Shown: positions 1 to 64,000 of the stretch, piece by piece
Position numbering within the stretch: the stretch's first letter is position 1
Layout of the letters: each line of letters begins with the position of its first letter
Program-made: the position numbers and the translations under genes
From: a virus
DNA: 64,000 bases
Reading direction: 5' to 3' (one strand)
IMG/VR virus record: IMGVR_UViG_3300024308_000018
Coordinates: 62,001-126,000 of that record
The notes under the pieces: model-generated
The model's input: the letters and a program-made list of their open reading frames with translations, nothing else
Told to the model about the DNA's origin: nothing
The model's database searches: none

Positions 1-2093
1 TGCTCTGGCGCAAACACCAACATGGTTACCGCCCACAGCAAGGCAAAGCAGTTACTCTCTGCACCACTGAGGTTCGCAATGTCTGATGTCCTTCCGTCGT
101 GGCGGATGGCCTGCGCCTCTACCTCGTTCCTGTTATTTACAGCTAATCGGAAGCGCATTGACTCGGGGAACGCCAGCGACTGCAACTCGTTGAGTTGTTC
201 CTCAATCATGCCCAGTACCTCGGCCACTGCCTGCGACTTGATGTCACCAGCGTAAGCCTTCTGCATGACCTTGTAGAGCTTGAGACGCTGCATCACGTCT
301 TCTGAGGCGTCCAGTTCGGTACGCAGGCGACGCACGGTTTTCAACACGCTGCGCTTCTGCATGTAGGCAGCACGCAGCGTTGAAACCTCTTTCGCCGCCT
401 TGTCGCTCTGGCCCAACAGCTTGACGCGCTTGTCATCCAGCACCTTGATTCTGGTGTCGAGGGTTGCGACGTCCACGTCGTGCTCGGGCAGTTCCGCCAG
501 CTGGTCACGCAGCTCAATGAAGGTGCTGAGTGCCCGGCCCCTTGCTTTGATTTCCTTCGACGTCAACTTGGTGGCTGGCTTCTTCACGGCACGCGGTTCA
601 CGCAATGCCCGCAACTCACGTTGGAGTTCGGTGCGCTCACGTTGCAGCTGTTCCGTTTTCTCAAGCTCGTCGAGTTCACGTGCAAGGTCGCGGCCTTCAG
701 CTTTCAACGCCTTAACGTTAGGCATTGGCGGCAGTGCCTCCAACTCTGCAACGATTTCGGCCCGAGTATCCAACCCGTCGAAGTATGCAAGCGCATGATC
801 GATCTCAACCAAGCGCTTCTGCGCACGCAGCGACGCTTTCTTCAAAGCAGCGACGTCTACTTTCTGGCGGCAAGTAGGGCACACGCAACCTTTCTTGTCG
901 CTGACGATCTCTGAACCAAACTCTTTGGCGACCTTGATGATTGCGCGCTCTGCCGCTCTGTCTTCCAGCCATGACTCACGTTCCCCTTCCATCGGATTGG
1001 GATATTCGGAAAGCAGCTCGTCAATGCGACGAATGCGGGCTCTGAGTTCCCCGCGCTTCTCCTTGGTGTCGTCGGCCGCATCCAGCTCTTCATCGATCTC
1101 GGTCAGGCGGTCACGGATTTCATCGACACGCGCACTGACAGGTTCTTTGCTGACTTTGATGGCCTTCAGTTTCTTGGACAACGCCGCGTGCGCTTCGTCG
1201 TACTCTTCCTTTCGCGCAAGGTAGTTGCGATAGTCGGCCAGATCGTCGACTAGCTTTTCCAGCTTGGCGATCTCGGCTTCCGGATCATCGGACTTCACGT
1301 CGAGGTCATCGAGGCGCGATTGCAACGTGTGACGTTGCTTCACTGCGCTGCGCTGCTCGCGGTACTTCTGAATCTTGGTCAGGATTCCGCTGTCGCCCAT
1401 GAGCTGATCGCGGATCTTGGCTTCGCGGGCTTCCGCGTCGTCTACCTGCTCCTTAGTAACCTTGATTGCCTTCAACTCGACTTCGGCAACCTGCAACTCG
1501 GACGCCAAGGTTTCCGCGCGGTCGGCTTCCTTCTGAGTGGCGCTGACCTTCGCGCTGAAATTTGCACGGAGCTTGTCGTACACGTCGAGATCGAACAAGT
1601 CGATGATGTACTTCATACGCTCGGTGCCCGTTACGCGCTGGAACGGGTGCGGACGCTGAGTCGTCAGGTACGCGTAGGAATAGAACTCGGCTTGGCTGAG
1701 CGGGAACATCTTGCGAATCCAGTCCCGCCCAACTTCTTGACGGCTCTTGTGGACTTCCATATCCACGCCGTCGATTTCGATGAAGTAGTTCTTGCTGTTG
1801 AGTGCGGCTTTCACCTTCTGCCCGAGGTGCGACCACTCGAACCCAATGCGACTTTCCTTGTCATTGAGTGCCTTCTTCTTGCTGCTGCGTTTGGTCAGCG
1901 AGAGAGGATCGTTGTCGTACATGAGAATGGGGAGCGTGCCCCACAGAACAGACTTACCAACACCGTTGCGGTTGTTGGGCGTATCCGAATCCAGATTACG
2001 CCCGCTGATTACAACCAGAGGGTGTCGCGTTAAGTCGAGATCAACTTCCCCAAACGTGACGACATTCGAAAGCGTCGCTCGACTTAGTTCCAT
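1..2093 (-). CDS. Rad50/SbcC-like recombination nuclease ATPase (T4 gp46 type), 3' end outside window
   Basis: Reading leftward from an ATG at 2093, the frame stays open to base 1, so the C terminus is missing. Visible parts are an N-terminal Walker A (NGVGKS, about residues 43-48), a long charged coiled-coil middle, a zinc-hook CPTC near residue 404, a second coiled coil and the ABC signature LSGAE near residue 674. That order is diagnostic of SMC-type nuclease ATPases (Rad50, SbcC, T4 gp46), which work with an Mre11/SbcD/gp47 nuclease to process DNA ends for recombination-dependent replication. No nuclease partner lies in the window; it may lie beyond base 1. The start overlaps the clamp-loader stop (TGATG), so the two are translationally coupled. 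Confidence 0.93.
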   Translation of the reverse strand, partial: MELSRATLSNVVTFGEVDLDLTRHPLVVISGRNLDSDTPNNRNGVGKSVLWGTLPILMYDNDPLSLTKRSSKKKALNDKESRIGFEWSHLGQKVKAALNSKNYFIEIDGVDMEVHKSRQEVGRDWIRKMFPLSQAEFYSYAYLTTQRPHPFQRVTGTERMKYIIDLFDLDVYDKLRANFSAKVSATQKEADRAETLASELQVAEVELKAIKVTKEQVDDAEAREAKIRDQLMGDSGILTKIQKYREQRSAVKQRHTLQSRLDDLDVKSDDPEAEIAKLEKLVDDLADYRNYLARKEEYDEAHAALSKKLKAIKVSKEPVSARVDEIRDRLTEIDEELDAADDTKEKRGELRARIRRIDELLSEYPNPMEGERESWLEDRAAERAIIKVAKEFGSEIVSDKKGCVCPTCRQKVDVAALKKASLRAQKRLVEIDHALAYFDGLDTRAEIVAELEALPPMPNVKALKAEGRDLARELDELEKTEQLQRERTELQRELRALREPRAVKKPATKLTSKEIKARGRALSTFIELRDQLAELPEHDVDVATLDTRIKVLDDKRVKLLGQSDKAAKEVSTLRAAYMQKRSVLKTVRRLRTELDASEDVMQRLKLYKVMQKAYAGDIKSQAVAEVLGMIEEQLNELQSLAFPESMRFRLAVNNRNEVEAQAIRHDGRTSDIANLSGAESNCFALLWAVTMLVFAPE

Positions 2094-3259
2094 CACTTCT
2101 CTCCGAGATCAGTTTTGAGCTTGCCCGCGTAGATGTCGGTCATCATCTTGGCGACCGCAGTTTCCAGCAGCACCGTACCGTTGATCGCAACAGTGGTGAT
2201 CTGAACGCTGACATCATTGAGTGCGGCTTGCAGGTAGACAATGGGGACGGCAGTGTACTTGACCTTGCCCTTCTTCAACGCGGTGAGCACGTTGCGCACT
2301 TCGTTAGTGGTGTACTTGTTGCAGCTCGCGATGGAGCCCAGCAGACCGTGGGTAATCCAGCGTGCACGTTCGCACAGCAGCATCGCGTTATCAGTGGAGC
2401 GAATCGCTTTGATGGTGCCCAGCAGATCCATGGACAGCACGGAGATCACCAGCTCGGTGGCCGCGACGTTGACGTCGGCTTCAGAGAACAACGCGACGGA
2501 CTTGATGGTCTCTTCAACGTCGAACTTCTCGCCGGAGATCATGAGGGCGATTACCGCTTGCAGGCAGGAGATTGCGTTACGCACGAAGCCCCCGCTACCT
2601 TCAGCGATTGCTTGCAGCACCATGTCGATGTCGGCCGACTGGGACTTCTTGAACTTCACGCCCGCACGCTTGGCCTTGAGGTCAACGATGTAGCGCAGGC
2701 GCTCTTGAATGATTTCCGGCTCCACGGTCTGGACGCGCAGTTGCAGACAGCGGCCAACGATGGTTGGCAGCATCTTCTGCGGCTCGGTGGTGCACAGGAT
2801 GAACACGGTATCGGGCGGCGGATTCTCGATTGCAACGAGCAACGCGTTACCTGACTGCTTGGTCATGGCGTGCGCTTCATCCACCACGATGATACGCTTC
2901 TTGCGCAGCGGCATCAGGTTCAACGTTTCGATCAGGTTGCGCGTGTCTTCGATGCGGCCCTTGGTTCCGGCGTCGATGGTGTAGTAGTCAGGGTTGGTGC
3001 CGCTGGTCATAGACTTGCAGCTCGGGCACTTGCCACAACTGTCGTTGGTGTCACAGTTAAGGTAACGCCCCAGCAGATAGGCCAGCGTGGTCTTCCCACA
3101 CCCAGTCGGGCCACTTGCGAGGATCGTTGACGGCAACGTCCCCGATTTCAACATCGCAGCAAGCGGCACAGTGATATGCTCCTGCCCGATGTATCCGCTC
3201 AACTTCTTGGGTCGCATCTCCGCGCCCAAGTTGACTGTTTTGATTGCATCCACACTCAT
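2093..3259 (-). CDS. Clamp-loader AAA+ ATPase (DnaX / T4 gp44-like)
   Basis: A 388-residue protein that should load the sliding clamp at primer-template junctions. Walker A GPTGCGKT is at 50-57, a DnaX-style zinc cluster has cysteines near 69, 75, 78 and 81, Walker B is VVDEAH (125-130) and sensor 1 is CTTEP (156-160). An arginine-finger-like GRC (169-171) replaces the usual SRC. I chose the ATG at 3259 because GGAGAAGG sits directly upstream; an ATG ten codons earlier has no such site. It is co-transcribed with the Rad50-like gene. A GGGCCC inverted repeat and a GGTAAACAG element lie just upstream. Confidence 0.93.
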   Translation of the reverse strand: MSVDAIKTVNLGAEMRPKKLSGYIGQEHITVPLAAMLKSGTLPSTILASGPTGCGKTTLAYLLGRYLNCDTNDSCGKCPSCKSMTSGTNPDYYTIDAGTKGRIEDTRNLIETLNLMPLRKKRIIVVDEAHAMTKQSGNALLVAIENPPPDTVFILCTTEPQKMLPTIVGRCLQLRVQTVEPEIIQERLRYIVDLKAKRAGVKFKKSQSADIDMVLQAIAEGSGGFVRNAISCLQAVIALMISGEKFDVEETIKSVALFSEADVNVAATELVISVLSMDLLGTIKAIRSTDNAMLLCERARWITHGLLGSIASCNKYTTNEVRNVLTALKKGKVKYTAVPIVYLQAALNDVSVQITTVAINGTVLLETAVAKMMTDIYAGKLKTDLGEK

Positions 3260-3313
3260 TGCCTTCTCCATAGTAAGGGCCCACAACAATGGGGCCCTCT
3301 CTGTTTACCGATT

Positions 3314-3784
3314 TCAACATTTGAAGCCGAGACTCTGCATTGCGTACTGCATGTTCTGATCCGGCTCGGTCAACTTGAACTTGTTGCAGCAGCTGGATTC
3401 GAAATCTTCGCACTGCTGCACGAAGTCATCGAACTTGTTGTGCATGAGATCGAGGAACGGCTGCGGTGAACCACGACCAGCGTAGCGCTCCATGAACGCA
3501 GGCTTCAACGACGCGTCCGGATACACCAGCACGAACTGGATACCGGCTTCATCGAGCGCAGCACGCACGTCGTCGTGGGTACTGACGAAGATCGTTTTGT
3601 CCGTGGTGTCCAGCAGGTGCTGAATGTGCTCGATGTAGTTGGCGGGGAAGTTCGCCTTGTCGAAGGTACTGGAATCGGAGTCCGCGTAACGCTCGGGGTC
3701 GTTGCGGAACAGCGTGCTCTTTCCGACACCGGGGAATCCGGCAAGTACGCGCGGGAGGTTGGGCAGGCCCATGTTGATCTGCAT
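3314..3784 (-). CDS. Small P-loop kinase-like ATPase
   Basis: 156 residues with a Walker A GFPGVGKST (16-24) followed by a DSDSSTFD segment, as in small nucleotide or polynucleotide kinases of large phages. The substrate cannot be told from sequence. The C-terminal third is Cys-rich (CEDFESSCC). The start has AAGGAACC eight bases upstream. It lies between the clamp loader and a 310-residue unknown, all leftward, which suggests a DNA-metabolism operon. Confidence 0.75.
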   Translation of the reverse strand: MQINMGLPNLPRVLAGFPGVGKSTLFRNDPERYADSDSSTFDKANFPANYIEHIQHLLDTTDKTIFVSTHDDVRAALDEAGIQFVLVYPDASLKPAFMERYAGRGSPQPFLDLMHNKFDDFVQQCEDFESSCCNKFKLTEPDQNMQYAMQSLGFKC

Positions 3785-3793
3785 TCTGGTTCC

Positions 3794-4726
3794 TTAGAAG
3801 ATCTGCTCTTCAAGTGTGTAGGTGACGCGGCTGGTACTGCTATCCGGCCCGCCGTCTTTGTAGTCGACACTCAACTGAATGTCGGAGTCATCGAAGGTGT
3901 TGTTTTCGCAGTCGGCGACAATGTTGTCGGGAACGTTGTTAAACACGCGGGGCTCTGCCAGCCACAAGCGCAGTTCGTCGTCTTCAATCTCGGGGATAAC
4001 GTCGAACACGGTGTCGCTGGACACAACGCAGTGCGGACGACGTGGACGGTTGGCTACGAACTTGGTGAGGAACGCGGTTGGCACAATTGCATCGTTGTCG
4101 AGCTTGGCGAACTCCCAAACGGCATCAACTTCCTTGAGCTTCTGCCACTCGTCGTAGCCCCAGACGCGCGCCCAGTAGCCAGACTCCGAAGGCGAAGTGA
4201 AGTCGAACGCCATGTACTCGTAGAACATGTCGCGCAGAGTGTTGAGCGCCAGCGTGCTATCGGTGATGGAGCTTTCGTCAGCGTCATCAAGCTCGATACG
4301 CTCGTTGTGGGTGAGGCCGCACTCCTTTTCGTAGGTGCGCCAGTAGCCAGCCACCTCTTCTTCAGCGGTGTCGGTGCCTGTGTAGGCAGCAACGCGTTGC
4401 GTAAGTTTCAACAACGCATGGAACAGCGGGGTGTCCACCACTACCAACTGCGCACCAATCACGTGGGCCAGCGCCGAGTACGCTGCGGCTTCACGGTGGC
4501 CGAACGATGAAACGTCAGGTCGGTCAATCATGGAGCCAACGTAGACCGCATGGGAGGACAGGAGGACGTCGCCCTTCCAGAAACTCATGAACACGCCGTC
4601 AACTTGAACGTGACACGCTGTTGTCACATCGTTGGATTGCAGGTGGTAGACAACGGCGGCACCGAGAACGTCGGGCAGCTGGCGAGTGAGTACGGCTTGA
4701 GTGAGTTGGGTGATGCGCAGTTTCAT
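3794..4726 (-). CDS. Hypothetical protein, 310 aa
   Basis: I do not recognise a family. The protein is acidic and globular without membrane segments; a LVVVDTPLFHALLKLTQ stretch near residue 95 looks like a buried beta-alpha unit. It is the first gene after the small-RNA array. A CTGTAAAAA element lies 28 bp upstream of the start, and AAGGATTCCACC forms the ribosome binding site. The final codons run to within 9 bp of the P-loop gene, so they are probably one operon. Confidence 0.88.
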   Translation of the reverse strand: MKLRITQLTQAVLTRQLPDVLGAAVVYHLQSNDVTTACHVQVDGVFMSFWKGDVLLSSHAVYVGSMIDRPDVSSFGHREAAAYSALAHVIGAQLVVVDTPLFHALLKLTQRVAAYTGTDTAEEEVAGYWRTYEKECGLTHNERIELDDADESSITDSTLALNTLRDMFYEYMAFDFTSPSESGYWARVWGYDEWQKLKEVDAVWEFAKLDNDAIVPTAFLTKFVANRPRRPHCVVSSDTVFDVIPEIEDDELRLWLAEPRVFNNVPDNIVADCENNTFDDSDIQLSVDYKDGGPDSSTSRVTYTLEEQIF

Positions 4727-4754
4727 GGTGGAATCCTTGTTTGGTTGTTGCTTC

Positions 4755-4763
4755 TTTTTACAG
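4755..4763 (-). promoter_or_regulatory. Class M promoter-like motif (CTGTAAAAA)
   Basis: On the minus strand CTGTAAAAA lies 28 bp upstream of the 4726 start and just downstream of the last array terminator. It would restart transcription into the clamp-loader operon. Part of the recurring CTGTAAACA family. Confidence 0.5.
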
Positions 4764-4806
4764 TTTCACGCACCAGAAACGACAATACCCCGCGAGCGCG
4801 AGGTAG

Positions 4807-4896
4807 AAACGAAAACGGGCAGGCCGAAGCCCACCCGTCATCATAACTTTATGCCACTTGATTAAGTGGTTGGGGCCGAAGCCCAGAGCAAAGAGC
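4807..4896 (-). ncRNA. Array RNA unit 8
   Basis: Box GCTCTTTGCTC at 4886-4896 is followed by GGGC-TTCG-GCCC, then a second stem CCACTT-AATC-AAGTGG, then the terminator GGGTGGGC-TTCG-GCCTGCCC with TTTTCGTTTC. The spacer upstream holds the best spacer stem, GGACGCG pairing with CGCGTCC. Confidence 0.6.
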
Positions 4897-4940
4897 TAAC
4901 ACTTTATCTTGGGATGGACGCGATCAGGAATACGCGTCCC

Positions 4941-5021
4941 AAAATAAAACGGGCGGCCGAAGCCACCCGTGTTACGTCATATATTCATAGAGCCGCGATA
5001 GGATGCGCGGGAGCAAAGAGC
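4941..5021 (-). ncRNA. Array RNA unit 7
   Basis: Box GCTCTTTGCTC at 5011-5021, perfect stem CCGCG-CATCCTAT-CGCGG, then terminator GGGTGGC-TTCG-GCCGCCC with a TTTTATTTT tail. The spacer upstream contains CGATA-CAA-TATCG. Confidence 0.6.
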
Positions 5022-5063
5022 AAGTGTTATTGCTGTGTGTACTATTGCCGATATTGTATCGTC

Positions 5064-5143
5064 AAAATAAAAAAGGGCAGGCCGAAGCCCACCCTTTTGT
5101 TCATTTTCATATGGATGCAGCTTGAGGGCCGCGAGCAAAGAGC
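5064..5143 (-). ncRNA. Array RNA unit 6
   Basis: Box GCTCTTTGCTC at 5133-5143, stem GCGGC-CCTCAA-GCTGC (one G-U pair), then terminator GGGTGGGC-TTCG-GCCTGCCC with TTTTTTATTTT. The spacer upstream contains GGAGA-GCGA-TCTCC. Confidence 0.6.
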
Positions 5144-5190
5144 GCCATTGAGTTTTAACAGCATGCAATTGGTTAGGAGATCGCTCTCCC

Positions 5191-5270
5191 AAAATAAAAG
5201 GGGCAGCCGAAGCCACCCCTTTTGTATCGCTTATGTCAGAAGGCCCACATGAGATGGGCGAACAAAGAAC
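5191..5270 (-). ncRNA. Array RNA unit 5
   Basis: Box variant GTTCTTTGTTC at 5260-5270, stem GCCCA-TCTCATG-TGGGC, then terminator GGGGTGGC-TTCG-GCTGCCCC with TTTTATTTT. The spacer upstream contains ACGC-AAAA-GCGT. Confidence 0.6.
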
Positions 5271-5312
5271 TATCTAAATTTGGCCAACGCTTTTGCGTCA
5301 GAACCATTCCTC

Positions 5313-5386
5313 AAAATAAAAGGGCAGCCGAAGCCGCCCATTTTGGATACGAGACAGAGTGTGTATCACACTCAGGAACAAAGAAC
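5313..5386 (-). ncRNA. Array RNA unit 4
   Basis: Box variant GTTCTTTGTTC at 5376-5386, seven-pair stem GAGTGTG-ATA-CACACTC, then terminator GGGCGGC-TTCG-GCTGCCC with TTTTATTTT. Confidence 0.6.
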
Positions 5387-5416
5387 ATCGGCCCGTCCGA
5401 ACCATAGGGCCTACAC

Positions 5417-5500
5417 AATATAAAGGGGCAGCCGAAGCCACCCCTTTCACAACTAGCTTTAGAAAACTGGAGACCAGCGTGGGCGCTGGGAACAAAGAAC
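5417..5500 (-). ncRNA. Array RNA unit 3
   Basis: Box variant GTTCTTTGTTC at 5490-5500, perfect stem CCAGCG-CCCA-CGCTGG, then terminator GGGGTGGC-TTCG-GCTGCCCC with TTTATATT. Its spacer is the longest (75 nt) and carries a CTGTAAACA element at 5545-5553. Confidence 0.6.
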
Positions 5501-5544
5501 ATTGAGGCACTGCAAAATCTTGCACCACTAGCACCACTGATATT

Positions 5545-5553
5545 TGTTTACAG
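5545..5553 (-). promoter_or_regulatory. Class M motif inside the RNA array (CTGTAAACA)
   Basis: Exact CTGTAAACA on the minus strand about 45 nt upstream of the unit 3 box. It could start transcription of units 3-8; the other spacers lack it. Confidence 0.4.
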
Positions 5554-5575
5554 ATTCTGCGGGAATCGTGTCACT

Positions 5576-5657
5576 AATAAAAATGGGCAGCCCGAAGGCC
5601 ACCCATTTGGTCTATGTGTCTTGTGAGTAAGGCGGATGCAGCCCGCGAGCAAAGAGC
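5576..5657 (-). ncRNA. Array RNA unit 2
   Basis: Box GCTCTTTGCTC at 5647-5657, stem GCGG-GCTGCAT-CCGC, then terminator GGGTGGCC-TTCG-GGCTGCCC with TTTTTATT. Confidence 0.6.
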
Positions 5658-5697
5658 AACAAGGATAGAAATGAATAATCAGAGAAAAGGCTTCCCC

Positions 5698-5783
5698 AAT
5701 AAAAATGGGCGACCGAAGTCACCCATCTTGATCGTATAAACGAAGAATTGAGAGATGCTTATGAAAAACACCGAGCAAAGAGC
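5698..5783 (-). ncRNA. Array RNA unit 1
   Basis: Box GCTCTTTGCTC at 5773-5783, a weak four-pair stem GGTG/CATC, then terminator GGGTGAC-TTCG-GTCGCCC with TTTTTATT. It is the unit nearest the upstream gene. Confidence 0.55.
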
Positions 5784-5808
5784 GGAGCATGGTAGTTATG
5801 CCTGTCAA

Positions 5809-5834
5809 TAAAAACGCCCCCGACGAGTCAGGGG
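5809..5834 (-). terminator. Terminator of the 6278-leftward operon
   Basis: Minus strand GCCCC-TGACTCGTC-GGGGGC followed by TTTTTATT. It differs from the UUCG terminators of the array and separates the protein operon from the RNA units. Confidence 0.75.
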
Positions 5835-5903
5835 CAAATGCAAAGGACTTTCAACAAAAGTGGCAGTTGGTAGGCTTCCCATCCGCACCTTAAATTATGA
5901 TGG

Positions 5904-6278
5904 TCAGACTTTTTCGCTCGTCGGTGAACGTTGTTCGTTGTACCAACGATGCAGCGGGCCGTCGGGCGGCAGCACGTAGGTTGTCGCTGGTGCAGGTTGC
6001 CCCTGCACGTTCATCTGCACAACGGGCTGCGGCGTCAGTTGCTCAACCAGCCAGCTGCTGTCCGCCGAGTAGTCCAACTGATCGGCGGAGATGCGCGCGT
6101 TGGCCCCGAGGTCGAAACTGACGGAGCGGCCACTGTCGTCAACGGTGCCGAACATGATGCACAGCGGCGACGTATCGTAAACGGTCATCACTACCGTGGG
6201 TTTCGGTTCGCTGTCCACGATACGTTGCTGCAACAAACTTGCGCGACGAACGCGCATCGCCTCACGAAGATCGGTCAT
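5904..6278 (-). CDS. Hypothetical protein, 124 aa
   Basis: No family recognised. The N-terminal 20 residues are Arg-rich and helical (REAMRVRRASLLQQR); the middle looks beta-rich; the tail is Pro/Gln-rich. AAGGAGCAGGCA precedes the ATG. It follows the 322-residue gene by 10 bp and is last before a terminator and the RNA array. Confidence 0.85.
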   Translation of the reverse strand: MTDLREAMRVRRASLLQQRIVDSEPKPTVVMTVYDTSPLCIMFGTVDDSGRSVSFDLGANARISADQLDYSADSSWLVEQLTPQPVVQMNVQGQPAPATTYVLPPDGPLHRWYNEQRSPTSEKV

Positions 6279-6288
6279 TGCCTGCTCC

Positions 6289-7254
6289 TTAGATGTGCTG
6301 GCGCTCCATCTTGCTCAGGCTGACTTCCACCGCCTTCTGCAAAGATTTCGGGATCGCTTTAGGGCCCTGAACTGCGCAGCCGATGGCATAGGCAAACAGG
6401 TTGCGTGCGTTGGTCAGCGCGTGAGCCGGGAACTCGGGACGCGCTTCAGTGAACGTCGTCCACTCCGGCCACAGGTTGCCGACACGTTCCGGATTCTCGC
6501 GACACAGCATGTCGATCTCGGAGGGCGCGATACCGTGCACGGTGCGGAAGTGCTTGATGATAGTCTTCACCACCAGCGATGCGTTCTCGTCTTCGACAAG
6601 GTTGTGAAGACTGCGGATGTCAGGCTCTTCGCTCTTGGTGTAGGAATCGAGCAGATCCAGCAGGTCGTCCTTGCTGCACGTGGTAACGTGGCGCAGCTTC
6701 AGCAACAACGTCATCCAACTGACGCGGGTACGTTGCGGAAGATGGTGCTCCCAGCAGTGCGCGGCAAACGCCTGCGCGAATGCCTGCGGTGCCATCATGG
6801 TGTCGGCGGCCAGAGTCAGAACGTCGCGGTTCTCGTCCTTGCTGAACACCTTCTTGTATTCGTAGCCCTTCTTGCTAGGCTTCACCCAATGCAGAACCTT
6901 GATCGCGGCCTGCCCGCACAGCAACTTCTGGCCGTGGAACCAACGCATCACGTTGTTGAGTTCCTTGATTGTGGCTTCAACCTTGTCGGCTGGAATCTTG
7001 GTGCGCAGCTCCAACAGGTTGTCGATGCCCTTCACCTTGTGGGTGCTGTAGACACGATCAACCTTGACGCCCAGAACACTGGCACCAGCTTCAGGCTGCG
7101 GCCCAAGGTTGGCGAGCACCTGAGATTCGCTGAAGCGTACCTCTTCTTCTTTACCGGGCACTTGCAGCAGGGTTTTACCTACCGCGTACCCGCCGTGGCG
7201 CTTGCCATCAACCTCTACAACGAGGAAGTGGTCGCGCCCGAATTTGATAGCCAT
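6289..7254 (-). CDS. Hypothetical protein, about 321 aa
   Basis: No family recognised. A beta-rich N terminus (DHFLVVEVDGKRHGGYAVG) is followed by a long helical region with HHLPQRTRVSWMTLLLKL and a C-terminal ARNLFAYAIGCA helix. Two adjacent ATGs are possible. I prefer 7254 because AGGAG is then six bases away and the start overlaps the upstream stop as TGATG; ATG 7257 leaves only three bases. A CTGTAAAAA element lies about 36 bp upstream, inside the preceding gene. Confidence 0.87.
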   Translation of the reverse strand: MAIKFGRDHFLVVEVDGKRHGGYAVGKTLLQVPGKEEEVRFSESQVLANLGPQPEAGASVLGVKVDRVYSTHKVKGIDNLLELRTKIPADKVEATIKELNNVMRWFHGQKLLCGQAAIKVLHWVKPSKKGYEYKKVFSKDENRDVLTLAADTMMAPQAFAQAFAAHCWEHHLPQRTRVSWMTLLLKLRHVTTCSKDDLLDLLDSYTKSEEPDIRSLHNLVEDENASLVVKTIIKHFRTVHGIAPSEIDMLCRENPERVGNLWPEWTTFTEARPEFPAHALTNARNLFAYAIGCAVQGPKAIPKSLQKAVEVSLSKMERQHI

Positions 7255-8027
7255 CATTTTCTCCTGAACGTTGCAGTAAACACGTCAGTCTTTTTACAGT
7301 ATTCGACACGGATGCCGACAAACTTGGTGTGCGCCGGACAGTGCATTTGGATTTTGCCATCCACGCCATCGATCCAAATGTACTCGCCGTCGTAGCGCGG
7401 ATACAGGATTTCCAGATGCTGCACGCCCTGCGGGAAGCGCTTGGTGTTCGCCATGTTGGTCACTGCCCACAGCGTTGTGGGTCGCACGAAGAACGTGTCG
7501 CGGAACATGACCTTCATGGCCCACGCTGGAAGACGCTTACGGTACGGCGGGATCCGACGCCAGTCTCTGAAATACTTCTGCCACAGCAGAAGGTCGGTGA
7601 ACAGTTCGTGCAGCTGCTGCTTCTGCTCCGCGTTAGGTTGAAGGTGGGCAATCAGTTCGCTGGGGCCCACGGGGATCGCGCTAGATTCTGTGTCGAACTC
7701 CACGCACCACACGCCGCTACGCATGATCAGGTGCTTGGCCTTCAGCAAACGCGTTCCCGCAGGCGGTGCCTCAAATTGGAACTCGCCGAACCCCTTGAGG
7801 GTTAGAACGTTGCCGTCGAAATCCGTAACGTACTCCTTGGGGATCGCGATGAACCCCATGGCGTTAGAGTCCATGGCCTGCAACTCGTAGAGCCTCGGGA
7901 TCTCGAACACGGGTGGCTTCTTGCAAGCGATCCCCCGCGCGGTTTTCGCAACGGCCGCGAGATGCGCAAGAGCGGGTTGAAGTTGGGCCACGGGCCCGCG
8001 AGTGATCTTTAGTGCCTTGACTACCAT
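7254..8027 (-). CDS. Hypothetical protein, 257 aa
   Basis: No family recognised. The C-terminal half has IWIDGVDGKIQMHCPAHTKFVG, resembling a small beta-barrel domain. The longer frame begins 12 codons earlier, but GGAGATCAT immediately before the ATG at 8027 makes that the likely start. It is the first gene leftward of the large non-coding region, so its promoter must lie at 8028-8332. Confidence 0.87.
   Translation of the reverse strand: MVVKALKITRGPVAQLQPALAHLAAVAKTARGIACKKPPVFEIPRLYELQAMDSNAMGFIAIPKEYVTDFDGNVLTLKGFGEFQFEAPPAGTRLLKAKHLIMRSGVWCVEFDTESSAIPVGPSELIAHLQPNAEQKQQLHELFTDLLLWQKYFRDWRRIPPYRKRLPAWAMKVMFRDTFFVRPTTLWAVTNMANTKRFPQGVQHLEILYPRYDGEYIWIDGVDGKIQMHCPAHTKFVGIRVEYCKKTDVFTATFRRK
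7291..7299 (-). promoter_or_regulatory. Class M promoter-like motif (CTGTAAAAA)
   Basis: Minus-strand CTGTAAAAA in the 3' part of the upstream gene, 36 bp before the 7254 start. It could give the 6289-7254 gene its own transcript. Confidence 0.45.
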
Positions 8028-8323
8028 ATGATCTCCAGTTTTTAAAAGACGTGTTCCGCCCACGGAACGGTTAAGGTGGATTGGAATTGCTTAGTCACTC
8101 TCAACTCTATTTACCCAGTTTCCCAAACTGTAGAGCTTTTGGGTTTCTGGGCTAATGGGCTTGTTGATCCAACTTTTTGGGAATTCCGCTTTGCTTCATT
8201 CCCTGCTCGCTTCGCTTCGCAACTTGATCCTCTACTAGATCTCCAAAACGTTTGAACTTGATCCAAGCTCTGTTTGTCTCGCTTTGCTTTCTCGTCGCGT
8301 CGCTCGACAAACCTACACCCTAA

Positions 8324-8332
8324 GGTTTACAG
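8324..8332 (-). promoter_or_regulatory. Class M motif (CTGTAAACC)
   Basis: Minus-strand CTGTAAACC in the non-coding region, the closest such element upstream of the 8027 start although about 300 bp away. Confidence 0.35.
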
Positions 8333-8494
8333 ATTTCAGACCCCTGCATTTGGACAACGTTCGGGTGATCACCAACGTTGCAATGAAACAAGGATCAGGG
8401 CCTATCCCAAGTCTAGCCATAGCCATACCCCAGTAGAAGCGCAATCCATTCGATTCGAACGTTGCATGAAAACAAAAACTCCTTACCTATCAAT

Positions 8495-8503
8495 TGTTTA
8501 CAG
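8495..8503 (-). promoter_or_regulatory. Class M motif (CTGTAAACA)
   Basis: Exact CTGTAAACA on the minus strand in the middle of the non-coding region, about 470 bp from the next leftward gene. If active it makes a long untranslated leader or a non-coding RNA. Confidence 0.35.
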
Positions 8504-8855
8504 TATCATCGCGAATAGCACGTCGTATACGCAAGGGATCAGGGGCTCTACTCAGGATTCACGACAATCTACGAAAAACGACGTGCTCGCAACGGCCGAC
8601 CAATTGAGTCCCCACGCTCCTAAGTCATTGACAGGCAACGAAATTTAGTTTTCAAGCAAACGTTGATCGCATGGATTTGGAATCCAGTGCAGTGCGCGCA
8701 GAATCCATAAAGGCTTTCGCGGAATCCATGCGTTTTGAACGTTGCCCAAACCACCCTCACCGTGCACGATTTTACAACGTTGGGCCCCTTTTCAATGTTG
8801 AACGTTGCAAGAATTCCAGAAATTCAGTTTAAGGATTTTGCGCACTGGAAATGAA

Positions 8856-8882
8856 AATGGGGAAGCCGAAGCCTCCCCACGA
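8856..8882 (-). terminator. Rho-independent terminator of the 9200 gene
   Basis: Minus strand GGGGAGGC-TTCG-GCTTCCCC then ATTTTCATTTCC. Same UUCG style as the array terminators. Confidence 0.85.
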
Positions 8883-8885
8883 TCA

Positions 8886-9200
8886 CTACTTCACATTCAT
8901 CTTTTCTTTCTTCACCAGAATCTGCTTCACCATGCGATCCCGGATCCCGTCCATCACACTCGCCACTGCCTTTTCATCCAGTGCAGTGAGTGCGGCAGCC
9001 AGACGATCACCGTTGTCACCGGACAGCAAAGGCATCACGGTTTTCAGCATGGCACTACGCCCGCCCGCTGGCTTCTTCGCTTTGCCCTTCCCCTTCTTGG
9101 CGAACGGGTTCCCCTTCTTGCCTTTCGCCTTCTTGCCTTTCGCCTTCTTGCCTTTCTTGAAGCGCGATTCGCTTACCATAGAGATAGTCAGTTCGATCAT
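8886..9200 (-). CDS. Small Lys/Gly-rich basic protein, 104 aa
   Basis: The centre (about residues 17-44) is a run of Gly, Lys and Ala with a repeated GKKAK unit, typical of flexible nucleic-acid-binding linkers. The C terminus is a helical domain (SAMLKTVMPLLSG through a basic end). The start at 9200 overlaps the upstream stop as ATGA; the longer frame upstream is a shadow of that gene. The function is unknown; nucleic-acid binding is inferred from charge only. Confidence 0.82.
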   Translation of the reverse strand: MIELTISMVSESRFKKGKKAKGKKAKGKKGNPFAKKGKGKAKKPAGGRSAMLKTVMPLLSGDNGDRLAAALTALDEKAVASVMDGIRDRMVKQILVKKEKMNVK

Positions 9201-10345
9201 CGTATTACGTTCCCATTGTGGATGTTGAACACACGTTCCTTGCGTTGGATCGTGCGCGTCTGCACTACCCATTCCCAAGTCTGATTCTGCGCGTTACGCT
9301 TCTGCGGCGCATCCGTTACCATCAGCACGTAGTTACGCGTCGGCAGCACCAAGATGTCCTGCGGCTGAATGTTGCCCATGTTCCACGGCAGCACGATACT
9401 CAGGTTCGCGACGGTCAACTCCTTGTCGTAGTCGAGCATCTGCGTCTCTTCCGAGATGTTGCACATCACCTCGTTGGCCCCCATGTCGAACACGAAGATC
9501 AAGTGTGAGAATCGTTGCGTGCGCACCCGAACCCTGCACTTGTTCCCCCTGAACGCGTTGAGTTCAAAGTTGGAGAGCGGGAGTTCGCGATTGCCGGAAA
9601 CGATAACAGGAATTTCGCTGGCGGGTAGTAATTCACCTTCATGATTGCGCATGCTCCACGTGCCCCTGCGGTAATACTTGGGCACCGTGATAACGAAATC
9701 GCAGTACGCGTCGTCCGCCATCTTGACGAAGCAGTTGGGCAGGGCCTCAAGGTCGATGCGGTAGCCTTCGTAGTAGTCAACGTTCAAGGGCGTCAGCGTC
9801 TGATAGTTGTAGCCTACAGGCTGGAAGGCAGGCACGTAACCTTCGCGGTAGCAGATCGGGCAGTTGATGATGTTGCCACCAAGCGCCAGTTCCTCATACA
9901 TGCCCGTGACGTCAGGCGGTGGCAACTGCGTTTGTGCGTCGCTCGTTGGTAGCAGGGAACCGAGTTCGATTTCACGGAAACTGGATTCGTAACGCATTTC
10001 ATCCAACACTGCGCCGCCTTCATCACCGAATCCCATAAGGCCACCGTTGAGCGGTTTGATACTGCGCTCGCCGACAGCTTTGGCAGGCGGCGCTTCCCTC
10101 ACGGCTTCAACGGAATCAGCGTTCACCACCATGTCCGGAATGTCGGCGTCGACTTCCACCATAGAGCAACTGCACGGCGTTCCGATCTTAGTTCGCTTGT
10201 AAACGATGCAGGGCAAACTTTCTACGGCCAGCGAATTTGCAATGCGTGCGCGATGCGGTTCAATCACGGACTCGATGCGCTTTTGCACGCGGCGGGTTTC
10301 GCTGTTCTTATACCCTTTGTGGCGTATACGTCTTGTGTTAGGCAT
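9197..10345 (-). CDS. Hypothetical protein with Cys pairs, 382 aa
   Basis: The N-terminal 30 residues are very basic (RRIRHKGYKNSETRRVQKR). Cys motifs CSC near 58-60 and CPIC near 163 may bind metal. The C-terminal half is beta-rich with many aromatic residues, resembling virion or connector proteins, but I recognise no family. The second ATG (10345) is chosen because AGGAGG is then seven bases upstream. Only 35 bp separate it from the divergent RuvC gene, so its promoter must overlap that gene. Confidence 0.85.
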   Translation of the reverse strand: MPNTRRIRHKGYKNSETRRVQKRIESVIEPHRARIANSLAVESLPCIVYKRTKIGTPCSCSMVEVDADIPDMVVNADSVEAVREAPPAKAVGERSIKPLNGGLMGFGDEGGAVLDEMRYESSFREIELGSLLPTSDAQTQLPPPDVTGMYEELALGGNIINCPICYREGYVPAFQPVGYNYQTLTPLNVDYYEGYRIDLEALPNCFVKMADDAYCDFVITVPKYYRRGTWSMRNHEGELLPASEIPVIVSGNRELPLSNFELNAFRGNKCRVRVRTQRFSHLIFVFDMGANEVMCNISEETQMLDYDKELTVANLSIVLPWNMGNIQPQDILVLPTRNYVLMVTDAPQKRNAQNQTWEWVVQTRTIQRKERVFNIHNGNVIR

Positions 10346-10380
10346 AGGCATTCCTCCTGACCCAAATTAGAGGCAGTACC

Positions 10381-10950
10381 ATGACAACATTTCGCGTGCT
10401 AACGGGAGACCCCGGCACAAAGAACTTTGCACTGGCCGTTACCGAATACAGCAACGGCAAGATCAGATCGCTCGGCACCAAGATGTTGGAGTTCCCTTTC
10501 CACGACTTGAGTTCGCGGGAGGCAGCGGAAGCCCTGCATCAGGTAACGCGTGAGATTCGCCGACTGATCAAGAAGTACAACGTTGACGCCCTGTACTTTG
10601 AACGCTTCCAAGTGCGTGGCTCCGGCGTCAGTGCCATCGAGGGAATCAACGTCATGCTCGGCGTTGTCCTGCATCTTGCGTGGCTCTACGAAAAACGCTC
10701 GCGCCTGATCACCGCCAGCACGTGGAAGAACAACTGCAACCGCAACAATGCGGACGGCATGAAACTCGATGAAGCGTACAAGGAATTCAAGTTGACGAGC
10801 GTATACAGCCCGAAAGCGATTCATGAATTCGATGCCAGCCTGATCGGTGTCTACGCCATCTTTGACCAGCTGGTGACCAAGCGAAAACCGTTCCAAGGCT
10901 TCAGCATTCGAACGTGGTACGAACACCTCATGGAAGCGCCGAATCTGTAA
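10381..10950 (+). CDS. RuvC-like Holliday junction resolvase
   Basis: 189 residues of the RNase H-fold resolvase family, expected to cut four-way junctions formed during recombination and before packaging. The acidic active site is visible: D10 in TGDPGTKNF, E74 in LYFERFQ, and D151 in HEFDASLIGVYA (with H148, E149), matching the DxG...E...HxxD order of RuvC. The length is close to bacterial RuvC. AGAGGCAG precedes the ATG. A RuvA-like OB protein is encoded 4 kb downstream. The last codons AATCTGTAA contain a class M motif for the next gene. Confidence 0.85.
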   Translation: MTTFRVLTGDPGTKNFALAVTEYSNGKIRSLGTKMLEFPFHDLSSREAAEALHQVTREIRRLIKKYNVDALYFERFQVRGSGVSAIEGINVMLGVVLHLAWLYEKRSRLITASTWKNNCNRNNADGMKLDEAYKEFKLTSVYSPKAIHEFDASLIGVYAIFDQLVTKRKPFQGFSIRTWYEHLMEAPNL

Positions 10951-10953
10951 ACA
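10945..10953 (+). promoter_or_regulatory. Class M promoter-like motif (CTGTAAACA)
   Basis: Overlaps the stop codon of the RuvC-like gene and lies 26 bp upstream of the next ATG at 10980. Confidence 0.45.
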
Positions 10954-10979
10954 GTAGCGCAAACATTGAGGGATTCGCA

Positions 10980-11576
10980 ATGAGCAAAGTCATTCACGTA
11001 TGCCCCGCATACACCGAATACCGGTTCTGTGACAAGTGCGCCATTGAAACTTGCCAGCACCACACGAAAGTAACGCAACGTGGTTGCCTCGCTCTCGACA
11101 GAGCAGAAGGTGATCGCGGCTGCACCGTTACCGAAGTGAACCATTACAAGGCTTACGCGATCACCCGCGTAAGCGGCCAAGGCGGCGCTCCCCTCACGCT
11201 CAAAGGCGTGGAGACAAGTTTGCGCCGCACGAACTTGGCAGTTCGCGAAGCGATTCGCCTCTACCTTTACATCTGCTATCTCGACGAACGGGGAATGCGT
11301 GTTGATCACGATATGCTCGAAGTCGACGAGATGCAAATGCTCTTCGATGATCTCTCCAAGACGTTCCATGAGCTGCGCCCATACATGTGGCCGTTCCTGT
11401 TCGACGAGGCGGAGATTGCAAAGTTCGCAAGAGCGCAGCGAAAAGGATTCTCCACTGAGCCGTTTAATTTCAGGCTCCTACTCGGGAAGAACTCCCGATT
11501 GTCCAGTACACAACTCAAGGAACTCATAGCATCATGTCTGACGCCCAAACTAAAGCAGCGAATCCGCTCTCAGTAA
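10980..11576 (+). CDS. Cys-rich zinc-binding-like protein, 198 aa
   Basis: The N-terminal 50 residues contain about six cysteines in closely spaced pairs (CPAYTEYRFCDKCAIETC then two more), plausibly a zinc finger, followed by a helical domain. The function is unknown. The ATG at 10980 has GAGGGA eight bases upstream; the longer frame starts inside RuvC. The 3' end overlaps the next gene by 43 bp. Confidence 0.82.
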   Translation: MSKVIHVCPAYTEYRFCDKCAIETCQHHTKVTQRGCLALDRAEGDRGCTVTEVNHYKAYAITRVSGQGGAPLTLKGVETSLRRTNLAVREAIRLYLYICYLDERGMRVDHDMLEVDEMQMLFDDLSKTFHELRPYMWPFLFDEAEIAKFARAQRKGFSTEPFNFRLLLGKNSRLSSTQLKELIASCLTPKLKQRIRSQ

Positions 11577-12229
11577 AAACTCTGGAGCTGTCCACCTTCA
11601 ACCGTCTGTACGGCGGCGACCCGACTGCTCCCCTGTTCGTGCTGAACCGCTCCGGCAACAGGGCTGGCCCCAACAAGCCTGCCAAGCAGCGCGGGATCAT
11701 TCTGACCAACGTAACCAACGACGACAACACCCAGTCGATCATCAAGGTTCCGGTCACCTTCATCCCTATCGACCTGACCACTCAGGCCCCGCTGCACTCG
11801 CTGCTGAAATCCACCACCATCAAGCAGGCGCTGAGCCTCGGCAATCTGGTGATCGCTGATACCGCTTCCGCCATCGCGCTGATGCGTAACAGCAAGCGTG
11901 CACGCGACGAATACTTCAAGTTGTTCGGTGCCGAATGGCGTTCCCCGATCAGCGAAGAAGGCGAGCAGTCCGACGTTGATATGACCGACGCTGCCGACGA
12001 AGACGCACTGCTCAACGCGCAGACCGAAGGCGCGGCCGCCTCCAAGTACAGCGACAACCAGATCGTCAACGACCTGATCCTCGCTTCTCTGGCTGGTGAA
12101 GATAGCGACGCTATCAGCGCTTCCATCCTGAACCAGATCGACCTGCTGACTGCGGAAGATCTCAACTGCATCGCGCAGAATGTCACTGACAGCGCCGTGA
12201 AAGATTTCTGCCTGAGCAGTCTTTCCTGA
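11534..12229 (+). CDS. Hypothetical protein, 231 aa
   Basis: No family recognised. An ordered N-terminal half is followed by an acidic Ala/Asp/Glu-rich segment (about 140-165) and a helical C terminus that ends in CLSSLS. Codon use is strongly biased to C and G at third positions, which suggests high expression. AAGGAA lies about ten bases before the ATG. It ends just before a strong terminator. Confidence 0.85.
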   Translation: MSDAQTKAANPLSVKTLELSTFNRLYGGDPTAPLFVLNRSGNRAGPNKPAKQRGIILTNVTNDDNTQSIIKVPVTFIPIDLTTQAPLHSLLKSTTIKQALSLGNLVIADTASAIALMRNSKRARDEYFKLFGAEWRSPISEEGEQSDVDMTDAADEDALLNAQTEGAAASKYSDNQIVNDLILASLAGEDSDAISASILNQIDLLTAEDLNCIAQNVTDSAVKDFCLSSLS

Positions 12230-12240
12230 TGCACCAGAGG

Positions 12241-12266
12241 GGGACGCTTAGGCGTCCCTTTCCTTT
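12241..12266 (+). terminator. Rho-independent terminator
   Basis: GGGACGC-TTAG-GCGTCCC followed by TTTCCTTT, immediately before the ATG at 12267. Confidence 0.85.
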
Positions 12267-12542
12267 ATGTCACTCAATAGCAAAGTTGTACGTCTCGTCG
12301 AACGCGACGAACCCAACGACATTTGGACAGACCCGAACATCGTTGGCGCTTACGAGGTAGCAACCTCGGTCGGGCGCGCGACTCTACAGCGCATCCAGTT
12401 CCAAGATTGGAGCAAAGCAAGTGGGCGGAATGGTGTTGAGGCTTCAGACATCATTGAAATCCTGATCCACAAGCTATCACAAGAAGGCAATCATGCTGCG
12501 GTAGGCGCACTGCTTAACGCACTATCCCACGTAAAGGACTAA
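12267..12542 (+). CDS. Hypothetical protein, 91 aa
   Basis: No family recognised; mixed helical composition. The ATG abuts the T-tract of the terminator and has no ribosome binding site at normal distance. GAGGGGGA sits 24 bp upstream on the far side of the hairpin, which when folded would bring it close. Six bases separate it from the next gene. Confidence 0.72.
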   Translation: MSLNSKVVRLVERDEPNDIWTDPNIVGAYEVATSVGRATLQRIQFQDWSKASGRNGVEASDIIEILIHKLSQEGNHAAVGALLNALSHVKD

Positions 12543-12547
12543 GAAAA

Positions 12548-13666
12548 ATGACACAAGTGAAAGTTGATAAGGCCCTCGTTGACCACATCATGCAAAACGC
12601 GAAGATCCACCATCAGCTGTTCGACGCGGTTCCCGTGAATCAAGCGCGCATGATCACGCATTTCGGTTTCTGCCTGAAGAGCTTCGGTGAAGCGGCAGTC
12701 GCGGATCCCAAAGCATTCGACAAAGAATTCAGCGACAAGATGGCATCCGAGCGTCTGGCTCACGCCGCGCTGCCAGAAGTATGGGCGCACGAAGGCTGGA
12801 AGCTGATGCAGGCCATGAACGATCCGGAGCAGTACGTGATCCCGCTGATCGCTGAATCCGTCGAGAACGCACTGGATATGTTCGGCCTCACCTGCCCCAA
12901 CATCACGCAAGCATTCTGGGCCAACATCAACGGCAACACTGCGGGCGATCTGCGCCAGCGTCTGGAATTCCTGACCAAGGAACGTGACGCCAAAGAGGGC
13001 GTCAGCACCCCAGCACTGCCACTGCACTACGCTTCCCAGCTGGTGTGGCGCATCATTGAAACCCACATCTCCCACTACGAAACCCTGTACGAAGGGATCA
13101 CCGCGTACTGGAAGAACGACGTACTGCGCGCTGTGCCGGAAGACGACTGGGATGCGAGTTACGCCCGCATGATTCTGGCACAGCCTATGTTGATCGGTGA
13201 CATACTCGATGGAGTGCACCACTATGTTGCGGAAGACAGTTGCAGTGATCGCTTGCTGCAAGGTTGGGTCACTGCTCCGAGCCTGCGCTTCCTGACTCTG
13301 GCGATCTACCTGTCCTCCGGCTGCGACGTTGCACGCATGGATCCGCCGAATGTCATGCAGCGCGGCCTGCACTACGTTGGTGACCCGTCGGCCAAGGACG
13401 CTGACCACGAATGCAAGCAGCCGGTTCCCTATGCGGTGGCGCTGACGCGTGCAGTGACTGAGAAGGATATTCTCGCTCTGATTGTCGACAACCCCGCTGA
13501 GTTCGCTGACTGCCCGAGCAACACCAACGCGCGTCACAGCGACCTGCTGCTCGCCCGTTTCCACGAATCTCTGGTCAACGGCGTGAAGTATGCAGTCGAT
13601 TCTCTCAACGAGCTGGAACTCGACGCCGCAATCACGTGGGCACGCAACTTCCTGAGCGGTCGTTAA
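12548..13666 (+). CDS. Hypothetical protein, 372 aa
   Basis: A mostly helical soluble protein of unknown function with strongly biased codon use. No motif of an enzyme family is visible. It is preceded by AGGACTAAGAAAA and is the last gene of the rightward block; a shared bidirectional terminator follows. Confidence 0.87.
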   Translation: MTQVKVDKALVDHIMQNAKIHHQLFDAVPVNQARMITHFGFCLKSFGEAAVADPKAFDKEFSDKMASERLAHAALPEVWAHEGWKLMQAMNDPEQYVIPLIAESVENALDMFGLTCPNITQAFWANINGNTAGDLRQRLEFLTKERDAKEGVSTPALPLHYASQLVWRIIETHISHYETLYEGITAYWKNDVLRAVPEDDWDASYARMILAQPMLIGDILDGVHHYVAEDSCSDRLLQGWVTAPSLRFLTLAIYLSSGCDVARMDPPNVMQRGLHYVGDPSAKDADHECKQPVPYAVALTRAVTEKDILALIVDNPAEFADCPSNTNARHSDLLLARFHESLVNGVKYAVDSLNELELDAAITWARNFLSGR

Positions 13667-13685
13667 TCGGCACGTTTTGGACAAA

Positions 13686-13715
13686 AGAAAAGGGGGCCAA
13701 TGGCCCCCTTGTTGA
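13686..13715. terminator. Bidirectional terminator between convergent genes
   Basis: AAGGGGGCC-AAT-GGCCCCCTT with TTGTT on the plus side and TTTTCTTTT on the minus side, 20 bp after the rightward gene and just after the primase stop. Confidence 0.85.
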
Positions 13716-13722
13716 TCCCGCA

Positions 13723-14766
13723 TCATCCTGTTTTCGCCCATCCCAACTTCTTCGGATTGAACAACGTTCGTTTCGTTCCCCCGTGCTGCTCTTCCAAGAA
13801 ATCAAGAATGTCGTCCATGACGTCGACTGGTGCGTCGTCGGGATCCATCTTGATCAGCTTGCCCTTCGCGTTCTTGTCTTCCGGCAACCGTATCATCTTC
13901 AGCTTGACCACCGAATCCCGAAAGCCTTCCCGCAGACTGTCACGCAACTTGCGCCCGCCCTTGTCGTTATCGCTGATGACGTATGCTGTCTGCACACCCA
14001 GCGTCTCAATTAAGCGAGTCTTCTCCGGTGACCAAGTTTGAGCACCAAGTGCCGCGACACTGGGAACGCCTTCGGTCAGCATGCGGAACATATCGCGCGG
14101 GCCTTCCTCTATCGTCACGTACTTGAAGTTGTGCTCACGGATCAGGTTGCGTGTGATGTCATAGCCGAGCAATCCCGTTTCCTTTACCCACGTTCCGCGC
14201 GTTGTAAGGTACGACGTTCGACCGCTCTGCTTCTGTAAATAACCTGCGACACCACCTACCCAAGAGCGTCTGATTTTGCACGGCAAGAAACAGACAGGCT
14301 CGTCTGCTCCCGGCGGCATACAAACTTGCGCGCCGAAGTCACGCAGCAACTTCCCGTTGTATCCGCGCCAGTCCTTGTCTTCGAACCAAGGAAAGTAAGC
14401 TGGACGTCCAACCGCGTGCATCATATCCTTGAGTGATCTGAATTTACGGAATGAGCCGTTATCATCCTGAACGCTGCTACGCTCACCAACGACCAATTCT
14501 GACGCAGCGCGCAGCTCCCACTCCGGCACTGATTCCAGCCCGGCTTTCGGTGCCCACGTGTTCCAATGTCCCTTTGCGCCACAGCCTAAGCAGTTGAAGA
14601 ATCCCAGCGGGATCTCCATGCCTACGCCCACGAATATGCCCGCCGATGGCGAGCTATCGTCGTGGAACGGGCAACATACCATGATGGATTCGCCCGCCGA
14701 CATCTTACGTCCCGACAGACGGTGTACCTGATCAACGATGCGCTGTTGGATGTCGAGAATGTTCAT
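13723..14766 (-). CDS. DnaG-type DNA primase
   Basis: 347 residues that synthesise RNA primers for the lagging strand. The N-terminal zinc-binding domain is CPFH (C32, H35) with CLGC (C59, C62), the CHC2 arrangement. The TOPRIM core follows, with the acidic pair E220/E221 in YVTIEEGPRDMF, then GAQTW and SDND (265-268). It is shorter than bacterial DnaG and has no helicase domain, so the replicative helicase must be encoded elsewhere. A class M motif lies 55 bp upstream. It is transcribed against its neighbours. Confidence 0.92.
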   Translation of the reverse strand: MNILDIQQRIVDQVHRLSGRKMSAGESIMVCCPFHDDSSPSAGIFVGVGMEIPLGFFNCLGCGAKGHWNTWAPKAGLESVPEWELRAASELVVGERSSVQDDNGSFRKFRSLKDMMHAVGRPAYFPWFEDKDWRGYNGKLLRDFGAQVCMPPGADEPVCFLPCKIRRSWVGGVAGYLQKQSGRTSYLTTRGTWVKETGLLGYDITRNLIREHNFKYVTIEEGPRDMFRMLTEGVPSVAALGAQTWSPEKTRLIETLGVQTAYVISDNDKGGRKLRDSLREGFRDSVVKLKMIRLPEDKNAKGKLIKMDPDDAPVDVMDDILDFLEEQHGGTKRTLFNPKKLGWAKTG

Positions 14767-14821
14767 ACTATCCTGCCGCTCTAAATGGTTCGATATTTGA
14801 TTGCCTAATTTCCTTACACGT

Positions 14822-14830
14822 CGTTTACAG
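14822..14830 (-). promoter_or_regulatory. Class M promoter-like motif (CTGTAAACG)
   Basis: Minus-strand CTGTAAACG in the 79 bp divergent gap, 55 bp upstream of the primase start. Confidence 0.5.
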
Positions 14831-14845
14831 TTACAAGGAGGCCCT

Positions 14846-15100
14846 GTGTTATCCCTACTCGGTTCTGAGCTGCATCTATCCGACTCTCTGCTCTACACGG
14901 TTAACGGCATCGGGGTCGGGTATGAAATCCCTTACACGTTCGTTCCGGAAACAACGTTGCGTACCGCTCTCGGGCGCTATCAGAAACTCAGTGAATCTCG
15001 CGCTGCTGGTCAACCTTGTGTTGCCTTGTATGTGGCACACGGTAGAAAGGTGGAAGTCCTTTTCTTTTATGACCACGCAACGTTGCGTGTAACGGAGTAA
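14846..15100 (+). CDS. RuvA domain I-like OB-fold protein, 84 aa
   Basis: The protein reads VNGIGVGYEIPY at residues 19-30 and QPCVALYVAHGRKVEVLFFY near the C terminus. This follows the pattern of the RuvA N-terminal OB domain (V-GGVGYEV then a FTHFVVREDAQLLYGF-like strand pair). RuvA binds Holliday junctions; here the helix-hairpin-helix and RuvB-contact domains are absent. I chose GTG 14846 because AAGGAGG sits five bases upstream; an earlier TTG has no such site. With a RuvC-like resolvase 4 kb away it may target junctions to cleavage. The assignment rests on short motifs. Confidence 0.62.
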   Translation: MLSLLGSELHLSDSLLYTVNGIGVGYEIPYTFVPETTLRTALGRYQKLSESRAAGQPCVALYVAHGRKVEVLFFYDHATLRVTE

Positions 15101-15102
15101 CT

Positions 15103-16200
15103 ATGCGCGGTATGAATGGTAGCTTTGGTTCCGGTGGCGACTTCGTGGAGAAGGGTGCCGAGTACAGATCGCACATAGACGTTCTGATTGACGATGCACT
15201 TGATCATTCGGAAATCACGTCGCACAACAAGAAAACCAAAATGAGCGCGTCCATGTTTCCCATGTGTAGTATCCTGCTGTTCACTCAGCTGCTGCACCAA
15301 GAAAACAGCGGGCGCTTCTGGCGCAAGACCAACATCCTGCTTGAAGTGTTCGCAGGGTCTGGTATCGCGATGCACGAGAAAATCCAATACGCTCTTGGTT
15401 TCTCTGGGCGACAGTTCGGTCATTACCACTGTAAGGACTATCGCTGCAAGGAAGGGTACATCGACACCAAAGGCTTCCGCCCCAAGGTCGACAACCCGAG
15501 ACTACACACGTTCACGACAGACAACATCTGTCCGCATTGCGGGCGGGGAATGGCATACGTCGAAATCGCGATTGAGCGCGACGACATCGTTATGTATTTG
15601 GATTCGGTGCTGGTCAGTGGGGAAGGGGACGACGCGACCGCCGAAGTTCTCGACCTTAAATCATGCACATCACGCGCCGCGTATGCTGCAACCAATCCAA
15701 AAGAGCTAACCAAACACAACAACATCGCACAGATACGCGCATACGCCGTCGAGTTCGAGAAGACGTTCAAGGTTCGAGTCACGCACTACGGGCTGGCCTA
15801 CGTCCCGCGCGACAACCCCAAGGGGTTCAAAGTCTACCGCAAAGAATTCGACGACCGCGAAGCATCTCTGGCGCTGAAGAACTACAAGAACGAGCGACGC
15901 AAATGGAAAGTTGCGAATCGCGCCGCCAAAGAAGTTGACCCGCTTTATTCTATCGAGGGCCGTCTTTGCACTTCGTCTTCTGACCACGACAAGTTGCACA
16001 AGTACGACCCATGCCCGTTGTCAGGAGTGTGTTTTTCTCAGTTGCAGCTCCATCGGGTGCTACGCGACTTTGTAGTGCTAAGTGCGAAGCATAAGGACAA
16101 GGATTACTTCACCGTTCTGGAAATGGCGACTGCTCCCAAGAAGTCCAAAGAGCTGCTGTTCAAATCGGAGAAGCCTAAAGCAAGGCACACCTCAATATGA
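15103..16200 (+). CDS. PD-(D/E)XK nuclease, RecB/Cas4-like
   Basis: 365 residues. The nuclease core shows a conserved-type His (GIAMHEK, H91), an Asp in MYLDSVLV (D167) and the catalytic EVLDLKS (D184, K186). Cys groups HCKDYRCK (110, 115), CPHC (143-146) and CPLSGVC (about 308-314) could hold zinc or an Fe-S cluster as in Cas4 and AddB. It is likely an exonuclease for DNA-end processing or host DNA breakdown. Its ATG follows the RuvA-like stop by two bases. Confidence 0.78.
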   Translation: MRGMNGSFGSGGDFVEKGAEYRSHIDVLIDDALDHSEITSHNKKTKMSASMFPMCSILLFTQLLHQENSGRFWRKTNILLEVFAGSGIAMHEKIQYALGFSGRQFGHYHCKDYRCKEGYIDTKGFRPKVDNPRLHTFTTDNICPHCGRGMAYVEIAIERDDIVMYLDSVLVSGEGDDATAEVLDLKSCTSRAAYAATNPKELTKHNNIAQIRAYAVEFEKTFKVRVTHYGLAYVPRDNPKGFKVYRKEFDDREASLALKNYKNERRKWKVANRAAKEVDPLYSIEGRLCTSSSDHDKLHKYDPCPLSGVCFSQLQLHRVLRDFVVLSAKHKDKDYFTVLEMATAPKKSKELLFKSEKPKARHTSI

Positions 16201-16601
16201 CTATCACCATCAACCCAAACGTGATCCGGTTTCGCATTAGCAACAGCGTCAACGTGCTGTCACGTAGTCTGAAGTTTGATCGCCACATGATCGAGGTCGC
16301 GAAATCCGTGTACGCGGATCTGCACAGCTACATGCGCTATCAGCGTGAGCTGTTCCTGTTCGCCACCGCGCTCTACGACATGGCGAACGCACAGGGCCGC
16401 CTCGAAATCGCCGAGGCTCACATCGGTCAGTTGCGCCAGCAGCAGATCCAGCGCGCCAATGCCTACGACGAGTTGGAGCGTATGGCAACCGCGCGGGCCA
16501 CCGATCTCTGTAAACAACGAGCAATGGAGACGAGTGCCGAGTACAAGCACTTGGAGTACCGCCTTAAACGCTTAATGGAGTGCGCAAATGCTGAGAGTTA
16601 A
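16197..16601 (+). CDS. Hypothetical helical protein, 134 aa
   Basis: Mostly alpha-helical with a coiled-coil-like Gln/Arg-rich middle (EAHIGQLRQQQIQRANAYDELE). No family recognised. The start overlaps the nuclease stop (ATGA). Confidence 0.82.
   Translation: MTITINPNVIRFRISNSVNVLSRSLKFDRHMIEVAKSVYADLHSYMRYQRELFLFATALYDMANAQGRLEIAEAHIGQLRQQQIQRANAYDELERMATARATDLCKQRAMETSAEYKHLEYRLKRLMECANAES
16508..16516 (+). promoter_or_regulatory. Class M promoter-like motif (CTGTAAACA)
   Basis: Inside the preceding coding region, 71 bp upstream of ATG 16588. Confidence 0.35.
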
Positions 16602-16926
16602 CATACGGCTGAGCACTGGTCGAATGACCAGCTTGTCAGCAATCGCGGACGCCGGAGACCGCTACCGCCAAAACGACATGGAAGCGGAAACCGAGCACCA
16701 AGACCTTTCCAAGTTGGAGGAAGCGGAACGCAAGTTGCGGCTTGCACGCGAAGCCAACAACGAACGTGTCGACCAAGACACGTTGGCCGAACTCACCAAG
16801 CCAAAAGAGAAGCCGAAGAAAGAAGAGGAAGCAGCCGACGACGACGCTGCTCCCGAAGAAGAGGCCGACACCGAAGCCGCTGGTGATGGTGGCGAGGAAG
16901 AGGCGGGGGACGAGGAATTCGAGTGA
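16588..16926 (+). CDS. Small protein with acidic tail, 112 aa
   Basis: A basic N terminus, a helical charged middle, a short Lys/Pro patch and then about 40 residues of almost pure Glu/Asp/Ala. Such tails are typical of proteins that compete for DNA-binding partners, but no family is recognised. It overlaps the upstream gene by 14 bp. Confidence 0.8.
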   Translation: MLRVNIRLSTGRMTSLSAIADAGDRYRQNDMEAETEHQDLSKLEEAERKLRLAREANNERVDQDTLAELTKPKEKPKKEEEAADDDAAPEEEADTEAAGDGGEEEAGDEEFE

Positions 16927-17312
16927 TGGATATTTCGTTTCTGCGTAGACTCAAGAGCATTGCGGAGCAAGGCCAAGCTCGCGGCATGGCCGTTGATATT
17001 GGTGAATACGTTGACGCCGTAATCCATCTCCGTCCAACGCGACGCCTACCAAAAGACGTCGACGGGCGGCGGGGTGTACGCGGACAACGAACCCTGATCC
17101 AGCGCGACCTAATTGGTGCGCTTACTCACGCGGCGCGTATCTATCGAGTGGCGATTCACATAAAGGTTGATCCCACCGATCCACTCTGCGACCTGCTGCG
17201 CAAATCTCGATTCACTAACAACATGCTGTGTGAACTGTCTGACGGATCTCGCATAGAGCTTGACCGGGGAAGACTGTTCACCTACGACGGGAAATTCAAT
17301 GGCACCGTATAA
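16926..17312 (+). CDS. Hypothetical basic protein, 128 aa
   Basis: No family recognised. The ATG overlaps the previous stop as TGATG; a GTG one codon earlier is also possible. The middle is Arg-rich (RRLPKDVDGRRGVRGQR), suggesting nucleic-acid contact. Confidence 0.8.
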   Translation: MDISFLRRLKSIAEQGQARGMAVDIGEYVDAVIHLRPTRRLPKDVDGRRGVRGQRTLIQRDLIGALTHAARIYRVAIHIKVDPTDPLCDLLRKSRFTNNMLCELSDGSRIELDRGRLFTYDGKFNGTV

Positions 17313-17877
17313 ACCATTAGCTCGACAGAAGCGCCCTGCAACACGGGCCCCGAAGCCGAAGGTAATGACGCCTGAGACGAAACGTCGTGCAATCAAGATT
17401 GTGCGATACACGCCAAAGGCCGACGTACCTCAACCACCGATGACGCCAACGATGCGTAAAGGGATCAACATCAAGCAGATCCTGCGCAATCGTACTGCGG
17501 ACGTAATCAACCTTGGTCGCGAGATCATCGTTGAGAGTGAGCAGCGCGGCAAATCCGGTAAGGGCTTCCCCACGTACCGCGTCATGTGCTGGCACCGCGA
17601 TCCGCTGCGCCCGTTTGCGACGCGTCGCGACCACGAAGTCACAGTCGTGGGCCTCGACAGCCAGACTGATCCGATCAGCAGCCAAAACAAAGTCTACGTG
17701 TCATGTGACTGCGAAGACTGGGTGTTCCGTTGGGAGTACGCGGTCGCCAAACGTGGTGGCACCAGAATCCTCTACGGTAACGGCGATGCGCCAGTGATGA
17801 CGAACCCGACGGAAGTCCCCGGTTGTTGCAAGCACCTGAGCCACGTTCTGGAAACGATCCTGCGTAAGGGGTATTGA
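17299..17877 (+). CDS. SWIM-type zinc finger protein, 192 aa
   Basis: The first 45 residues are Lys/Arg/Pro-rich and probably disordered. The C-terminal half carries CDC (C136, C138) and CKH (C177, H179), the CxC...CxH signature of SWIM zinc fingers, which bind DNA or protein in recombination factors and transposases. The ATG at 17299 overlaps the upstream gene by 14 bp; a longer in-frame start is less likely because of the larger overlap. Confidence 0.72.
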   Translation: MAPYKPLARQKRPATRAPKPKVMTPETKRRAIKIVRYTPKADVPQPPMTPTMRKGINIKQILRNRTADVINLGREIIVESEQRGKSGKGFPTYRVMCWHRDPLRPFATRRDHEVTVVGLDSQTDPISSQNKVYVSCDCEDWVFRWEYAVAKRGGTRILYGNGDAPVMTNPTEVPGCCKHLSHVLETILRKGY

Positions 17878-17878
17878 T

Positions 17879-18082
17879 ATGGGCTGTAGCAGTTGCATGG
17901 ATAGAATGCGACGCGCGCAACAAAACTACCAGCAGCGGGGCAAACTCGTTACTGGTAGTTCAACGTTGTCGGGCGCAACGCTGACGCCAACGGGCTGGGT
18001 GAAAACCTGTGTCATGTGTGGCGTGCAAACTGACGCTGCACCATTCCCAGAAGCGTGCACCGCTAAATGTGATTGTGTCTAG
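17879..18082 (+). CDS. Small Cys-rich protein, 67 aa
   Basis: Begins MGCSSC and carries CVMCG near residue 44 plus three more cysteines near the C terminus, consistent with a small zinc or metal-binding fold. It follows the SWIM gene by one base and ends at a terminator. Confidence 0.78.
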   Translation: MGCSSCMDRMRRAQQNYQQRGKLVTGSSTLSGATLTPTGWVKTCVMCGVQTDAAPFPEACTAKCDCV

Positions 18083-18106
18083 GCTGCAACGTTGCAGCCT
18101 TTTCTC
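18080..18106 (+). terminator. Rho-independent terminator built on the AACGTT palindrome
   Basis: AGGCTGCAAC-GTTGCAGCCT followed by TTTTC. The stem is a perfect 20 bp palindrome centred on AACGTT. Confidence 0.85.
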
Positions 18107-18123
18107 GTTCTGGATCCGAAAAT

Positions 18124-18132
18124 CTGTAAAGA
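18124..18132 (+). promoter_or_regulatory. Class M promoter-like motif (CTGTAAAGA)
   Basis: Between a terminator and the acetyltransferase gene, 53 bp upstream of its ATG: the expected place for a promoter. Confidence 0.5.
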
Positions 18133-18185
18133 ATAATACAAGCACACAACTCCCTTGAGCTGCTTTCAATAAGGACGAAACGAAA

Positions 18186-19070
18186 ATGTTTGAACCAAGC
18201 CGTCGCATTCTGCACGTAGTCGTAAACCCCTCGTCTCAAGACCCCAACGGGCCGGAACTGCGCCGCGTTATTGACGCCCTGCAACGCCGTATCGAGAACG
18301 ACGGCGGTTGCGGCATTCACCAGCCAGTCGAGCTGATCTCCACCGACACGCAATTCGACTGGGATACAGACATCCACAACGTTGTCGTGTTCGACCACGA
18401 TGGCGTTACCCCAGTCGGTGCCGCGCAAGCTGCTCCCGTCGAGTACATGGTGACTGACGCTGATGGTGAATACGTCTCCAAGTTCTTCACCCTGCTGCAC
18501 ACTCTGTACGTGTTGCCTGAGTGCCGCCGCCAAGGCATTGGCCGTATGCTGATGAACGCGCTTACTGCATGCACGGAAGGTTCAAGCCACATGGAGATCG
18601 ACGTTGCACCCAACAACGTGGTCGCCCGCAACTTCTACGCCAGTATCGGCTTCCGCGCCGAGAGCCTGAAGATGACGCGCACAGCGAACAGCGTAGTGCC
18701 TGCGGATTCCAGCGAACTCGACGCCGAGTGCGAAGATATTGCGCCGCCCGTGTTCACTTTCGGTACGCCGACTGACGCCGAGCTGATCGCCATGCACGCC
18801 GCACACCTGCGAGAAGTGCCGCACTCCGTAATCGAGATCATCCGTCCCGATCACGCCAAGGGCTACACCTCATTCTGCGCCCGTGTCGATGGCGAGCTGG
18901 CCGCCGTGATCCAGACCATTGCCACTGCGGGCCATGAGCGCGAGTTGCGCCGCATCTACGCGCTGCCCGAGTACCGCAAGTTGGGCATTGAGTCCAAGCT
19001 GTGCAGCTTCTTCAACGTGTCGCCGACGCTGCTGGCCCTGTCCATGCTGTGTCCGGAACTGCCTGCATGA
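18186..19070 (+). CDS. GNAT acetyltransferase, probably two tandem domains
   Basis: 294 residues. The first domain shows LYVLPECRRQGIGRMLM (about 104-120), the acetyl-CoA-binding motif A, and NNVVARNFYASIGF, motif B. The second half repeats the pattern weakly (IYALPEYRKLGIESKL, about 259-274) without the full RxxGxG. A catalytic N-terminal domain plus a degenerate second copy is likely. The substrate is unknown; phage GNATs can modify host proteins. It overlaps the sigma-factor gene by ATGA, so the two may be co-regulated. Confidence 0.82.
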   Translation: MFEPSRRILHVVVNPSSQDPNGPELRRVIDALQRRIENDGGCGIHQPVELISTDTQFDWDTDIHNVVVFDHDGVTPVGAAQAAPVEYMVTDADGEYVSKFFTLLHTLYVLPECRRQGIGRMLMNALTACTEGSSHMEIDVAPNNVVARNFYASIGFRAESLKMTRTANSVVPADSSELDAECEDIAPPVFTFGTPTDAELIAMHAAHLREVPHSVIEIIRPDHAKGYTSFCARVDGELAAVIQTIATAGHERELRRIYALPEYRKLGIESKLCSFFNVSPTLLALSMLCPELPA

Positions 19071-20104
19071 TTCCAATCCGGAATCTAACCGGAGGACAGA
19101 TACATGAGCTGATGGATACGCTGCTGTATGCGGCGTTGAAACCGGTGATCGAGCACACCGACCTCTTCAATCCTCAGCTCGCTTACATTCTGTCCATGCT
19201 CGTCAGTAACAAGAAGCGTCGTCCCTGCACGATGGATACTGATGCCGCAACGTACACTTTGATTTGTGCGTTGCATGCCCCGCGCCATGAAAAGCTACAG
19301 TACATCAAGAAGCTCGGGCTGGAACGCCAATTCATCTACATGTTCCTGCGCAAGTTTCTTCAGACGTACCACAAGCCTTTCATGACCCACTACATCAACA
19401 TGTTGAATTCGCATGATGATAAGGCATCGTTCGCAATGCACCGCCGCAAGGTAGACGTGCTGTGTTCGAGCAGCGGGGCCCAACGACGGGTCGATCTCTA
19501 CAACACACTGATCCGTGTTGAGCGTTCGCTTCCCGAATTCACCAAGGTGTTCGACACGGTGGTGAACAACTTCAACAGCCTGTGTGAGCGCCAAGCTGCT
19601 GACCACGTGCAACGTTATCCGGCACACCAATACGATCAGCGCGACGTCGCGCAAGATCTGAAGCGTGCGGTGATCATCGGCATGAACAAGTACGACAGCT
19701 CGCGGGGCGCACAGACAAGCTACATCAAGTGGTGGTTGTATAACGCATTGACTTGCGGATCCAACGGCCACGAATACGGCTTGGCGTATACCCTGCCACA
19801 ATCGCAGAAGAAGCGCATCGCTACAGGTAACAACCAAGGCGTCAGCAACTTCAGCGTCAGTCTCGATCAGACTGCAAGTAATGACGATGACGAAGAGGGT
19901 AGTTCACTGCATCAACGGTTCGGTGGCGAGAGCCAAGACCTTGAGCAGGAGATCAACCTGACGCGTCAAGTGCGCCGCATGACGGAAGTCGCGAAGGCAA
20001 TGGATCCCTATGGCCTAGCGCGCTTGACCCTCGATATGGAAGAGGTGTTTAGCTCCGAAGAGATCGCACAAATGCGGGCGCACATGGCCCGCCAGAATCT
20101 GTAA
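19067..20104 (+). CDS. Sigma-70-family RNA polymerase sigma factor
   Basis: 345 residues. Region 2 is readable as DLKRAVIIGMNKYDSSRG then SYIKWWLYNALT, matching the core-binding and -10-reading helices (KxDxxRG...YxxWW). A following SVSLDQTASNDDDEEGSSL segment resembles the sigma 3-to-4 linker; region 4 is weak. It should redirect host core polymerase to phage promoters. The start overlaps the acetyltransferase stop (ATGA). Confidence 0.8.
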   Translation: MIPIRNLTGGQIHELMDTLLYAALKPVIEHTDLFNPQLAYILSMLVSNKKRRPCTMDTDAATYTLICALHAPRHEKLQYIKKLGLERQFIYMFLRKFLQTYHKPFMTHYINMLNSHDDKASFAMHRRKVDVLCSSSGAQRRVDLYNTLIRVERSLPEFTKVFDTVVNNFNSLCERQAADHVQRYPAHQYDQRDVAQDLKRAVIIGMNKYDSSRGAQTSYIKWWLYNALTCGSNGHEYGLAYTLPQSQKKRIATGNNQGVSNFSVSLDQTASNDDDEEGSSLHQRFGGESQDLEQEINLTRQVRRMTEVAKAMDPYGLARLTLDMEEVFSSEEIAQMRAHMARQNL

Positions 20105-20107
20105 ACG
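20099..20107 (+). promoter_or_regulatory. Class M promoter-like motif (CTGTAAACG)
   Basis: Overlaps the sigma-factor stop codon, 29 bp upstream of the ssDNA-binding protein start. Confidence 0.5.
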
Positions 20108-20136
20108 AATACCGTACCCATTCAGGAGTGAAATCA

Positions 20137-21396
20137 ATGCGTGGTTTTGACCAAGTACCAGACGCCAACGGCAATGACAGCGCCAAGCTGGAAGAGCTGT
20201 TCCAACTGTTCGAGCCGAAGTCGGCCCAGAAATCCTACGTCGCGCTGCGCTTCATGCCGTACAGCATGCTGCCCGTTCGCCGCCACTGGATCCAGATCAA
20301 GACAGCGAAGGGCAAGCGTACCGCGATCCCCAAGATGTGCGTCGCGTTCGATCCTGACAACCCCGACAAGCCGCTGAAAGGCCGTCACTGCCCGTACTGC
20401 GAACTGGATCATGGCCCCGAAGACAAGGGCTTCCCGGCGCGCAAAGAAGAGTACATGCTGGCAAACGTGCTGGTGCGTGACCTGCAAGAAACGATCCGCG
20501 TTGGCAAGATGACCAACGAAGAGCGCGAGACCGGACACAAGGACATCAGCTCCAAGTCAGGTACTCCGATTCAGGTGTTCCGCATGCCGATGGGCGTTGC
20601 ACGTCGCATCAAAGAAATGGCTGAGATGAACGACAACAAAGCGGTGACCGACAAGAAAGCGGGCATCGACGTTCTGATCAAGTTCAATCCGAAAGCGGCC
20701 GCCGCCGAGATGTATAAACTCGAACGCGGCGAGCGCACTCCGATCACCAAAAAAGAGATGGAATATCTCTACTGGAATCTCGACGACGCCGACGAGATCT
20801 ACGACCTGATGGGTCGCCTTGATCCCAAGCGTGCTCTGGAAGAGTTCAAGAAGATGGACATTCAGGGCATCGAGCGCGACGAAGAAGAAGACGAGGAAGA
20901 AGACGACGACGGCTTCAGCGCACGCGGCAAGAACAAAGGCAAGAAGGGTGGCAAGTCCAAGGCCCGCAGCTTCGACGATGACGAAGACGAGGATGAAGAC
21001 GAAGAAGAAGACGAGCCGCGTGGCAAGTCCAAGTCGAAATCCAAGTCCAAGAAGTCCCGCTTCGATGACGACGAAGATGAAGAGGACGAAGATGACGAGG
21101 AAGAGGAAGACGAGGACGACGAGCCGCGTGGCAAGTCCAAATCCAAGTCCAAGTCCAAAGCGAAACCCAAGTCCAAGAAATCCCGCTTCGATGATGACGA
21201 AGACGAAGAAGACGAGGAAGACGAAGAGGACGAGGACGATGAACCTCGCCGTTCGTCCAAGGTGAAGCCCAAGGCTAAACCCAAGTCCAAGAAATCCCGT
21301 TTCGACGACGAAGACGAAGACGAGGATGAAGAAGACGAGGAAGAGGAAGAACCGCGTCGTCCGGCCAAAAAGAAAAAGCCTGTTAAGCGTCGTTAA
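20137..21396 (+). CDS. Single-stranded DNA-binding protein (T4 gp32-like) with long charged tail
   Basis: 419 residues. The N-terminal 240 residues contain a likely zinc site (C68, H84, C85, C88 in a C...HCPYC pattern) and basic/aromatic strands as in gp32-type proteins. From about residue 245 the protein is an unusual series of alternating acidic runs and SKSK/KPKSK basic patches, with KKSRFDDDEDE repeated three times. Acidic tails of such proteins recruit replication partners; this one, about 170 residues, is far longer than usual. ATG 20137 is preferred over GTG 20128 for spacing to GGAG. Confidence 0.8.
   Translation: MRGFDQVPDANGNDSAKLEELFQLFEPKSAQKSYVALRFMPYSMLPVRRHWIQIKTAKGKRTAIPKMCVAFDPDNPDKPLKGRHCPYCELDHGPEDKGFPARKEEYMLANVLVRDLQETIRVGKMTNEERETGHKDISSKSGTPIQVFRMPMGVARRIKEMAEMNDNKAVTDKKAGIDVLIKFNPKAAAAEMYKLERGERTPITKKEMEYLYWNLDDADEIYDLMGRLDPKRALEEFKKMDIQGIERDEEEDEEEDDDGFSARGKNKGKKGGKSKARSFDDDEDEDEDEEEDEPRGKSKSKSKSKKSRFDDDEDEEDEDDEEEEDEDDEPRGKSKSKSKSKAKPKSKKSRFDDDEDEEDEEDEEDEDDEPRRSSKVKPKAKPKSKKSRFDDEDEDEDEEDEEEEEPRRPAKKKKPVKRR
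20880..21370 (+). repeat. Low-complexity coding repeats in the SSB tail
   Basis: GAAGAC/GAGGAC-type runs alternating with AAGTCCAAG-type runs; a block coding KSRFDD followed by acidic residues recurs near 21050, 21175 and 21290. Prone to slippage and copy-number change. Confidence 0.8.
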
Positions 21397-21404
21397 TAGG
21401 TAAC

Positions 21405-21432
21405 CAAAGTGGGGCCATTGTGCCCCACTTTC
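21405..21432 (+). terminator. Rho-independent terminator
   Basis: AAAGTGGGGC-CATTGT-GCCCCACTTT, between the ssDNA-binding protein and recombinase genes. Confidence 0.85.
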
Positions 21433-21481
21433 AGCAATGGATCCTCTGGACAAAACAATGGCTGAGATAGAGGTTAGTACG

Positions 21482-23839
21482 ATGGCTGAATCCAAGAAAG
21501 CAGCGGCTAAGAAAGGCAAAGCCGCTGCTCCGAAAAAGAGCAAGGCTGCTGAAGGCGTTGAGCAGGAGGTTGGTGGCAAAGTAGGCCGCTTTGATCTCAA
21601 CGCTGTAATGGCTGACTCGCTGCAAGAGATCGAGAAGAAGACTGGCCTGAGCAGCAACGGTTTTGGCCGTCACTGTCAGCGCTTGTCTACTGGACTTGTA
21701 GCGCTCGACATGTATCTCGACGGTGGCCTGATACCGGGCGGCTGGTACACCACGGCGGGCCCCGAGCAATCTGCGAAATCAACGTTGACCATGACGCTGG
21801 TTGCCGCGTGCATCAAGCAGAAATTCAACGGCGTGGGCGCACTGTTCGACTACGAAGGTTCGAGCGACGAAGACTACATCGTCAACATGATGAAGAACTT
21901 CGGCATCACCAACGCTGACCGCTCCAAGATCTTCGGCGTGCAGGATCCGGAGACGGGCAAGTACATCGTCAATGGCGTGTTCCGTTACTACGACCCGACC
22001 AACGGCGAGGCATTCTTCCAGTACATGCAAATGCTGCGTCGCCGACTGCCGGACAAAACGGTAACGGAGAAGGGTGAAGCGTACTACGTGTTCGAACACA
22101 CGGTGAAGAACAAGAAGATGCTCGCGGGCCAGTACGACATGGATTTCCTGCGCGTGCAAAACCTGCTGCGTGTTCCCGCTGCCGATACCAGTATGCAGTC
22201 ATTGACCGTAGTCGACTCGTATCCGGCAATGCTCCCCGACCAGCAGGACGACGATGATCCGAGCGGCGCAATGGCGTTGCAGGCGCGGATGTTCTCTGAC
22301 GGCATCAAGCGCTTCCGTGGTGGCATGCGTCGTAAGATGATGACCATCTTGGGCGTTAACCAACTGCGTGAGCGTCCGGCCCAGCAACATGGCGACCCCA
22401 ACTACGAGCCTTGCGGTAACGCGTTGAAGTTCTACTGCGTTCACCCCAATACCATCGTTGACTACCTCGACGAAGACGGCAACCCGGCCAAGTGCACTGC
22501 GCACGAATACCTCGAACGTTACGGCAACGAAGAAGCTGACATGCGCCCGCCGATCCGTGTACCGAGCGAGCAAGGTTGGGCGGTGCCGACCGAAGTGTTC
22601 GAGACCGATGGCGGCAAGTACGCGGATCGCGAAACCTTCATTGTCCGCACTCCGCGCAAAGTTCTGCGTGGCTCTGCGGGCCACAGCATTCTGACCGCTA
22701 CCAAGGTCAAGGTGCCGCACCCGTACAGCGACAACATGAACGGCTGGTCGGAAGACCTAGTTCTGCCGTCCGGTATTCCGGCGTTCAACGCTGCGGATGA
22801 CGAAGAAGACGAAGACGGTTTGTTCGGTGACTGGAACGAAATCAGTGCGCCGCGTGTTGGGTGGAGTCGACTGCAAAACATTCGCTATCGCGACAACGAC
22901 GTGTGGGCGTTCACCGATACCGAAGGGCTCGACACGTTCCACATCAACAGCATGTGGAGCAAGTTCATCAAGGAAGTCACGCCTGAGTTCCACAAGCTGT
23001 TTGCGCGCTGGACTGAGCACGAAGATTCGATCACCGAGCGCCTTGCGGCATTCAACGGTCTGGACTCGCAGTGGCTCATGCAGAATGCTGGCATTACAGC
23101 AGCAGCCTACGACGTTGCGTTCCAGCAATTCGCGTACATCGAAGAGCTGGTCAACGTGTACCTCAACTTCAGCGACGACAACCAGTGCGTGCCGGAACGC
23201 ATCACTGAGATTGCGCCTGCTGAGACCGAGATGCAGACCAAGCGCTACATCGACTTCAGCGTTGGCGGCAGCTGGTACAGCTCCGGCATCATCAGCCACA
23301 ACAGTGACGTGCGGATCCGGGTCATGCCGCGTGCCGTTCCCGACGCGTTCAAGAACTGCAACCCGCAACGTGGCGTGATCGAAGAGCCTAGCGTCGAGTT
23401 CGGTGGCAAGCGCGTCGACCGTTACAAGTTCATCAGCGGTCGCACCATCAAGAACAAACTTGGTGGCATCCCGAACCAAGAGTTCTGGGCGCGCATCTGG
23501 GAAGCGGACGGCAAGGGTAACGCGCGTGGTTTCGACCCCGTGTATGACTCTTATTTCTACTTGAAGCAGATCGGCCTGCTGGTTGGTCAGCGCAACAAGA
23601 TGAAGTTCCTTGATCCGGTTCCGTTGTCTGGTGCACGTCGCGCTATCACGTGGCAGGAACTGAAGGTGCTGATCGTAGGCAAGACCGAAGACCTGAAAGA
23701 GCTGTGCGCGGATCTCGGCATCAAGCCGTTCAACCTCCGCACGTGGTGCTTCAAGTATTGCAAGTCTGTCGAAGGCCGTCAGCGTTGCCGTGACTCCATC
23801 GTGGAGAAACAGCAAGCCGCTGCCACTGACGACGAGTAA
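21482..23839 (+). CDS. RecA/UvsX-type recombinase containing an intein
   Basis: 785 residues, of which about 496 are recombinase after splicing. A basic Ala/Lys N-terminal tail is followed by Walker A GPEQSAKST (93-101), a Walker B region (SLTVVDSYPAML) and the conserved GNALKFY...RIRV strand of RecA. The intein interrupts that strand exactly after ALKFY. The mature protein should form filaments on ssDNA and drive strand exchange with the SSB encoded upstream. I place the start at 21482 because AGAGG lies eight bases before it; ATG 21437 sits right after the terminator with no ribosome binding site. Confidence 0.9.
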   Translation: MAESKKAAAKKGKAAAPKKSKAAEGVEQEVGGKVGRFDLNAVMADSLQEIEKKTGLSSNGFGRHCQRLSTGLVALDMYLDGGLIPGGWYTTAGPEQSAKSTLTMTLVAACIKQKFNGVGALFDYEGSSDEDYIVNMMKNFGITNADRSKIFGVQDPETGKYIVNGVFRYYDPTNGEAFFQYMQMLRRRLPDKTVTEKGEAYYVFEHTVKNKKMLAGQYDMDFLRVQNLLRVPAADTSMQSLTVVDSYPAMLPDQQDDDDPSGAMALQARMFSDGIKRFRGGMRRKMMTILGVNQLRERPAQQHGDPNYEPCGNALKFYCVHPNTIVDYLDEDGNPAKCTAHEYLERYGNEEADMRPPIRVPSEQGWAVPTEVFETDGGKYADRETFIVRTPRKVLRGSAGHSILTATKVKVPHPYSDNMNGWSEDLVLPSGIPAFNAADDEEDEDGLFGDWNEISAPRVGWSRLQNIRYRDNDVWAFTDTEGLDTFHINSMWSKFIKEVTPEFHKLFARWTEHEDSITERLAAFNGLDSQWLMQNAGITAAAYDVAFQQFAYIEELVNVYLNFSDDNQCVPERITEIAPAETEMQTKRYIDFSVGGSWYSSGIISHNSDVRIRVMPRAVPDAFKNCNPQRGVIEEPSVEFGGKRVDRYKFISGRTIKNKLGGIPNQEFWARIWEADGKGNARGFDPVYDSYFYLKQIGLLVGQRNKMKFLDPVPLSGARRAITWQELKVLIVGKTEDLKELCADLGIKPFNLRTWCFKYCKSVEGRQRCRDSIVEKQQAAATDDE
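22436..23302 (+). other. Intein within the recombinase (289 aa)
   Basis: Splice features: Cys1 at 22436 (CVHPNTIVDYLDEDG), a block B-like GSAGHSIL with His83 (Ser replaces the usual Thr of TxxH), and the C-terminal SVGGSWYSSGIISHN followed by extein Ser. The 289 residues exceed a minimal splicing domain. I see no LAGLIDADG or HNH motif in the 130-250 region, so the homing-endonuclease part is decayed or of an unrecognised type. Residues near 120-135 are very acidic. Confidence 0.87.
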
Positions 23840-23841
23840 AG

Positions 23842-23850
23842 CTGTAAACA
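23842..23850 (+). promoter_or_regulatory. Class M promoter-like motif (CTGTAAACA)
   Basis: Sits directly before a hairpin, 51 bp upstream of ATG 23902. If this is a promoter core, the following hairpin would lie at the RNA 5' end, as in class P. Confidence 0.4.
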
Positions 23851-23879
23851 AAAGGGTAGGCTACGGCTTACCCTTTTTC
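23851..23879 (+). terminator. Rho-independent terminator
   Basis: GGGTAGGC-TACG-GCTTACCC flanked by A-run and TTTTT, just after the recombinase stop. Confidence 0.85.
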
Positions 23880-23901
23880 AATTCTGTGCAAGGTACGCAC
23901 T

Positions 23902-24399
23902 ATGAAGAAAATCCGCTACATTGAAATCCCGCACCACGACAAAGGTAACGGTCTGCGGTACGGCAAGACAGCTCTCGAAATGATCAACGCTGTACGAACA
24001 GAGCTTCACGCGCTCGACGTTGATTTGTGGAAGCAGTACGGCCACGATGTTGAGGGCATAGGCCCCTCGTTGTACGCGTCGTTGGCTGACGTGTGGAATC
24101 CGCCGCGTTGTCGCGCGACCTTGATGTTGGTGGACGGTGAGCCAGCAGCGTTCGTAATGAACCAGCGGCCGACGCCGACTTTCGTGTCGTTCTGGCATTT
24201 CATTGTAGCGCAACCGTTCCGACGTAACGGGTACGGCAAGCTGCTGATGCAGCACAGTATTGAAATGCACCGCAAACTTGGCTTCACCGAGATGTCCCTC
24301 AACGTGCACGCCAACAACCCTCACGCGTTTGCCATGTATCACGCTGCTGGATTTGAGCCGAAGATGGTAACGATGTCACTCAAACTGCAAGGAACTTGA
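23902..24399 (+). CDS. GNAT acetyltransferase, 165 aa
   Basis: A single GNAT domain: VAQPFRRNGYGKLLM (about 110-124) is the acetyl-CoA-binding motif with RRNGYG, and NNPHAFAMYHAAGFEP is motif B. It is distinct in sequence from the tandem GNAT at 18186. The substrate is unknown. It is followed two bases later by a 193-residue unknown. Confidence 0.85.
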   Translation: MKKIRYIEIPHHDKGNGLRYGKTALEMINAVRTELHALDVDLWKQYGHDVEGIGPSLYASLADVWNPPRCRATLMLVDGEPAAFVMNQRPTPTFVSFWHFIVAQPFRRNGYGKLLMQHSIEMHRKLGFTEMSLNVHANNPHAFAMYHAAGFEPKMVTMSLKLQGT

Positions 24400-24401
24400 A
24401 T

Positions 24402-24983
24402 ATGACTGAAGAGAACAAAGTAACTGAGAACGAAGAGCTGCCCGAAGTTCACGAAGGTGGTGAGGCCATTGATCTGTGGCGCGTTCCTAAGTCCCCCGAA
24501 GCACGCAGCGAGGTTGAGGTAGAGCTGCCGTTTATTGCGCCGCGCGTTGAAGATGGTTACCCGGTCAATGCGGGCGGTGCCAGCGTCAGTCACTTCAAGA
24601 TCCGGCTGATGGCGATGCAGCATTACGTGCGCTGCTGCGCTGAGCGGCTGGGTGACTCCAGCCCCGTCAAGTTGTTCAAGGACGTACCGGACAACAATCA
24701 CGGATTCGGTAGCTTCATCGTTGCGCACCTCGACGATAGCCAGTGCGTCTACAGCGTGGAGTACGTAAGCTGCGACGCAATCAACGGCATGCAGACTCGC
24801 GTGATCGTCCCGAGCCGTTCGCCGCTTGCTGTTAGCGCGGAGTGGGGCGACGTCGCCCTCAAGTACGAAGACCTTAGCCAACTGCAACGTTGGGGACAAA
24901 CGATCCTCGATCATCGTTGGATGCGTCACTACAAAAACACTGAGCTGTTCGACCTGCTGGCTAATGTGCCGCCGCAACGTTGA
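24402..24983 (+). CDS. Hypothetical protein, 193 aa
   Basis: An acidic N-terminal 40 residues, then a mixed alpha/beta domain with CC (about 75) and ending in a helical LLANVPPQR. No family recognised. AAGGAAC precedes the ATG. A strong terminator follows, closing the replication/expression block. Confidence 0.85.
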   Translation: MTEENKVTENEELPEVHEGGEAIDLWRVPKSPEARSEVEVELPFIAPRVEDGYPVNAGGASVSHFKIRLMAMQHYVRCCAERLGDSSPVKLFKDVPDNNHGFGSFIVAHLDDSQCVYSVEYVSCDAINGMQTRVIVPSRSPLAVSAEWGDVALKYEDLSQLQRWGQTILDHRWMRHYKNTELFDLLANVPPQR

Positions 24984-24989
24984 TCTCTG

Positions 24990-25015
24990 GGGCTGCCGCA
25001 TGGCAGCCCTTTTTC
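24990..25015 (+). terminator. Rho-independent terminator
   Basis: GGGCTGCC-GCAT-GGCAGCCC then TTTTT, 8 bp before promoter cassette P1. Confidence 0.9.
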
Positions 25016-25022
25016 GTCTCCG

Positions 25023-25095
25023 TGACGAAAACCGGACTAGCCTCTGGGAGGCCCATTTGATACACTGTTTGCACGGTGAGGGAATGGCCCGCACC
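25023..25095 (+). promoter_or_regulatory. Class P promoter cassette P1
   Basis: TGACGAAAACCGGACTAG at 25023, extended -10 TTTGATACACT with TACACT at 25061, then a 5' hairpin GGTGAGGG...CCCGCACC. The leader continues with CAAAGAGGA before the ATG at 25119. A TTTTCGTC/GACGAAAA inverted repeat links it with the preceding terminator. Confidence 0.75.
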
Positions 25096-25118
25096 ACATC
25101 CCAAAGAGGAATCAAACA

Positions 25119-25424
25119 ATGTTCGCACTCACTGAAAGCCAGATCGACTCCCTGCAATCTTTCGCTGCTGGCCTGCTCTCTGTTACCGACATCGCGCTGC
25201 GCCTGAAAGCCGACGACATCCACATTGTTGCGCTGACCGACAACCTCGATGCCGACATGCTGTACCTTCTGCAATCCGGTGAGAAGGAAGCCGTGCACGT
25301 TCCTTGCGTCGGCAAGGGCAGCGGGCAGTACGTGATGCAACTCAACCGCAGCACGCCAGCAGGTGACGACTTCGAAGCGCTTGTCGTGACCGTCAGCTAC
25401 TTACCCTCCACGATCCGCGCGTAA
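25119..25424 (+). CDS. Hypothetical protein, 101 aa (small paralogous family A)
   Basis: First gene of the P1 operon. It shares a layout with the products at 25470 and 27761: a helical N terminus with (S/T)VT(D/E)(F/I)...R(L/M) followed by an IxVxxL strand, then a variable middle and a beta-strand end (ALVVTVSYLP). The function is unknown. Confidence 0.85.
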   Translation: MFALTESQIDSLQSFAAGLLSVTDIALRLKADDIHIVALTDNLDADMLYLLQSGEKEAVHVPCVGKGSGQYVMQLNRSTPAGDDFEALVVTVSYLPSTIRA

Positions 25425-25431
25425 CAAATGA

Positions 25432-25455
25432 GGGGCTGGGAAACTGGCCCCTATA
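25432..25455 (+). terminator. Weak hairpin, possible attenuator
   Basis: GGGGC-TGGGAAACTG-GCCCC followed by TATAT between two genes of the P1 operon; the T-run is poor, so partial termination or mRNA stabilisation is as likely. Confidence 0.4.
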
Positions 25456-25469
25456 TAAGGAAGCGAACC

Positions 25470-25781
25470 ATGCAACGCCTTACCGAAAAACAGAAGAACG
25501 TGATCCAGTTGTTCAACGCCAGCGAGATAAGCGTAACGGAATTCGTGCAACGTCTGGCCGAGGACGGCATCGTTGTGGAAGAGCTGTGCCCCACACCCAC
25601 CGACGCGCAAGATGCAATGATCGCGTATGGGGTCAAAGAGTGCATTCGTCTCCCTAGAATTCGCGGCGCTGATTACGGGTCGCATGCCGCGCTGCAAGTT
25701 ATCGTGCTCAAGCACGTAGTGAAGACGCCGCGCAAAACAGTCAACCAGACCTACGTCGTGGAAATCAAAGGAGGCCAATGA
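25470..25781 (+). CDS. Hypothetical protein, 103 aa (small paralogous family A)
   Basis: Aligns with the 25119 and 27761 products: EISVTEFVQRLAEDGIVVEEL matches their VTDIALRLKADDIHIVAL and VTATEFIQRMYEHNIVVQSI segments (shown in part). The start has AAGGAAGCGAACC. The function is unknown. Confidence 0.83.
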   Translation: MQRLTEKQKNVIQLFNASEISVTEFVQRLAEDGIVVEELCPTPTDAQDAMIAYGVKECIRLPRIRGADYGSHAALQVIVLKHVVKTPRKTVNQTYVVEIKGGQ

Positions 25782-25987
25782 TGCGCACCACGTTATCTAA
25801 AGAGCGCCAAGCAATGTTGCTTACTCTTCTCAGCAAGATGTCGCCGGAAGATCAGCTGTTCGTGCACGACAAACTGCACAGCAAGATCGATACCGTCAGG
25901 GAGCAGGCCGCTATCCGCGCTCGCAAACATGGCGCACAGCGTCGCCGGGTGATGTCACGCATCCCTACCGATCCTGTGCAGTCATGA
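25781..25987 (+). CDS. Small helical basic protein, 68 aa
   Basis: Helical, with a very basic C-terminal half (RARKHGAQRRRVMSR). ATG 25781 is preferred to 25778 for spacing to GGAGG; both overlap the upstream stop. The function is unknown. Confidence 0.78.
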   Translation: MRTTLSKERQAMLLTLLSKMSPEDQLFVHDKLHSKIDTVREQAAIRARKHGAQRRRVMSRIPTDPVQS

Positions 25988-26298
25988 GCTGCGACCACAT
26001 CGTCGGCAGCGTTGGGGCCACATACTGCACGGCGGAAATGTGGCCCCGCTACGTCAGCGAGTTCGAAGCCGCCGTCGAGTTCTTCAACACAACGCGACTC
26101 GCTGTTCCACATCCGGGCTTCTGTGAACGTCACGCATTCTGTTTCAAGTGCGGCGAGCGCATTGACCCCAAAGTGTTCAATCAACCGATTCCAAAATTCC
26201 AAGGCGTGCCGCAAATCTACGCGCGGTTCGCAAAGTTCAATGAGAGGGTGAAGAATGTCAAACTGGAAAGTAAGCGAAAAAGGCGAGCCGTCCGATAA
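25984..26298 (+). CDS. Small zinc-finger-like protein, 104 aa
   Basis: Contains CERHAFCFKCGERID (about 44-58), a probable zinc knuckle, and a Lys/Arg-rich C terminus. The start overlaps the upstream stop (ATGA) and the end overlaps the next gene by 44 bp. Confidence 0.78.
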   Translation: MSCDHIVGSVGATYCTAEMWPRYVSEFEAAVEFFNTTRLAVPHPGFCERHAFCFKCGERIDPKVFNQPIPKFQGVPQIYARFAKFNERVKNVKLESKRKRRAVR

Positions 26299-26821
26299 GT
26301 GGGAACTGTCCGTCATTGATATGGATGCGGAGGACGCCGCGCAGCTGGCACGCAGCTACGCATGGCAAGGCCCGCACAAGATCATCGTGTGGTCGAGTGC
26401 AGGATCCGCAGACTACAAAGCGCTGCCCGCACTTGCGCTGTTGTTGCGTCAATCTGCGCACGACTACGCAACGGAATTGAACACGGCGGCGCAACGTACT
26501 GGTCAGACTGACGGCGCAGCGCTCGACATGTACTCACTGCGCATTAAGTTGAATCGTGTGCTGGCCGAAGGGGTTTACTTCAAGGGCGAAGTGATACCCG
26601 CAGACCTTCCTGTGAATTCTGACACACTGCAAGAGTTCTGGGACAGTGTGCGGGGAGTAGGTAACTCGGTGCTCGACTCGCTAGATGTGGTTGACCTGAT
26701 GCTGGCAATAGAGGAAGAGTTCAACGTACCGATCCGCGAGAAGGAGATCGCGGCAGTAATTCAGGATCCGAAGTACGCTGACGTGGAAGATGTTCTGCGC
26801 TGGCTTGCAACCAAACCCTAA
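26255..26821 (+). CDS. Protein with C-terminal acyl-carrier-protein-like domain, 188 aa
   Basis: Residues 1-110 are an unrecognised alpha/beta domain. Residues about 120-188 match acyl carrier proteins: VLDSLDVVDLMLAIEEEF puts Ser142 in the DSL motif that carries phosphopantetheine, followed by the acidic recognition helix and a final helix (DVEDVLRWLA). First of four tandem ACP-like genes. No ketosynthase, acyl-ACP synthetase or phosphopantetheinyl transferase is seen in the window, so any modification would depend on host enzymes. Confidence 0.75.
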   Translation: MSNWKVSEKGEPSDKWELSVIDMDAEDAAQLARSYAWQGPHKIIVWSSAGSADYKALPALALLLRQSAHDYATELNTAAQRTGQTDGAALDMYSLRIKLNRVLAEGVYFKGEVIPADLPVNSDTLQEFWDSVRGVGNSVLDSLDVVDLMLAIEEEFNVPIREKEIAAVIQDPKYADVEDVLRWLATKP

Positions 26822-26838
26822 TGATGGAGAGCATGACA

Positions 26839-27168
26839 ATGGGCAAACCTACTGCACGTGAAATCAGTGAACTGCGCAGCAAGATGATCAACGCTGCCAA
26901 TGACGGCTTCTTTCAATTCTGCGCCGAAGAGCTGGGCGGCAGCGAGAAGATTACGGAAGCGAATCTGCAAGCTGCATGGGACATCGTTCGCGATGAAGAT
27001 AACTCGAACTTTGACTCGCTGGATCGCATCGAGTTCTTGATGGCGGTCGAAGACGAGTTCAACTGTGACATCGACGAGCAAAGCCTGCTCGACGCAATGC
27101 GCAGTGACGAGTACAAAGACGTCAACGCCATTCTGGTGTGGATCGATAGTCGCACCAACAGCTGGTAA
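26839..27168 (+). CDS. Acyl-carrier-protein-like protein, 109 aa
   Basis: FDSLDRIEFLMAVEDEFN keeps the DSL serine (Ser60) and acidic helix II of ACPs; DVNAILVWI is helix IV. An N-terminal helix of about 40 residues precedes the domain. Several ATGs are possible; 26839 has GGAG nine bases upstream. It is clearly related to the 26255 C-terminal domain and the two following genes. Confidence 0.73.
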   Translation: MGKPTAREISELRSKMINAANDGFFQFCAEELGGSEKITEANLQAAWDIVRDEDNSNFDSLDRIEFLMAVEDEFNCDIDEQSLLDAMRSDEYKDVNAILVWIDSRTNSW

Positions 27169-27179
27169 GAGGTAGTGCC

Positions 27180-27497
27180 ATGAACGCACAAGAGATCCGA
27201 AGTGCTTTGTTTGCAGAGTTCAACAACTACGGCGACATGCTGAAACGTCTCGGTCTCTCGCCTCCTATTTACGCGCCACAAGATTTAGCCGTCGCGTGGC
27301 GTGCCCTTATAGAAGGCAACGAGTTTGACGAGATGGACTTCGACCGGATCATGATGCACGTGCAGGAAGCAAACGCATGGCACATACCGACCAAAGTTAT
27401 CAGCGCGTTGTCTGGCGGCGGCCCCTTCATTGACGTAGAGGCGGCCATCCACCAGATTGAAATCCACATCATTTCAACCGGACTATCAGAGGACTGA
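27180..27497 (+). CDS. Degenerate ACP-like protein, 105 aa
   Basis: Same architecture as its neighbours (DLAVAWRALIEGNEF then DEMDFDRIMMHV), but the phosphopantetheine serine is replaced (DEMD in place of DSLD, Glu51). It cannot be a normal carrier and may be a structural or decoy paralogue. AAGAGGTAGTGCC precedes the ATG. Confidence 0.65.
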   Translation: MNAQEIRSALFAEFNNYGDMLKRLGLSPPIYAPQDLAVAWRALIEGNEFDEMDFDRIMMHVQEANAWHIPTKVISALSGGGPFIDVEAAIHQIEIHIISTGLSED

Positions 27498-27498
27498 C

Positions 27499-27750
27499 AT
27501 GGTAAGCAAAGAGCGTGCACGTAGCGCCATCTATAAAGCGCTGAGAGAAGAGTTCAACCTGACAGTCACTTGCGACGCTGACGCGTGGCGTGCTGTCCGC
27601 GATATTGACTCACGCGATCTCATGGATCTGGTGATGGAGATTGAATACGATCTCGACGCCAGCATTGACACCGACCAACTTGGGGCCGACTTCCTCGACG
27701 GGGAAGATACTGAAGTGGCTCTCGACCTGCTGGTCAAATCACTCTACTGA
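27499..27750 (+). CDS. Acyl-carrier-protein-like protein, 83 aa
   Basis: DSRDLMDLVMEIEYDLDASI retains the Asp-Ser pair (Ser38) and the acidic helix; length equals a free-standing ACP. AGAGGA precedes ATG 27499; the upstream extension of the frame lies within the previous gene. Confidence 0.68.
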   Translation: MVSKERARSAIYKALREEFNLTVTCDADAWRAVRDIDSRDLMDLVMEIEYDLDASIDTDQLGADFLDGEDTEVALDLLVKSLY

Positions 27751-27760
27751 AGAGGTTTGT

Positions 27761-28036
27761 ATGCGAGTAACTGAAGCAACCGAAGCCGTGCAGCTTATTG
27801 ACCTGCTGCGCCACCGCATCGTAACCGCGACTGAATTTATTCAGCGCATGTATGAGCACAACATCGTTGTGCAATCAATCCGGCCCGCGCGGGATGCTGA
27901 CGTAACGACAAACGAGTTTGTGCGTCAGGCTTTGGTGTGCGGCCCGTCTCTCGGTCTCACGCTGGAAGTCGTGGTCGCCGACGAACAATGCCGCATCGCT
28001 CCCGAAACTTGCACGCGCATGATCATCGTTATCTAA
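27761..28036 (+). CDS. Hypothetical protein, 91 aa (small paralogous family A)
   Basis: Third member of the family with 25119 and 25470 (ATEFIQRMYEHNIVVQSI). Together these flank the ACP-like cluster, suggesting repeated local duplication. AGAGG precedes the ATG. Confidence 0.82.
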   Translation: MRVTEATEAVQLIDLLRHRIVTATEFIQRMYEHNIVVQSIRPARDADVTTNEFVRQALVCGPSLGLTLEVVVADEQCRIAPETCTRMIIVI

Positions 28037-28050
28037 CAAGGAATAGAACC

Positions 28051-28827
28051 ATGTACGAAATCAAAAACTATGAGGCAGTTGTCGACCAAGCAAACGCAAT
28101 GGTCGAGCAGATCGATCCGGCTAACGGTCTGGTGCAACGCGTCACGTTCGTGATGACTGTCCCGCAGGCAGTGACCCGCTTCCCCGCCAACCTCGCCACA
28201 TTCCAAGAGCGTGTCGGTGAGCAGCTGTCGTGGATCTACAACATTGCAGGCGCGAAAGCCAAACTGGTTCGACGCTTTGCAAGCAAGAGCATGCTGTTCC
28301 GTTCGAGCGGCACGCTCTCGCCGTCTCACCTTCTGACCTCCGAATATGAGGTCGAATTCAGCAACCCTGAATTCATGATGGCGTGGACTCCGGACGCACG
28401 TCGAGCACTGTTGGCGTTTTCGCGTGCGCTGTATTCCCTCCGCGCGGACTACAGCGGAAACGAAGATTACAACGCGCTGGCGAATCTGGTTCACAGCATG
28501 CTGAATGCTTCACTGGCCCCGTGGTTTGTTTGCGACGGCTGCGCAGAAGAGCATGAGTACAAGCGCATCATTGCAGAGCACAGCAAGAACCGCAGCAACG
28601 CCGTGATCCAAAGTATCCTGCAACGCGTCAGCAATATGTCAGCCGCCGCATTCTTCAACACTGACATCGGTGGCGACCTCGTTGCTGAAGACGGCGCGCC
28701 GATTCGCGCGTGGGTGCTGGATCGTGTGCGTTACGAAGAGCTGCTGTTCACGACCTTCACACATCGTTGCATTGGTGTGAAGGGTACACCTATCAAAGAA
28801 GCCGTCGCTGATGGCGCGGAGATCTAA
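28051..28827 (+). CDS. Hypothetical protein, 258 aa
   Basis: Soluble, mixed fold, with a CDGCAEEHEY stretch near 167 that may bind metal. No family recognised. AAGGAATAGAACC precedes the ATG. Confidence 0.85.
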   Translation: MYEIKNYEAVVDQANAMVEQIDPANGLVQRVTFVMTVPQAVTRFPANLATFQERVGEQLSWIYNIAGAKAKLVRRFASKSMLFRSSGTLSPSHLLTSEYEVEFSNPEFMMAWTPDARRALLAFSRALYSLRADYSGNEDYNALANLVHSMLNASLAPWFVCDGCAEEHEYKRIIAEHSKNRSNAVIQSILQRVSNMSAAAFFNTDIGGDLVAEDGAPIRAWVLDRVRYEELLFTTFTHRCIGVKGTPIKEAVADGAEI

Positions 28828-28836
28828 GGGGCAGCT

Positions 28837-29853
28837 ATGTCGTCAATTAAATTGAGTCAAGCAATTCAGGCTGTATTCGGTGCTGTCGTCTCACTGGGGC
28901 GCACCAGCACCGAAACCATGCAACGCCCGAGCGCTGAGACCGTGGGCAAATACCTGTCGATGGATCCTGAGAGTGCCCAGCGCGCTCTCAACAAAAAGCG
29001 CTCCGGCGTGTGGGAGATTCCCGTGTCGTTCGACGGCGTGGAAACTCCAGACGTGGAATGGGCACTGCACCTGATGGCAATGATGCTGAGCACGCGTCTT
29101 GATTGTGCATCCAACGTTGTGCGTCGTTCGTCTTCCGCCGCTGGCCTGTCCAAAGCAACGGTCGCCAGCAGAAATGGACGCGTGCACTTTACGGTGCTCA
29201 CCGAACGCCCGATCTGCGCTATCGCGTTTTCGTTCCCGCGTAACGCGCTGCATTTCACGGCGCTGGTGTCTGCCGCTGAAGTGTTCGCACTTCTGGAAGA
29301 CTGCGCGCAATACCATGCACGTGAAGATAACGATGTGATCCGGCCGCTGACGAAATTCATCCTTCGCCACGCTGCATCGTTGCGTGAGTGCCTGAAGCCT
29401 GAGAAGTGGTGCCTGTCACCTATCGACTACTCCACGATGTCCGCAGAGTTGGAGGTGCTGCGCAATCTTCCGGACGTTCAGCAAATGGTGTGGAACTTCC
29501 GTGGCGCTTTCCAGTACGCGCTACTCACGGGGCTGGTGAACAAGGACAAGCAATTCGACGCCAGCCCACAAGCCCAACGTGCTTACGCCAGTCAGTGGCC
29601 CGAGCTGACTCATACATGGATGGCTATGTGCGCATGTGAGCCGCTGGCTTTCCTGCACGCCGTGATCAATCTTCACGCGCCGATGTACGATGACCGCGAA
29701 GCCCCGAACAAAAATGTCCTGCAATTCCCCGACGTTCCGGCCCTACCCTCTACCGCATCCAGTTTCGACTACGCGGTAGAGCTGACGGCTGGCGGGCAGC
29801 TGGCGGCCCCAGTGACGAAAACCGGACTAGCAAGTAAGGGGCTCAATTGGTAA
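28837..29853 (+). CDS. Hypothetical protein, 338 aa, whose 3' end encodes part of promoter P2
   Basis: No family recognised. The last 14 codons (PVTKTGLASKGLNW) are translated from the P2 cassette, and the TAA stop is the first three bases of its -10 TAAACT. The natural C terminus may therefore have been replaced when the cassette arrived. Confidence 0.83.
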   Translation: MSSIKLSQAIQAVFGAVVSLGRTSTETMQRPSAETVGKYLSMDPESAQRALNKKRSGVWEIPVSFDGVETPDVEWALHLMAMMLSTRLDCASNVVRRSSSAAGLSKATVASRNGRVHFTVLTERPICAIAFSFPRNALHFTALVSAAEVFALLEDCAQYHAREDNDVIRPLTKFILRHAASLRECLKPEKWCLSPIDYSTMSAELEVLRNLPDVQQMVWNFRGAFQYALLTGLVNKDKQFDASPQAQRAYASQWPELTHTWMAMCACEPLAFLHAVINLHAPMYDDREAPNKNVLQFPDVPALPSTASSFDYAVELTAGGQLAAPVTKTGLASKGLNW

Positions 29854-29886
29854 ACTGTTTACACGGTGAGGGAATGGCTCTCACCG
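29813..29886 (+). promoter_or_regulatory. Class P promoter cassette P2
   Basis: TGACGAAAACCGGACTAG at 29813, TTGGTAAACT with TAAACT at 29851, palindrome GTAAAC-T-GTTTAC, then hairpin CGGTGAG...CTCACCG and leader CAAAGAGGAA before ATG 29907. Confidence 0.75.
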
Positions 29887-29906
29887 CTCCCAAAGAGGAA
29901 AGCATT

Positions 29907-30311
29907 ATGTCCGTACACTTCCACCTGATGACCGTTACCGCCAACCGCCACGACTTCGCCGCCGACATGATCGAAGGCACGATGACGGCACCCACCAGCT
30001 TGGGGCTCGACTCCGATCTGTTCGGGCCGGATGACGGCGTGCACTGGTCGCAGGCATTCGTCCCTTACCTCATGCTTGGCGAACGTGCTGAGCAGAGTGA
30101 AGGTCAATTGTGGGTCAGCGATAGGGCTGGTGCACAAGTGGAGCTGGCATTCATGATCGGGCAGATCACAACTGCGATGCAGTACGCTGACCCGTGCGCC
30201 AACTACTACGCGAGTCGCGCACACTTCGCCAAGATGCTTTGCCTGCTGCACGCGGCGCAAATGTACTCGGCGATCCACCCGGAGATCGTATTCGAGATCA
30301 GCTGGTTCTGA
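29907..30311 (+). CDS. Hypothetical protein, 134 aa
   Basis: First gene of the P2 operon. Helical C-terminal half with aromatic residues (YYASRAHFAKMLCLLHAAQMY). No family recognised. AAAGAGGAAAGCATT is the ribosome binding site. Confidence 0.85.
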   Translation: MSVHFHLMTVTANRHDFAADMIEGTMTAPTSLGLDSDLFGPDDGVHWSQAFVPYLMLGERAEQSEGQLWVSDRAGAQVELAFMIGQITTAMQYADPCANYYASRAHFAKMLCLLHAAQMYSAIHPEIVFEISWF

Positions 30312-30315
30312 TAAC

Positions 30316-30343
30316 AGGGGGCATTGGCAACAGTGCCCTTGAT
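30316..30343 (+). terminator. Possible terminator
   Basis: GGGCA...TGCCC with a weak TTGATT tail, after the first P2 gene. Confidence 0.5.
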
Positions 30344-30370
30344 TATCACAACGAGAGGGAAGACCGAATA

Positions 30371-30799
30371 ATGAAACTGACTATAGATGTTGCTGACGAG
30401 ATCATCGTGCAGATTGTAGCGCGCAATCCTGAATGTTCGGTAATAGAGACCGTGCAGAATTTAGTGCGTAGCGCAATCGTCGGCGAAAGCAAGCCCGCAA
30501 CACTGCGCAACACTCGCTACAAGAAAAATGACGTTGCCCACAAGATGGCGCAGGAGCTGCTGACCCACGTACTCAACGAGCTTCCTGTTGCGCGGACATT
30601 TCGCGCACTCGAAATCGCCGACACTTATTTCGGCGACCGCCTCGCCAAGAACGACCGTGGGCTACGTTCGTCGCTCGGCATCCATTTTGGTCGCTTATGT
30701 AGCGCACACCACAAAGCAGCGGCGACAGGCACCAAAGTCATTGTGCCGGATACAAACCTTGCACGCGGCGCATGCTTCTACGTAACCCTTATCGGTTAA
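30371..30799 (+). CDS. Hypothetical protein, 142 aa
   Basis: N-terminal strand-helix with EIIVQIVARNPECSVIET; the centre (AQELLTHVLNELPVARTFRALEIA) looks like a winged-helix or helical bundle and ends in a short GFLRSSLG-type basic segment, compatible with DNA binding. No family recognised. Confidence 0.83.
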   Translation: MKLTIDVADEIIVQIVARNPECSVIETVQNLVRSAIVGESKPATLRNTRYKKNDVAHKMAQELLTHVLNELPVARTFRALEIADTYFGDRLAKNDRGLRSSLGIHFGRLCSAHHKAAATGTKVIVPDTNLARGACFYVTLIG

Positions 30800-30859
30800 C
30801 TGATACCAAGAATTCCACAACCCAGCGCAATGAGCGCTACATCATAGAGAGAAATAGAG

Positions 30860-31303
30860 ATGAAAGCTAAACACGTTCAACTGCACCCTTACGCAAACAT
30901 CGACGTCAACAGCTGGGCGCTGCGCATCCGCATGATGCGTGAAGCCCTCGGCCTCTCCCGACCCAAGTTTGCTGAGCTGGTCGGTGTCCCGCCTACAACG
31001 TTGAAGAACTACGAGCTGGGCTATCGCGAAGTCAGCTGGTCATTCATCTACGCGCTGCTGGGTAAAGAGCAGACTCGCCAGCTGGCGCTCGCATTGTTCG
31101 TCGACACTCCGCTGTTCACTGTTCAGGATGATCTGAGCCGGGTCGGTGAAGTGCAATACACGATCCCGTCCGTCACTGGTTGTAGCCTGTATTCGGCGCA
31201 CGGCATGTTGCGCTTCCTTGGGCTGCGCATTACCAACGCAATGAGCGACGTGCCACTCGACGGCCTTTATATCAACCGCTGGATTAACTGCTTCAGCCAC
31301 TAA
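30860..31303 (+). CDS. XRE/Cro-type helix-turn-helix regulator, 147 aa
   Basis: Residues 23-60 (RMMREALGLSRPKFAELVG then VPPTTLKNYELGYREVS) fit the Cro/CI HTH: an RxxxGLS start, FAELVGV for helices 2-3 and the NYExG turn. The C-terminal half is unrecognised. A repressor or activator of phage or host promoters is likely; class P boxes are possible targets, but nothing in the sequence proves this. Confidence 0.8.
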   Translation: MKAKHVQLHPYANIDVNSWALRIRMMREALGLSRPKFAELVGVPPTTLKNYELGYREVSWSFIYALLGKEQTRQLALALFVDTPLFTVQDDLSRVGEVQYTIPSVTGCSLYSAHGMLRFLGLRITNAMSDVPLDGLYINRWINCFSH

Positions 31304-31369
31304 TGCTCTACCTCGGCGGCGAACACACGTCCGCCGCACACTTTCAAATTTATCACGGAGATACAGCAA

Positions 31370-32437
31370 ATGAAAACCAACGTACAACTCACTATCGGTC
31401 AAGTCCTGCACCTCACCCAAGCTATGGCACTGGATGTTGCGGACAAGCAGCGCAGTTTCTTGTCTTCCTATCTGGAAGATTGCGGAACGCGCGGCGTGAT
31501 CAGTGTGCTGCTCGAAATGGCCGACGCGGATTTCAAGTTCGACTGGAAGGACATCTACTCCAACTTGAATGAGGATGAAGAGGACAACGACTCTGATTCC
31601 TACGTCAAGTATGCACAGGCGTGGCATGAGGGGACTTTCCCCGTACACATCCTGCACGCCGAAGTGCTGTCCGATGACGTAGTACGCAACGCACTCGTTT
31701 CCTACGCCGAACGCGTCAGCAGTGCGCAGACATTCATCGTTACTTACAACGATGTCAGGGAGCAGGCAGCCGAAAAATTCCTGTCGTACAATTCCGGTAG
31801 CGGCATTGCGTGCTCCACCCAGCGTAACTTCAACAAGCGGGTGACCACCAACCCCGTTGGACACATCGCGTTTTCCGGTACTGCTACCCCCGCAGCCCTT
31901 TATGCAAAACTCAACAATGCACGGGGCTGGGCACGTGACATGATCAGTATCCTGAACAAGGCACTGAAGAAAGATCGCTTCACGGCTGCCGTCATTCCCG
32001 TAGTCGAGCAGCTGGTCGCAGCGCTGGAAGCGGTCAAGAAAATAAAACCCGTGGATGGCGAAGGCTACAACATTTACCTGATGTCAGAAGCTATAGCCCA
32101 GCAGGTTCTCACCGCTGTTGGCGCAATCGAAGGTCTCGCAGCGTCGGAGATTCGTGAAGTCCTGATCCGCTCCGTGCTTGTCTGCCCGCCCAATATCGAC
32201 TGCGAGCCCAGCAAGAAAGTGAAGAAGCTCATAAAAGAGCACGGCGCGGTGCTGACCGACGATCTTGTGAAGCGCGCGATGAAAGAGTTCTACCATGACT
32301 GTGACTTCTGGGAGTGCATCGCACTGCTGGACGTGGTGGGCATCGCGCACCAGTACGTGCGCGACATGACTCTGGTTAAAGACGGGGAATCGCTGGCAGC
32401 TGACTGGCTGAGCTGGTCGCACATCACTGTCGCCTAA
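31370..32437 (+). CDS. Hypothetical protein, 355 aa
   Basis: An acidic stretch near 65-75 (NEDEEDNDSD) separates an N-terminal helical domain from a larger helical domain. No family recognised. It is followed by a strong terminator. Confidence 0.86.
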   Translation: MKTNVQLTIGQVLHLTQAMALDVADKQRSFLSSYLEDCGTRGVISVLLEMADADFKFDWKDIYSNLNEDEEDNDSDSYVKYAQAWHEGTFPVHILHAEVLSDDVVRNALVSYAERVSSAQTFIVTYNDVREQAAEKFLSYNSGSGIACSTQRNFNKRVTTNPVGHIAFSGTATPAALYAKLNNARGWARDMISILNKALKKDRFTAAVIPVVEQLVAALEAVKKIKPVDGEGYNIYLMSEAIAQQVLTAVGAIEGLAASEIREVLIRSVLVCPPNIDCEPSKKVKKLIKEHGAVLTDDLVKRAMKEFYHDCDFWECIALLDVVGIAHQYVRDMTLVKDGESLAADWLSWSHITVA

Positions 32438-32457
32438 CTCAAACCAACAACGCACAG

Positions 32458-32483
32458 AAAGGGCGGGAATGTTCCCGCCCTTT
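32458..32483 (+). terminator. Terminator-like perfect hairpin
   Basis: AAAGGGCGGGAA-TG-TTCCCGCCCTTT. The TTTGGAG after the stem also serves as the ribosome binding site of the next gene, so read-through is possible. Confidence 0.75.
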
Positions 32484-32493
32484 GGAGATCAAG

Positions 32494-33381
32494 ATGGCTA
32501 TATACAAAATGATGGGCATTGCTGCCGCCGACGCTGCTGTGTCGTACCTGATCAAAGCTGCTGCCGAACACCGCTCCACCTACTCCCCACAACGTTCAAT
32601 CAGCGCACACCTGAAGGTCGACGGATTCGAGACCCTGTACGTTCGCGCATTCCCCGCCGCCGCAATCCCGCGACTGGTAATCTCGTCTATCTCTATCGGC
32701 ATCGATCATAGTGACAAGGGAGTGTTCACCGCGTTTCATGATCGCTTGATGCAGCGCGCCGATGGGATGATGGGCTTCATCGTCGAGTATGAGAACCTGA
32801 TCAGCGCCCGTCTGCTCAACTACCTGTTCCGCGCTGAGAAGTTTGCATTCCTCGGCGGCCGACTTCGCGAGTTTGAACGTGACCGCCTGACGCGCTCCTA
32901 CATTCAGGAAGCGGCCCGCATCGAGTGCGAGGAAGATTCCTGCGCCCTGATCACGTCACCCAGTATCGTGTGCCCGAAGTCGTTCTATCAGTGGCTCGTG
33001 TATGCGGCCGCCGCAGCGGCGAACACTCCGCGCGTTCCCCTCAATCCGCTGTACTACGATCACGTCACGAATGACGTGGACGAGAGCGAACGTTGGGCGG
33101 GCGATTTCCCGTGCACTGTTACCACGGTAACCGCTGGTGGGCTCACTGCACTTAACCTGATCGTGCGTAACGCTCCCGATGGCACTGACTGGGGCGAAGT
33201 CAACGCATGGTTGCGCTCCCGCGAATTCACGTACCATGACAGCAGTGTGGCGGCCCCGCAACGTTACGATCTGGAGAGTGCAAAACCGCGCGACAGAATG
33301 CACAACATGTTCGTCACGGTCTACGAGAAAACAACTGGCGTCGCTCACCAATTCACAGTAACCATTACACAGCAAAAATAA
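32494..33381 (+). CDS. Hypothetical protein, 295 aa
   Basis: Ala-rich helical N terminus, mixed fold after. No family recognised. ATG 32494 has GGAG six bases upstream; an upstream TTG overlaps the terminator. The mRNA 3' end encodes HQFTVTITQQK, a beta strand. Confidence 0.85.
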   Translation: MAIYKMMGIAAADAAVSYLIKAAAEHRSTYSPQRSISAHLKVDGFETLYVRAFPAAAIPRLVISSISIGIDHSDKGVFTAFHDRLMQRADGMMGFIVEYENLISARLLNYLFRAEKFAFLGGRLREFERDRLTRSYIQEAARIECEEDSCALITSPSIVCPKSFYQWLVYAAAAAANTPRVPLNPLYYDHVTNDVDESERWAGDFPCTVTTVTAGGLTALNLIVRNAPDGTDWGEVNAWLRSREFTYHDSSVAAPQRYDLESAKPRDRMHNMFVTVYEKTTGVAHQFTVTITQQK

Positions 33382-33390
33382 GAGGCAACT

Positions 33391-36300
33391 ATGAACCATA
33401 ATAACTACCTGCGCGAATGTCTGACTGCCGCTCTGATCCAGCAAAACCAAGAAGTGGAATGCCTGAGCGACGCTATTGAATTCATCGAGCATGGTGCGCT
33501 GTTGGAAATCACTCTGGGCTCCGCGCACCAGTGCGGATCCACCAATGCCTACGTTGCGCATCTTCGGATCCGCAGCACGTCCGAGATTGATGACTTCGAA
33601 GAAGGCGACGGCGAGGGCATCGCCTACGATCACAGCCTGCTCTGGCACGCCAGCAATTACGTCGGCATTCGTTTCCGCCCCTACACAGACGCATCCCCTG
33701 CACTCGCACTGCGCCTGCTGGACGTCGCGAACATTGCACAGGTAGTTACTGAGATCGTTACCAAGTACGGGCCGCTGGGTCTGGTGAGCTGCGTTGAGTA
33801 CGCAACGGGCGACGAGATCCATTTGGTCGAAGGCACCAGATCTGGCGTGACCATGATTCTGGATGGTCAGGAACGTGGCGTCACATTCACCGAAGAGCAG
33901 CGCGCTTTCATGTTGGGCAACGCGCGCGGAAACAGACCGTACAGCATTCGCGATCTGTGGGCTACTCCGCTCACCATGCTGGACATGGATTCACCGATGG
34001 GGCAGCACGCTCAAGTCCTGCCGCGCAGCGTTCTGGTGGAAGAGTTCAACGCCATCTACACCAACATGCCCGCGCGTGACCCGGCGTTGCACGTCGACGA
34101 GTTTGATGAAGTCGAAGAAGTCCTCGAAGGGCTGGAATCATTCATTACGGAAACGCTCGGCCCGGCGTTCAGCGCGACTGAGTTGGTTACCAAACTCGGG
34201 CCGCTCGTTATTTGCAGCGATCCCCTGAACACTCACCAGAAAGAAGTGGCCGCCGTGTTCGGCACCAAGATCCTTTCTGACCTGCCGCTGTACGTGTCGA
34301 CTGTATTTGCCTGCTTCCTCGGACTGAAGGATGAAGCGTATGCGGCGATCAAGGAATCCAATACCACGGACACCGAAGCGCTGCGCGTGTGCAATCTCTT
34401 CCTCAGTCTGTACGAAGAGCCATGGGCTGCCGGAAGCACTGAAGTCCGTGAATGGATCCGGATCGCAACTGAAGATAACGCGCGTGAGCTTGCGAGCTTC
34501 TACGTGTCGAGCATTATCCATAATGACTCCCTCGACGTGATTGACGCACAAGCCCGCGTGATCATCGCGCGTCACGTTGCGGCCAACGAGGCAATGGTCA
34601 ACGTAATGGACGAGTCCTTCTGGACTTCCAGCATGCACCAACTGCTCGACGGCCCGCGCTTCAAAATGGCGCTGAACAATATCCGCCACCAAGACATCCG
34701 CGACGGCATTGGCTTGTTTGAAGCAACCCGCGATGGCAACGATACCAATGACTGGGCTTGGGCCAAGGCATCTCAGAAGCTGTTCCACGCTGACGGTGTG
34801 CTGACTGTACGTGGCTTGCTTGACTTTGCGGCGGCCTATGTTGGCGCAAGAAAGAACGCATGGGCTGACTACAGCGCTGAGATTCTGCGCCACTTGCCCC
34901 TGTCGCTGGTCGCGGCCTTGGCCGTATACAACGCTGTTGAGTTGTCGCGCAAACCTGATGATGTGGTCAAGGTTCACGCGTTGCGTACCTACATGGATAA
35001 AGTGATGGATACTTATCGCGATTATATGGGAAGCCTGCTGGACTATGGTGTCCCGCAGTATCCGGTGAATGCCGAGTACATTGAAGAAGTCGCAACCATG
35101 ATGCGCTCCGGTACTCTCGATACTGAGGCGTCCGTGCGAGACCTTATCATGAACAGTGCCGAGCACCATGGCGTGGATCTCTTGCAGCGGACGTTGCGTG
35201 ATTACAGCCAGATCACGAGTCGCGTTAAGGCCCACGCGCTGATCAAGTCGCATGCAGCACTGGGTGACATCTTCGATCACTCTGCGTCAACGTTGACGAA
35301 TCGCTTGGGCAACATTTCCGCGCTGTTCAAATCTGCACGTGTGCCAGCCGATCACTCGCGCCTCGTTGACTTCCTCGAAGCAAAGCTCGCCATGGAGTTC
35401 AAGGGGCTGCTGAGCTTGCGTAGTGAATTGCGCAGCATGCTGTGGGATACGCCGACTCGCAGTATCTATGTGCTGACCGCTGTGCTTGCGTTGTCCGATC
35501 TGGATGACCTTGAGGCGTTCCTGTCGCGCGCTTCCAAGTCTGTACGCAAAGACCCAACGTTGCGTGCGCTGGCCCGCGTCCTCTCTTCCATTCGCGAGAT
35601 GGTCGATGTAGAGCAAGACAGTAACGGTACACAAGCCCGCGCTGTTGCGGACAAACACAAAGAAGCGAACCCGGATGAAGACTCTGAGCCGTCCACCCGT
35701 GGCCGCCCGTTCACCGCAAGACTGCCGAAGTCAGAAGTCGCAACCTTCATGACTGCCAAAGCGTCGAACTGCAAACAGGCGCGTAAACTGTCTGCAATGA
35801 ACATTGCGCGTGCTGTATATGCGGAGTTCGGCCATGACGTCAGCGTCTTTGGTTACGTAGACTGCAACAGCTTCTGTCGTGCGATCTCCGACAAGGTTGA
35901 GGAAGTCACAGTCGCCGAGGTACTCCGGCACGCGGCAGCCTCTTGTGCAGTGGCCTGCGACCTTGAGTTCGATACGCTGCACAGTATTCTGCGCGGCGTA
36001 CCGCTCGTCGTTGCATGCACCGTGTACGTTGCTGATCTGCTCGGGGTGAAGCTGGAGACCATCGACGCAACCAACAAGGAACTGAAGGAAGATGACGAGG
36101 CTACCAAGTCTGCAATCTTCCTTAGCTTTGTGGTCAACGCTGATTTCGCGCAGATGGACACCGACGATGCGGATCTGGTCGACGACATCGTTGGCACGAT
36201 CAAAAACGAGCTGTGGCCGTGGGGTGAAGATGGCGCGGTGGATAATCCCAATTACAAGGGGCCAGCTCCGAGTTGCATAGACAAGGATCCGGATGAAATG

Positions 36301-36447
36301 ACGCTGGAAGATCTGATCGCCTACGTGACTTACTTCAAGCTGTTGCCGGAGGCGGAAGTTGTGGAGACGCGCGAGAGCGATCTTCGCCTGCTTGTGGTTG
36401 ACCACCAAGACGACCGCCTGAGTGAAGAGGACGAGGATTTAGAGTAA
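33391..36447 (+). CDS. Large hypothetical protein, 1018 aa
   Basis: The largest intact gene in the window. A beta-rich N-terminal domain of about 150 residues is followed by predominantly helical sequence, a charged linker near 745-770 (AVADKHKEANPDEDSEPSTRG), a second domain with several cysteines and an acidic tail ending in DEDLE. I see no nucleotide-binding, nuclease, protease or polymerase motif. Given its place among probable early genes it may be a host-takeover or ejected protein. Confidence 0.88.
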   Translation: MNHNNYLRECLTAALIQQNQEVECLSDAIEFIEHGALLEITLGSAHQCGSTNAYVAHLRIRSTSEIDDFEEGDGEGIAYDHSLLWHASNYVGIRFRPYTDASPALALRLLDVANIAQVVTEIVTKYGPLGLVSCVEYATGDEIHLVEGTRSGVTMILDGQERGVTFTEEQRAFMLGNARGNRPYSIRDLWATPLTMLDMDSPMGQHAQVLPRSVLVEEFNAIYTNMPARDPALHVDEFDEVEEVLEGLESFITETLGPAFSATELVTKLGPLVICSDPLNTHQKEVAAVFGTKILSDLPLYVSTVFACFLGLKDEAYAAIKESNTTDTEALRVCNLFLSLYEEPWAAGSTEVREWIRIATEDNARELASFYVSSIIHNDSLDVIDAQARVIIARHVAANEAMVNVMDESFWTSSMHQLLDGPRFKMALNNIRHQDIRDGIGLFEATRDGNDTNDWAWAKASQKLFHADGVLTVRGLLDFAAAYVGARKNAWADYSAEILRHLPLSLVAALAVYNAVELSRKPDDVVKVHALRTYMDKVMDTYRDYMGSLLDYGVPQYPVNAEYIEEVATMMRSGTLDTEASVRDLIMNSAEHHGVDLLQRTLRDYSQITSRVKAHALIKSHAALGDIFDHSASTLTNRLGNISALFKSARVPADHSRLVDFLEAKLAMEFKGLLSLRSELRSMLWDTPTRSIYVLTAVLALSDLDDLEAFLSRASKSVRKDPTLRALARVLSSIREMVDVEQDSNGTQARAVADKHKEANPDEDSEPSTRGRPFTARLPKSEVATFMTAKASNCKQARKLSAMNIARAVYAEFGHDVSVFGYVDCNSFCRAISDKVEEVTVAEVLRHAAASCAVACDLEFDTLHSILRGVPLVVACTVYVADLLGVKLETIDATNKELKEDDEATKSAIFLSFVVNADFAQMDTDDADLVDDIVGTIKNELWPWGEDGAVDNPNYKGPAPSCIDKDPDEMTLEDLIAYVTYFKLLPEAEVVETRESDLRLLVVDHQDDRLSEEDEDLE

Positions 36448-37067
36448 TGAAAACTCCATTGGTATCTGTGCTGAAGATTGGGCACAAGGATACTGACGGC
36501 TATGACATTGTGCTCAAGCCAGTGTCGCGGGATTCGGAGGGGCGGGTGTTCAGCCCCTTCTTTCTCGGGCCCGTTAGTTTGCCTTCGTGCGTTGGCGGCC
36601 CGCGTGACGTGTTCCACAACTTCGAAAACGCGTGGCAATATAGCAAGGTGTATCCGAAGGCCGGACACCTCGACTGGGAGAACAACATCACCGACAAGTA
36701 TTTGGAGTGGCGACAGAAGGGCGTCGAGATGGAGCAGGCGCAACGTTACCCGATGGGGCGCGGCCAAGTTCCCGCCTTCTCTGTCTTCGGGCGCCGTCGC
36801 CTAAGTTACATCACCGCGCGCAAGGTGATCTACACTCCGTTTTACGCGCGCCTGATTGCCGACGTTCCAATGCTTGCGGAGCTACGTGCCGAATACCGCA
36901 AGGGTGCCAAGATCCTGCTGCTCGACTTCGATGCCAGCATTGATCAAAGCAAGGCGGCATTCGATGAACTGATCAACTGGCCGCACCGCAAGATGGGACA
37001 CAGCTACGTGCTGCGTGAATCAATAATCCGCGATGACCCCGATTGGTATCGCAAGATCATCCTGTGA
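36447..37067 (+). CDS. Hypothetical protein, 206 aa
   Basis: Reads like a small catalytic alpha/beta domain: FSPFFLGPV, NFENAWQYSKVYP, QRYPMGRGQVPAFSVFGRRRL, then IYTPFYARLI and KILLLDFDA. The pattern is reminiscent of phage proteins of unknown function that I cannot name with certainty. The start overlaps the upstream stop (TAATG). Confidence 0.85.
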   Translation: MKTPLVSVLKIGHKDTDGYDIVLKPVSRDSEGRVFSPFFLGPVSLPSCVGGPRDVFHNFENAWQYSKVYPKAGHLDWENNITDKYLEWRQKGVEMEQAQRYPMGRGQVPAFSVFGRRRLSYITARKVIYTPFYARLIADVPMLAELRAEYRKGAKILLLDFDASIDQSKAAFDELINWPHRKMGHSYVLRESIIRDDPDWYRKIIL

Positions 37068-37073
37068 GGAATC

Positions 37074-37481
37074 GTGCTCTTAAACATTGCGCTTTACGCA
37101 TTCGTCGCAATTGGCGTGCTCGTTACTCTACTGTGGATTGTGGACTGCATCGAGGAACACATCGGCAAGGAATCTCCGCCGCGAGCGATCCCGCGACCCT
37201 ATACACCAAAGGTACAGCTCGGTGCCCTTACGCCATCTCTCTTGGAGAAACTTTACAAGCTGGAGTATGCAGCGCTGCCTATAGCGGATCGTAGAGACCC
37301 GAAAGCGAATCTGCCAAAAGATGCGTTCAGCTACCCGAACTTTATGAGCGGGCAGACTTGCAACTACCTGCTTGATGCCATTGACTACATCCGCCACAAA
37401 CGTGGCGTCTACCCGTTGGAGATTGCCGCGTACATGGATGACAGGCTGCGGCGCGCCATAGACCAACACCAACGAGACTAG
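37074..37481 (+). CDS. Membrane-anchored protein, 135 aa (paralogue of next gene)
   Basis: GTG start with TGAGGAAT upstream. Residues 3-24 form one transmembrane helix (LNIALYAFVAIGVLVTLLWIV), followed by a soluble domain with LLEKLYKLEY and a YIRHKRGVYPLEIAAYMDDRL helix. Both segments recur in the 37490 product. The function is unknown. Confidence 0.82.
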   Translation: MLLNIALYAFVAIGVLVTLLWIVDCIEEHIGKESPPRAIPRPYTPKVQLGALTPSLLEKLYKLEYAALPIADRRDPKANLPKDAFSYPNFMSGQTCNYLLDAIDYIRHKRGVYPLEIAAYMDDRLRRAIDQHQRD

Positions 37482-37489
37482 GGGGAACA

Positions 37490-37996
37490 ATGTTCGTCTT
37501 TAATATTCTGCTGTACGCGTTTGCACTGTTTGGTGTGATCTGTCTGGCCGTCTTGATTCTGCCTGACAAAGGGGCAGGCAAGAGCATTCTGGATGATATA
37601 GGCAAGCGCAGGCCGAGGATGGCAGGCTGGGGATTTGAGCCGATGCCCAAGAAAGAGCAGCGTTACGACCGCTCGACACCGAAGCTGATTCCCTCAACGC
37701 AGACCAGATCGCTGTTGGCGAAGCTACACAAGATCGAATACGACTTGCTGGCCGAGGGAACACATGACGCGTTCCGCAACGACCCGAATGCCCAGATTCC
37801 CGACGTCGTGTACGAAGAGCTGGACTACATGGACGCGCGAGGCTGTACCTTGATCATTCAGTCCATCAACTACATTCGCCAGCACATCAACAGTGAACCT
37901 TTGGAAGTCATGGCAGACTTCGACGCCATGCTGTGCCGCATAATCCAGCGCCACGAAGACGAGTTCAACTATCCACCCACCAACTTCCGCTGCTGA
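37490..37996 (+). CDS. Membrane-anchored protein, 168 aa (paralogue of previous gene)
   Basis: N-terminal transmembrane helix 3-25 (FNILLYAFALFGVICLAVLI) and a soluble domain with LLAKLHKIEYDLL and INYIRQHINSEPLEVMADFDAM, aligned with the 37074 product. The linker is longer and basic. Tandem duplication is evident. Confidence 0.83.
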   Translation: MFVFNILLYAFALFGVICLAVLILPDKGAGKSILDDIGKRRPRMAGWGFEPMPKKEQRYDRSTPKLIPSTQTRSLLAKLHKIEYDLLAEGTHDAFRNDPNAQIPDVVYEELDYMDARGCTLIIQSINYIRQHINSEPLEVMADFDAMLCRIIQRHEDEFNYPPTNFRC

Positions 37997-38005
37997 TGCC
38001 GAACA

Positions 38006-38014
38006 CTGTAAACA
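38006..38014 (+). promoter_or_regulatory. Class M promoter-like motif (CTGTAAACA)
   Basis: In the 30 bp gap before ATG 38027, 12 bp from the start codon. The short distance would give a near-leaderless mRNA if it is a -10-like core. Confidence 0.4.
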
Positions 38015-38026
38015 GGGATACGACCA

Positions 38027-38520
38027 TGACCGACAAGAAGCACGACATTGAAAAGATCACCAACGAGCTGCGCACACGTTGGGCCAACCATCCAGAGTTG
38101 CTTGCAGTGTTGCATCGCAACGCCGACCCTCTCACTGGTCGGAAGCCGTTGGGGACAACGATCATGCTGCACAACGCGTCTGAACTTTGCCAGATCGATT
38201 TCCCTATGCGTTTCGATGGCGCAAAGCCGTTCATCATTGACTACGGCCAGAAAATGAACTTCGGGGACTTGGAACTTGTCACGCACGCGGAGATGGAATC
38301 GCTTGTCCTCAAGGTTCTGAAGGCGCGCACCGAAGCTGGCGACCACCGCTTCCTCATTGATTCAATGGGCCAGCTGGTCGACCCGTCGCTGCTTTCGGGC
38401 GACCCCGTGGGGATACCCAAGTGCGAAGAAGACCCGTCCCCAGTGAAGAAGGGTTTCAAGCTGAAGCCTAACGCCACTGGCATGTATCGCCAGTTTGTTG
38501 ATCGCAACCATAAACGCTAG
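38027..38520 (+). CDS. Hypothetical protein, 164 aa
   Basis: No family recognised. ACAGGGATACGACC precedes ATG 38027; an upstream in-frame ATG at 37996 lacks a ribosome binding site. The C terminus is basic (KKGFKLKPNATGMYRQF). Confidence 0.83.
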
Positions 38521-38528
38521 AGGCAATC

Positions 38529-39050
38529 ATGAACCCGAACCCCGAACTGTTTGACTATCAACTCAAAGCCATTCGCGACATTCAAGAGAACGGCCTGCCC
38601 GTCGGACGCACCAATGTCCTGTGCTCGCTGTTGGGCCGCAGTCAGCCCAGCGGCAAAACCAACGTGCTGCAACATTACATCCACTCGCTGCCCAAAGAAG
38701 AGCGTGACGCGTTCCTCGCCAGCGTCCGGATCATCGGCCCGATGGGTGACGCTTTCGATTCCCGCGAGCGCTTGGAAGAAACAATGCGTCTTGCGGAAGA
38801 GCGCATTCAAAAGAGCATGACCGTCATGGTAGCGTCCGACGTGCACGTTGCTATATCTGGCGGCGGCCAAGTTCCGCCACGTCCGATTGACCTGCAAGCG
38901 TTGGCGGGCCAGACGATCCACGTTGACTATTACGCGCGTGGCGGATGGCCGTCGAAGAACGCAACAGACTGTGCTGAGCGCCCGAACACCACGGACATGT
39001 TTCGCATGTTCCGTGACAACCACAACAAACCGAAGAGAGGTAAGAAGTGA
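38529..39050 (+). CDS. Hypothetical protein, 173 aa
   Basis: No family recognised. GRSQPSGKTNVL near residue 37 looks superficially like a P-loop but lacks the preceding hydrophobic strand and correct spacing. The tail is basic (HNKPKRGKK). AGAGGCAATC precedes the start. Confidence 0.83.
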   Translation: MNPNPELFDYQLKAIRDIQENGLPVGRTNVLCSLLGRSQPSGKTNVLQHYIHSLPKEERDAFLASVRIIGPMGDAFDSRERLEETMRLAEERIQKSMTVMVASDVHVAISGGGQVPPRPIDLQALAGQTIHVDYYARGGWPSKNATDCAERPNTTDMFRMFRDNHNKPKRGKK

Positions 39051-39223
39051 AATCAGTTGTGAACTTTGTCCTTGTGGGCGAACCTGTTGAGAAAGAGTGT
39101 GCCCACAAGACAGAGATCTTGAAGCGTATGAAGAAAGCAGCGCGCGACCAGCCCAAGAGCTGGGAACGCGCGTTCGATGAATGGGCCGCCGACTTTGGAG
39201 CCCAACTTGCACGGGGAACGTAA
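39047..39223 (+). CDS. Small hypothetical protein, 58 aa
   Basis: GTG start overlapping the upstream stop (GTGA), with AGAGAGG six bases before it; the stop overlaps the next ATG (TAATG). The product (starting VKSVVNFVLVGEPVEKECAH) is mixed-charge and helical. Tight coupling on both sides supports it despite its size. Confidence 0.72.
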   Translation: MKSVVNFVLVGEPVEKECAHKTEILKRMKKAARDQPKSWERAFDEWAADFGAQLARGT

Positions 39224-39669
39224 TGAAACGAATCGCACTCATTGGGTCTGACACGGAGGCCCTTGCTCGCATCAAAGCCATTTTGGAATCGCGGGACGAC
39301 ATCGAGCTGGTCGACGTCGGGGACGTTAGTGATCTGCGCGTCACGTTGGCGAATGGTCGCGTGCTTGTCGGTGACAAGGACTACTCACCGGAAGAGTTCG
39401 ACGCATGGCGCAAGGAAGCGGAAGAGCAGGCCGATAAAGCAGTGCGGCGCGTGCTCGCCTCACTCAATGGCAACCTTCGGCTGGAAGCAGCGATGGCTGA
39501 CATGTGCGAGCAGGAATGTGACTGGTTCTGCGACGAGGTTGCGTACAACACAAGCCAAGCAAACATGATGCGCCGTCGCGATCAGCACCGCGCAACCGTG
39601 AAGTGGCAGCACGTCCGTCCGGTCAAGCCACGCAAGCCACGCCGCAACAGCGTAAGGGGAAGACGATGA
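39223..39669 (+). CDS. Hypothetical protein, 148 aa
   Basis: The N-terminal alpha/beta motif MKRIALIGSDTEALARI suggests a Rossmann-like half-fold; an acidic/helical middle and a strongly basic tail (RPVKPRKPRRNSVRGRR) follow. The start overlaps the upstream stop. The function is unknown. Confidence 0.82.
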   Translation: MKRIALIGSDTEALARIKAILESRDDIELVDVGDVSDLRVTLANGRVLVGDKDYSPEEFDAWRKEAEEQADKAVRRVLASLNGNLRLEAAMADMCEQECDWFCDEVAYNTSQANMMRRRDQHRATVKWQHVRPVKPRKPRRNSVRGRR

Positions 39670-39995
39670 ACATTGACCAACTCTATGAAGCGGCCCGTGC
39701 ACGTGAAGCCGAAGTCGCCGAAGAGCGCCGCCGCTGGACTGCAATATTCGCCAAGGCCAAGCCGGATGTGCAGCTGCCCCTTGATCTGATCGTTGCATCG
39801 CTGGGTACGCCGCGCCCCAGCGTCGTGGTGCCAACGTTTATGCTTCCGCCATGGGACAACAGCGACGGCCACGCCGATCCCGATGTCATGGTAGATTGGA
39901 GCCAAGAGCCGGAAGCTCGCATTCAATGGTTCAACGATCATCCGAACGCGGGCTGCCCCACGGGCTTCACCGTCAAGTATGATTTCGCTCGTTGA
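39666..39995 (+). CDS. Hypothetical protein, 109 aa
   Basis: Helical charged N terminus, Pro/Trp-rich C terminus. AAGGGGAAGACG precedes the start, which overlaps the upstream stop by 4 bp. No family recognised. Confidence 0.82.
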   Translation: MNIDQLYEAARAREAEVAEERRRWTAIFAKAKPDVQLPLDLIVASLGTPRPSVVVPTFMLPPWDNSDGHADPDVMVDWSQEPEARIQWFNDHPNAGCPTGFTVKYDFAR

Positions 39996-40033
39996 CCACA
40001 CATTGCCTCAATATCTGAAAGCAGGTTGATCAC

Positions 40034-40552
40034 ATGAAAAACAAAAACGTTTCGCTGTTCCACTTTCCGTCGCACATCTTCCTCGACGTGCTGCTCACCT
40101 ACATGATCGCCGGAGCGTTCGTTACGTTCCAGTGTCCTGATTACAATGGTGTGATCTATGGGCTGAGCTTCATCTTTCTCGCGATCAAGTACGTGCTGCG
40201 GTCGATGACTGCCAACTATTTCTGGAAGGTGCACCGCTACCTTGCGGAAGTCCTGCATCCGGTTGCGATGCGTGCCCGCGAAGACGGCATGGTGCTGCGC
40301 CCGACTATCAACGATGCGGCGGTGTCCCGCTTCCTCTTCATGCTCAACGTTCCGTTGTTGTTGATCTGCGCCGCCAACCTGATCAGCAACGTGTATTTCC
40401 CAGACGTTAGAATCGGAGAGGGCCGCGTTGCCAGCGTTGTGTTCTGGGTGACGTCGCTGGCATACATCCCTGTGTTCTACTACGTGCGCCACGTTACTGT
40501 GAAGCGTTTGGTTCGTGAAAGCTGGGTGGCGAAAGCTACCCCTGTGAGGTAA
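40034..40552 (+). CDS. Integral membrane protein, 172 aa
   Basis: Four likely transmembrane helices at about 12-32, 40-58, 100-122 and 135-155, with basic loops. No holin or transporter family is recognised. It may remodel the host inner membrane. Confidence 0.82.
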   Translation: MKNKNVSLFHFPSHIFLDVLLTYMIAGAFVTFQCPDYNGVIYGLSFIFLAIKYVLRSMTANYFWKVHRYLAEVLHPVAMRAREDGMVLRPTINDAAVSRFLFMLNVPLLLICAANLISNVYFPDVRIGEGRVASVVFWVTSLAYIPVFYYVRHVTVKRLVRESWVAKATPVR

Positions 40553-40655
40553 GCATGGATTGTCGTGAACGTGCGGCGCTGGCGTTGTTCGCCTGCCGCG
40601 TAACAACCGTGATCATTGCATCCGTGTGCGCTACGCGCTACGCGATAGCCAACGT

Positions 40656-40729
40656 TGACGAAAAGCGGACTAGAACGTTGCTCACTCATTTGGTAAACTG
40701 TTTACAAGGTAGGGGGATGTCCCCTACCT
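40656..40729 (+). promoter_or_regulatory. Class P promoter cassette P3
   Basis: TGACGAAAAGCGGACTAG (one change from consensus) at 40656, TTTGGTAAACT with TAAACT at 40694, then a perfect hairpin AGGTAGGGG-GATGT-CCCCTACCT and CAAAGAGGAA leader. Confidence 0.75.
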
Positions 40730-40749
40730 ATCCCAAAGAGGAAATGAAG

Positions 40750-41232
40750 ATGATTATGACCCTGCACACTGGCATTACCGGATACCGTCTGGCTCGGGGC
40801 GAAGTTCAACCTGTGCTCGACTCACTGACCGCCCGCCTCGGGTTCGACATCCGCAACGTTGTCCTGCGCGACGTTGCGCACGTGGATGGTGCGCCGAACC
40901 TTGTGGTGGCCGCCGACGTAGTTGCTGGCGACCGCGCCAACGACTACCCAATGGTGATCGCACATAGCGGCCCCCTCTCTGACGCGGGTGACATCTGCGA
41001 CGCGCTGGCCCACATTGAAGCGGGCCGCACCAGCGAACCTATGTGCCCGAAGGCGCTGAAGCGCATCGACGATTTCAAGCGTCTTGCGAGCGTGACCTCC
41101 CTGAAGCCTGCACTGAATATGGTGTGGGCTATCAAGGTTCCTGAGCAGCGCATCTACTGGCTGATCGCCGCAGTGCGTGCACCTAACCCGAACGTTATGG
41201 CATTCACCCTAGACGTTTCCACTCCACGTTAA
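40750..41232 (+). CDS. Hypothetical protein, 160 aa
   Basis: First gene of the P3 operon. ATG 40750 is chosen by analogy with the other class P leaders (AGGA seven bases upstream). The same frame is open back to an ATG at 40555 that has its own good ribosome binding site (GAGGTAAGC), giving a possible 225-residue form with a hydrophobic N-terminal helix. No family recognised. Confidence 0.8.
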   Translation: MIMTLHTGITGYRLARGEVQPVLDSLTARLGFDIRNVVLRDVAHVDGAPNLVVAADVVAGDRANDYPMVIAHSGPLSDAGDICDALAHIEAGRTSEPMCPKALKRIDDFKRLASVTSLKPALNMVWAIKVPEQRIYWLIAAVRAPNPNVMAFTLDVSTPR

Positions 41233-41238
41233 TTCCAC

Positions 41239-41266
41239 CAAGGGCACTCAATGAAGTGCCCTTCAT
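41239..41266 (+). terminator. Rho-independent terminator
   Basis: AAGGGCACT-CAATGA-AGTGCCCTT then CAT; short T-run. Confidence 0.7.
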
Positions 41267-41292
41267 AGAATTCACTCGACGGAGAAACCAAA

Positions 41293-41886
41293 ATGAAAAC
41301 CAAGTACCCGCTTTATCTCTACGCATTTTACCCGGCCATGGGCGCATCGCTGTACGTCGCGCTCACCATTGCGCATACCGCACTTGCAGCGAACGACAAG
41401 CTGCATTTGGCATTCATCACCATACTGATCGGTACTGCCTACTTTGTCGCGTCGCTGTTCGCCGCCCGCAAGACGGTAGGGATCGCGCTTGAGGAGAACG
41501 TTGCAGAGACTTCGCTACGTGGTGTGTTCGCCCGCACGCTGTACGGCAACTGCCACGGCCGATCTGATATGGAAGTCGACATGCTGATCGACTCAACCTA
41601 TCAGGCGGCGGTCACTCACTTCATTCCCATCCGCGCAAAGCAGTACATCGTTTGGCGCGGCGTGCAGTTCCTGCTGTTCATGGTTGCCGTGTTCGCCTGC
41701 ACTGGCGTTGTTGTCGCACGTCCAGAGGCTTCGACGCAAAACCTCGCGCTGTTAGCCGCCGCGCTGGGCAACCTTGGGCTCCCGTGCGAGCTGTGGACGA
41801 TGACCCGCATGTGGCGACCGTACCAGAGTGACGTCACGCACTGGGTCGCACAACATCTCGGCTTGGAGAAAACATCGTCATGCTAA
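41293..41886 (+). CDS. Integral membrane protein, 197 aa
   Basis: Likely transmembrane segments at about 8-32, 38-58, 115-138 and 145-165 with a soluble loop between (EENVAETSLRGVFARTLYG). No family recognised. Related in type, not clearly in sequence, to the 40034 protein. Confidence 0.82.
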   Translation: MKTKYPLYLYAFYPAMGASLYVALTIAHTALAANDKLHLAFITILIGTAYFVASLFAARKTVGIALEENVAETSLRGVFARTLYGNCHGRSDMEVDMLIDSTYQAAVTHFIPIRAKQYIVWRGVQFLLFMVAVFACTGVVVARPEASTQNLALLAAALGNLGLPCELWTMTRMWRPYQSDVTHWVAQHLGLEKTSSC

Positions 41887-42359
41887 TCGGAGTGCACGCG
41901 CTACCAGACGCTAATATGCGTCATGCCTTGCACCTGACGGATCCGGCGCGCTTGATCGCTAATGTGCTCAAGCTGAAGCTGCACAAGGTTCTGATCCTCG
42001 AACCGATGGAGGGGAGAACCAACGACACGATCCTCGACGTCGTACTGTGGCCGCCGAAGACGCACGAACTTCACAAGGATCGTTTCGTGCAGCTGCACCA
42101 GATCCCGCCAGAGCAAGTGCCTGAGTTTCGATTTGAACTCGCTCGCACACAAGCCGCAAGGCGTGCGTGCCCTATCCACCGACGTGCCGTCAAGGTGCTG
42201 GACGTTGCTGATCAGATTGCAATTGAATTTGCTGCATCGCCTGACACCTTGTCGTCAACGTTCTTGGTGGAGGACAAGACGCATAACAACGCGTTTCTAG
42301 CGACCGACATCCAACGCGTCGACGCTTCCCTAACTACTTTCTTTCGGAGCCTTAAATGA
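41880..42359 (+). CDS. Hypothetical protein, 159 aa
   Basis: Soluble and His-rich in the middle. No family recognised. Overlaps the upstream gene by 7 bp and the downstream gene by 4 bp (ATGA). Confidence 0.82.
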   Translation: MLIGVHALPDANMRHALHLTDPARLIANVLKLKLHKVLILEPMEGRTNDTILDVVLWPPKTHELHKDRFVQLHQIPPEQVPEFRFELARTQAARRACPIHRRAVKVLDVADQIAIEFAASPDTLSSTFLVEDKTHNNAFLATDIQRVDASLTTFFRSLK

Positions 42360-42865
42360 CCGGAGCCCAAGTTACCGCACGACGCGCGGTAAACGGAATG
42401 CTGTGTTTCATTTTCTCAATCGTCTTTCTGATGCTGACCTCTACCCATGTTCCTTGGATCATGCTTGGCTTGTTTGCTGGATGTGGTGCGCTCACCTACT
42501 TGGTGATCAACGCGCCGCTCCCTGCGTTCGACATGCAGGCCCACTTCGGCGACAAAGCGGAGTTCATTGCGTCAGTGCTTAGGGGTACGGATGCGACTAA
42601 CTGCGACAGACTACGCGCAACATATAATGCTCGAAATGCGGAGGCCAACGACTGCGCCGCCCATTCCAACGATACCGACACGTTACGTCAGCCACTTGGC
42701 GCAACGCTTGCCACGGTTGACCAACAAGCCGCCCTTTCGCGCACAGGGCGAAACCTTGCAGCTGGACGAAGAATTCGCTGGTGCCATCTTCACCTACGCT
42801 CTCACCGAAATGGGAAAGCGCGGTCACCAGTTTTCATTGTCCAACGCGGTATCGATCTTCAATGA
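42356..42865 (+). CDS. Small membrane protein, open frame 169 aa with doubtful C terminus
   Basis: Residues 12-52 form two transmembrane helices (NGMLCFIFSIVFLMLTS and VPWIMLGLFAGCGALTYLVI). After about residue 78 the frame overlaps the 42591 gene for 275 bp, and its sequence there (GRNLAAGRRIRWCHLHLRSHRN) looks like a shadow reading. Either the two genes truly overlap or one base has been gained or lost and the membrane part was once fused to the downstream protein. Confidence 0.6.
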   Translation: MTGAQVTARRAVNGMLCFIFSIVFLMLTSTHVPWIMLGLFAGCGALTYLVINAPLPAFDMQAHFGDKAEFIASVLRGTDATNCDRLRATYNARNAEANDCAAHSNDTDTLRQPLGATLATVDQQAALSRTGRNLAAGRRIRWCHLHLRSHRNGKARSPVFIVQRGIDLQ

Positions 42866-43238
42866 ACAAACTGGGACACCGCTAACGGCTGAATCGGTGT
42901 CTGGCCTCTACATCGACAACTGGGCCCTGTGCCCGATGCGGGTGGCAGCCCCACCCAACATGATCGTGAAGTTGAACAAGCGGCAATGGGAGCAGGCACT
43001 CGGCTCCCTTACGGTGTCCGCGTTCTGCTCCATGTTCCTTTCTGGCCTTGGTGAGTCGGGCAAATGCAACCACGTCGCGCAGCTAAGCAACCGCGTGTGC
43101 CTTGTCATGATCCCGCTGACAACGTTCCGCACCCAGCACTCCGCTAGGTGTGACACAACTCACCAAGCCATTCACGCGGCTGACCGTGCATTCCGCGCAA
43201 TCTCGGACGTGCTCGCAAGCCCAACCTTGCAACTCTGA
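42591..43238 (+). CDS. Hypothetical protein, 215 aa
   Basis: ATG 42591 has a good AGGGG five bases upstream, inside the membrane-protein gene. The product is a mixed alpha/beta soluble protein with no recognised family. See the overlap note at 42356. Confidence 0.8.
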   Translation: MRLTATDYAQHIMLEMRRPTTAPPIPTIPTRYVSHLAQRLPRLTNKPPFRAQGETLQLDEEFAGAIFTYALTEMGKRGHQFSLSNAVSIFNEQTGTPLTAESVSGLYIDNWALCPMRVAAPPNMIVKLNKRQWEQALGSLTVSAFCSMFLSGLGESGKCNHVAQLSNRVCLVMIPLTTFRTQHSARCDTTHQAIHAADRAFRAISDVLASPTLQL

Positions 43239-43250
43239 TGGAGAAACAAT

Positions 43251-43748
43251 ATGAAACCCAAATCTAGCTCCCGCGTTAACTGGCGTCCGGTAGACGACAA
43301 GCCGAAGGCCAAAGAGGAACGCGTAGCGGTCAAGCGCCGTGACCCCGCACCGGAACCCGCGCCCGCAGCCAAGGCACTCAAACCCAAGCGTGCTGTGCGC
43401 AAGGTGAAAAAGGAAGTGCCGCCCGCACCCGTGGCAGCCAAGAAGAAGCCGATCAAGCGCACGGGCCAAGTGGTGCTGGACAAGGCACCGAAGAAGGCGA
43501 AGAAGGCGAAAGAAAACCTCTTCGTGATCCACGAATCGGACACCAAGAAGACGCGCGTCGTGTTGCTGTTGAGCCCTGCGGAAGGCGACCGCCAAGAGAT
43601 GATCGGCATTCGCCAACAGTTCCGCCGCGAAGGCCAAGAAGAATGGCAGTTCGCGAAAACGGGTGTGTCGATGATCAGCGACGTCGAGATCCTGCGCGCA
43701 CTGCGCGATGGCTGCGACGCACTGATCGAGGTAATGGAGAGCAAGTAA
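43251..43748 (+). CDS. Basic Lys/Ala/Pro-rich protein, 165 aa
   Basis: Residues 15-88 are a histone H1-like Lys/Ala/Pro tail (PAPEPAPAAKALKPKRAVR and similar), followed by a compact C-terminal domain (FVIHESDTKKTRVVLLLSP). Likely a nucleic-acid-binding protein; the function is unknown. Confidence 0.83.
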   Translation: MKPKSSSRVNWRPVDDKPKAKEERVAVKRRDPAPEPAPAAKALKPKRAVRKVKKEVPPAPVAAKKKPIKRTGQVVLDKAPKKAKKAKENLFVIHESDTKKTRVVLLLSPAEGDRQEMIGIRQQFRREGQEEWQFAKTGVSMISDVEILRALRDGCDALIEVMESK

Positions 43749-44191
43749 TGAAGCCATCTGTGCTGGTAACGTTTCACTCGCCTGACGCTGAGCCGTTTAC
43801 GTTCGCGGTGTTGGAGCCTACGCCCAAAACTCTGAGTCGACTCAACGCCTACGCGGCTTACGCTGCCAAGAACAAGGGCAAGCTCTGGGAAACTGCGAGC
43901 GGTTCGATCTACTACTTCGAGATCGCACTGCTCACCACCTTCCTTGCTGAAGTCGGTGGCCTCGGCCCCAAGAAGTTTTCCGCCACTGAGAAAGTGCTGG
44001 ACGACTTCAAGGATTACGTCGACGTCCTGAAGTCCGACTTCAAAGCAACCCGTGACGAGCTTGAGAAATTCCGCGCAACGATGCGCGACTGGCGCGGCCA
44101 AAAGTTGCAAGCGGTCAGTGCACCGTTGGGCACCGTGGTCATGCCACTCAACATCCTGATCAATCGTATCTACACGTTCCCTGACAACTAA
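43748..44191 (+). CDS. Hypothetical protein, 147 aa
   Basis: Helical, with a coiled-coil-like KVLDDFKDYVDVLKSDFKAT region. The start overlaps the upstream stop (TAATG), so it may act with the basic protein. No family recognised. Confidence 0.83.
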   Translation: MKPSVLVTFHSPDAEPFTFAVLEPTPKTLSRLNAYAAYAAKNKGKLWETASGSIYYFEIALLTTFLAEVGGLGPKKFSATEKVLDDFKDYVDVLKSDFKATRDELEKFRATMRDWRGQKLQAVSAPLGTVVMPLNILINRIYTFPDN

Positions 44192-44200
44192 GAGGCCACT

Positions 44201-44761
44201 ATGAACTTTGCAATCCAACCCATCAACGCACAATTCCAGTGCCGCACCCCGCTCACCCATGCGCAGACGCAAGCCCTGATGCTGCTCAACCTGAAATCTG
44301 AATCCGAGCTGGGTGATAAGCCGATCCCCGGACAGGGCCTACATACCATTGTGCAAAATGCGCTGCGTACTAATGGCGTTACCGCCCACGACGTAATGGT
44401 CGCATTGATCACAATGTCGGTCTACGGCAATCCCGGCGTTGCCCAAGGTATCGTCTACTCACTGGCGCGCAAGGCATTCGACCGCCGCCTTTCCCACATC
44501 GACGTTCGGGTGTTCACTGACACGTTCCCGCTGGGGCTGCCGAGTTATGAGGATTGCCAAGCGTACTGGGATCTCTACAAGGACGCGGCACGTAGCGCTC
44601 AACTCAATGAAACGGAATCTCTGTTCCGCCCCTGCCATATGCTCAACGCGTTGTGCGGCGCTGGGGTTTCGGTCACTGACAAAACCGACGACGAGATCCT
44701 GCGTGCGTACAACGAGCTGGACGACGACGCGGGCGACGAGAACTACGCGCTGCCCGCCTGA
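44201..44761 (+). CDS. Hypothetical protein, 186 aa
   Basis: Helical N-terminal half and an acidic C-terminal tail (ELDDDAGDENYALPA). No family recognised. The TGA stop lies two bases before the P4 cassette box. Confidence 0.85.
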   Translation: MNFAIQPINAQFQCRTPLTHAQTQALMLLNLKSESELGDKPIPGQGLHTIVQNALRTNGVTAHDVMVALITMSVYGNPGVAQGIVYSLARKAFDRRLSHIDVRVFTDTFPLGLPSYEDCQAYWDLYKDAARSAQLNETESLFRPCHMLNALCGAGVSVTDKTDDEILRAYNELDDDAGDENYALPA

Positions 44762-44762
44762 G

Positions 44763-44837
44763 TGACGAAAACCGGACTAGCCTTCCAAAGGCCCATTTGG
44801 TACACTGTATTCAAGGTAGGGGAATGGCCCTTACCTT
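44763..44837 (+). promoter_or_regulatory. Class P promoter cassette P4
   Basis: TGACGAAAACCGGACTAG at 44763, TTTGGTACACT with TACACT at 44801, hairpin AAGGTAGGGG...CCCTTACCTT. Unlike the others its leader lacks CAAAGAGGAA and uses AAAGGACG further down. Confidence 0.75.
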
Positions 44838-44871
44838 GCGCTAAGTAGCAAATGCAAAGGACGATAATAAA

Positions 44872-45396
44872 ATGGCTAAGACAACAACAATGAAACTCGA
44901 ACGTTCCGCCTGTGGCAAATTCTTCCGCTTCAATGCGACCATACGTTGCTCGTATGTCGCGGACTTGCGTGAGAAGTTTGTCACCGAGTGGGTGGCTGTG
45001 CCGAAAGGCAACGCGGCTTTCCTTGCGGCGGTGGAACTGGAAGAGGACAAAGTTGCTGCCCGCCAGCAGGAGATGGATAGCCAGTGGCTTGAGGATAATG
45101 CTTGCGGGGTGCGTACCCTTGACGAGCTGCATTCGATTGTCGCCGACTGTGTAGTGATGCGCCGTGCTGGTGGCACCAATGTTCTGGTGTTCAAGCAGCC
45201 GCACTGTGATAGACACTATCCGCTGACTACGTTGCGTGACGCACGTTGCGCGGTAGCCGAAATCACTCTCATGCTGGAAGAGAAGTTGGACTTCAACCCG
45301 ATCACTGCTCTGCTTCCTCACTACGTGCGCCAACGTGCGTTCGAGTTGCTTGAGGCAAAGCAGTTTTTGAGTGCACGGCGAGTCTTTGATGTTTGA
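44872..45396 (+). CDS. Hypothetical protein, 174 aa
   Basis: First gene of the P4 operon. Mixed fold with several Cys and His residues (KQPHCDRHYPL). No family recognised. It closes with a UUCG terminator. Confidence 0.85.
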   Translation: MAKTTTMKLERSACGKFFRFNATIRCSYVADLREKFVTEWVAVPKGNAAFLAAVELEEDKVAARQQEMDSQWLEDNACGVRTLDELHSIVADCVVMRRAGGTNVLVFKQPHCDRHYPLTTLRDARCAVAEITLMLEEKLDFNPITALLPHYVRQRAFELLEAKQFLSARRVFDV

Positions 45397-45406
45397 CAAT
45401 AACACT

Positions 45407-45431
45407 GAGGGGCTTCGGCCCCTCTTCTTTC
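45407..45431 (+). terminator. UUCG Rho-independent terminator
   Basis: GAGGGGC-TTCG-GCCCCTC then TTCTTTC. Confidence 0.88.
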
Positions 45432-45450
45432 GCAGCGAGGTATATGCGAC

Positions 45451-45756
45451 ATGAGCCCACACGCTAGTATTCAAACCTTCATGGCGGGCATGCTGTATCC
45501 CGCCGACCTCATTGAAGATCGTGCTGCCGCCTTTGGCTGGTTGCTCGAAAACGTAAAGGCCGCCGAGTGGCCTGTGCACCTCGACGTGCCGAAGTCGGTT
45601 AACGGCCGCCCGCCACAAACCAATTGTATGTTTGGCCGTTGGAAGTTCGTAGACCTTGGCGACAGCGGCATTGTGTTCACCAACTTCACTGTGCCGTCGA
45701 TTACTCGCGACGAGTTTGCATTCACCATTGAAATGAATCCGGAGATCCAAAAATGA
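45451..45756 (+). CDS. Hypothetical protein, 101 aa
   Basis: Small soluble protein with a beta-rich C terminus. No family recognised. GAGGTATATGCGAC precedes the start; it overlaps the next gene by 4 bp. Confidence 0.82.
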   Translation: MSPHASIQTFMAGMLYPADLIEDRAAAFGWLLENVKAAEWPVHLDVPKSVNGRPPQTNCMFGRWKFVDLGDSGIVFTNFTVPSITRDEFAFTIEMNPEIQK

Positions 45757-46613
45757 CAAACCAAATCGACACAACCAACGTAACCCAGTTGGTGACAACC
45801 CGCAAATACACCCGCAAGGTTCGCCTTGCTCGTATCACTGCACACGCGCTGCCCGTTCCCAAGGTGTTGGGGTTCTCCCTCTTCAGTGTTGGCATGGACG
45901 CCAACGACCGCGCAGTAAACGGCGGCGTGCACTCGCGTCATATGCTGCACGCCCCGCTGACTGACGGCGAGCTGTTCACGCAAGCAATGTTGTACCTGAC
46001 TGCTGACTACGGCGCGCCCGTCCGGTCTACCGTCAGCGGCCAGTACGGCGAAGTGAGCGATACCATTGACACGCTGGCCGAAGAGTTCGCGCATCTGTGC
46101 GGTGGCCGCGATGCCGAAGGCTACTACTACACGCAGATGGCAGCGGCGCACATTGCACTCGCCTGCCTCAACGCGGTCACCGATGCAATGTGCGTTGATC
46201 TGCTGGTCAGCTACCTGCAATCGGCGGTCGGTCTGTTCGAAACTGACGGCGCGGTAACCGCAGTTTGGGAATGCACCGACTGGCAGGATCCGGCATTCGA
46301 GGTCGAGTACGTCAGCAGCGCTACTCACACGCCGGAGCAATGTTGCGCCAAGGCATTCGAAATGATGTTCCGCCGTATCAGCGACGGCCGCATCCCGCCG
46401 AACATGCAAGTCGACGACGCGTTGCGTACCCGGCGCGCCAGTACCCTTGCGCGCGAATACATGCGCCACCAAGGGAAGGCCACCACGCATTTCCTCGCAA
46501 CGATCAATGATCGTGCACCGACCTTCTGGATTGAGTGCGACGTACCGGAAGATGCCGACGCGGTACTCGACCTCGACTCGCTGGAAGGCAACTGCATCCG
46601 TGTTATGGAGTGA
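45753..46613 (+). CDS. Hypothetical protein, 286 aa
   Basis: A basic N terminus and an otherwise mixed alpha/beta protein with no recognised motif. The start overlaps the upstream stop (ATGA). Confidence 0.85.
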   Translation: MTNQIDTTNVTQLVTTRKYTRKVRLARITAHALPVPKVLGFSLFSVGMDANDRAVNGGVHSRHMLHAPLTDGELFTQAMLYLTADYGAPVRSTVSGQYGEVSDTIDTLAEEFAHLCGGRDAEGYYYTQMAAAHIALACLNAVTDAMCVDLLVSYLQSAVGLFETDGAVTAVWECTDWQDPAFEVEYVSSATHTPEQCCAKAFEMMFRRISDGRIPPNMQVDDALRTRRASTLAREYMRHQGKATTHFLATINDRAPTFWIECDVPEDADAVLDLDSLEGNCIRVME

Positions 46614-46618
46614 CCACT

Positions 46619-46837
46619 ATGTTTTTCGATGATGACCAACTGAACGCCGGAGCACGCGCCTTAGCCCTGATGCACGAAGGCCGCTTGCAACAAGCCTCCG
46701 ATACGATGCGGGCAGGAGTCGAGGATCGCCCCGACTGGTTGCTGGCCCGCTTCCGTGTGCTGCTGAGTCAAGAGCCGGATCGTAAGAACGTGCAGCGGCT
46801 TATGGCGTTAGTCGAGCAAGACTTGCGGCCCCAGTAA
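46619..46837 (+). CDS. Small helical protein, 72 aa
   Basis: ARALALMHEGRLQQASDTM followed by WLLARFRVLLSQEP and a third helix resembles a pair of TPR-like helices. ATGGAGTGACC precedes the start. Confidence 0.77.
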   Translation: MFFDDDQLNAGARALALMHEGRLQQASDTMRAGVEDRPDWLLARFRVLLSQEPDRKNVQRLMALVEQDLRPQ

Positions 46838-46855
46838 CGCAACACAACATTCAAT

Positions 46856-46864
46856 CTGTAAACA
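46856..46864 (+). promoter_or_regulatory. Class M promoter-like motif (CTGTAAACA)
   Basis: In the intergenic gap, 37 bp upstream of ATG 46902. Confidence 0.5.
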
Positions 46865-46901
46865 ATATGAGCCTAGTGCTCCAAACTTCGACAGGTGATT
46901 T

Positions 46902-47237
46902 ATGAAAGCTATTATCTTTGCCGCTATGCTCTCCCCATTCAGCAACCCTCTCGCCACCTTGCATAGCAACCTTGATTCCCTGACCTCCGTATACAGCGAG
47001 TGCAGTCAAGGGGATCAGGGTCTGGGCGATAGCTGTGACCGCATTCTCGATGACAAGGTGTTCAACCAACTGAACGCCGTCAACACCCAGCTGCAAACGC
47101 CAAACTGGTTCAAGTCACTGTCACCAGTAGAGCAGCGCAAACTCAGGGGCAAGGTTGATGAACTCAAAACCTTGACCCGCCAAATCGAGGAACGCCGCGT
47201 CCGCAACATGGAGGCAGCGCTATCCGCGATGCAATAA
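46902..47237 (+). CDS. Small possibly exported protein, 111 aa
   Basis: A short hydrophobic N terminus (KAIIFAAMLSPFSNPLA) resembles a weak signal peptide; the rest is soluble and helical with two cysteines that could form a disulfide. The function is unknown. It is two genes upstream of a secreted lytic transglycosylase. Confidence 0.78.
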   Translation: MKAIIFAAMLSPFSNPLATLHSNLDSLTSVYSECSQGDQGLGDSCDRILDDKVFNQLNAVNTQLQTPNWFKSLSPVEQRKLRGKVDELKTLTRQIEERRVRNMEAALSAMQ

Positions 47238-47325
47238 ATAGTCTCGATGTCCGAGATGAACGTTGCAACGTTGACTTAATTTATATCGTCCACTCTCGGA
47301 CGTTGTAGATAGAGGAAACGTGAAA
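47238..47325 (+). promoter_or_regulatory. Leader region with inverted repeat GTCCGAGA...TCTCGGAC
   Basis: GTCCGAGA at 47249-47256 and TCTCGGAC at 47294-47301 can pair across about 37 nt; GAACGTTGCAACGTTGAC lies inside the loop. Possible mRNA switch or protein-binding site for the 47326 gene. Confidence 0.4.
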
Positions 47326-47610
47326 ATGTATCGTGTACGACCTAGACCTTCGCTCAACATCGTAACCCACAATCCTTATCGGTTCGAACCCGATGACGAA
47401 CCAAGTGCGTGCGTGCGATACCGAGCGGTCAGCGTTGGGCTGGCGAAGTTCATGACGTTCGTCAAGAGCCATGCCCCGCTGCGCGAAGAACACAGTGAGA
47501 CCACCGTGAACTACTTTGATCACAACGGTCTTCTCGTTGCTCAAATGGTATGGAACCCCAACGAAGTCGGGGAACGTTACTGTGAGCACCGAGTGTTCAA
47601 AAGGTCATAG
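47326..47610 (+). CDS. Hypothetical protein, 94 aa
   Basis: Beta-rich small protein. GAGGAAACGTGAAA precedes ATG 47326; a GTG two codons earlier is possible. No family recognised. Confidence 0.8.
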   Translation: MYRVRPRPSLNIVTHNPYRFEPDDEPSACVRYRAVSVGLAKFMTFVKSHAPLREEHSETTVNYFDHNGLLVAQMVWNPNEVGERYCEHRVFKRS

Positions 47611-47690
47611 TGGCCGATCAGGCAGGAAGATCGGGAGCGGCTGCGCAAGGTCTTACACTCAACACCAATTCCCTTGGAGGGTCTTCTGTT

Positions 47691-48266
47691 ATGTGTAAGT
47701 TGATAACCGTACTAACCATGCTGTTCGTCGTGTCTATCGGAAGTGTGTCTGCCAGTTATGATTCCGAACCGCGAACGCCGTTGATATTGGCAAGCGACGT
47801 TGATGTCGTAGCCAGCTCCCCATCTCTCGCTGCTGCCTTGAAAAAGCAGCAGGCGAAGATTGAGGAAATCCAGCGCATACTCGACACCGACTATGCGAAG
47901 TACAAGAACAAGCCGCGCGATCTTGCAGCCTACGTCTACCACGCCGCGAGCTTGAACAACATTCCGCCCCGCCTGCTTGTGAACTTGATGGCGCGTGAAT
48001 CTGGATTCCGGCCGAACGCAAGATCCAAGTATGGGGCCATCGGCATTGCACAGGTAATCCCTCGACACTGGGACACCACCGCAAGCCGAATGCTGGACTA
48101 TCGCCAAGCGATCCATAAGTCAGCTGAAATCATTAGCTTCTATCGTGAGCGTTGCGGCGGTCTCCGTTGCGCGCTTCACAAGTACAACGTTGGGGAAGGC
48201 AACTACCGCAAAGGTAAACGCGCACCCCGTTACGTTGCTGCCCTCATGCGCAACGTTCATGTGTAA
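47691..48266 (+). CDS. Secreted soluble lytic transglycosylase (SLT family)
   Basis: 191 residues. Signal peptide 1-21 (hydrophobic core VLTMLFVVSIGSVSA), then a coiled spacer and an SLT domain: catalytic Glu103 in ARESGF, the GAIGIAQVIPRHW motif and NVGEGNY, the usual three signatures. It cleaves the glycan strands of peptidoglycan. With a Sec signal it would act in the periplasm of the infected cell. ATG 47691 has GGAGGG nine bases upstream. It sits among unknown genes, not next to visible tail or lysis genes. Confidence 0.88.
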   Translation: MCKLITVLTMLFVVSIGSVSASYDSEPRTPLILASDVDVVASSPSLAAALKKQQAKIEEIQRILDTDYAKYKNKPRDLAAYVYHAASLNNIPPRLLVNLMARESGFRPNARSKYGAIGIAQVIPRHWDTTASRMLDYRQAIHKSAEIISFYRERCGGLRCALHKYNVGEGNYRKGKRAPRYVAALMRNVHV

Positions 48267-48286
48267 CTGAGTTTTATCCCGTGTTT

Positions 48287-48326
48287 GCCCGACAGAGTTT
48301 CATTGCGCTCTGCTCGGGCCTTTTTC
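48287..48326 (+). terminator. Rho-independent terminator
   Basis: GCCCGACAGAG...CTCTGCTCGGGC then CTTTTT. Confidence 0.85.
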
Positions 48327-48377
48327 GTTTCTGTGAGAAAATTTACCAAACGGATCCCACGAAATTCAGGAGGCACC

Positions 48378-49025
48378 ATGAGCGACATAGTAATCGGCGT
48401 TGTCGGTCGCAATCTAGTTGACGAACAAACGCGCTACGCGCCGGACGCGCTCGCCGTCTACGTGGCAGCCAACGCTGCACACCATATGCTGAACGCGATG
48501 TTCCCCGACCGCCTGCCGCGAGTCAACAAGCTCTATCCAGACGGCACGCTACCCATTTCGGTAGACAGCATTTCTTATCTCGGGCTGGGCAAGCGCCTCA
48601 AGTTCACCAACGGCGGGCCTTACCATTTGGCGTTGCTCGCAATGTCAGACGATGTGAAGTTCAACCCCTTCACTCCAAAGCTGCTGCGCGGCATGCCCGA
48701 CATGCTGGTGTTTCACGGCGACGAATTCACCGACCTGATCGACGACAGCGAGTTGCCAGCGCGCCGCATCATCAAGCAGACCATCGAGTGTGACCGCCGC
48801 GCCGTTGTCGAATCCGGCGAGCCCCTGTCACCGTCTGCTCTGCTCGCTCTGATATGTGCGGCGAGTCACGCACGGTCACCGATGAAGTTTGACCACCGCA
48901 TCATGCAGTGGATCGAAGGTGCGGACAGCAACGGACGCGAGCTGCAAAATTGCGTCTCCATAGAATGCGGAGTCAACGATCCTTGGCTACGCAAGTTTCA
49001 AGAAACTGGGCACTTTTATCTCTGA
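48378..49025 (+). CDS. Hypothetical protein, 215 aa
   Basis: Mixed-fold soluble protein with no recognised family. CAGGAGGCACC is a strong ribosome binding site. The region just upstream resembles the start of a class P cassette but lacks a -10. Confidence 0.85.
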   Translation: MSDIVIGVVGRNLVDEQTRYAPDALAVYVAANAAHHMLNAMFPDRLPRVNKLYPDGTLPISVDSISYLGLGKRLKFTNGGPYHLALLAMSDDVKFNPFTPKLLRGMPDMLVFHGDEFTDLIDDSELPARRIIKQTIECDRRAVVESGEPLSPSALLALICAASHARSPMKFDHRIMQWIEGADSNGRELQNCVSIECGVNDPWLRKFQETGHFYL

Positions 49026-49035
49026 GGAATTTATC

Positions 49036-49755
49036 ATGCACCCCGAACTCAAACACCTGATTACGAACCTGCCCAAACTTATCATCGCAGATTTCAATGT
49101 GCGCGCCGTGCCAGTCACGACTGACGTGGTATTCCCTCTGTCCGTGCCTGCAATCTTCGCCATCGTCCGTGAGGAATGTATGGCGCAAGCTGGCGTGGAT
49201 TCCGATTCAGTTCATTGCCAATCCTATGCCAAGGACGCACTCAACATCCGCTATAAACTGTATCGCACGGGCGCTAATAAAAACTTGTCTCGGCTGCTGC
49301 TTGAGGCGGTGCAGGCGGTGCTGGCAAGGATCGACCCTCAACTGCAAGTTGCGCTGTCTGCACTGCTACTGAGAACGAGCAGTGAGAGCGACATGATCAA
49401 GCTGCTTGGCGCACACTACGCCAATGACATGGATCGGGATCTTCCGCTCTACATTCAGTACGCGTTAAATTGGCATCGTAACTGGTGCGACTCAAAGCTG
49501 CCGAAGGGGATGGAGGGCACAGATTACCCCTACACTCACACCGAAGTTCCGGTGCTGACTTTCATGTACCTTATCGTAGGCCGTGCATCGGGCCGCGATT
49601 TGGAAACCAACAAGCCATGGGCAAAAGAAATCTCCGTGGTCGTGTACTCCAAGATGGAATGGCTTTCACCCACGGAAACTGAGATGCTGCGCATCAGCAC
49701 CAGCCGACTCGAACAACGCGACATCGAAAACGACTTCCTTAAATATTTCCTGTGA
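49036..49755 (+). CDS. Hypothetical protein, 239 aa
   Basis: Largely helical; no motif recognised. TGAGGAATTTATC precedes the start. Confidence 0.85.
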   Translation: MHPELKHLITNLPKLIIADFNVRAVPVTTDVVFPLSVPAIFAIVREECMAQAGVDSDSVHCQSYAKDALNIRYKLYRTGANKNLSRLLLEAVQAVLARIDPQLQVALSALLLRTSSESDMIKLLGAHYANDMDRDLPLYIQYALNWHRNWCDSKLPKGMEGTDYPYTHTEVPVLTFMYLIVGRASGRDLETNKPWAKEISVVVYSKMEWLSPTETEMLRISTSRLEQRDIENDFLKYFL

Positions 49756-49762
49756 GGCAATT

Positions 49763-50344
49763 ATGCGTGACATCAAACTCGAACTGACTTTCGCCCAACG
49801 TCAAAACGTGCTGGCTGCTCGTAAGCCTTACGAGAGCTTCAGCGAGACTTTGGATCGCCTGCTGCAAGAAATGCTGAACACCGTGCCCAAGGCCAACAAC
49901 GTTAAGGCGCTTCGTCGCAGCGACAAGCAATGGCGCATTCCCACCGAAGAGGGCAATCGCGAACGTGACTTCGAACTCTACGTCGAAGGCATCCGCAGCA
50001 TGGGCTTCAAGGATTCGCTTAAAAGTCTACGTGAGCAGTACGAAGACAGCCGCGAGTTCGAAGACGACGAACTCGCGAAAGACCCGCGCAGCTGGGAACA
50101 CGAAAGTGACGTGGATGACGATGTTGTCTACGGGCTGGTAATGAAGAAGCTCCGTGCTCGCCGCAAAGGCAACACATTCAAGCTCTATGACTTAATAGAC
50201 AAGGCTTGCCCGAAAGTTCACAGCCTGCCGGGGTCTGCTGGCCGTTCAGTCCTCGATTGCCTGCTGCAATCGCCGCAGTTTATGCGCAGCGTTCGCCACG
50301 TTGAGGGCCAAGGCTACTTCAACCTCAAACTGCAAAAGCTGTAA
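49763..50344 (+). CDS. Hypothetical protein, 193 aa
   Basis: Helical and highly charged; the C terminus (RSVLDCLLQSPQFMRSVRHV then EGQGYFNL) looks like a small winged-helix. No family recognised. TGAGGCAATT precedes the ATG. Confidence 0.83.
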   Translation: MRDIKLELTFAQRQNVLAARKPYESFSETLDRLLQEMLNTVPKANNVKALRRSDKQWRIPTEEGNRERDFELYVEGIRSMGFKDSLKSLREQYEDSREFEDDELAKDPRSWEHESDVDDDVVYGLVMKKLRARRKGNTFKLYDLIDKACPKVHSLPGSAGRSVLDCLLQSPQFMRSVRHVEGQGYFNLKLQKL

Positions 50345-50353
50345 GGAGATGCT

Positions 50354-50782
50354 ATGAAGCTCGCCCTGCCCAACCTGCCGACTCTGGCAGTCCTCGAATT
50401 TGAATTCGCTGTCGACAGCGTAACGTGCCTCGTATTGGCAAACAACGGCGATCAAACTCTGATTACCCACGACGTCATAGTGGATTGCCTGCTTAGTCGG
50501 ATTGAGCGCCCTATTCTGTATAACCTGAGTGCTGCCCTGCGCGATGCCCCAAGTCTATCTGAGTCGACTCGACGACGTATGTCGGACGGCGTAACAACAC
50601 TGTCTATTGTGCAGACGCGCGTGCCCGAACTTAGCGAGCAGGATCAGCGCTTGCTGTGCCGAGCGATAGAGGGGGCACTGGATGGTATGCAGCACAAAGT
50701 TCAGCTGCGCATAGCCCAGCACGTCAAGCACGTGGGCCTAGCGGAAACGCGGGCCGAGCTGTGTGTTCCACAAGAGAAGTGA
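50354..50782 (+). CDS. Hypothetical protein, 142 aa, similar to the dUTPase N-terminal extension
   Basis: The pattern (LSEQDQRLLCRAIEGALDGMQ then VQLRIAQ) resembles residues 66-94 of the dUTPase encoded at 51169 (LTSEQQ...SAIMGMQ...VRIELE). Both start with a FEFAVDS/VELAAEI-type helix. The similarity is modest. The function is unknown. Confidence 0.82.
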   Translation: MKLALPNLPTLAVLEFEFAVDSVTCLVLANNGDQTLITHDVIVDCLLSRIERPILYNLSAALRDAPSLSESTRRRMSDGVTTLSIVQTRVPELSEQDQRLLCRAIEGALDGMQHKVQLRIAQHVKHVGLAETRAELCVPQEK

Positions 50783-50785
50783 GCC

Positions 50786-51133
50786 ATGACCAAACTTGTA
50801 ATTCCGCTTCGCGTTACCATTGAACTTGAACTCGCAATGCTCAACCTTGAGCACCTGATTACCTACGACGATCAGGTAACGCGTCAGCACATGGGCACCG
50901 CGCTTGTCATGTGTCTGGGGCGGGCCGCCCATAGTGGCGCATACGCCATCAGTGACGTAGTGCCCAACGTCTACCGCGACAGTCGCGAGTATTACGGCGA
51001 CTATCTGGACATTGCGTGCAAGGACGTGCACAAGATTGTGCGCCATTACCTGCAAAACATGATCAGCCGCAAAGTCCCTTCCTCCGAAGTTTGGGATGCG
51101 GTAGAGAAAGCCATTCAGAAACTGAATCTGTAA
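50786..51133 (+). CDS. Hypothetical protein, 115 aa
   Basis: Helical small protein; the N terminus (TIELELAMLNLEHLITY) may belong to the same loose family as the 50354 product. No family recognised. The last codons AATCTGTAA overlap a class M motif. Confidence 0.82.
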   Translation: MTKLVIPLRVTIELELAMLNLEHLITYDDQVTRQHMGTALVMCLGRAAHSGAYAISDVVPNVYRDSREYYGDYLDIACKDVHKIVRHYLQNMISRKVPSSEVWDAVEKAIQKLNL

Positions 51134-51136
51134 ACA
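51128..51136 (+). promoter_or_regulatory. Class M promoter-like motif (CTGTAAACA)
   Basis: Overlaps the upstream stop codon and lies 32 bp before the dUTPase ATG. The leader then carries CAAAGAG as in class P leaders. Confidence 0.5.
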
Positions 51137-51168
51137 ATCAACGTAACCCCTAACCAAAGAGAACTGAA

Positions 51169-51978
51169 ATGACTGAACCACGTTTCCCCCGCGCCGTTAT
51201 CCAAGAAGTTGAGCTGGCCGCCGAAATCATGTGCCACACCAGCACCAAGTACCAGCTGACCATGGAACAGGCGATTACGTTGATCGCCCATCGCATCAAC
51301 CAAGTTTGCAGCAACTCCGGCGGCCCCACCTCGTTAGTTGCCAGCGTACTGGCCGACGCCTCACTGACCAGTGAGCAGCAGATCGAAGTCTCCAACGTCA
51401 TGCAGTCCGCGATCATGGGAATGCAGACTAACACTCGCGTCCGCATCGAACTCGAAACCTTGCAGCGCGGCCTGCCCGACATCGTTGCAATGCTGATGGC
51501 CGACTTCCCGCTGCCGTTCCAAGTGTTCACCACTGACGGCGTTCCGTTGAGCGAGCGCCTGAGCCGTGCAACCGACGGCAGTGCCGCTTACGACATTCTG
51601 GCACCGCACGACATCCTCGTTACACGGGAGGCGCAATTCATCGGGCTGGGCTTCAAGTCCCGTATGGACTACCGCCAAGCAGCGTTGCTGCTGCCGCGTT
51701 CGGGCTTCGGTGTGAAATGGGGCTTCGCCTTGGTCAACACTGTTGGCCTGATCGACAGCGACTATCCCGACGAGTGGATGGCGAAAATCTACCTCAACGA
51801 AGTTGAGGGCGTACCGTTCCCCGAAGACGGCGGCCTGAAGATTCCGAAGGGCGAGCGTCTGGCGCAGTTTGTTCTGGCGCGTGTCGAACATCCTGAGATG
51901 GTACAGGTAACTGACGAGAGCGAGCTGCGCGCTACTGGCCGCGTCGGTGGCTTCGGCTCCAGCAACATTCACAAGTAA
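51169..51978 (+). CDS. dUTPase with N-terminal extension
   Basis: 269 residues. The C-terminal 150 carry the five trimeric-dUTPase motifs: ATDGSAAYDI (motif 1), LPRSGFG (2), NTVGLIDSDYPDEW (3), KGERLAQFV (4) and GRVGGFGSSN (5, with Ser-Asn in place of Thr-Gly). It hydrolyses dUTP to dUMP, keeping uracil out of phage DNA. The 115-residue N-terminal extension is unusual and resembles the 50354 product. Confidence 0.9.
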   Translation: MTEPRFPRAVIQEVELAAEIMCHTSTKYQLTMEQAITLIAHRINQVCSNSGGPTSLVASVLADASLTSEQQIEVSNVMQSAIMGMQTNTRVRIELETLQRGLPDIVAMLMADFPLPFQVFTTDGVPLSERLSRATDGSAAYDILAPHDILVTREAQFIGLGFKSRMDYRQAALLLPRSGFGVKWGFALVNTVGLIDSDYPDEWMAKIYLNEVEGVPFPEDGGLKIPKGERLAQFVLARVEHPEMVQVTDESELRATGRVGGFGSSNIHK

Positions 51979-51983
51979 CACGT

Positions 51984-52012
51984 AATGCGCTCACATCGTT
52001 GAGCGCATTTCT
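51984..52012 (+). terminator. Rho-independent terminator
   Basis: AATGCGCTCA-CATCGT-TGAGCGCATT then TCTGTTT. Confidence 0.8.
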
Positions 52013-52027
52013 GTTTCCGGAGCCAAG

Positions 52028-52234
52028 ATGAAAACCTTATCTCAGAAGGCGGCCCGTGCATCGTTGGGCGAGCCCGCTACGTTTCGCGGTGGCGTGTACG
52101 TGACCACTAACGGAACAGCAACGCTTCACATAATGACTGCCGAAGAACGAGAGCTTGAACGCGCGAATATCCACCGAGAGCGCGCATTCGAAGTTAGACT
52201 CAAAACCTTGAAGGAAAGAGGTACGCCATGCTAG
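52028..52234 (+). CDS. Small hypothetical protein, 68 aa
   Basis: Beta-strand segment then a charged helix (EERELERANIHRERAFEVRL). No family recognised. CCGGAGCCAAG precedes the ATG. Confidence 0.78.
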   Translation: MKTLSQKAARASLGEPATFRGGVYVTTNGTATLHIMTAEERELERANIHRERAFEVRLKTLKERGTPC

Positions 52235-52326
52235 TAGCAGCAATCACTGATCATTCCTATACTTCGTCAGACGCCGTGGTGTTGGCTGACGGCACGTTAG
52301 ACTTCGCACTCAAGGCCGGATGGTAA
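52228..52326 (+). CDS. Very small protein, 32 aa
   Basis: ATG with AGAGG six bases upstream, overlapping the previous gene by 7 bp and ending 13 bp before the next. Encodes MLVAAITDHSYTSSDAVVLA plus 12 residues. Tight packing supports it, but it is short. Confidence 0.5.
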   Translation: MLVAAITDHSYTSSDAVVLADGTLDFALKAGW

Positions 52327-52339
52327 CAAGGAGAACCCT

Positions 52340-53176
52340 ATGTCCATAGCGAGACCGATTAGTATGCGCCACACTGCTTACTGCTGCCCGAAGTGTCACG
52401 GCCCGATCAGGCTAATGCCCAACGTAATGTCCGGCCCCGAGAACCATTACGCCTACTGCGGATCCTGTTACTGGATGCAGTGGAAGATTGTGAGCGACAC
52501 GGCCCTCGGCGCAATCACTGCATGGAATAAGGCGGTGTGCGAAGAGTCGGATACGAAGGGGCTGCCGCCAGCAGCGCTGCCTATTTCGGACGCCGCGATC
52601 ATTGACGCGTGCGCTCGCGTGCAGGGCTGGGTCAACTTCCCAAGCGATGGGGCGGAAGGTGCGCACACGTGGTACTTTGACGTGGATCGCGCACCGTTCT
52701 GTGAGTGCATCGACCAGATGTATTACGATCCTATCAAGCACGCACACCAAGCAAGCGATCTGGCTTTCGCACTTCGCATGCACCTACAATATGACGTTGA
52801 CCACGTTACGGCCACGACGCCAGAGCTGCAATGTCTCGGCGTTCACGTCACTGTCCCCGTGGATAAGTCCGACAAAGCGGCCTCGGTTGCCGGAAGCAAG
52901 GCGATGCAGCGCGCAGTCGCAACCGCTGCCGCACGCCATTTCCAACATGGCTTCCATCTGGCGAACACAGGCGACGTACAACTGGCCGCAGCACTCACAG
53001 ACGTTGCAACGTCCGACCTGCGGGCACGTGCGATTGCCACACGTACACCGTGCCCCACGTGCCACACCGAACAGGTTGAATTCATCGGTGTGCGCCCAGA
53101 GCCCAAAGGACACAACGCGTTCTGGCGCTGCCGACACTGCAAACACGCGTGGGAGCGTAAAATCGACGACGCGTAA
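52340..53176 (+). CDS. Protein with Lar-like N-terminal and C-terminal zinc ribbons, 278 aa
   Basis: The N-terminal 65 residues have CPKC (16-19), CGSC (40-43) and AITAWNKA (58-65), the layout of Lar restriction-alleviation proteins (CPFCG...CxxC...AIxAWN). The C terminus has a second zinc ribbon, CPTC then CRHC, of the TFIIS style. The middle about 140 residues are unrecognised. Lar proteins protect phage DNA from type I restriction; whether this one does is inference. Confidence 0.75.
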   Translation: MSIARPISMRHTAYCCPKCHGPIRLMPNVMSGPENHYAYCGSCYWMQWKIVSDTALGAITAWNKAVCEESDTKGLPPAALPISDAAIIDACARVQGWVNFPSDGAEGAHTWYFDVDRAPFCECIDQMYYDPIKHAHQASDLAFALRMHLQYDVDHVTATTPELQCLGVHVTVPVDKSDKAASVAGSKAMQRAVATAAARHFQHGFHLANTGDVQLAAALTDVATSDLRARAIATRTPCPTCHTEQVEFIGVRPEPKGHNAFWRCRHCKHAWERKIDDA

Positions 53177-53178
53177 CC

Positions 53179-53200
53179 AAGGGCCTTCGGGCCCTTCTGG
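53179..53200 (+). terminator. UUCG Rho-independent terminator
   Basis: AAGGGCC-TTCG-GGCCCTT then CTGG, directly before P5. Confidence 0.75.
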
Positions 53201-53208
53201 CGTTCTGG

Positions 53209-53281
53209 TGACGAAAACCGGACTAGCTAGATAGGGCCCCATTTGGTAAACTGTTTCTAAGGTGAGGGGATGTCCCGCACC
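53209..53281 (+). promoter_or_regulatory. Class P promoter cassette P5
   Basis: TGACGAAAACCGGACTAG at 53209, TTTGGTAAACT with TAAACT at 53247, hairpin AGGTGAGGGG...CCCGCACC and CAAAGAGGAA leader before ATG 53304. Confidence 0.75.
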
Positions 53282-53303
53282 ATTCCCAAAGAGGAAACGA
53301 ACC

Positions 53304-53846
53304 ATGATCACCATACTCAACGGCGAAGGCAACAACGACCTTCCCGCAACGCTGCGCCGTCGTTTTGAAAACACCAACTGGTTGAGCAACGATTCGTTCG
53401 CAGAGTTCGAACAAGAAGTTGCCGACTCCGGCCCCTGCACAATCTTCAACTTTGAAGAGGGCAGCAAGAAGCTGCTGATCGTACACTGCCACCGCAGCGA
53501 GGCCGTCTTGGTTATCAGCCGCGAAGGCATCCGAGCCAAGTTCCGGTCAACGACCATCTACCCGATCAACCTCGGCCAAGGTGCGCCGCGTTACATGGCG
53601 TTCGAGGCTCTGACACGTTGGCTGAAACTTAGCGGCTGGCTGCGCTGGAACCCGCGCCTGTATGCGCACTTCCCGCTGTTCTTTATCGCGACTCCGATGC
53701 AGGTTGATTACGCGATGCACGTAGAAGAAGTCGATGCCGAAGACTTCGACCCGAAGATTTATTTCGGCGACGAGAAGCCGACACTGCGCCAACGTTGGGC
53801 CCGCTTCCGCGACATCGCCAAGCTCTACGCCCCGAATCACGATTGA
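53304..53846 (+). CDS. Hypothetical protein, 180 aa
   Basis: First gene of the P5 operon. Contains WNPRLYAHFPLFF, which recurs as WSPRLYTLPPLTLF in the next gene, so they are likely distant paralogues. The function is unknown. Confidence 0.85.
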   Translation: MITILNGEGNNDLPATLRRRFENTNWLSNDSFAEFEQEVADSGPCTIFNFEEGSKKLLIVHCHRSEAVLVISREGIRAKFRSTTIYPINLGQGAPRYMAFEALTRWLKLSGWLRWNPRLYAHFPLFFIATPMQVDYAMHVEEVDAEDFDPKIYFGDEKPTLRQRWARFRDIAKLYAPNHD

Positions 53847-53854
53847 GGTTCAGT

Positions 53855-54424
53855 ATGTACGAAATACGCAAGCCCCACATTGACTACCGCCCGAAGGGTG
53901 CAGGATGGAGAGAGTTTGCAGCGGCCGATGCGATGCGCAAATTCAACGAAACCACGCACCGCGACCAGTACGACATGGAAAAGCTACTGCACGCACTGTA
54001 CTACATTGGCGACGTTACAACGCTGCGGATTACGCACGACAAAAATGAAGTGCCGCACCTGACGGAAATCCTCAACGGCATTTACTTCGTCGACCACAGC
54101 ACGGGCAGCGTACTCTGTTGGGGCATCGAACATGACGGGGTTTTCGCGCTGCGCACACTCGGCACCTATTTCTTCGACGGCTGCATTGCGCCACTGAGTG
54201 ATGCCGACATTGCACGCATTCTCTGCTCCTGCGCCAGACAGCACGGTTTCTTTTTGTGGAGCCCGCGACTCTACACGCTGCCACCGCTTACCCTGTTTGC
54301 GGAAGAGGGGAGCAGCCGCCGTGCGTTCGCCCGCTACGTCAATCTGCTGACGTGGCCTACTCAATTCTGCAAGACAGGCGGCCACGCTGCCCGTGTATCA
54401 ACTGCCATGACAATAAGGAAGTGA
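53855..54424 (+). CDS. Hypothetical protein, 189 aa
   Basis: Shares the (N/S)PRLY...PL motif with the 53304 product. A Cys-rich CSCARQHGFF lies just before it. TGAGGTTCAGT precedes the start. No family recognised. Confidence 0.84.
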   Translation: MYEIRKPHIDYRPKGAGWREFAAADAMRKFNETTHRDQYDMEKLLHALYYIGDVTTLRITHDKNEVPHLTEILNGIYFVDHSTGSVLCWGIEHDGVFALRTLGTYFFDGCIAPLSDADIARILCSCARQHGFFLWSPRLYTLPPLTLFAEEGSSRRAFARYVNLLTWPTQFCKTGGHAARVSTAMTIRK

Positions 54425-54426
54425 CC

Positions 54427-55509
54427 ATGAACATTTTAGACCGCAATGAAATCCAACGCATCATCGAAGATCTGGACTGCCGCGCAATGTCGGATCTCTA
54501 TCTCCATTCGACTGACGTTCACAGTTTTGTGATCGAAGACATCGAAGAGAAGGGGCGCTACATCCTGCTGCACGTTAACCACCACGCGCAGCATACGCTG
54601 TTGGTCATCGAGCAGGGCGGCACGACTGCCGGAACCCACTACACCAACTACGACAAGGTAATGTCGCTCGGTGAACTGCTGGGGCACGAACTGCACTCTG
54701 TGCTCGACCTGTTCCTCGGCGAGCACAACAACGATCCGGAAACGCAACGTCGCTTGCTCAAGAAAGTGGCCGACGATATGCTGGACGGCGGCCCCCTCTA
54801 CACTGGACTGTATGCACTGTTCGAGGCCACGGGCTCCAACATCAAGCCCACGGTTACGCCGAACCAGTTGGCGCTCGCCCTGCTGCACGGTATCGCGGAA
54901 GAGGAAGCGAAGAGCACCGAAGAATCTGATTTCAGCAAGCGTGCACGTGAAAGCGGATCCATCGGCGAGGTCGAGGCCAGCCCCGCGTGCGACGAAGAGA
55001 CGACAGTCGAGCTGGATGCCGAAGGCGAAGCGTCTCCAGAGACGTGGCAAGAGCGCGAACGTAAGCAGGCGGCAGCATTCGCTGCTGCCGTTACCCAATC
55101 GCGCCAGCGCGGAAAAGAAGCCGTCTCGCGGCTATGGCCCGCGCCGGAAATCAAGTTGACCACAACGCTGCTTCCGACTGCAAGCAAGCTCGCCAACTTG
55201 CTCATTGCCGACAGTGTGGCGGCGGTACGCTGCATCGACGTGCGCAGCGAAATCACCAACACGATCCCGAGCGTGACTGTTGCGTTCCACCCTGACCAGA
55301 CCACTGCCTTTATCATCATTGAGCATGTGGGCCAAGTAACGATCCATGCTGTTGACGCCGTGCACTACGCAGACGGCGACCGTGCGACGACACGCTGGGC
55401 CCCGCTCTACGAAATGCTGTCCGGTGTTACCGAAACCCAAGAGGTTACGAGCACCGTTCGCGAATACATCAAATGCCAAGTTGAACTCGGCACGCTAAAG
55501 AGTACCTGA
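54427..55509 (+). CDS. Hypothetical protein with two similar halves, 360 aa
   Basis: N-terminal (HAQHTLLVIEQGGTTAGTHY) and C-terminal (DQTTAFIIIEHVGQVTIHAV) segments look like copies of one small beta domain, separated by an acidic, disordered linker (about 165-235). No family recognised. AAGGAAGTGACC precedes the start. Confidence 0.85.
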   Translation: MNILDRNEIQRIIEDLDCRAMSDLYLHSTDVHSFVIEDIEEKGRYILLHVNHHAQHTLLVIEQGGTTAGTHYTNYDKVMSLGELLGHELHSVLDLFLGEHNNDPETQRRLLKKVADDMLDGGPLYTGLYALFEATGSNIKPTVTPNQLALALLHGIAEEEAKSTEESDFSKRARESGSIGEVEASPACDEETTVELDAEGEASPETWQERERKQAAAFAAAVTQSRQRGKEAVSRLWPAPEIKLTTTLLPTASKLANLLIADSVAAVRCIDVRSEITNTIPSVTVAFHPDQTTAFIIIEHVGQVTIHAVDAVHYADGDRATTRWAPLYEMLSGVTETQEVTSTVREYIKCQVELGTLKST

Positions 55510-55510
55510 T

Positions 55511-55945
55511 ATGAAAACATCCGAGCACACTACACGCACCGTCCGCCATTCAATCGTGACGGGCCCAGTCCCACCAAGCACCGCGCAGTTAATGGCGGTT
55601 GCGGCAAAGGGTCTGGCGGTGGCCGCCACCGCGCAGCAACGCGTTCACTACATCGGGCGTCTGCGCCGCCTGTACGCTATCGCCAAGGCCACCATGTGGA
55701 AAGAAAGCAACTTCGCTTTTGACTCGCGGCTGTTCCGTCACGTCGGGCACTTCTGCTATTGCGGCATTGACCCCGAGACCAACGAAACGCTGTGGATTGA
55801 CGAAGCGCAGAAGCGGGTGCTCTGGATCCCCTTCTACGAAACCGAACTCGAAATGGAATTCGACGCCAACGATGCGTGCGCCGATCCCAAGTTCCGTTAC
55901 CGCCGTTACCTGTACGCCAAGTTGCGGCCCCTGACAATTTCCTGA
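55511..55945 (+). CDS. Hypothetical protein, 144 aa
   Basis: Basic helical N terminus and an aromatic, beta-rich C terminus (CYCGIDPETNETLWIDEAQK). The start follows the upstream stop by one base. No family recognised. Confidence 0.83.
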   Translation: MKTSEHTTRTVRHSIVTGPVPPSTAQLMAVAAKGLAVAATAQQRVHYIGRLRRLYAIAKATMWKESNFAFDSRLFRHVGHFCYCGIDPETNETLWIDEAQKRVLWIPFYETELEMEFDANDACADPKFRYRRYLYAKLRPLTIS

Positions 55946-55953
55946 GAGGCAAT

Positions 55954-56520
55954 ATGCGTTACTTCATTGAAGACCTGCAAGCCATGGCACTCGACCAGCG
56001 CGACCCGTTCGCGCTTTTCGTCAACGCGAAAGTCAACCGTGTCCCCAACAACGTCCGCACGGTTGACGACGCTTGGATCATCAACGTCCATGCCAGCACC
56101 GACCCCAAGGACATTCCGGATTACGTGAGCTACTACGCGACGCAAGACACACGCGACTGCATCCTTCGCAACGTGTACGCCGTGCAGATGGACGGACTAC
56201 TGCGCACGCCGAAGGGCAGCGCCACGTTCACCATCTACCGGATCGTGAATCGCAAAGACACGCGCTTCTTCCTCGTTCAGCATGAAGGCGACGAGATTAC
56301 CTATCACGTGTCGGAACATGGCGAGTGCCGAGTTACTACGCTGAACCAAGCACGTGACCGATTGACTTACATCGTCACGCAAGCCGACAACGGGATCTAT
56401 CAGCTGGCCGAAGTCATGGACTTCGACGCGCGCCAGCCGATTGAGAAAGACCGCATCGCGGAGATCGAAGCACGTTACCCGCTCACCAATTTTGACCCTG
56501 ACTACGGAGACCAATTCTAA
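55954..56520 (+). CDS. Hypothetical protein, 188 aa
   Basis: Mixed-fold protein with a strand-rich centre (ATFTIYRIVNRKDTRFFLVQ). GAGAGGCAAT precedes the ATG. No family recognised. Confidence 0.84.
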   Translation: MRYFIEDLQAMALDQRDPFALFVNAKVNRVPNNVRTVDDAWIINVHASTDPKDIPDYVSYYATQDTRDCILRNVYAVQMDGLLRTPKGSATFTIYRIVNRKDTRFFLVQHEGDEITYHVSEHGECRVTTLNQARDRLTYIVTQADNGIYQLAEVMDFDARQPIEKDRIAEIEARYPLTNFDPDYGDQF

Positions 56521-56723
56521 TGCACCCATCTTCCAAAGCCGCTGGCTCCTTCATCGAGGGCATGGTCGGGGCCATGACTGTCCTCGCCGTCTTTGCACTC
56601 ATTGGAGTTATCGCGCTACTTGCTGCTGCTGGCACTGCTCTGTACTTCTTTGTCATTTGGTCGTACCCGCACGTCCAGCAGTTGGCAGACCTCTTCACTG
56701 TCTGGTTGGTGGACAAACTATAA
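56520..56723 (+). CDS. Small membrane protein, 67 aa
   Basis: One long or two short hydrophobic helices at about 16-50 (MTVLAVFALIGVIALLAAAG). The start overlaps the upstream stop (TAATG). A frameshifted paralogue follows immediately. Confidence 0.8.
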   Translation: MHPSSKAAGSFIEGMVGAMTVLAVFALIGVIALLAAAGTALYFFVIWSYPHVQQLADLFTVWLVDKL

Positions 56724-56928
56724 TGCCTCCAAATCGTAAAGCCTCTGGCTCCTGTTTAGAAAACTTGGTCGAGGTCATGCATTCGTCGCTCACCTAGTCC
56801 TTATTGGACTTATCTTGCTTGTAGTCGCCATAGTTGGCGATGCGCTGTATCTCACTGTCGTGTGGATCGCTCCTTACGTCGAGCGGCTGTATGACGCCAT
56901 CATGCTATATTTTGGGGATACGTTATGA
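56723..56928 (+). pseudogene. Frameshifted paralogue of the 56520 membrane protein
   Basis: ATG 56723 opens MPPNRKASGSCLENLVEVMH and stops at 56795, matching the paralogue's N terminus (HPSSKAAGSFIEGMVG). The rest continues in the -1 frame as GHAFVAHLVLIGLILLVVAI then YLTVVWIAPYVERLYDAIM, ending at TGA 56926-56928 in contact with the next ATG. The intact -1 frame and perfect gene spacing mean a single-base loss, a sequencing error or a programmed -1 frameshift; TTTAGAAAAC lies in the overlap but is not a classic slippery heptamer. Confidence 0.7.
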
Positions 56929-57368
56929 CAGACAAAAATAATCCGTTCGAATTTCCGCCCGCTGGCAAGGTGCGGTTTATCGACGTGCCCGATATTGAGC
57001 AGGCTGAAAAGCCCACGCTCCTGACCACTGGGTGGCACAAGCTCCAAGAAGTGCTGGCCGCGCAACCGCTGCCGAGAGTGTTTCATATCACGCACGGGCT
57101 TCCGGCACGTGACCCGCGCGGCGTCATGCAATTGCAGATCGGTGAAGCATACGCCTACATGGTAGAGCAGCGTTCACGGTTATGGGCCGTTGTCTACGAA
57201 GGCGGTTTCTGGGTAGCGCGCACTCTCGACGGGACATTCATTCAACGTTGGGGTGCTCCGCCGACTCGCCGACAACTACGCGACGCGAACCGCTTGCTGC
57301 AAGCGCAACGTCGATTGTCCGCACAACTCGCAGAGATTCAAAATGCCCAAGTACCAGAAAGCCACTGA
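56925..57368 (+). CDS. Hypothetical protein, 147 aa
   Basis: Mixed fold with a basic helical C terminus (RRQLRDANRLLQAQRRLSAQ). The start overlaps the end of the frameshifted gene. No family recognised. Confidence 0.84.
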   Translation: MTDKNNPFEFPPAGKVRFIDVPDIEQAEKPTLLTTGWHKLQEVLAAQPLPRVFHITHGLPARDPRGVMQLQIGEAYAYMVEQRSRLWAVVYEGGFWVARTLDGTFIQRWGAPPTRRQLRDANRLLQAQRRLSAQLAEIQNAQVPESH

Positions 57369-57510
57369 GACCGTCTGGCGCACTTGTCAGCCACAACAAG
57401 GCCGCGTCGTTGCCCACTACCTGTCGCCTGACGACGCACGCATTCCCCACTATCCGACAACCGGATGTGAAGTTATCTACGAAGAGGAACAAACCGATGA
57501 TCACTCTTGA
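57343..57510 (+). CDS. Small hypothetical protein, 55 aa
   Basis: Overlaps both neighbours (26 bp and 14 bp). AGAGATTCAAA precedes ATG 57343. The product is beta-rich, then acidic (YEEEQTDDHS). Supported mainly by filling the gap between two genes. Confidence 0.6.
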   Translation: MPKYQKATETVWRTCQPQQGRVVAHYLSPDDARIPHYPTTGCEVIYEEEQTDDHS

Positions 57511-58021
57511 CCGCGAACACCCACTGGCTGAACTTATCTCCCTGTCCTACGTTGCAGATTACACAATCTGTCTTATGGAACAGGGGGACGAGGTTGTTCC
57601 TACCTATTTGCAGACACCGCGTGCCGCTTACCTCAAGGGCCGGAAACAGGGCTCCATGAAAGTGGCCCCCAAGGTGTTCGCGTTGTCTACCACGTTCAAG
57701 CACGAACAGTTTGAACTCTTGGTCATGCAGGATCTGGCGCGTGCCTTCAACCGCGATGACCGCATGGTGTTCGTCACGTGCGTCACGCACCCTGACCATG
57801 AACCGCTGTGGGCAATCTCCGAAGACGGCGAAATCTACGGGCGGAGCGCGGTGCAGATTCCTCACCCGTTGCTGGGCGAGAACATGTTTCGCATCACCTA
57901 CGTGGACGAGGTTGCAGAGAGCGCGTTCGCTCTGAGCCTCGTAACCAAAGTCGCGGTATCCGTCGGCCCCAACAAGCCTGACGCGTTTTCCGAATCTCAA
58001 CTCAAAACCTTGACCAAATAA
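57497..58021 (+). CDS. Hypothetical protein, 174 aa
   Basis: Soluble protein with a beta-rich centre (HEPLWAISEDGEIYGRSAVQ). GAGGAACAAACCG precedes the start. No family recognised. Confidence 0.84.
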   Translation: MITLDREHPLAELISLSYVADYTICLMEQGDEVVPTYLQTPRAAYLKGRKQGSMKVAPKVFALSTTFKHEQFELLVMQDLARAFNRDDRMVFVTCVTHPDHEPLWAISEDGEIYGRSAVQIPHPLLGENMFRITYVDEVAESAFALSLVTKVAVSVGPNKPDAFSESQLKTLTK

Positions 58022-58062
58022 ATCGCCTCGGCGGGGAAACCCGCGCGCCTCGGAGTTACACA

Positions 58063-58521
58063 ATGATCAACGCAATACGCTCACTGCTTGGAACCGAAAA
58101 TGTCATGCTGTGCTGTACCCCTATGTCCGTTCCGTACACCGAACGGGCCGACTATTACGAGGGGGTAGATGACATCGACGGCGCAGCTGCACACGCAGCG
58201 GATCTGCGCGAAGCGAACGGCAACCCAGTTGTCCTCGCGCTCCATCAGTCTGTCGTTTATCTTCAGCGCCCGAACATCACGCTCGGGCTGTTCACCTCCA
58301 CTGATGCACGCATCCCCCCGATTGCGGTAGCGGTGGCGGGCCAAGGTATTACGCACATGTCATTGCATCTGGTATCTGCCAAGGTAGATGAAGCCGCCAA
58401 GGACGCAACGTGGTTCGAAGCCGCCTGTCTGGATTACGCGGTGCGCGTTACCGAGAATCGTGGACGCGTCGAATGGTTCGTGCCTCTCGCGGCGGACGAA
58501 GGCATAACAACTCAAGCATAG
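58063..58521 (+). CDS. Hypothetical protein, 152 aa
   Basis: Mixed fold with a CC pair near 17 and a VVLALHQSVVYLQRPNITLG strand region. CGGAGTTACACA precedes the start. No family recognised. Confidence 0.83.
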   Translation: MINAIRSLLGTENVMLCCTPMSVPYTERADYYEGVDDIDGAAAHAADLREANGNPVVLALHQSVVYLQRPNITLGLFTSTDARIPPIAVAVAGQGITHMSLHLVSAKVDEAAKDATWFEAACLDYAVRVTENRGRVEWFVPLAADEGITTQA

Positions 58522-58532
58522 GGATCAAGATT

Positions 58533-58703
58533 ATGGATAAGGCTCGCGAGCTTTTGGATCGCTTCTTCTGCACGCCGAACATTGCGTTGATTGTGTTCGT
58601 TGTTATCACGCTGTCGCTGTTCCTTAGCATTGTTGTTTTCGGCGCACACCCAGCAAAGCCTATGGTGCACGCTACGCACCACGGCCGCCCAACGTGCCGC
58701 TGA
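58533..58703 (+). CDS. Small single-span membrane protein, 56 aa
   Basis: AGGGATCAAGATT before the ATG. Residues 17-40 (IALIVFVVITLSLFLSIVVFG) span the membrane. The final residues (HATHHGRPTCR) run into a +1 frame that continues as a basic repeat protein without a start of its own; see the next entry. Confidence 0.72.
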   Translation: MDKARELLDRFFCTPNIALIVFVVITLSLFLSIVVFGAHPAKPMVHATHHGRPTCR

Positions 58704-58845
58704 GATCGACGCCGAGCACAAGTTAATCGCCGAGGTGGCTGGCGGCAAGAAAGTACGCCAGCCGCGCAAGCCGAAGGCCGACGCCGCCACCACCGAAGGC
58801 AAGAAAGTACGCCAGCCGCGCAAACCCGCTGCTGACAAGAAGTAA
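58591..58845 (+). CDS. Basic repeat ORF without a clear start, perhaps the frameshifted C terminus of 58533
   Basis: The convincing part begins near 58680 (AAQRAAEIDAEHKLIAEVAG) and ends in two copies of GKKVRQPRKP. No ATG exists in this frame; the open frame reaches back to a TTG at 58591 with no ribosome binding site, inside the transmembrane-coding part of 58533. A +1 frameshift would yield a membrane anchor with a basic cytoplasmic tail. Confidence 0.5.
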   Translation: MCSLLSRCRCSLALLFSAHTQQSLWCTLRTTAAQRAAEIDAEHKLIAEVAGGKKVRQPRKPKADAATTEGKKVRQPRKPAADKK

Positions 58846-58861
58846 TCACCAACTCGATCAA

Positions 58862-58882
58862 CTGGGGGCCACGTGCCCCCGA
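58862..58882 (+). terminator. Hairpin without T-run
   Basis: GGGGGC-CACGT-GCCCCC before the 58916 gene; may act as a weak terminator or mRNA stabiliser. Confidence 0.4.
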
Positions 58883-58915
58883 CCTCTTACACGTTAGACC
58901 ACAAGGAAAGAAGAA

Positions 58916-60013
58916 ATGGCCGCTCACAAACTGGTAAACATGATTGACCCGTCCCGCGCCAAGCTGGTGTTCGAACTGCTGGCTAAAGACGTGGTGAACG
59001 TCGCAATCGCGCAAGCCGTCGAACGCTGCGCACATTACGCGACGCTGGATCCGAACACCGTTCCCGCCAAGGGCAAGAAGTCCAAGCGCTACGGCATCGT
59101 GATCACTGCGCCGGACGGCAAGGAGTTCGAGACCGTGCGCGTCACCCCGCAACTGCTGGCTACTGCCTTCAGTGAGACCTACCGCTCACTGCGCACGCCG
59201 ATGCAGTGCTCCACCCAGCACGATTTCCTGTTTCATGTGCGCGGCATGACCATCGTTGACACCGACACCAAGCGTTACACGCTGGCCGTCGACGGCAACC
59301 GCTTCATCCTGAAAGTGACTGGCTTGTCGCTCATTGAGGCGCTGAACGAAGGCAAGAACGTTGCTCGCCACAAGCCCGCCGTCCCTGCGGCAGCCGAGCT
59401 GCCGGAGATCGTGCGCAACGCCACTGGCGACCTGACTCCGGCAACGCGACGTGCTTTCCGCGACGTGTGGAACTCGCTGCTCGATGAAGCCAAAGAACCG
59501 CTGGCAACACTCAGCGAAAACTGCATGCTGAAGACGCCGCGCTATCTGGCGAACGTTACCCGCGTCGAAATCTGGTTCGGTCACGGCCGGGACAAGAAGC
59601 AATTCAATCTGGCCTACGTTGCCAAGGGCGCAATCGACGGCAGCGAGCCACGCACGCTGGGCAAGCTGTTCCCTGTGACCGCCAAGGGTATCGCCGATGC
59701 CATGCACGCTCTGCGCGTCCGCTGCCCGCTGCCCGCTGGTAACGTTGCGGCCAAGCCGCCGAAGGCTGAAGCCAAGAAGCCGAAGGCCGACGCCAAGAAG
59801 CCCGCAGCGAAAGCCGAGGCCAAGCCGCTGCCCAAGCCGGAAGCGAAGAAGCCGACCAAGCCAGCCCCGAAGTCGGTAGCCAAGCCGAAGGCTGACGCCA
59901 AGAAGCCAGCGCCGAAGAAGCCGGAAGCCAAGCCTGTACCTGCGCCGTTCTCCACTGACCGCGACACCACAGGCGCTACCGCCTCCGTAGCAGTACCGAA
60001 GACCGAAGCGTAA
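58916..60013 (+). CDS. Protein with histone H1-like C-terminal tail, 365 aa
   Basis: A folded domain of about 275 residues (beta-rich centre, RVEIWFGHGRDKKQFNLAYV) is followed by about 70 residues of Lys/Ala/Pro repeats (KAEAKKPKADAKKPAAKAEA). Such tails bind nucleic acids without specificity. Codon use is strongly biased, suggesting high expression. CAAGGAAAGAAGAA precedes the ATG. The function is unknown. Confidence 0.86.
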   Translation: MAAHKLVNMIDPSRAKLVFELLAKDVVNVAIAQAVERCAHYATLDPNTVPAKGKKSKRYGIVITAPDGKEFETVRVTPQLLATAFSETYRSLRTPMQCSTQHDFLFHVRGMTIVDTDTKRYTLAVDGNRFILKVTGLSLIEALNEGKNVARHKPAVPAAAELPEIVRNATGDLTPATRRAFRDVWNSLLDEAKEPLATLSENCMLKTPRYLANVTRVEIWFGHGRDKKQFNLAYVAKGAIDGSEPRTLGKLFPVTAKGIADAMHALRVRCPLPAGNVAAKPPKAEAKKPKADAKKPAAKAEAKPLPKPEAKKPTKPAPKSVAKPKADAKKPAPKKPEAKPVPAPFSTDRDTTGATASVAVPKTEA

Positions 60014-60044
60014 CACGCAACGTTCAACCTGAACGCTGTGCCCT

Positions 60045-60082
60045 GCAAGGTTGCTTGACGAAAACCGGACTAGCAACCTTGC
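60045..60082 (+). repeat. Inverted repeat framing the P6 upstream box
   Basis: GCAAGGTTGC at 60045-60054 and GCAACCTTGC at 60073-60082 are perfect 10 bp arms around TGACGAAAACCGGACTAG. Confidence 0.8.
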
Positions 60083-60129
60083 ACCCCAATTGATACACTG
60101 TATTCAAGGTGAGGGGATGTCCCCACCTT
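60056..60129 (+). promoter_or_regulatory. Class P promoter cassette P6
   Basis: TGACGAAAACCGGACTAG at 60056, ATTGATACACT with TACACT at 60094, then a perfect hairpin AAGGTG..CACCTT. The leader has AATGAGGAAATG rather than CAAAGAGGAA. Confidence 0.75.
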
Positions 60130-60153
60130 CAACAATCCAATGAGGAAATGATC

Positions 60154-61533
60154 ATGACTACCATCGCCCGCGTAACCCGTACCCAAGTCTCCGCCTCCGA
60201 AGAAATGGTCGGCAAGAAAGTAATCACCCTTGACGGCGAGACCGTCAAGATCACTGGCGTTGCTTCTGCGTATGCGTATTCGCACGACCAAGGCCGCAGC
60301 CGCCTGTCGGCTTACCTGCTGGTGAAAGATGGCCGCAACTTCAAGCAGATCGAGCAAGAAGATGTCGACGGCAAAGTCACCAACGTTGAAGACGCTGGCG
60401 GTTATGCCAAGTACACCTTCGCTGGCAGCAAGCGCAAGCCTGCCGCCAAGCCGGATCCGAAACCTGCAACCAAGCCCGAAGGTCGCAAGCCCGCCACCAA
60501 ACCGGAAGGCAAGAAGCCGAGCGCCAAGCCCTCGACCAAGCCGGAAGGCAAGAAGCCCGCAGCCAAGCCCGAGGGCCGCAAGCCTGCAACCAAGCCGAGC
60601 GGTAACAAGGTTACCCGCAAGACCGAGAGTTACGAGCTGCCTGACGCTCTGGCTATCATCGACCGTGACGGCGGCCTGAACGAGAAGAACGTCGCATCTC
60701 TGCGCAAGGAGATTCGCGAGATCTTGGCTGAGCGTTACGGCGTCGGCAAGTTCGAAGGTCTGGAAGTCACCAGCGAGGCGCACTTCAATTCCGCCGACAA
60801 CAACATGCTGGTCACCTTCGGGTTCGACTTCAGCCCGTACCTCGAAGCCGCTCCGGTTGCCGTGGACGTGGACGACGCGAGCGAGCAGCTGCTCAAGGCT
60901 GGCATCATCCCGATGCGCAAACTGCGCAGCATGACCGACGACGCAATCATCGCCGCCTACACCGAGCATTTCGGTGATCAGGAAGACGAGACCCCAGCAC
61001 CGAAGGGCAAGAAGGGCAAAGCCGCTCCGGCCGTCGAAGAATTCGACCTCGACGATGAAGAGGAAGAGCAGGAAGAATTCGAGGAAGAATTCGAAGAAGA
61101 AGAGCAGGAGGAAGAGGAAGACCCCGAGGAAGAGGAAGAGCACGAAGAGATCGCGCACATCGCTCTCGATAACTCGCTCTTCAGCGGCGTCATTCATCCG
61201 AAGTCGCACGAAGGCGCACGCGTCATGGGCCAACTGGCCGAGGCGTGGGAAGTCAGCACGGGCGACATCTTCCCCGGCATCCTGTTGCAATACAACAAGG
61301 TAGGGCTCGAAGAGCCGCTGGAAGTTGCGTTCATCGCGCTGACCATCCACAAGGGCAACACCTCAATGCTGGTTGTGGATACCGACACCATCAACGATGC
61401 GAAGCCGAGCCGCATGATCATCAAGATCGATGCCGCGTGCACCCGCTGCCTGCCACTGGTTGAGTCCCCGGACGACAACGACAACGACAACGAAACCAAC
61501 GAGCTGGACGAGGGCGAGTTTGATCTGGAATAA
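60154..61533 (+). CDS. Modular protein with KPEG repeats and acidic segment, 459 aa
   Basis: Order: N-terminal beta domain (about 1-95), a basic linker of repeated KPEGRKPATKPEGKKP-type units (about 97-150), a middle alpha/beta domain (155-275), a run of about 45 acidic residues (300-345) and a C-terminal domain with a CTRC pair. ATG 60154 is favoured over 60148 for spacing to GAGGAA. No family is recognised; the charged modules recall the SSB tail and the 58916 protein. Confidence 0.86.
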   Translation: MTTIARVTRTQVSASEEMVGKKVITLDGETVKITGVASAYAYSHDQGRSRLSAYLLVKDGRNFKQIEQEDVDGKVTNVEDAGGYAKYTFAGSKRKPAAKPDPKPATKPEGRKPATKPEGKKPSAKPSTKPEGKKPAAKPEGRKPATKPSGNKVTRKTESYELPDALAIIDRDGGLNEKNVASLRKEIREILAERYGVGKFEGLEVTSEAHFNSADNNMLVTFGFDFSPYLEAAPVAVDVDDASEQLLKAGIIPMRKLRSMTDDAIIAAYTEHFGDQEDETPAPKGKKGKAAPAVEEFDLDDEEEEQEEFEEEFEEEEQEEEEDPEEEEEHEEIAHIALDNSLFSGVIHPKSHEGARVMGQLAEAWEVSTGDIFPGILLQYNKVGLEEPLEVAFIALTIHKGNTSMLVVDTDTINDAKPSRMIIKIDAACTRCLPLVESPDDNDNDNETNELDEGEFDLE

Positions 61534-61540
61534 GCAACAC

Positions 61541-61566
61541 CATGGGGAAGGCGCTGCGCCTTCCCC
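61541..61566 (+). terminator. Strong hairpin, T-run absent
   Basis: GGGGAAGGCG-CT-GCGCCTTCCCC after the 61533 stop; termination uncertain. Confidence 0.5.
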
Positions 61567-61607
61567 ACGCCTCGATACAGACGTGCAGCACGTCTAAGGA
61601 TTCCTCC

Positions 61608-62003
61608 ATGCTCAAACCAAAACTGATTGACCGATTGTTGATCACCGCTGCTGAAAACCGAACGCTGGTAGACCTGCGCACAATCGTCCGTGCGCAATAC
61701 AGCAACTGGCCGAATAGCCCAGCGCCGCCCTACGTTGAAATCTCAATGACCGACGAGGCCGAGATCACGAAGCTGCGCAACTCTATCAGCCGCCATCTGG
61801 TCGAACTGTACCACCGCGACGTTGCCGCTGGTAGCTTGCCTCTCTCCGCGTTGTTTGTCGGAGAGAAAACGCAAATGCCCGGCCCGCCGTTGCGCCAACT
61901 GATTGAGAAAACCCGAGGCGAACCTTTCGCCTCCGACGGTGAATGGCTCGCGTACTGGAACGAATTGGTGCGCGCCATCTATGACAGCTACAGCGGGGCC
62001 TAG
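61608..62003 (+). CDS. Hypothetical protein, 131 aa
   Basis: Helical soluble protein. AAGGATTCCTCC precedes ATG 61608. No family recognised. Confidence 0.83.
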   Translation: MLKPKLIDRLLITAAENRTLVDLRTIVRAQYSNWPNSPAPPYVEISMTDEAEITKLRNSISRHLVELYHRDVAAGSLPLSALFVGEKTQMPGPPLRQLIEKTRGEPFASDGEWLAYWNELVRAIYDSYSGA

Positions 62004-62018
62004 TGCCCCGTTTCATTG
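61994..62018 (+). terminator. Possible terminator
   Basis: GGGGC-CTAGT-GCCCC then GTTTCATT, overlapping the stop of the 61608 gene. Confidence 0.55.
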
Positions 62019-62031
62019 GAGAGCGCTACAC

Positions 62032-62406
62032 ATGATAAGCCTCAACACTTTTATTGCCGCGCTGATGTTGGATGACAGCGAGTCTCGCCCCATCGTTATC
62101 CACGAACGCGCATTCTACCGCCTGTCCCAGTACAGCAAGCGGGACTATCCGCCCGAAGAGCTGGCCGAGAAGCTGACCGCTGAGCTGGGCGGCCAATACT
62201 GCGTCGTGTACGCGGCGAACGCCATGGGCCCCTCTGAAGATTACCGGTCGTCCGACTTCCTCGTCTTCAGCCCCAACGTTGATCTCAAAGCGTTGGCCGA
62301 ATGCCTCGCTACCCTGTGCGACGAACCTTTCTCGTCCTGCGGCAGCGGCGAGTGTCCGGAATATGTAAACGAGTGGATAACGGCCCACACCAAAGGAGAT
62401 GCTTGA
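62032..62406 (+). CDS. Hypothetical protein, 124 aa
   Basis: Mixed fold with several cysteines near the C terminus (CSSCGSGEC-like spacing). TGGAGAGCGCTACAC precedes the start. No family recognised. Confidence 0.82.
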   Translation: MISLNTFIAALMLDDSESRPIVIHERAFYRLSQYSKRDYPPEELAEKLTAELGGQYCVVYAANAMGPSEDYRSSDFLVFSPNVDLKALAECLATLCDEPFSSCGSGECPEYVNEWITAHTKGDA

Positions 62407-63662
62407 TGCACTGCACGCTATTTGAACCACTTGACCGTGGAGCGATAGGCAGCCACCGCTGGCTGCGACGCCATGAGATCGGACGTATCGGCCAGCCGAA
62501 CTATCGGATGTTCGAATACCTCCCACGGATCAGCGTTGGTCAAGCGCGCCGCATTGTCGACAACGTTAGACGTGCCCCCGCGTCTGGCCCATTACGTGAC
62601 CAGCTGGCTGAACTGATTCGCCAAGGTCTGGGTGTCCCGCAAGATCTGGATCGTCTGGCTGAGCTGCGCGATCTCGACATTGCACGCGACCCTGAAAAGT
62701 TGCAGGCACTCAACGCGTACCTTGACGGTCTCGACGCGTCAATCACAACGATGGAACGTTACATGAGCCCGTGGCCCTTCCTCCCCAGCGCTGACTGGGT
62801 GGCAGCGACCATTGGGCACGAAGCATGGCCGTTCTTCCGGCGCGAAAAGCCGAAGGGTCAAAGCGTCAGCGTTCCGGACTACGCGGCGTATGGCATTCTG
62901 ATCTACATGCAGGACGGCGTTGAGTCGAAGACGTACACGCTGTGCGACTCGTATGTGCTGAAGCGTAAAAACGGTGTGGTGGCAATCCCCACGTTGTTCG
63001 CGCACCAGCAGTCACCCAACGAGCTACCTGCGGGTGCCGACCGTGCCAAGACCAAGCGAACGTACACGATGCGCTCGCGTATTCGCGGCACCATCGACGT
63101 GACGGGTGTGATGAAGAGCGACCGGAAATATTTTGCACTGTTCGGCCTGTTCTACTTCCACGACCGTCCGGATCAGGCGCAGCTGTTGAACAAGGCATTC
63201 AAGGTGGACGTATATAAGAACCTTGAGTCCGATGTGTTCGGACAGCCTGAGCGTGTCCAGAAACTGAAAGCAGCGTTGGATGAACTGCGCCCGCGTCACA
63301 CGTTGGCCGCTGATTTCGTCGCACGTAACCGTGCCCGTGTCAGCAGCGGTAACCCGTCCGAAAAGTTGCTTGCATCGTTCGCACGTGCCGAAGCAGTGAT
63401 TGAAGAGTTCGACCGAGCCAGTCGGCGTTACCATGACGCCGCTGAGTCTGCGCCACGCAACTCGCCGATCCGTGACCTATCGTTCTACGCGCTTGACGTG
63501 ATGTTGCCTTCAACGTTCAAGCCGGAAGAGATTGAATGGAGACCTATCTTGACGGACAAGTACGCACGCGTCGCTGATAGGCTCTACGGCAACGACAAAA
63601 CTGTAAACAAGTCGCGTACCGTACAATTTTCCCTAACGCCGAAAGGCTCCCGAATCTGGTAA
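62406..63662 (+). CDS. Hypothetical protein, 418 aa
   Basis: N-terminal helical half, a beta-rich middle with DSYVLKRKNGVVAIPTLFAH, and a helical C terminus. No family recognised. The start overlaps the upstream stop as TGATG with AAAGGAGATGCT upstream. A class M motif lies inside its 3' end. Confidence 0.86.
   Translation: MHCTLFEPLDRGAIGSHRWLRRHEIGRIGQPNYRMFEYLPRISVGQARRIVDNVRRAPASGPLRDQLAELIRQGLGVPQDLDRLAELRDLDIARDPEKLQALNAYLDGLDASITTMERYMSPWPFLPSADWVAATIGHEAWPFFRREKPKGQSVSVPDYAAYGILIYMQDGVESKTYTLCDSYVLKRKNGVVAIPTLFAHQQSPNELPAGADRAKTKRTYTMRSRIRGTIDVTGVMKSDRKYFALFGLFYFHDRPDQAQLLNKAFKVDVYKNLESDVFGQPERVQKLKAALDELRPRHTLAADFVARNRARVSSGNPSEKLLASFARAEAVIEEFDRASRRYHDAAESAPRNSPIRDLSFYALDVMLPSTFKPEEIEWRPILTDKYARVADRLYGNDKTVNKSRTVQFSLTPKGSRIW
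63601..63609 (+). promoter_or_regulatory. Class M promoter-like motif (CTGTAAACA)
   Basis: Inside the 3' end of the 62406 gene, 65 bp upstream of ATG 63675. Confidence 0.4.
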
Positions 63663-63674
63663 GGAGATATACCA

Positions 63675-64000
63675 TGTTGATGCTCATTATTGCTAACACT
63701 GAAGGACGCAACGGCGTTGTGGGTGTTCGTCCCATTCAGTTCAACAACGCACGTCAGGCACTCGAAGCTGTAAAGGGTCAGCTCAAGATGCACGTTGCCA
63801 CCATCCATGCCGAAACCCTCAACATTGACGACACCATCCCGTTGGTTGTCGGCTTTGTTGGTCGGGGCAACGCCGCTGAGTCTGTCCTCGCTAATGTGAT
63901 GACGGCTCAAGGGGACAACACTGCCGCGTTCCTCGAACGCTGTGGCGTTATCGGCGCGTATCACGTCCCTGAGACCGACGACGCTGAAATTCTGGCTGGC
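63675..64000 (+). CDS. Hypothetical protein, 5' part only (108 codons in window)
   Basis: ATG 63675 with an excellent AAGGAGATATACC. The visible part (MLMLIIANTEGRNGVVGVRP on) is alpha/beta with no recognised family; the frame is open to the window edge. Confidence 0.8.

Follow-up and report, generated by a model that had tools for sequence, protein, structure and literature searches.

RNAs of the CsrB/RsmZ and CrcZ type titrate proteins by way of many copies of a short motif held in a hairpin context. In Listeria, LhrC1-5 are tandem sRNA copies that each have a terminator and their own promoters and that are conserved in sequence throughout. The pL-nutL-tL1 region of phage lambda is arranged in the order promoter, box, hairpin, and terminator. 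The gamma-proteobacterial NusB/S10 boxA consensus is GYTCTTTAANA (PMC5725501), and the boxA of Legionella CRISPR is GTTCTTTAAAA, so that the T form is natural (PMC7862264). The E. coli RrA, RrB, and RrF sRNAs lie between dual rrn terminators, as a single unit in rRNA operons, and are ligands of Hfq/CsrA (PMC8144298). In LoaP-dependent leaders, a small RNA hairpin is located upstream of an intrinsic terminator, in a single leader that precedes a biosynthetic operon and has no box (PMC12691694).

The DNA analyzed here (the window) comprises 64,000 nucleotides, positions 62,001 to 126,000 of IMG/VR virus record IMGVR_UViG_3300024308_000018, a jumbo-phage genome of 229,746 bp. Eight diverged tandem units lie on the minus strand of the window at 4811-5806; the non-coding array that they form is real and structured, and it is unique so far. 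Like CsrB/RsmZ and CrcZ, the array carries many copies of a short candidate protein-binding motif in a hairpin context, but the motif is neither GGA nor a CA-repeat and terminators lie between the copies. Like LhrC1-5, its tandem units each have a terminator, whereas promoters are not found per unit and only the box and terminator are conserved. Tandem units also distinguish it from RrA/RrB/RrF, and it shares with the LoaP-dependent leaders a hairpin upstream of a terminator, although these differ in the respects given above. The box of the array, GYTCTTTGYTC, resembles the boxA of rrn leaders, lambdoid nut sites, and CRISPR leaders in its first seven bases (a 7/7 core match in all eight copies, including the C/T at position 2) and in its placement near hairpins and upstream of termination sites. 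It departs from boxA in having G instead of A at position 8 and in differing at positions 9 and 11, such that the AANA tail is absent and an additional YTC is conserved; the array also differs from boxA systems in its eight copies, each with its own terminator, and in lacking a conserved boxB loop.

Layout and conservation of the units

The array occupies approximately 1.1 kb without credible genes, flanked by a 124-codon ORF upstream (5904-6278) and a 310-codon ORF downstream (3794-4726) that run in the same direction as the array. Small ORFs over the array (79 aa on the minus strand and 128 aa on the plus strand) were rejected as coding because boxes and terminators run inside them. Each unit consists of a 5' hairpin, a linker, the box, a second hairpin, a linker, and a UUCG terminator, all on the minus strand. 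Unit 1 (5698-5806) has its 5' hairpin at 5802-5786, its box at 5783-5773, a weak stem at 5772-5754, and its terminator hairpin at 5729-5702. In unit 2 (5576-5697), the 5' hairpin at 5697-5681 is followed by the box (5657-5647), the stem (5646-5632), and the terminator (5608-5581). Unit 3 (5417-5574) has the longest leader, 74 nt, ahead of a GTTC-type box (5500-5490), a 6-bp stem (5489-5474), and a terminator (5447-5422). The boxes of units 4 and 5 are also of the GTTC type: unit 4 (5313-5416) carries its 5' hairpin at 5411-5390, box at 5386-5376, 7-bp stem at 5373-5357, and terminator at 5339-5322, and unit 5 (5191-5312) carries the same elements at 5301-5284, 5270-5260, 5259-5243 (6 bp), and 5223-5196. 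Unit 6 (5064-5190) comprises a 5' hairpin (5190-5175), the box (5143-5133), a 5-bp stem (5132-5117), and a terminator (5098-5071), and unit 7 (4941-5063) comprises a 5' hairpin (5061-5049), the box (5021-5011), a 5-bp stem (5010-4993), and a terminator (4970-4949). In unit 8 (4811-4940), the 5' hairpin at 4939-4916 precedes the box (4896-4886), a stem with a UUCG loop (4885-4871), a linker with an extra hairpin, and the terminator (4839-4814). The 5' ends of the boxes thus lie at 5783, 5657, 5500, 5386, 5270, 5143, 5021, and 4896.

The box was exact in all eight units. Five copies of GCTCTTTGCTC were present in the array, compared to 0.02 expected from shuffled windows, and exact matches to the box elsewhere in the 229,746-bp genome numbered two, which is near chance; neither had a hairpin-terminator context when inspected by eye. 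A role of the box as a general phage promoter was rejected, since off-array matches occur at chance level only. The two half-sites are coupled, reading GCTC..GCTC in units 1, 2, 6, 7, and 8 and GTTC..GTTC in units 3-5, although this coupling may reflect one event because the three T units adjoin.

A stem begins 0-2 nt past the box. Because these stems are not homologous column by column, they were tested by direct shuffling in place of a covariance model. Their summed score was 114.5, compared to a shuffle mean of 45 and maximum of 83, and was reached by none of 3000 shuffles (per-unit p = 0.003-0.07, with the weakest stems in units 1, 2, and 8). A scan of anchor positions gave a peak at the end of the box (offsets 10-12) and a second peak at the terminator. 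The loops of the post-box stems differ among the eight units in both length and sequence. The 5' hairpins, located between the preceding terminator and the box, summed to 109.5, compared to a shuffle mean of 74 and maximum of 96.5 (0 of 500 shuffles).

A TTCG-loop terminator ends each of the eight units. By a strict criterion, 8 of the 28 terminators in the whole genome fall within 4814-5836; these are seven unit terminators that passed the filter and a CTCG-loop terminator at 5836, while the terminator of unit 1 lies outside the strict set and was identified from its fold. The CTCG-loop terminator (5815-5836, minus strand) belongs to the upstream gene (5904-6278) and is not part of a full unit. 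Ahead of it, in the region 5815-5860 (minus strand), is GTCCTTTGCAT, a box-like sequence with three mismatches, which together with the CTCG terminator is possibly a decayed ninth unit before unit 1, or a chance occurrence.

MAFFT alignment and pairwise tests indicated that only the box and terminator are conserved between units; the leaders and the stretches from box to terminator were nearly unalignable. Terminators of the array type occur commonly both in this genome and among related phages, and therefore the conserved feature specific to the array is the box together with the stem next to it. We propose that the locus arose through ancient tandem duplication. The original prediction of eight minus-strand units, with a shared box whose half-sites vary together in a 5:3 split, stems in the same position that are non-homologous in sequence, and one UUCG terminator per unit, was borne out, and its stems clearly surpassed shuffled sequence, the comparison it had named as a possible refutation. 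Its estimate of 74-90 nt from box to terminator was correct at the lower bound and too high at the upper, with 74-86 nt measured from the box to the end of the T-tract. The 5' hairpins, the promoter-like site in unit 3, and the resemblance to boxA were not part of that prediction.

Transcription signals

The promoter-like motif AAATCTGTAAACAATA has 30 sites in the genome, of which approximately half sit 16-131 nt upstream of an ORF. One of the best in the genome, CAGAATCTGTAAACAAATAT at 5540-5559 (minus strand; 24.3 bits; about 1.5 per 100,000 positions genome-wide), lies in the leader of unit 3 and faces the non-coding stretch with no credible ORF behind it; the first ORF there has 79 codons and a GTG start, spans two units and their terminators, and is regarded as chance. 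A second site (4750-4769, minus strand; 16.5 bits) lies just upstream of the gene at 3794-4726 and is the candidate for that gene's own promoter. No other unit contains the phage promoter-like motif, no leader motif was shared among the units, and the minus strand showed no sigma70-like site. The leader, from terminator to box, is 23 nt in unit 1 and 30 nt in unit 4, and is filled by the hairpin.

The phage encodes a sigma factor (phrog_17569, 19001-20104), and matches to the RNAP beta family (Rpb2_6) and to the NusB family were not found; the phage therefore probably uses the host RNAP, on which Nus factors act. The earlier suggestion that the units are separate small RNAs agrees with the intrinsic terminator found in each unit; per-unit transcription did not hold, as promoters private to each unit were not found and the only site is that in unit 3. 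Since the units lack private promoters, separate RNAs would need read-through or processing, and RNAs that end at each terminator by way of read-through are possible. Abundant RNA from all eight units is not assured, because most have no visible promoter.

Further AAATCTGTAAACAATA sites lie at 8503 and 8332 (minus strand), with approximately 26 others in addition to those at 5540-5559 and 4750-4769, and ATCTGTAAAT occupies the same kind of place in related phages. The window also contains an apparently non-coding gap of 820 nt at 8064-8885. In this gap GCAACGTT is repeated, two promoter-like motifs occur, and a UUCG terminator marks the upstream end; phages JA11, Yoloswag, and Y3 likewise have a gap at the syntenic place.

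Candidate functions of the boxes

We tentatively favor the interpretation that the array specifies terminator-ended RNAs with many protein-binding sites, which would most likely titrate NusB/S10. Only the box and terminator keep their sequence and the stems keep position alone, which fits a multi-copy protein-binding RNA. The GYTCTTT start is that of boxA, and the varying C/T falls on the degenerate position of the consensus, which suggests a boxA-like binding site. In its native flanks, the box has a weak tendency to be more single-stranded than in shuffled ones (0.57 compared to 0.50, and 0.68 compared to 0.61), a slight rise reached by 7 and 5 of 100 shuffles. The protein-binding interpretation is further supported by the top promoter-like site facing a non-coding stretch while the next real gene has its own. 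Against identity with boxA, position 8 of the box is G, and boxA does not account for the GYTC tail, which is conserved and takes part in the coupled C/T change. No perfect match to the consensus was found in the whole genome, and because the full GYTCTTTAANA does not match, the box was not classified as boxA. A boxA of the GTTCTTTG type had no match in two Firmicute drafts. That the box works like boxA is nevertheless the leading idea because of its core match, its hairpin neighbors, and its terminator context.

From these features we infer transcription of the array, protein binding, NusB/S10 as the partner, and titration as the purpose. Transcription would start at the phage promoter in unit 3, arrive from the upstream operon, or both, and would stop at one of the UUCG terminators, generating a ladder of short RNAs. 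On each RNA, at least one boxA-like site would be accessible between two hairpins, and many copies of an RNA-binding factor with sequence specificity would bind to these sites. Host NusB/S10 is the foremost candidate for this factor; titration might draw it away from host rRNA antitermination, or the phage might recruit it for its own use. It is conceivable, at a lower probability than the general interpretation, that the eight boxes are boxA mimics that capture host NusB/S10 as an RNA decoy, disabling or redirecting rRNA antitermination during infection. Binding of NusB/S10 would mean that a phage RNA acts in trans to attack or commandeer the Nus complex, whereas the known use of boxA by phages is in cis. 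Should the box bind another factor, the array would be a natural eight-copy ligand and thus good bait for a still unknown protein that binds RNA during jumbo-phage infection. Because testing the boxA idea is cheap, the array merits an experiment.

An alternative that we consider doubtful, yet the strongest of its rivals, is a relay of antitermination in cis, in which each terminator would be preceded by a nut-like site made of the box and hairpin and would let RNAP through only when Nus or phage factors are loaded, making the array a steep gate or a read-through timer. The order of promoter, box, hairpin, and terminator from 5559 resembles pL-nutL-tL1, and transcription of units 4-8, for which no promoter is visible, depends on read-through. 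In lambda nut and rrn leaders, boxA precedes a terminator of the same strand (PMC12691694), and every box of the array is placed likewise. However, one boxA is normally enough for a whole transcript and eight would be unneeded, the bacterial Nus complex works mainly on Rho termination, and the downstream gene has its own promoter-like site. The hairpin loops are unconserved, which leaves no boxB-like recognition; in a lambda-type nut site, an N protein reads the conserved loop of the boxB hairpin, and no such hairpin was found.

Somewhat less probable again is a titration or loading site for a different factor, for example a phage or host dimeric RNA-binding protein that reads GYTC-UUU-GYTC as a direct repeat. 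The GYTC tail is conserved as well as the boxA-like part, and the half-sites change together, although the three adjacent units may have inherited that change from one event. No protein stands out as a candidate; the flanking orphan proteins match no family, and their single-sequence models were of very low confidence (mean pLDDT 37 and 48).

Two other explanations are unlikely, to a similar degree. The units could be eight base-pairing sRNAs with different seeds in their unconserved stems and linkers, as the terminator per unit, the single-stranded linkers, and the unit-specific sequence would allow. The linkers, however, paired with phage translation starts no better than shuffled linkers, which leaves sRNAs against phage genes unsupported; the pairing match of unit 8 was to an ORF antisense to the array itself, and private promoters are lacking. 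The box as an antisense to phage starts was likewise rejected, its pairing being no better than that of shuffles. Alternatively, a stacked terminator block could insulate the downstream genes, with the box and hairpins as by-products of the duplication of a terminator module. Genes on either side run the same way, and near-identical single UUCG terminators occur in related phages, but such a block leaves eight exact boxes, unrelated stems in a fixed place, and diverged linkers unexplained; single terminators are the rule elsewhere in the genome, and relatives have no such stack. A DNA-level element, in which a replication or packaging protein binds the direct repeats and the hairpins are cruciforms, is very improbable despite nearby replication genes and direct repeats spaced 114-157 bp apart, as that spacing is only weakly helical (R = 0.50 over box positions) and DNA binding does not need terminators and boxes that all share one strand and order.

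Related phages and searches for further arrays

By protein sequence, the genome is distantly related to jumbo phages of Erwinia, Dickeya, and Yersinia. The clamp loader, a peptidase-like protein, and phrog_21298 share 22-40% identity, in the same order, with homologs in phages of Erwinia (Alexandravirus, Yoloswagvirus, Sasquatchvirus), Dickeya (Salmondvirus), and Yersinia. In IMG/VR, 21 loci at 35-39% identity were found and none closer, in a set from which records of this genome or very near ones were possibly left out, and no close relatives of the array-flanking genes were found. The original prediction had proposed comparing related phages for gain and loss of units, and this yielded no array: tandem terminators were absent from every relative locus examined, and the box array was absent from the five relatives scanned for boxes. 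Matches by blastn in Erwinia and Dickeya phages were short pieces, interpreted as single terminators.

Exact-pattern scans of 2.9 million viral contigs, which miss diverged forms, identified no second array, nor did annotated phages or Rfam. In agreement with the earlier view that no described RNA family has this layout, Rfam gave nothing above the gathering cut-off over approximately 228 kb of the 229.7-kb genome; the sub-threshold matches to MicX, CrcZ, and Chlorobi-1 fell far below it. A tandem-box scan of viral contigs returned 96 stretches, none with boxes plus terminators, and box plus UUCG-terminator scans of viral and bacterial genomes contained no second array among the matches listed; the four survivors examined were all single, in or beside coding sequence. 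Tandem UUCG terminators formed clusters no larger than two. No description of such an array was found in the open-licence literature, represented mostly by titles and abstracts.

Among the matches listed from a scan for tandem canonical boxA, only the 109-bp repeats of corynephage P1201 were found. There are approximately seven of these near-exact tandem copies, and each contains a canonical boxA match, GCTCTTTAAAA; the region that holds them (L383:2180-2980, minus strand) carries the annotation gp13 to gp17, and they are probably unrelated to the array.

Yoloswag, JA11, and Y3 also have a non-coding, structured-looking gap ahead of the clamp loader, but it is different from the array. Erwinia phage Yoloswag and Dickeya phages JA11 and JA29 have in common an unannotated pseudoknot-like RNA motif upstream of the clamp loader (L104:3360-3440 and L103:2360-2440, minus strand; L108 and L110 near 18300-18450, plus strand), which has no Rfam match. 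The motif is arranged as TAAGACTC, a hairpin with a CCCNC loop, and TTAATCTGNGGGGGAG. Both its hairpin (GTGCG/CGCAC compared to GGCGCG/CGCGCC) and its loop pairing (CCCGC/GCGGG compared to CCCTC/GAGGG) appear to covary.
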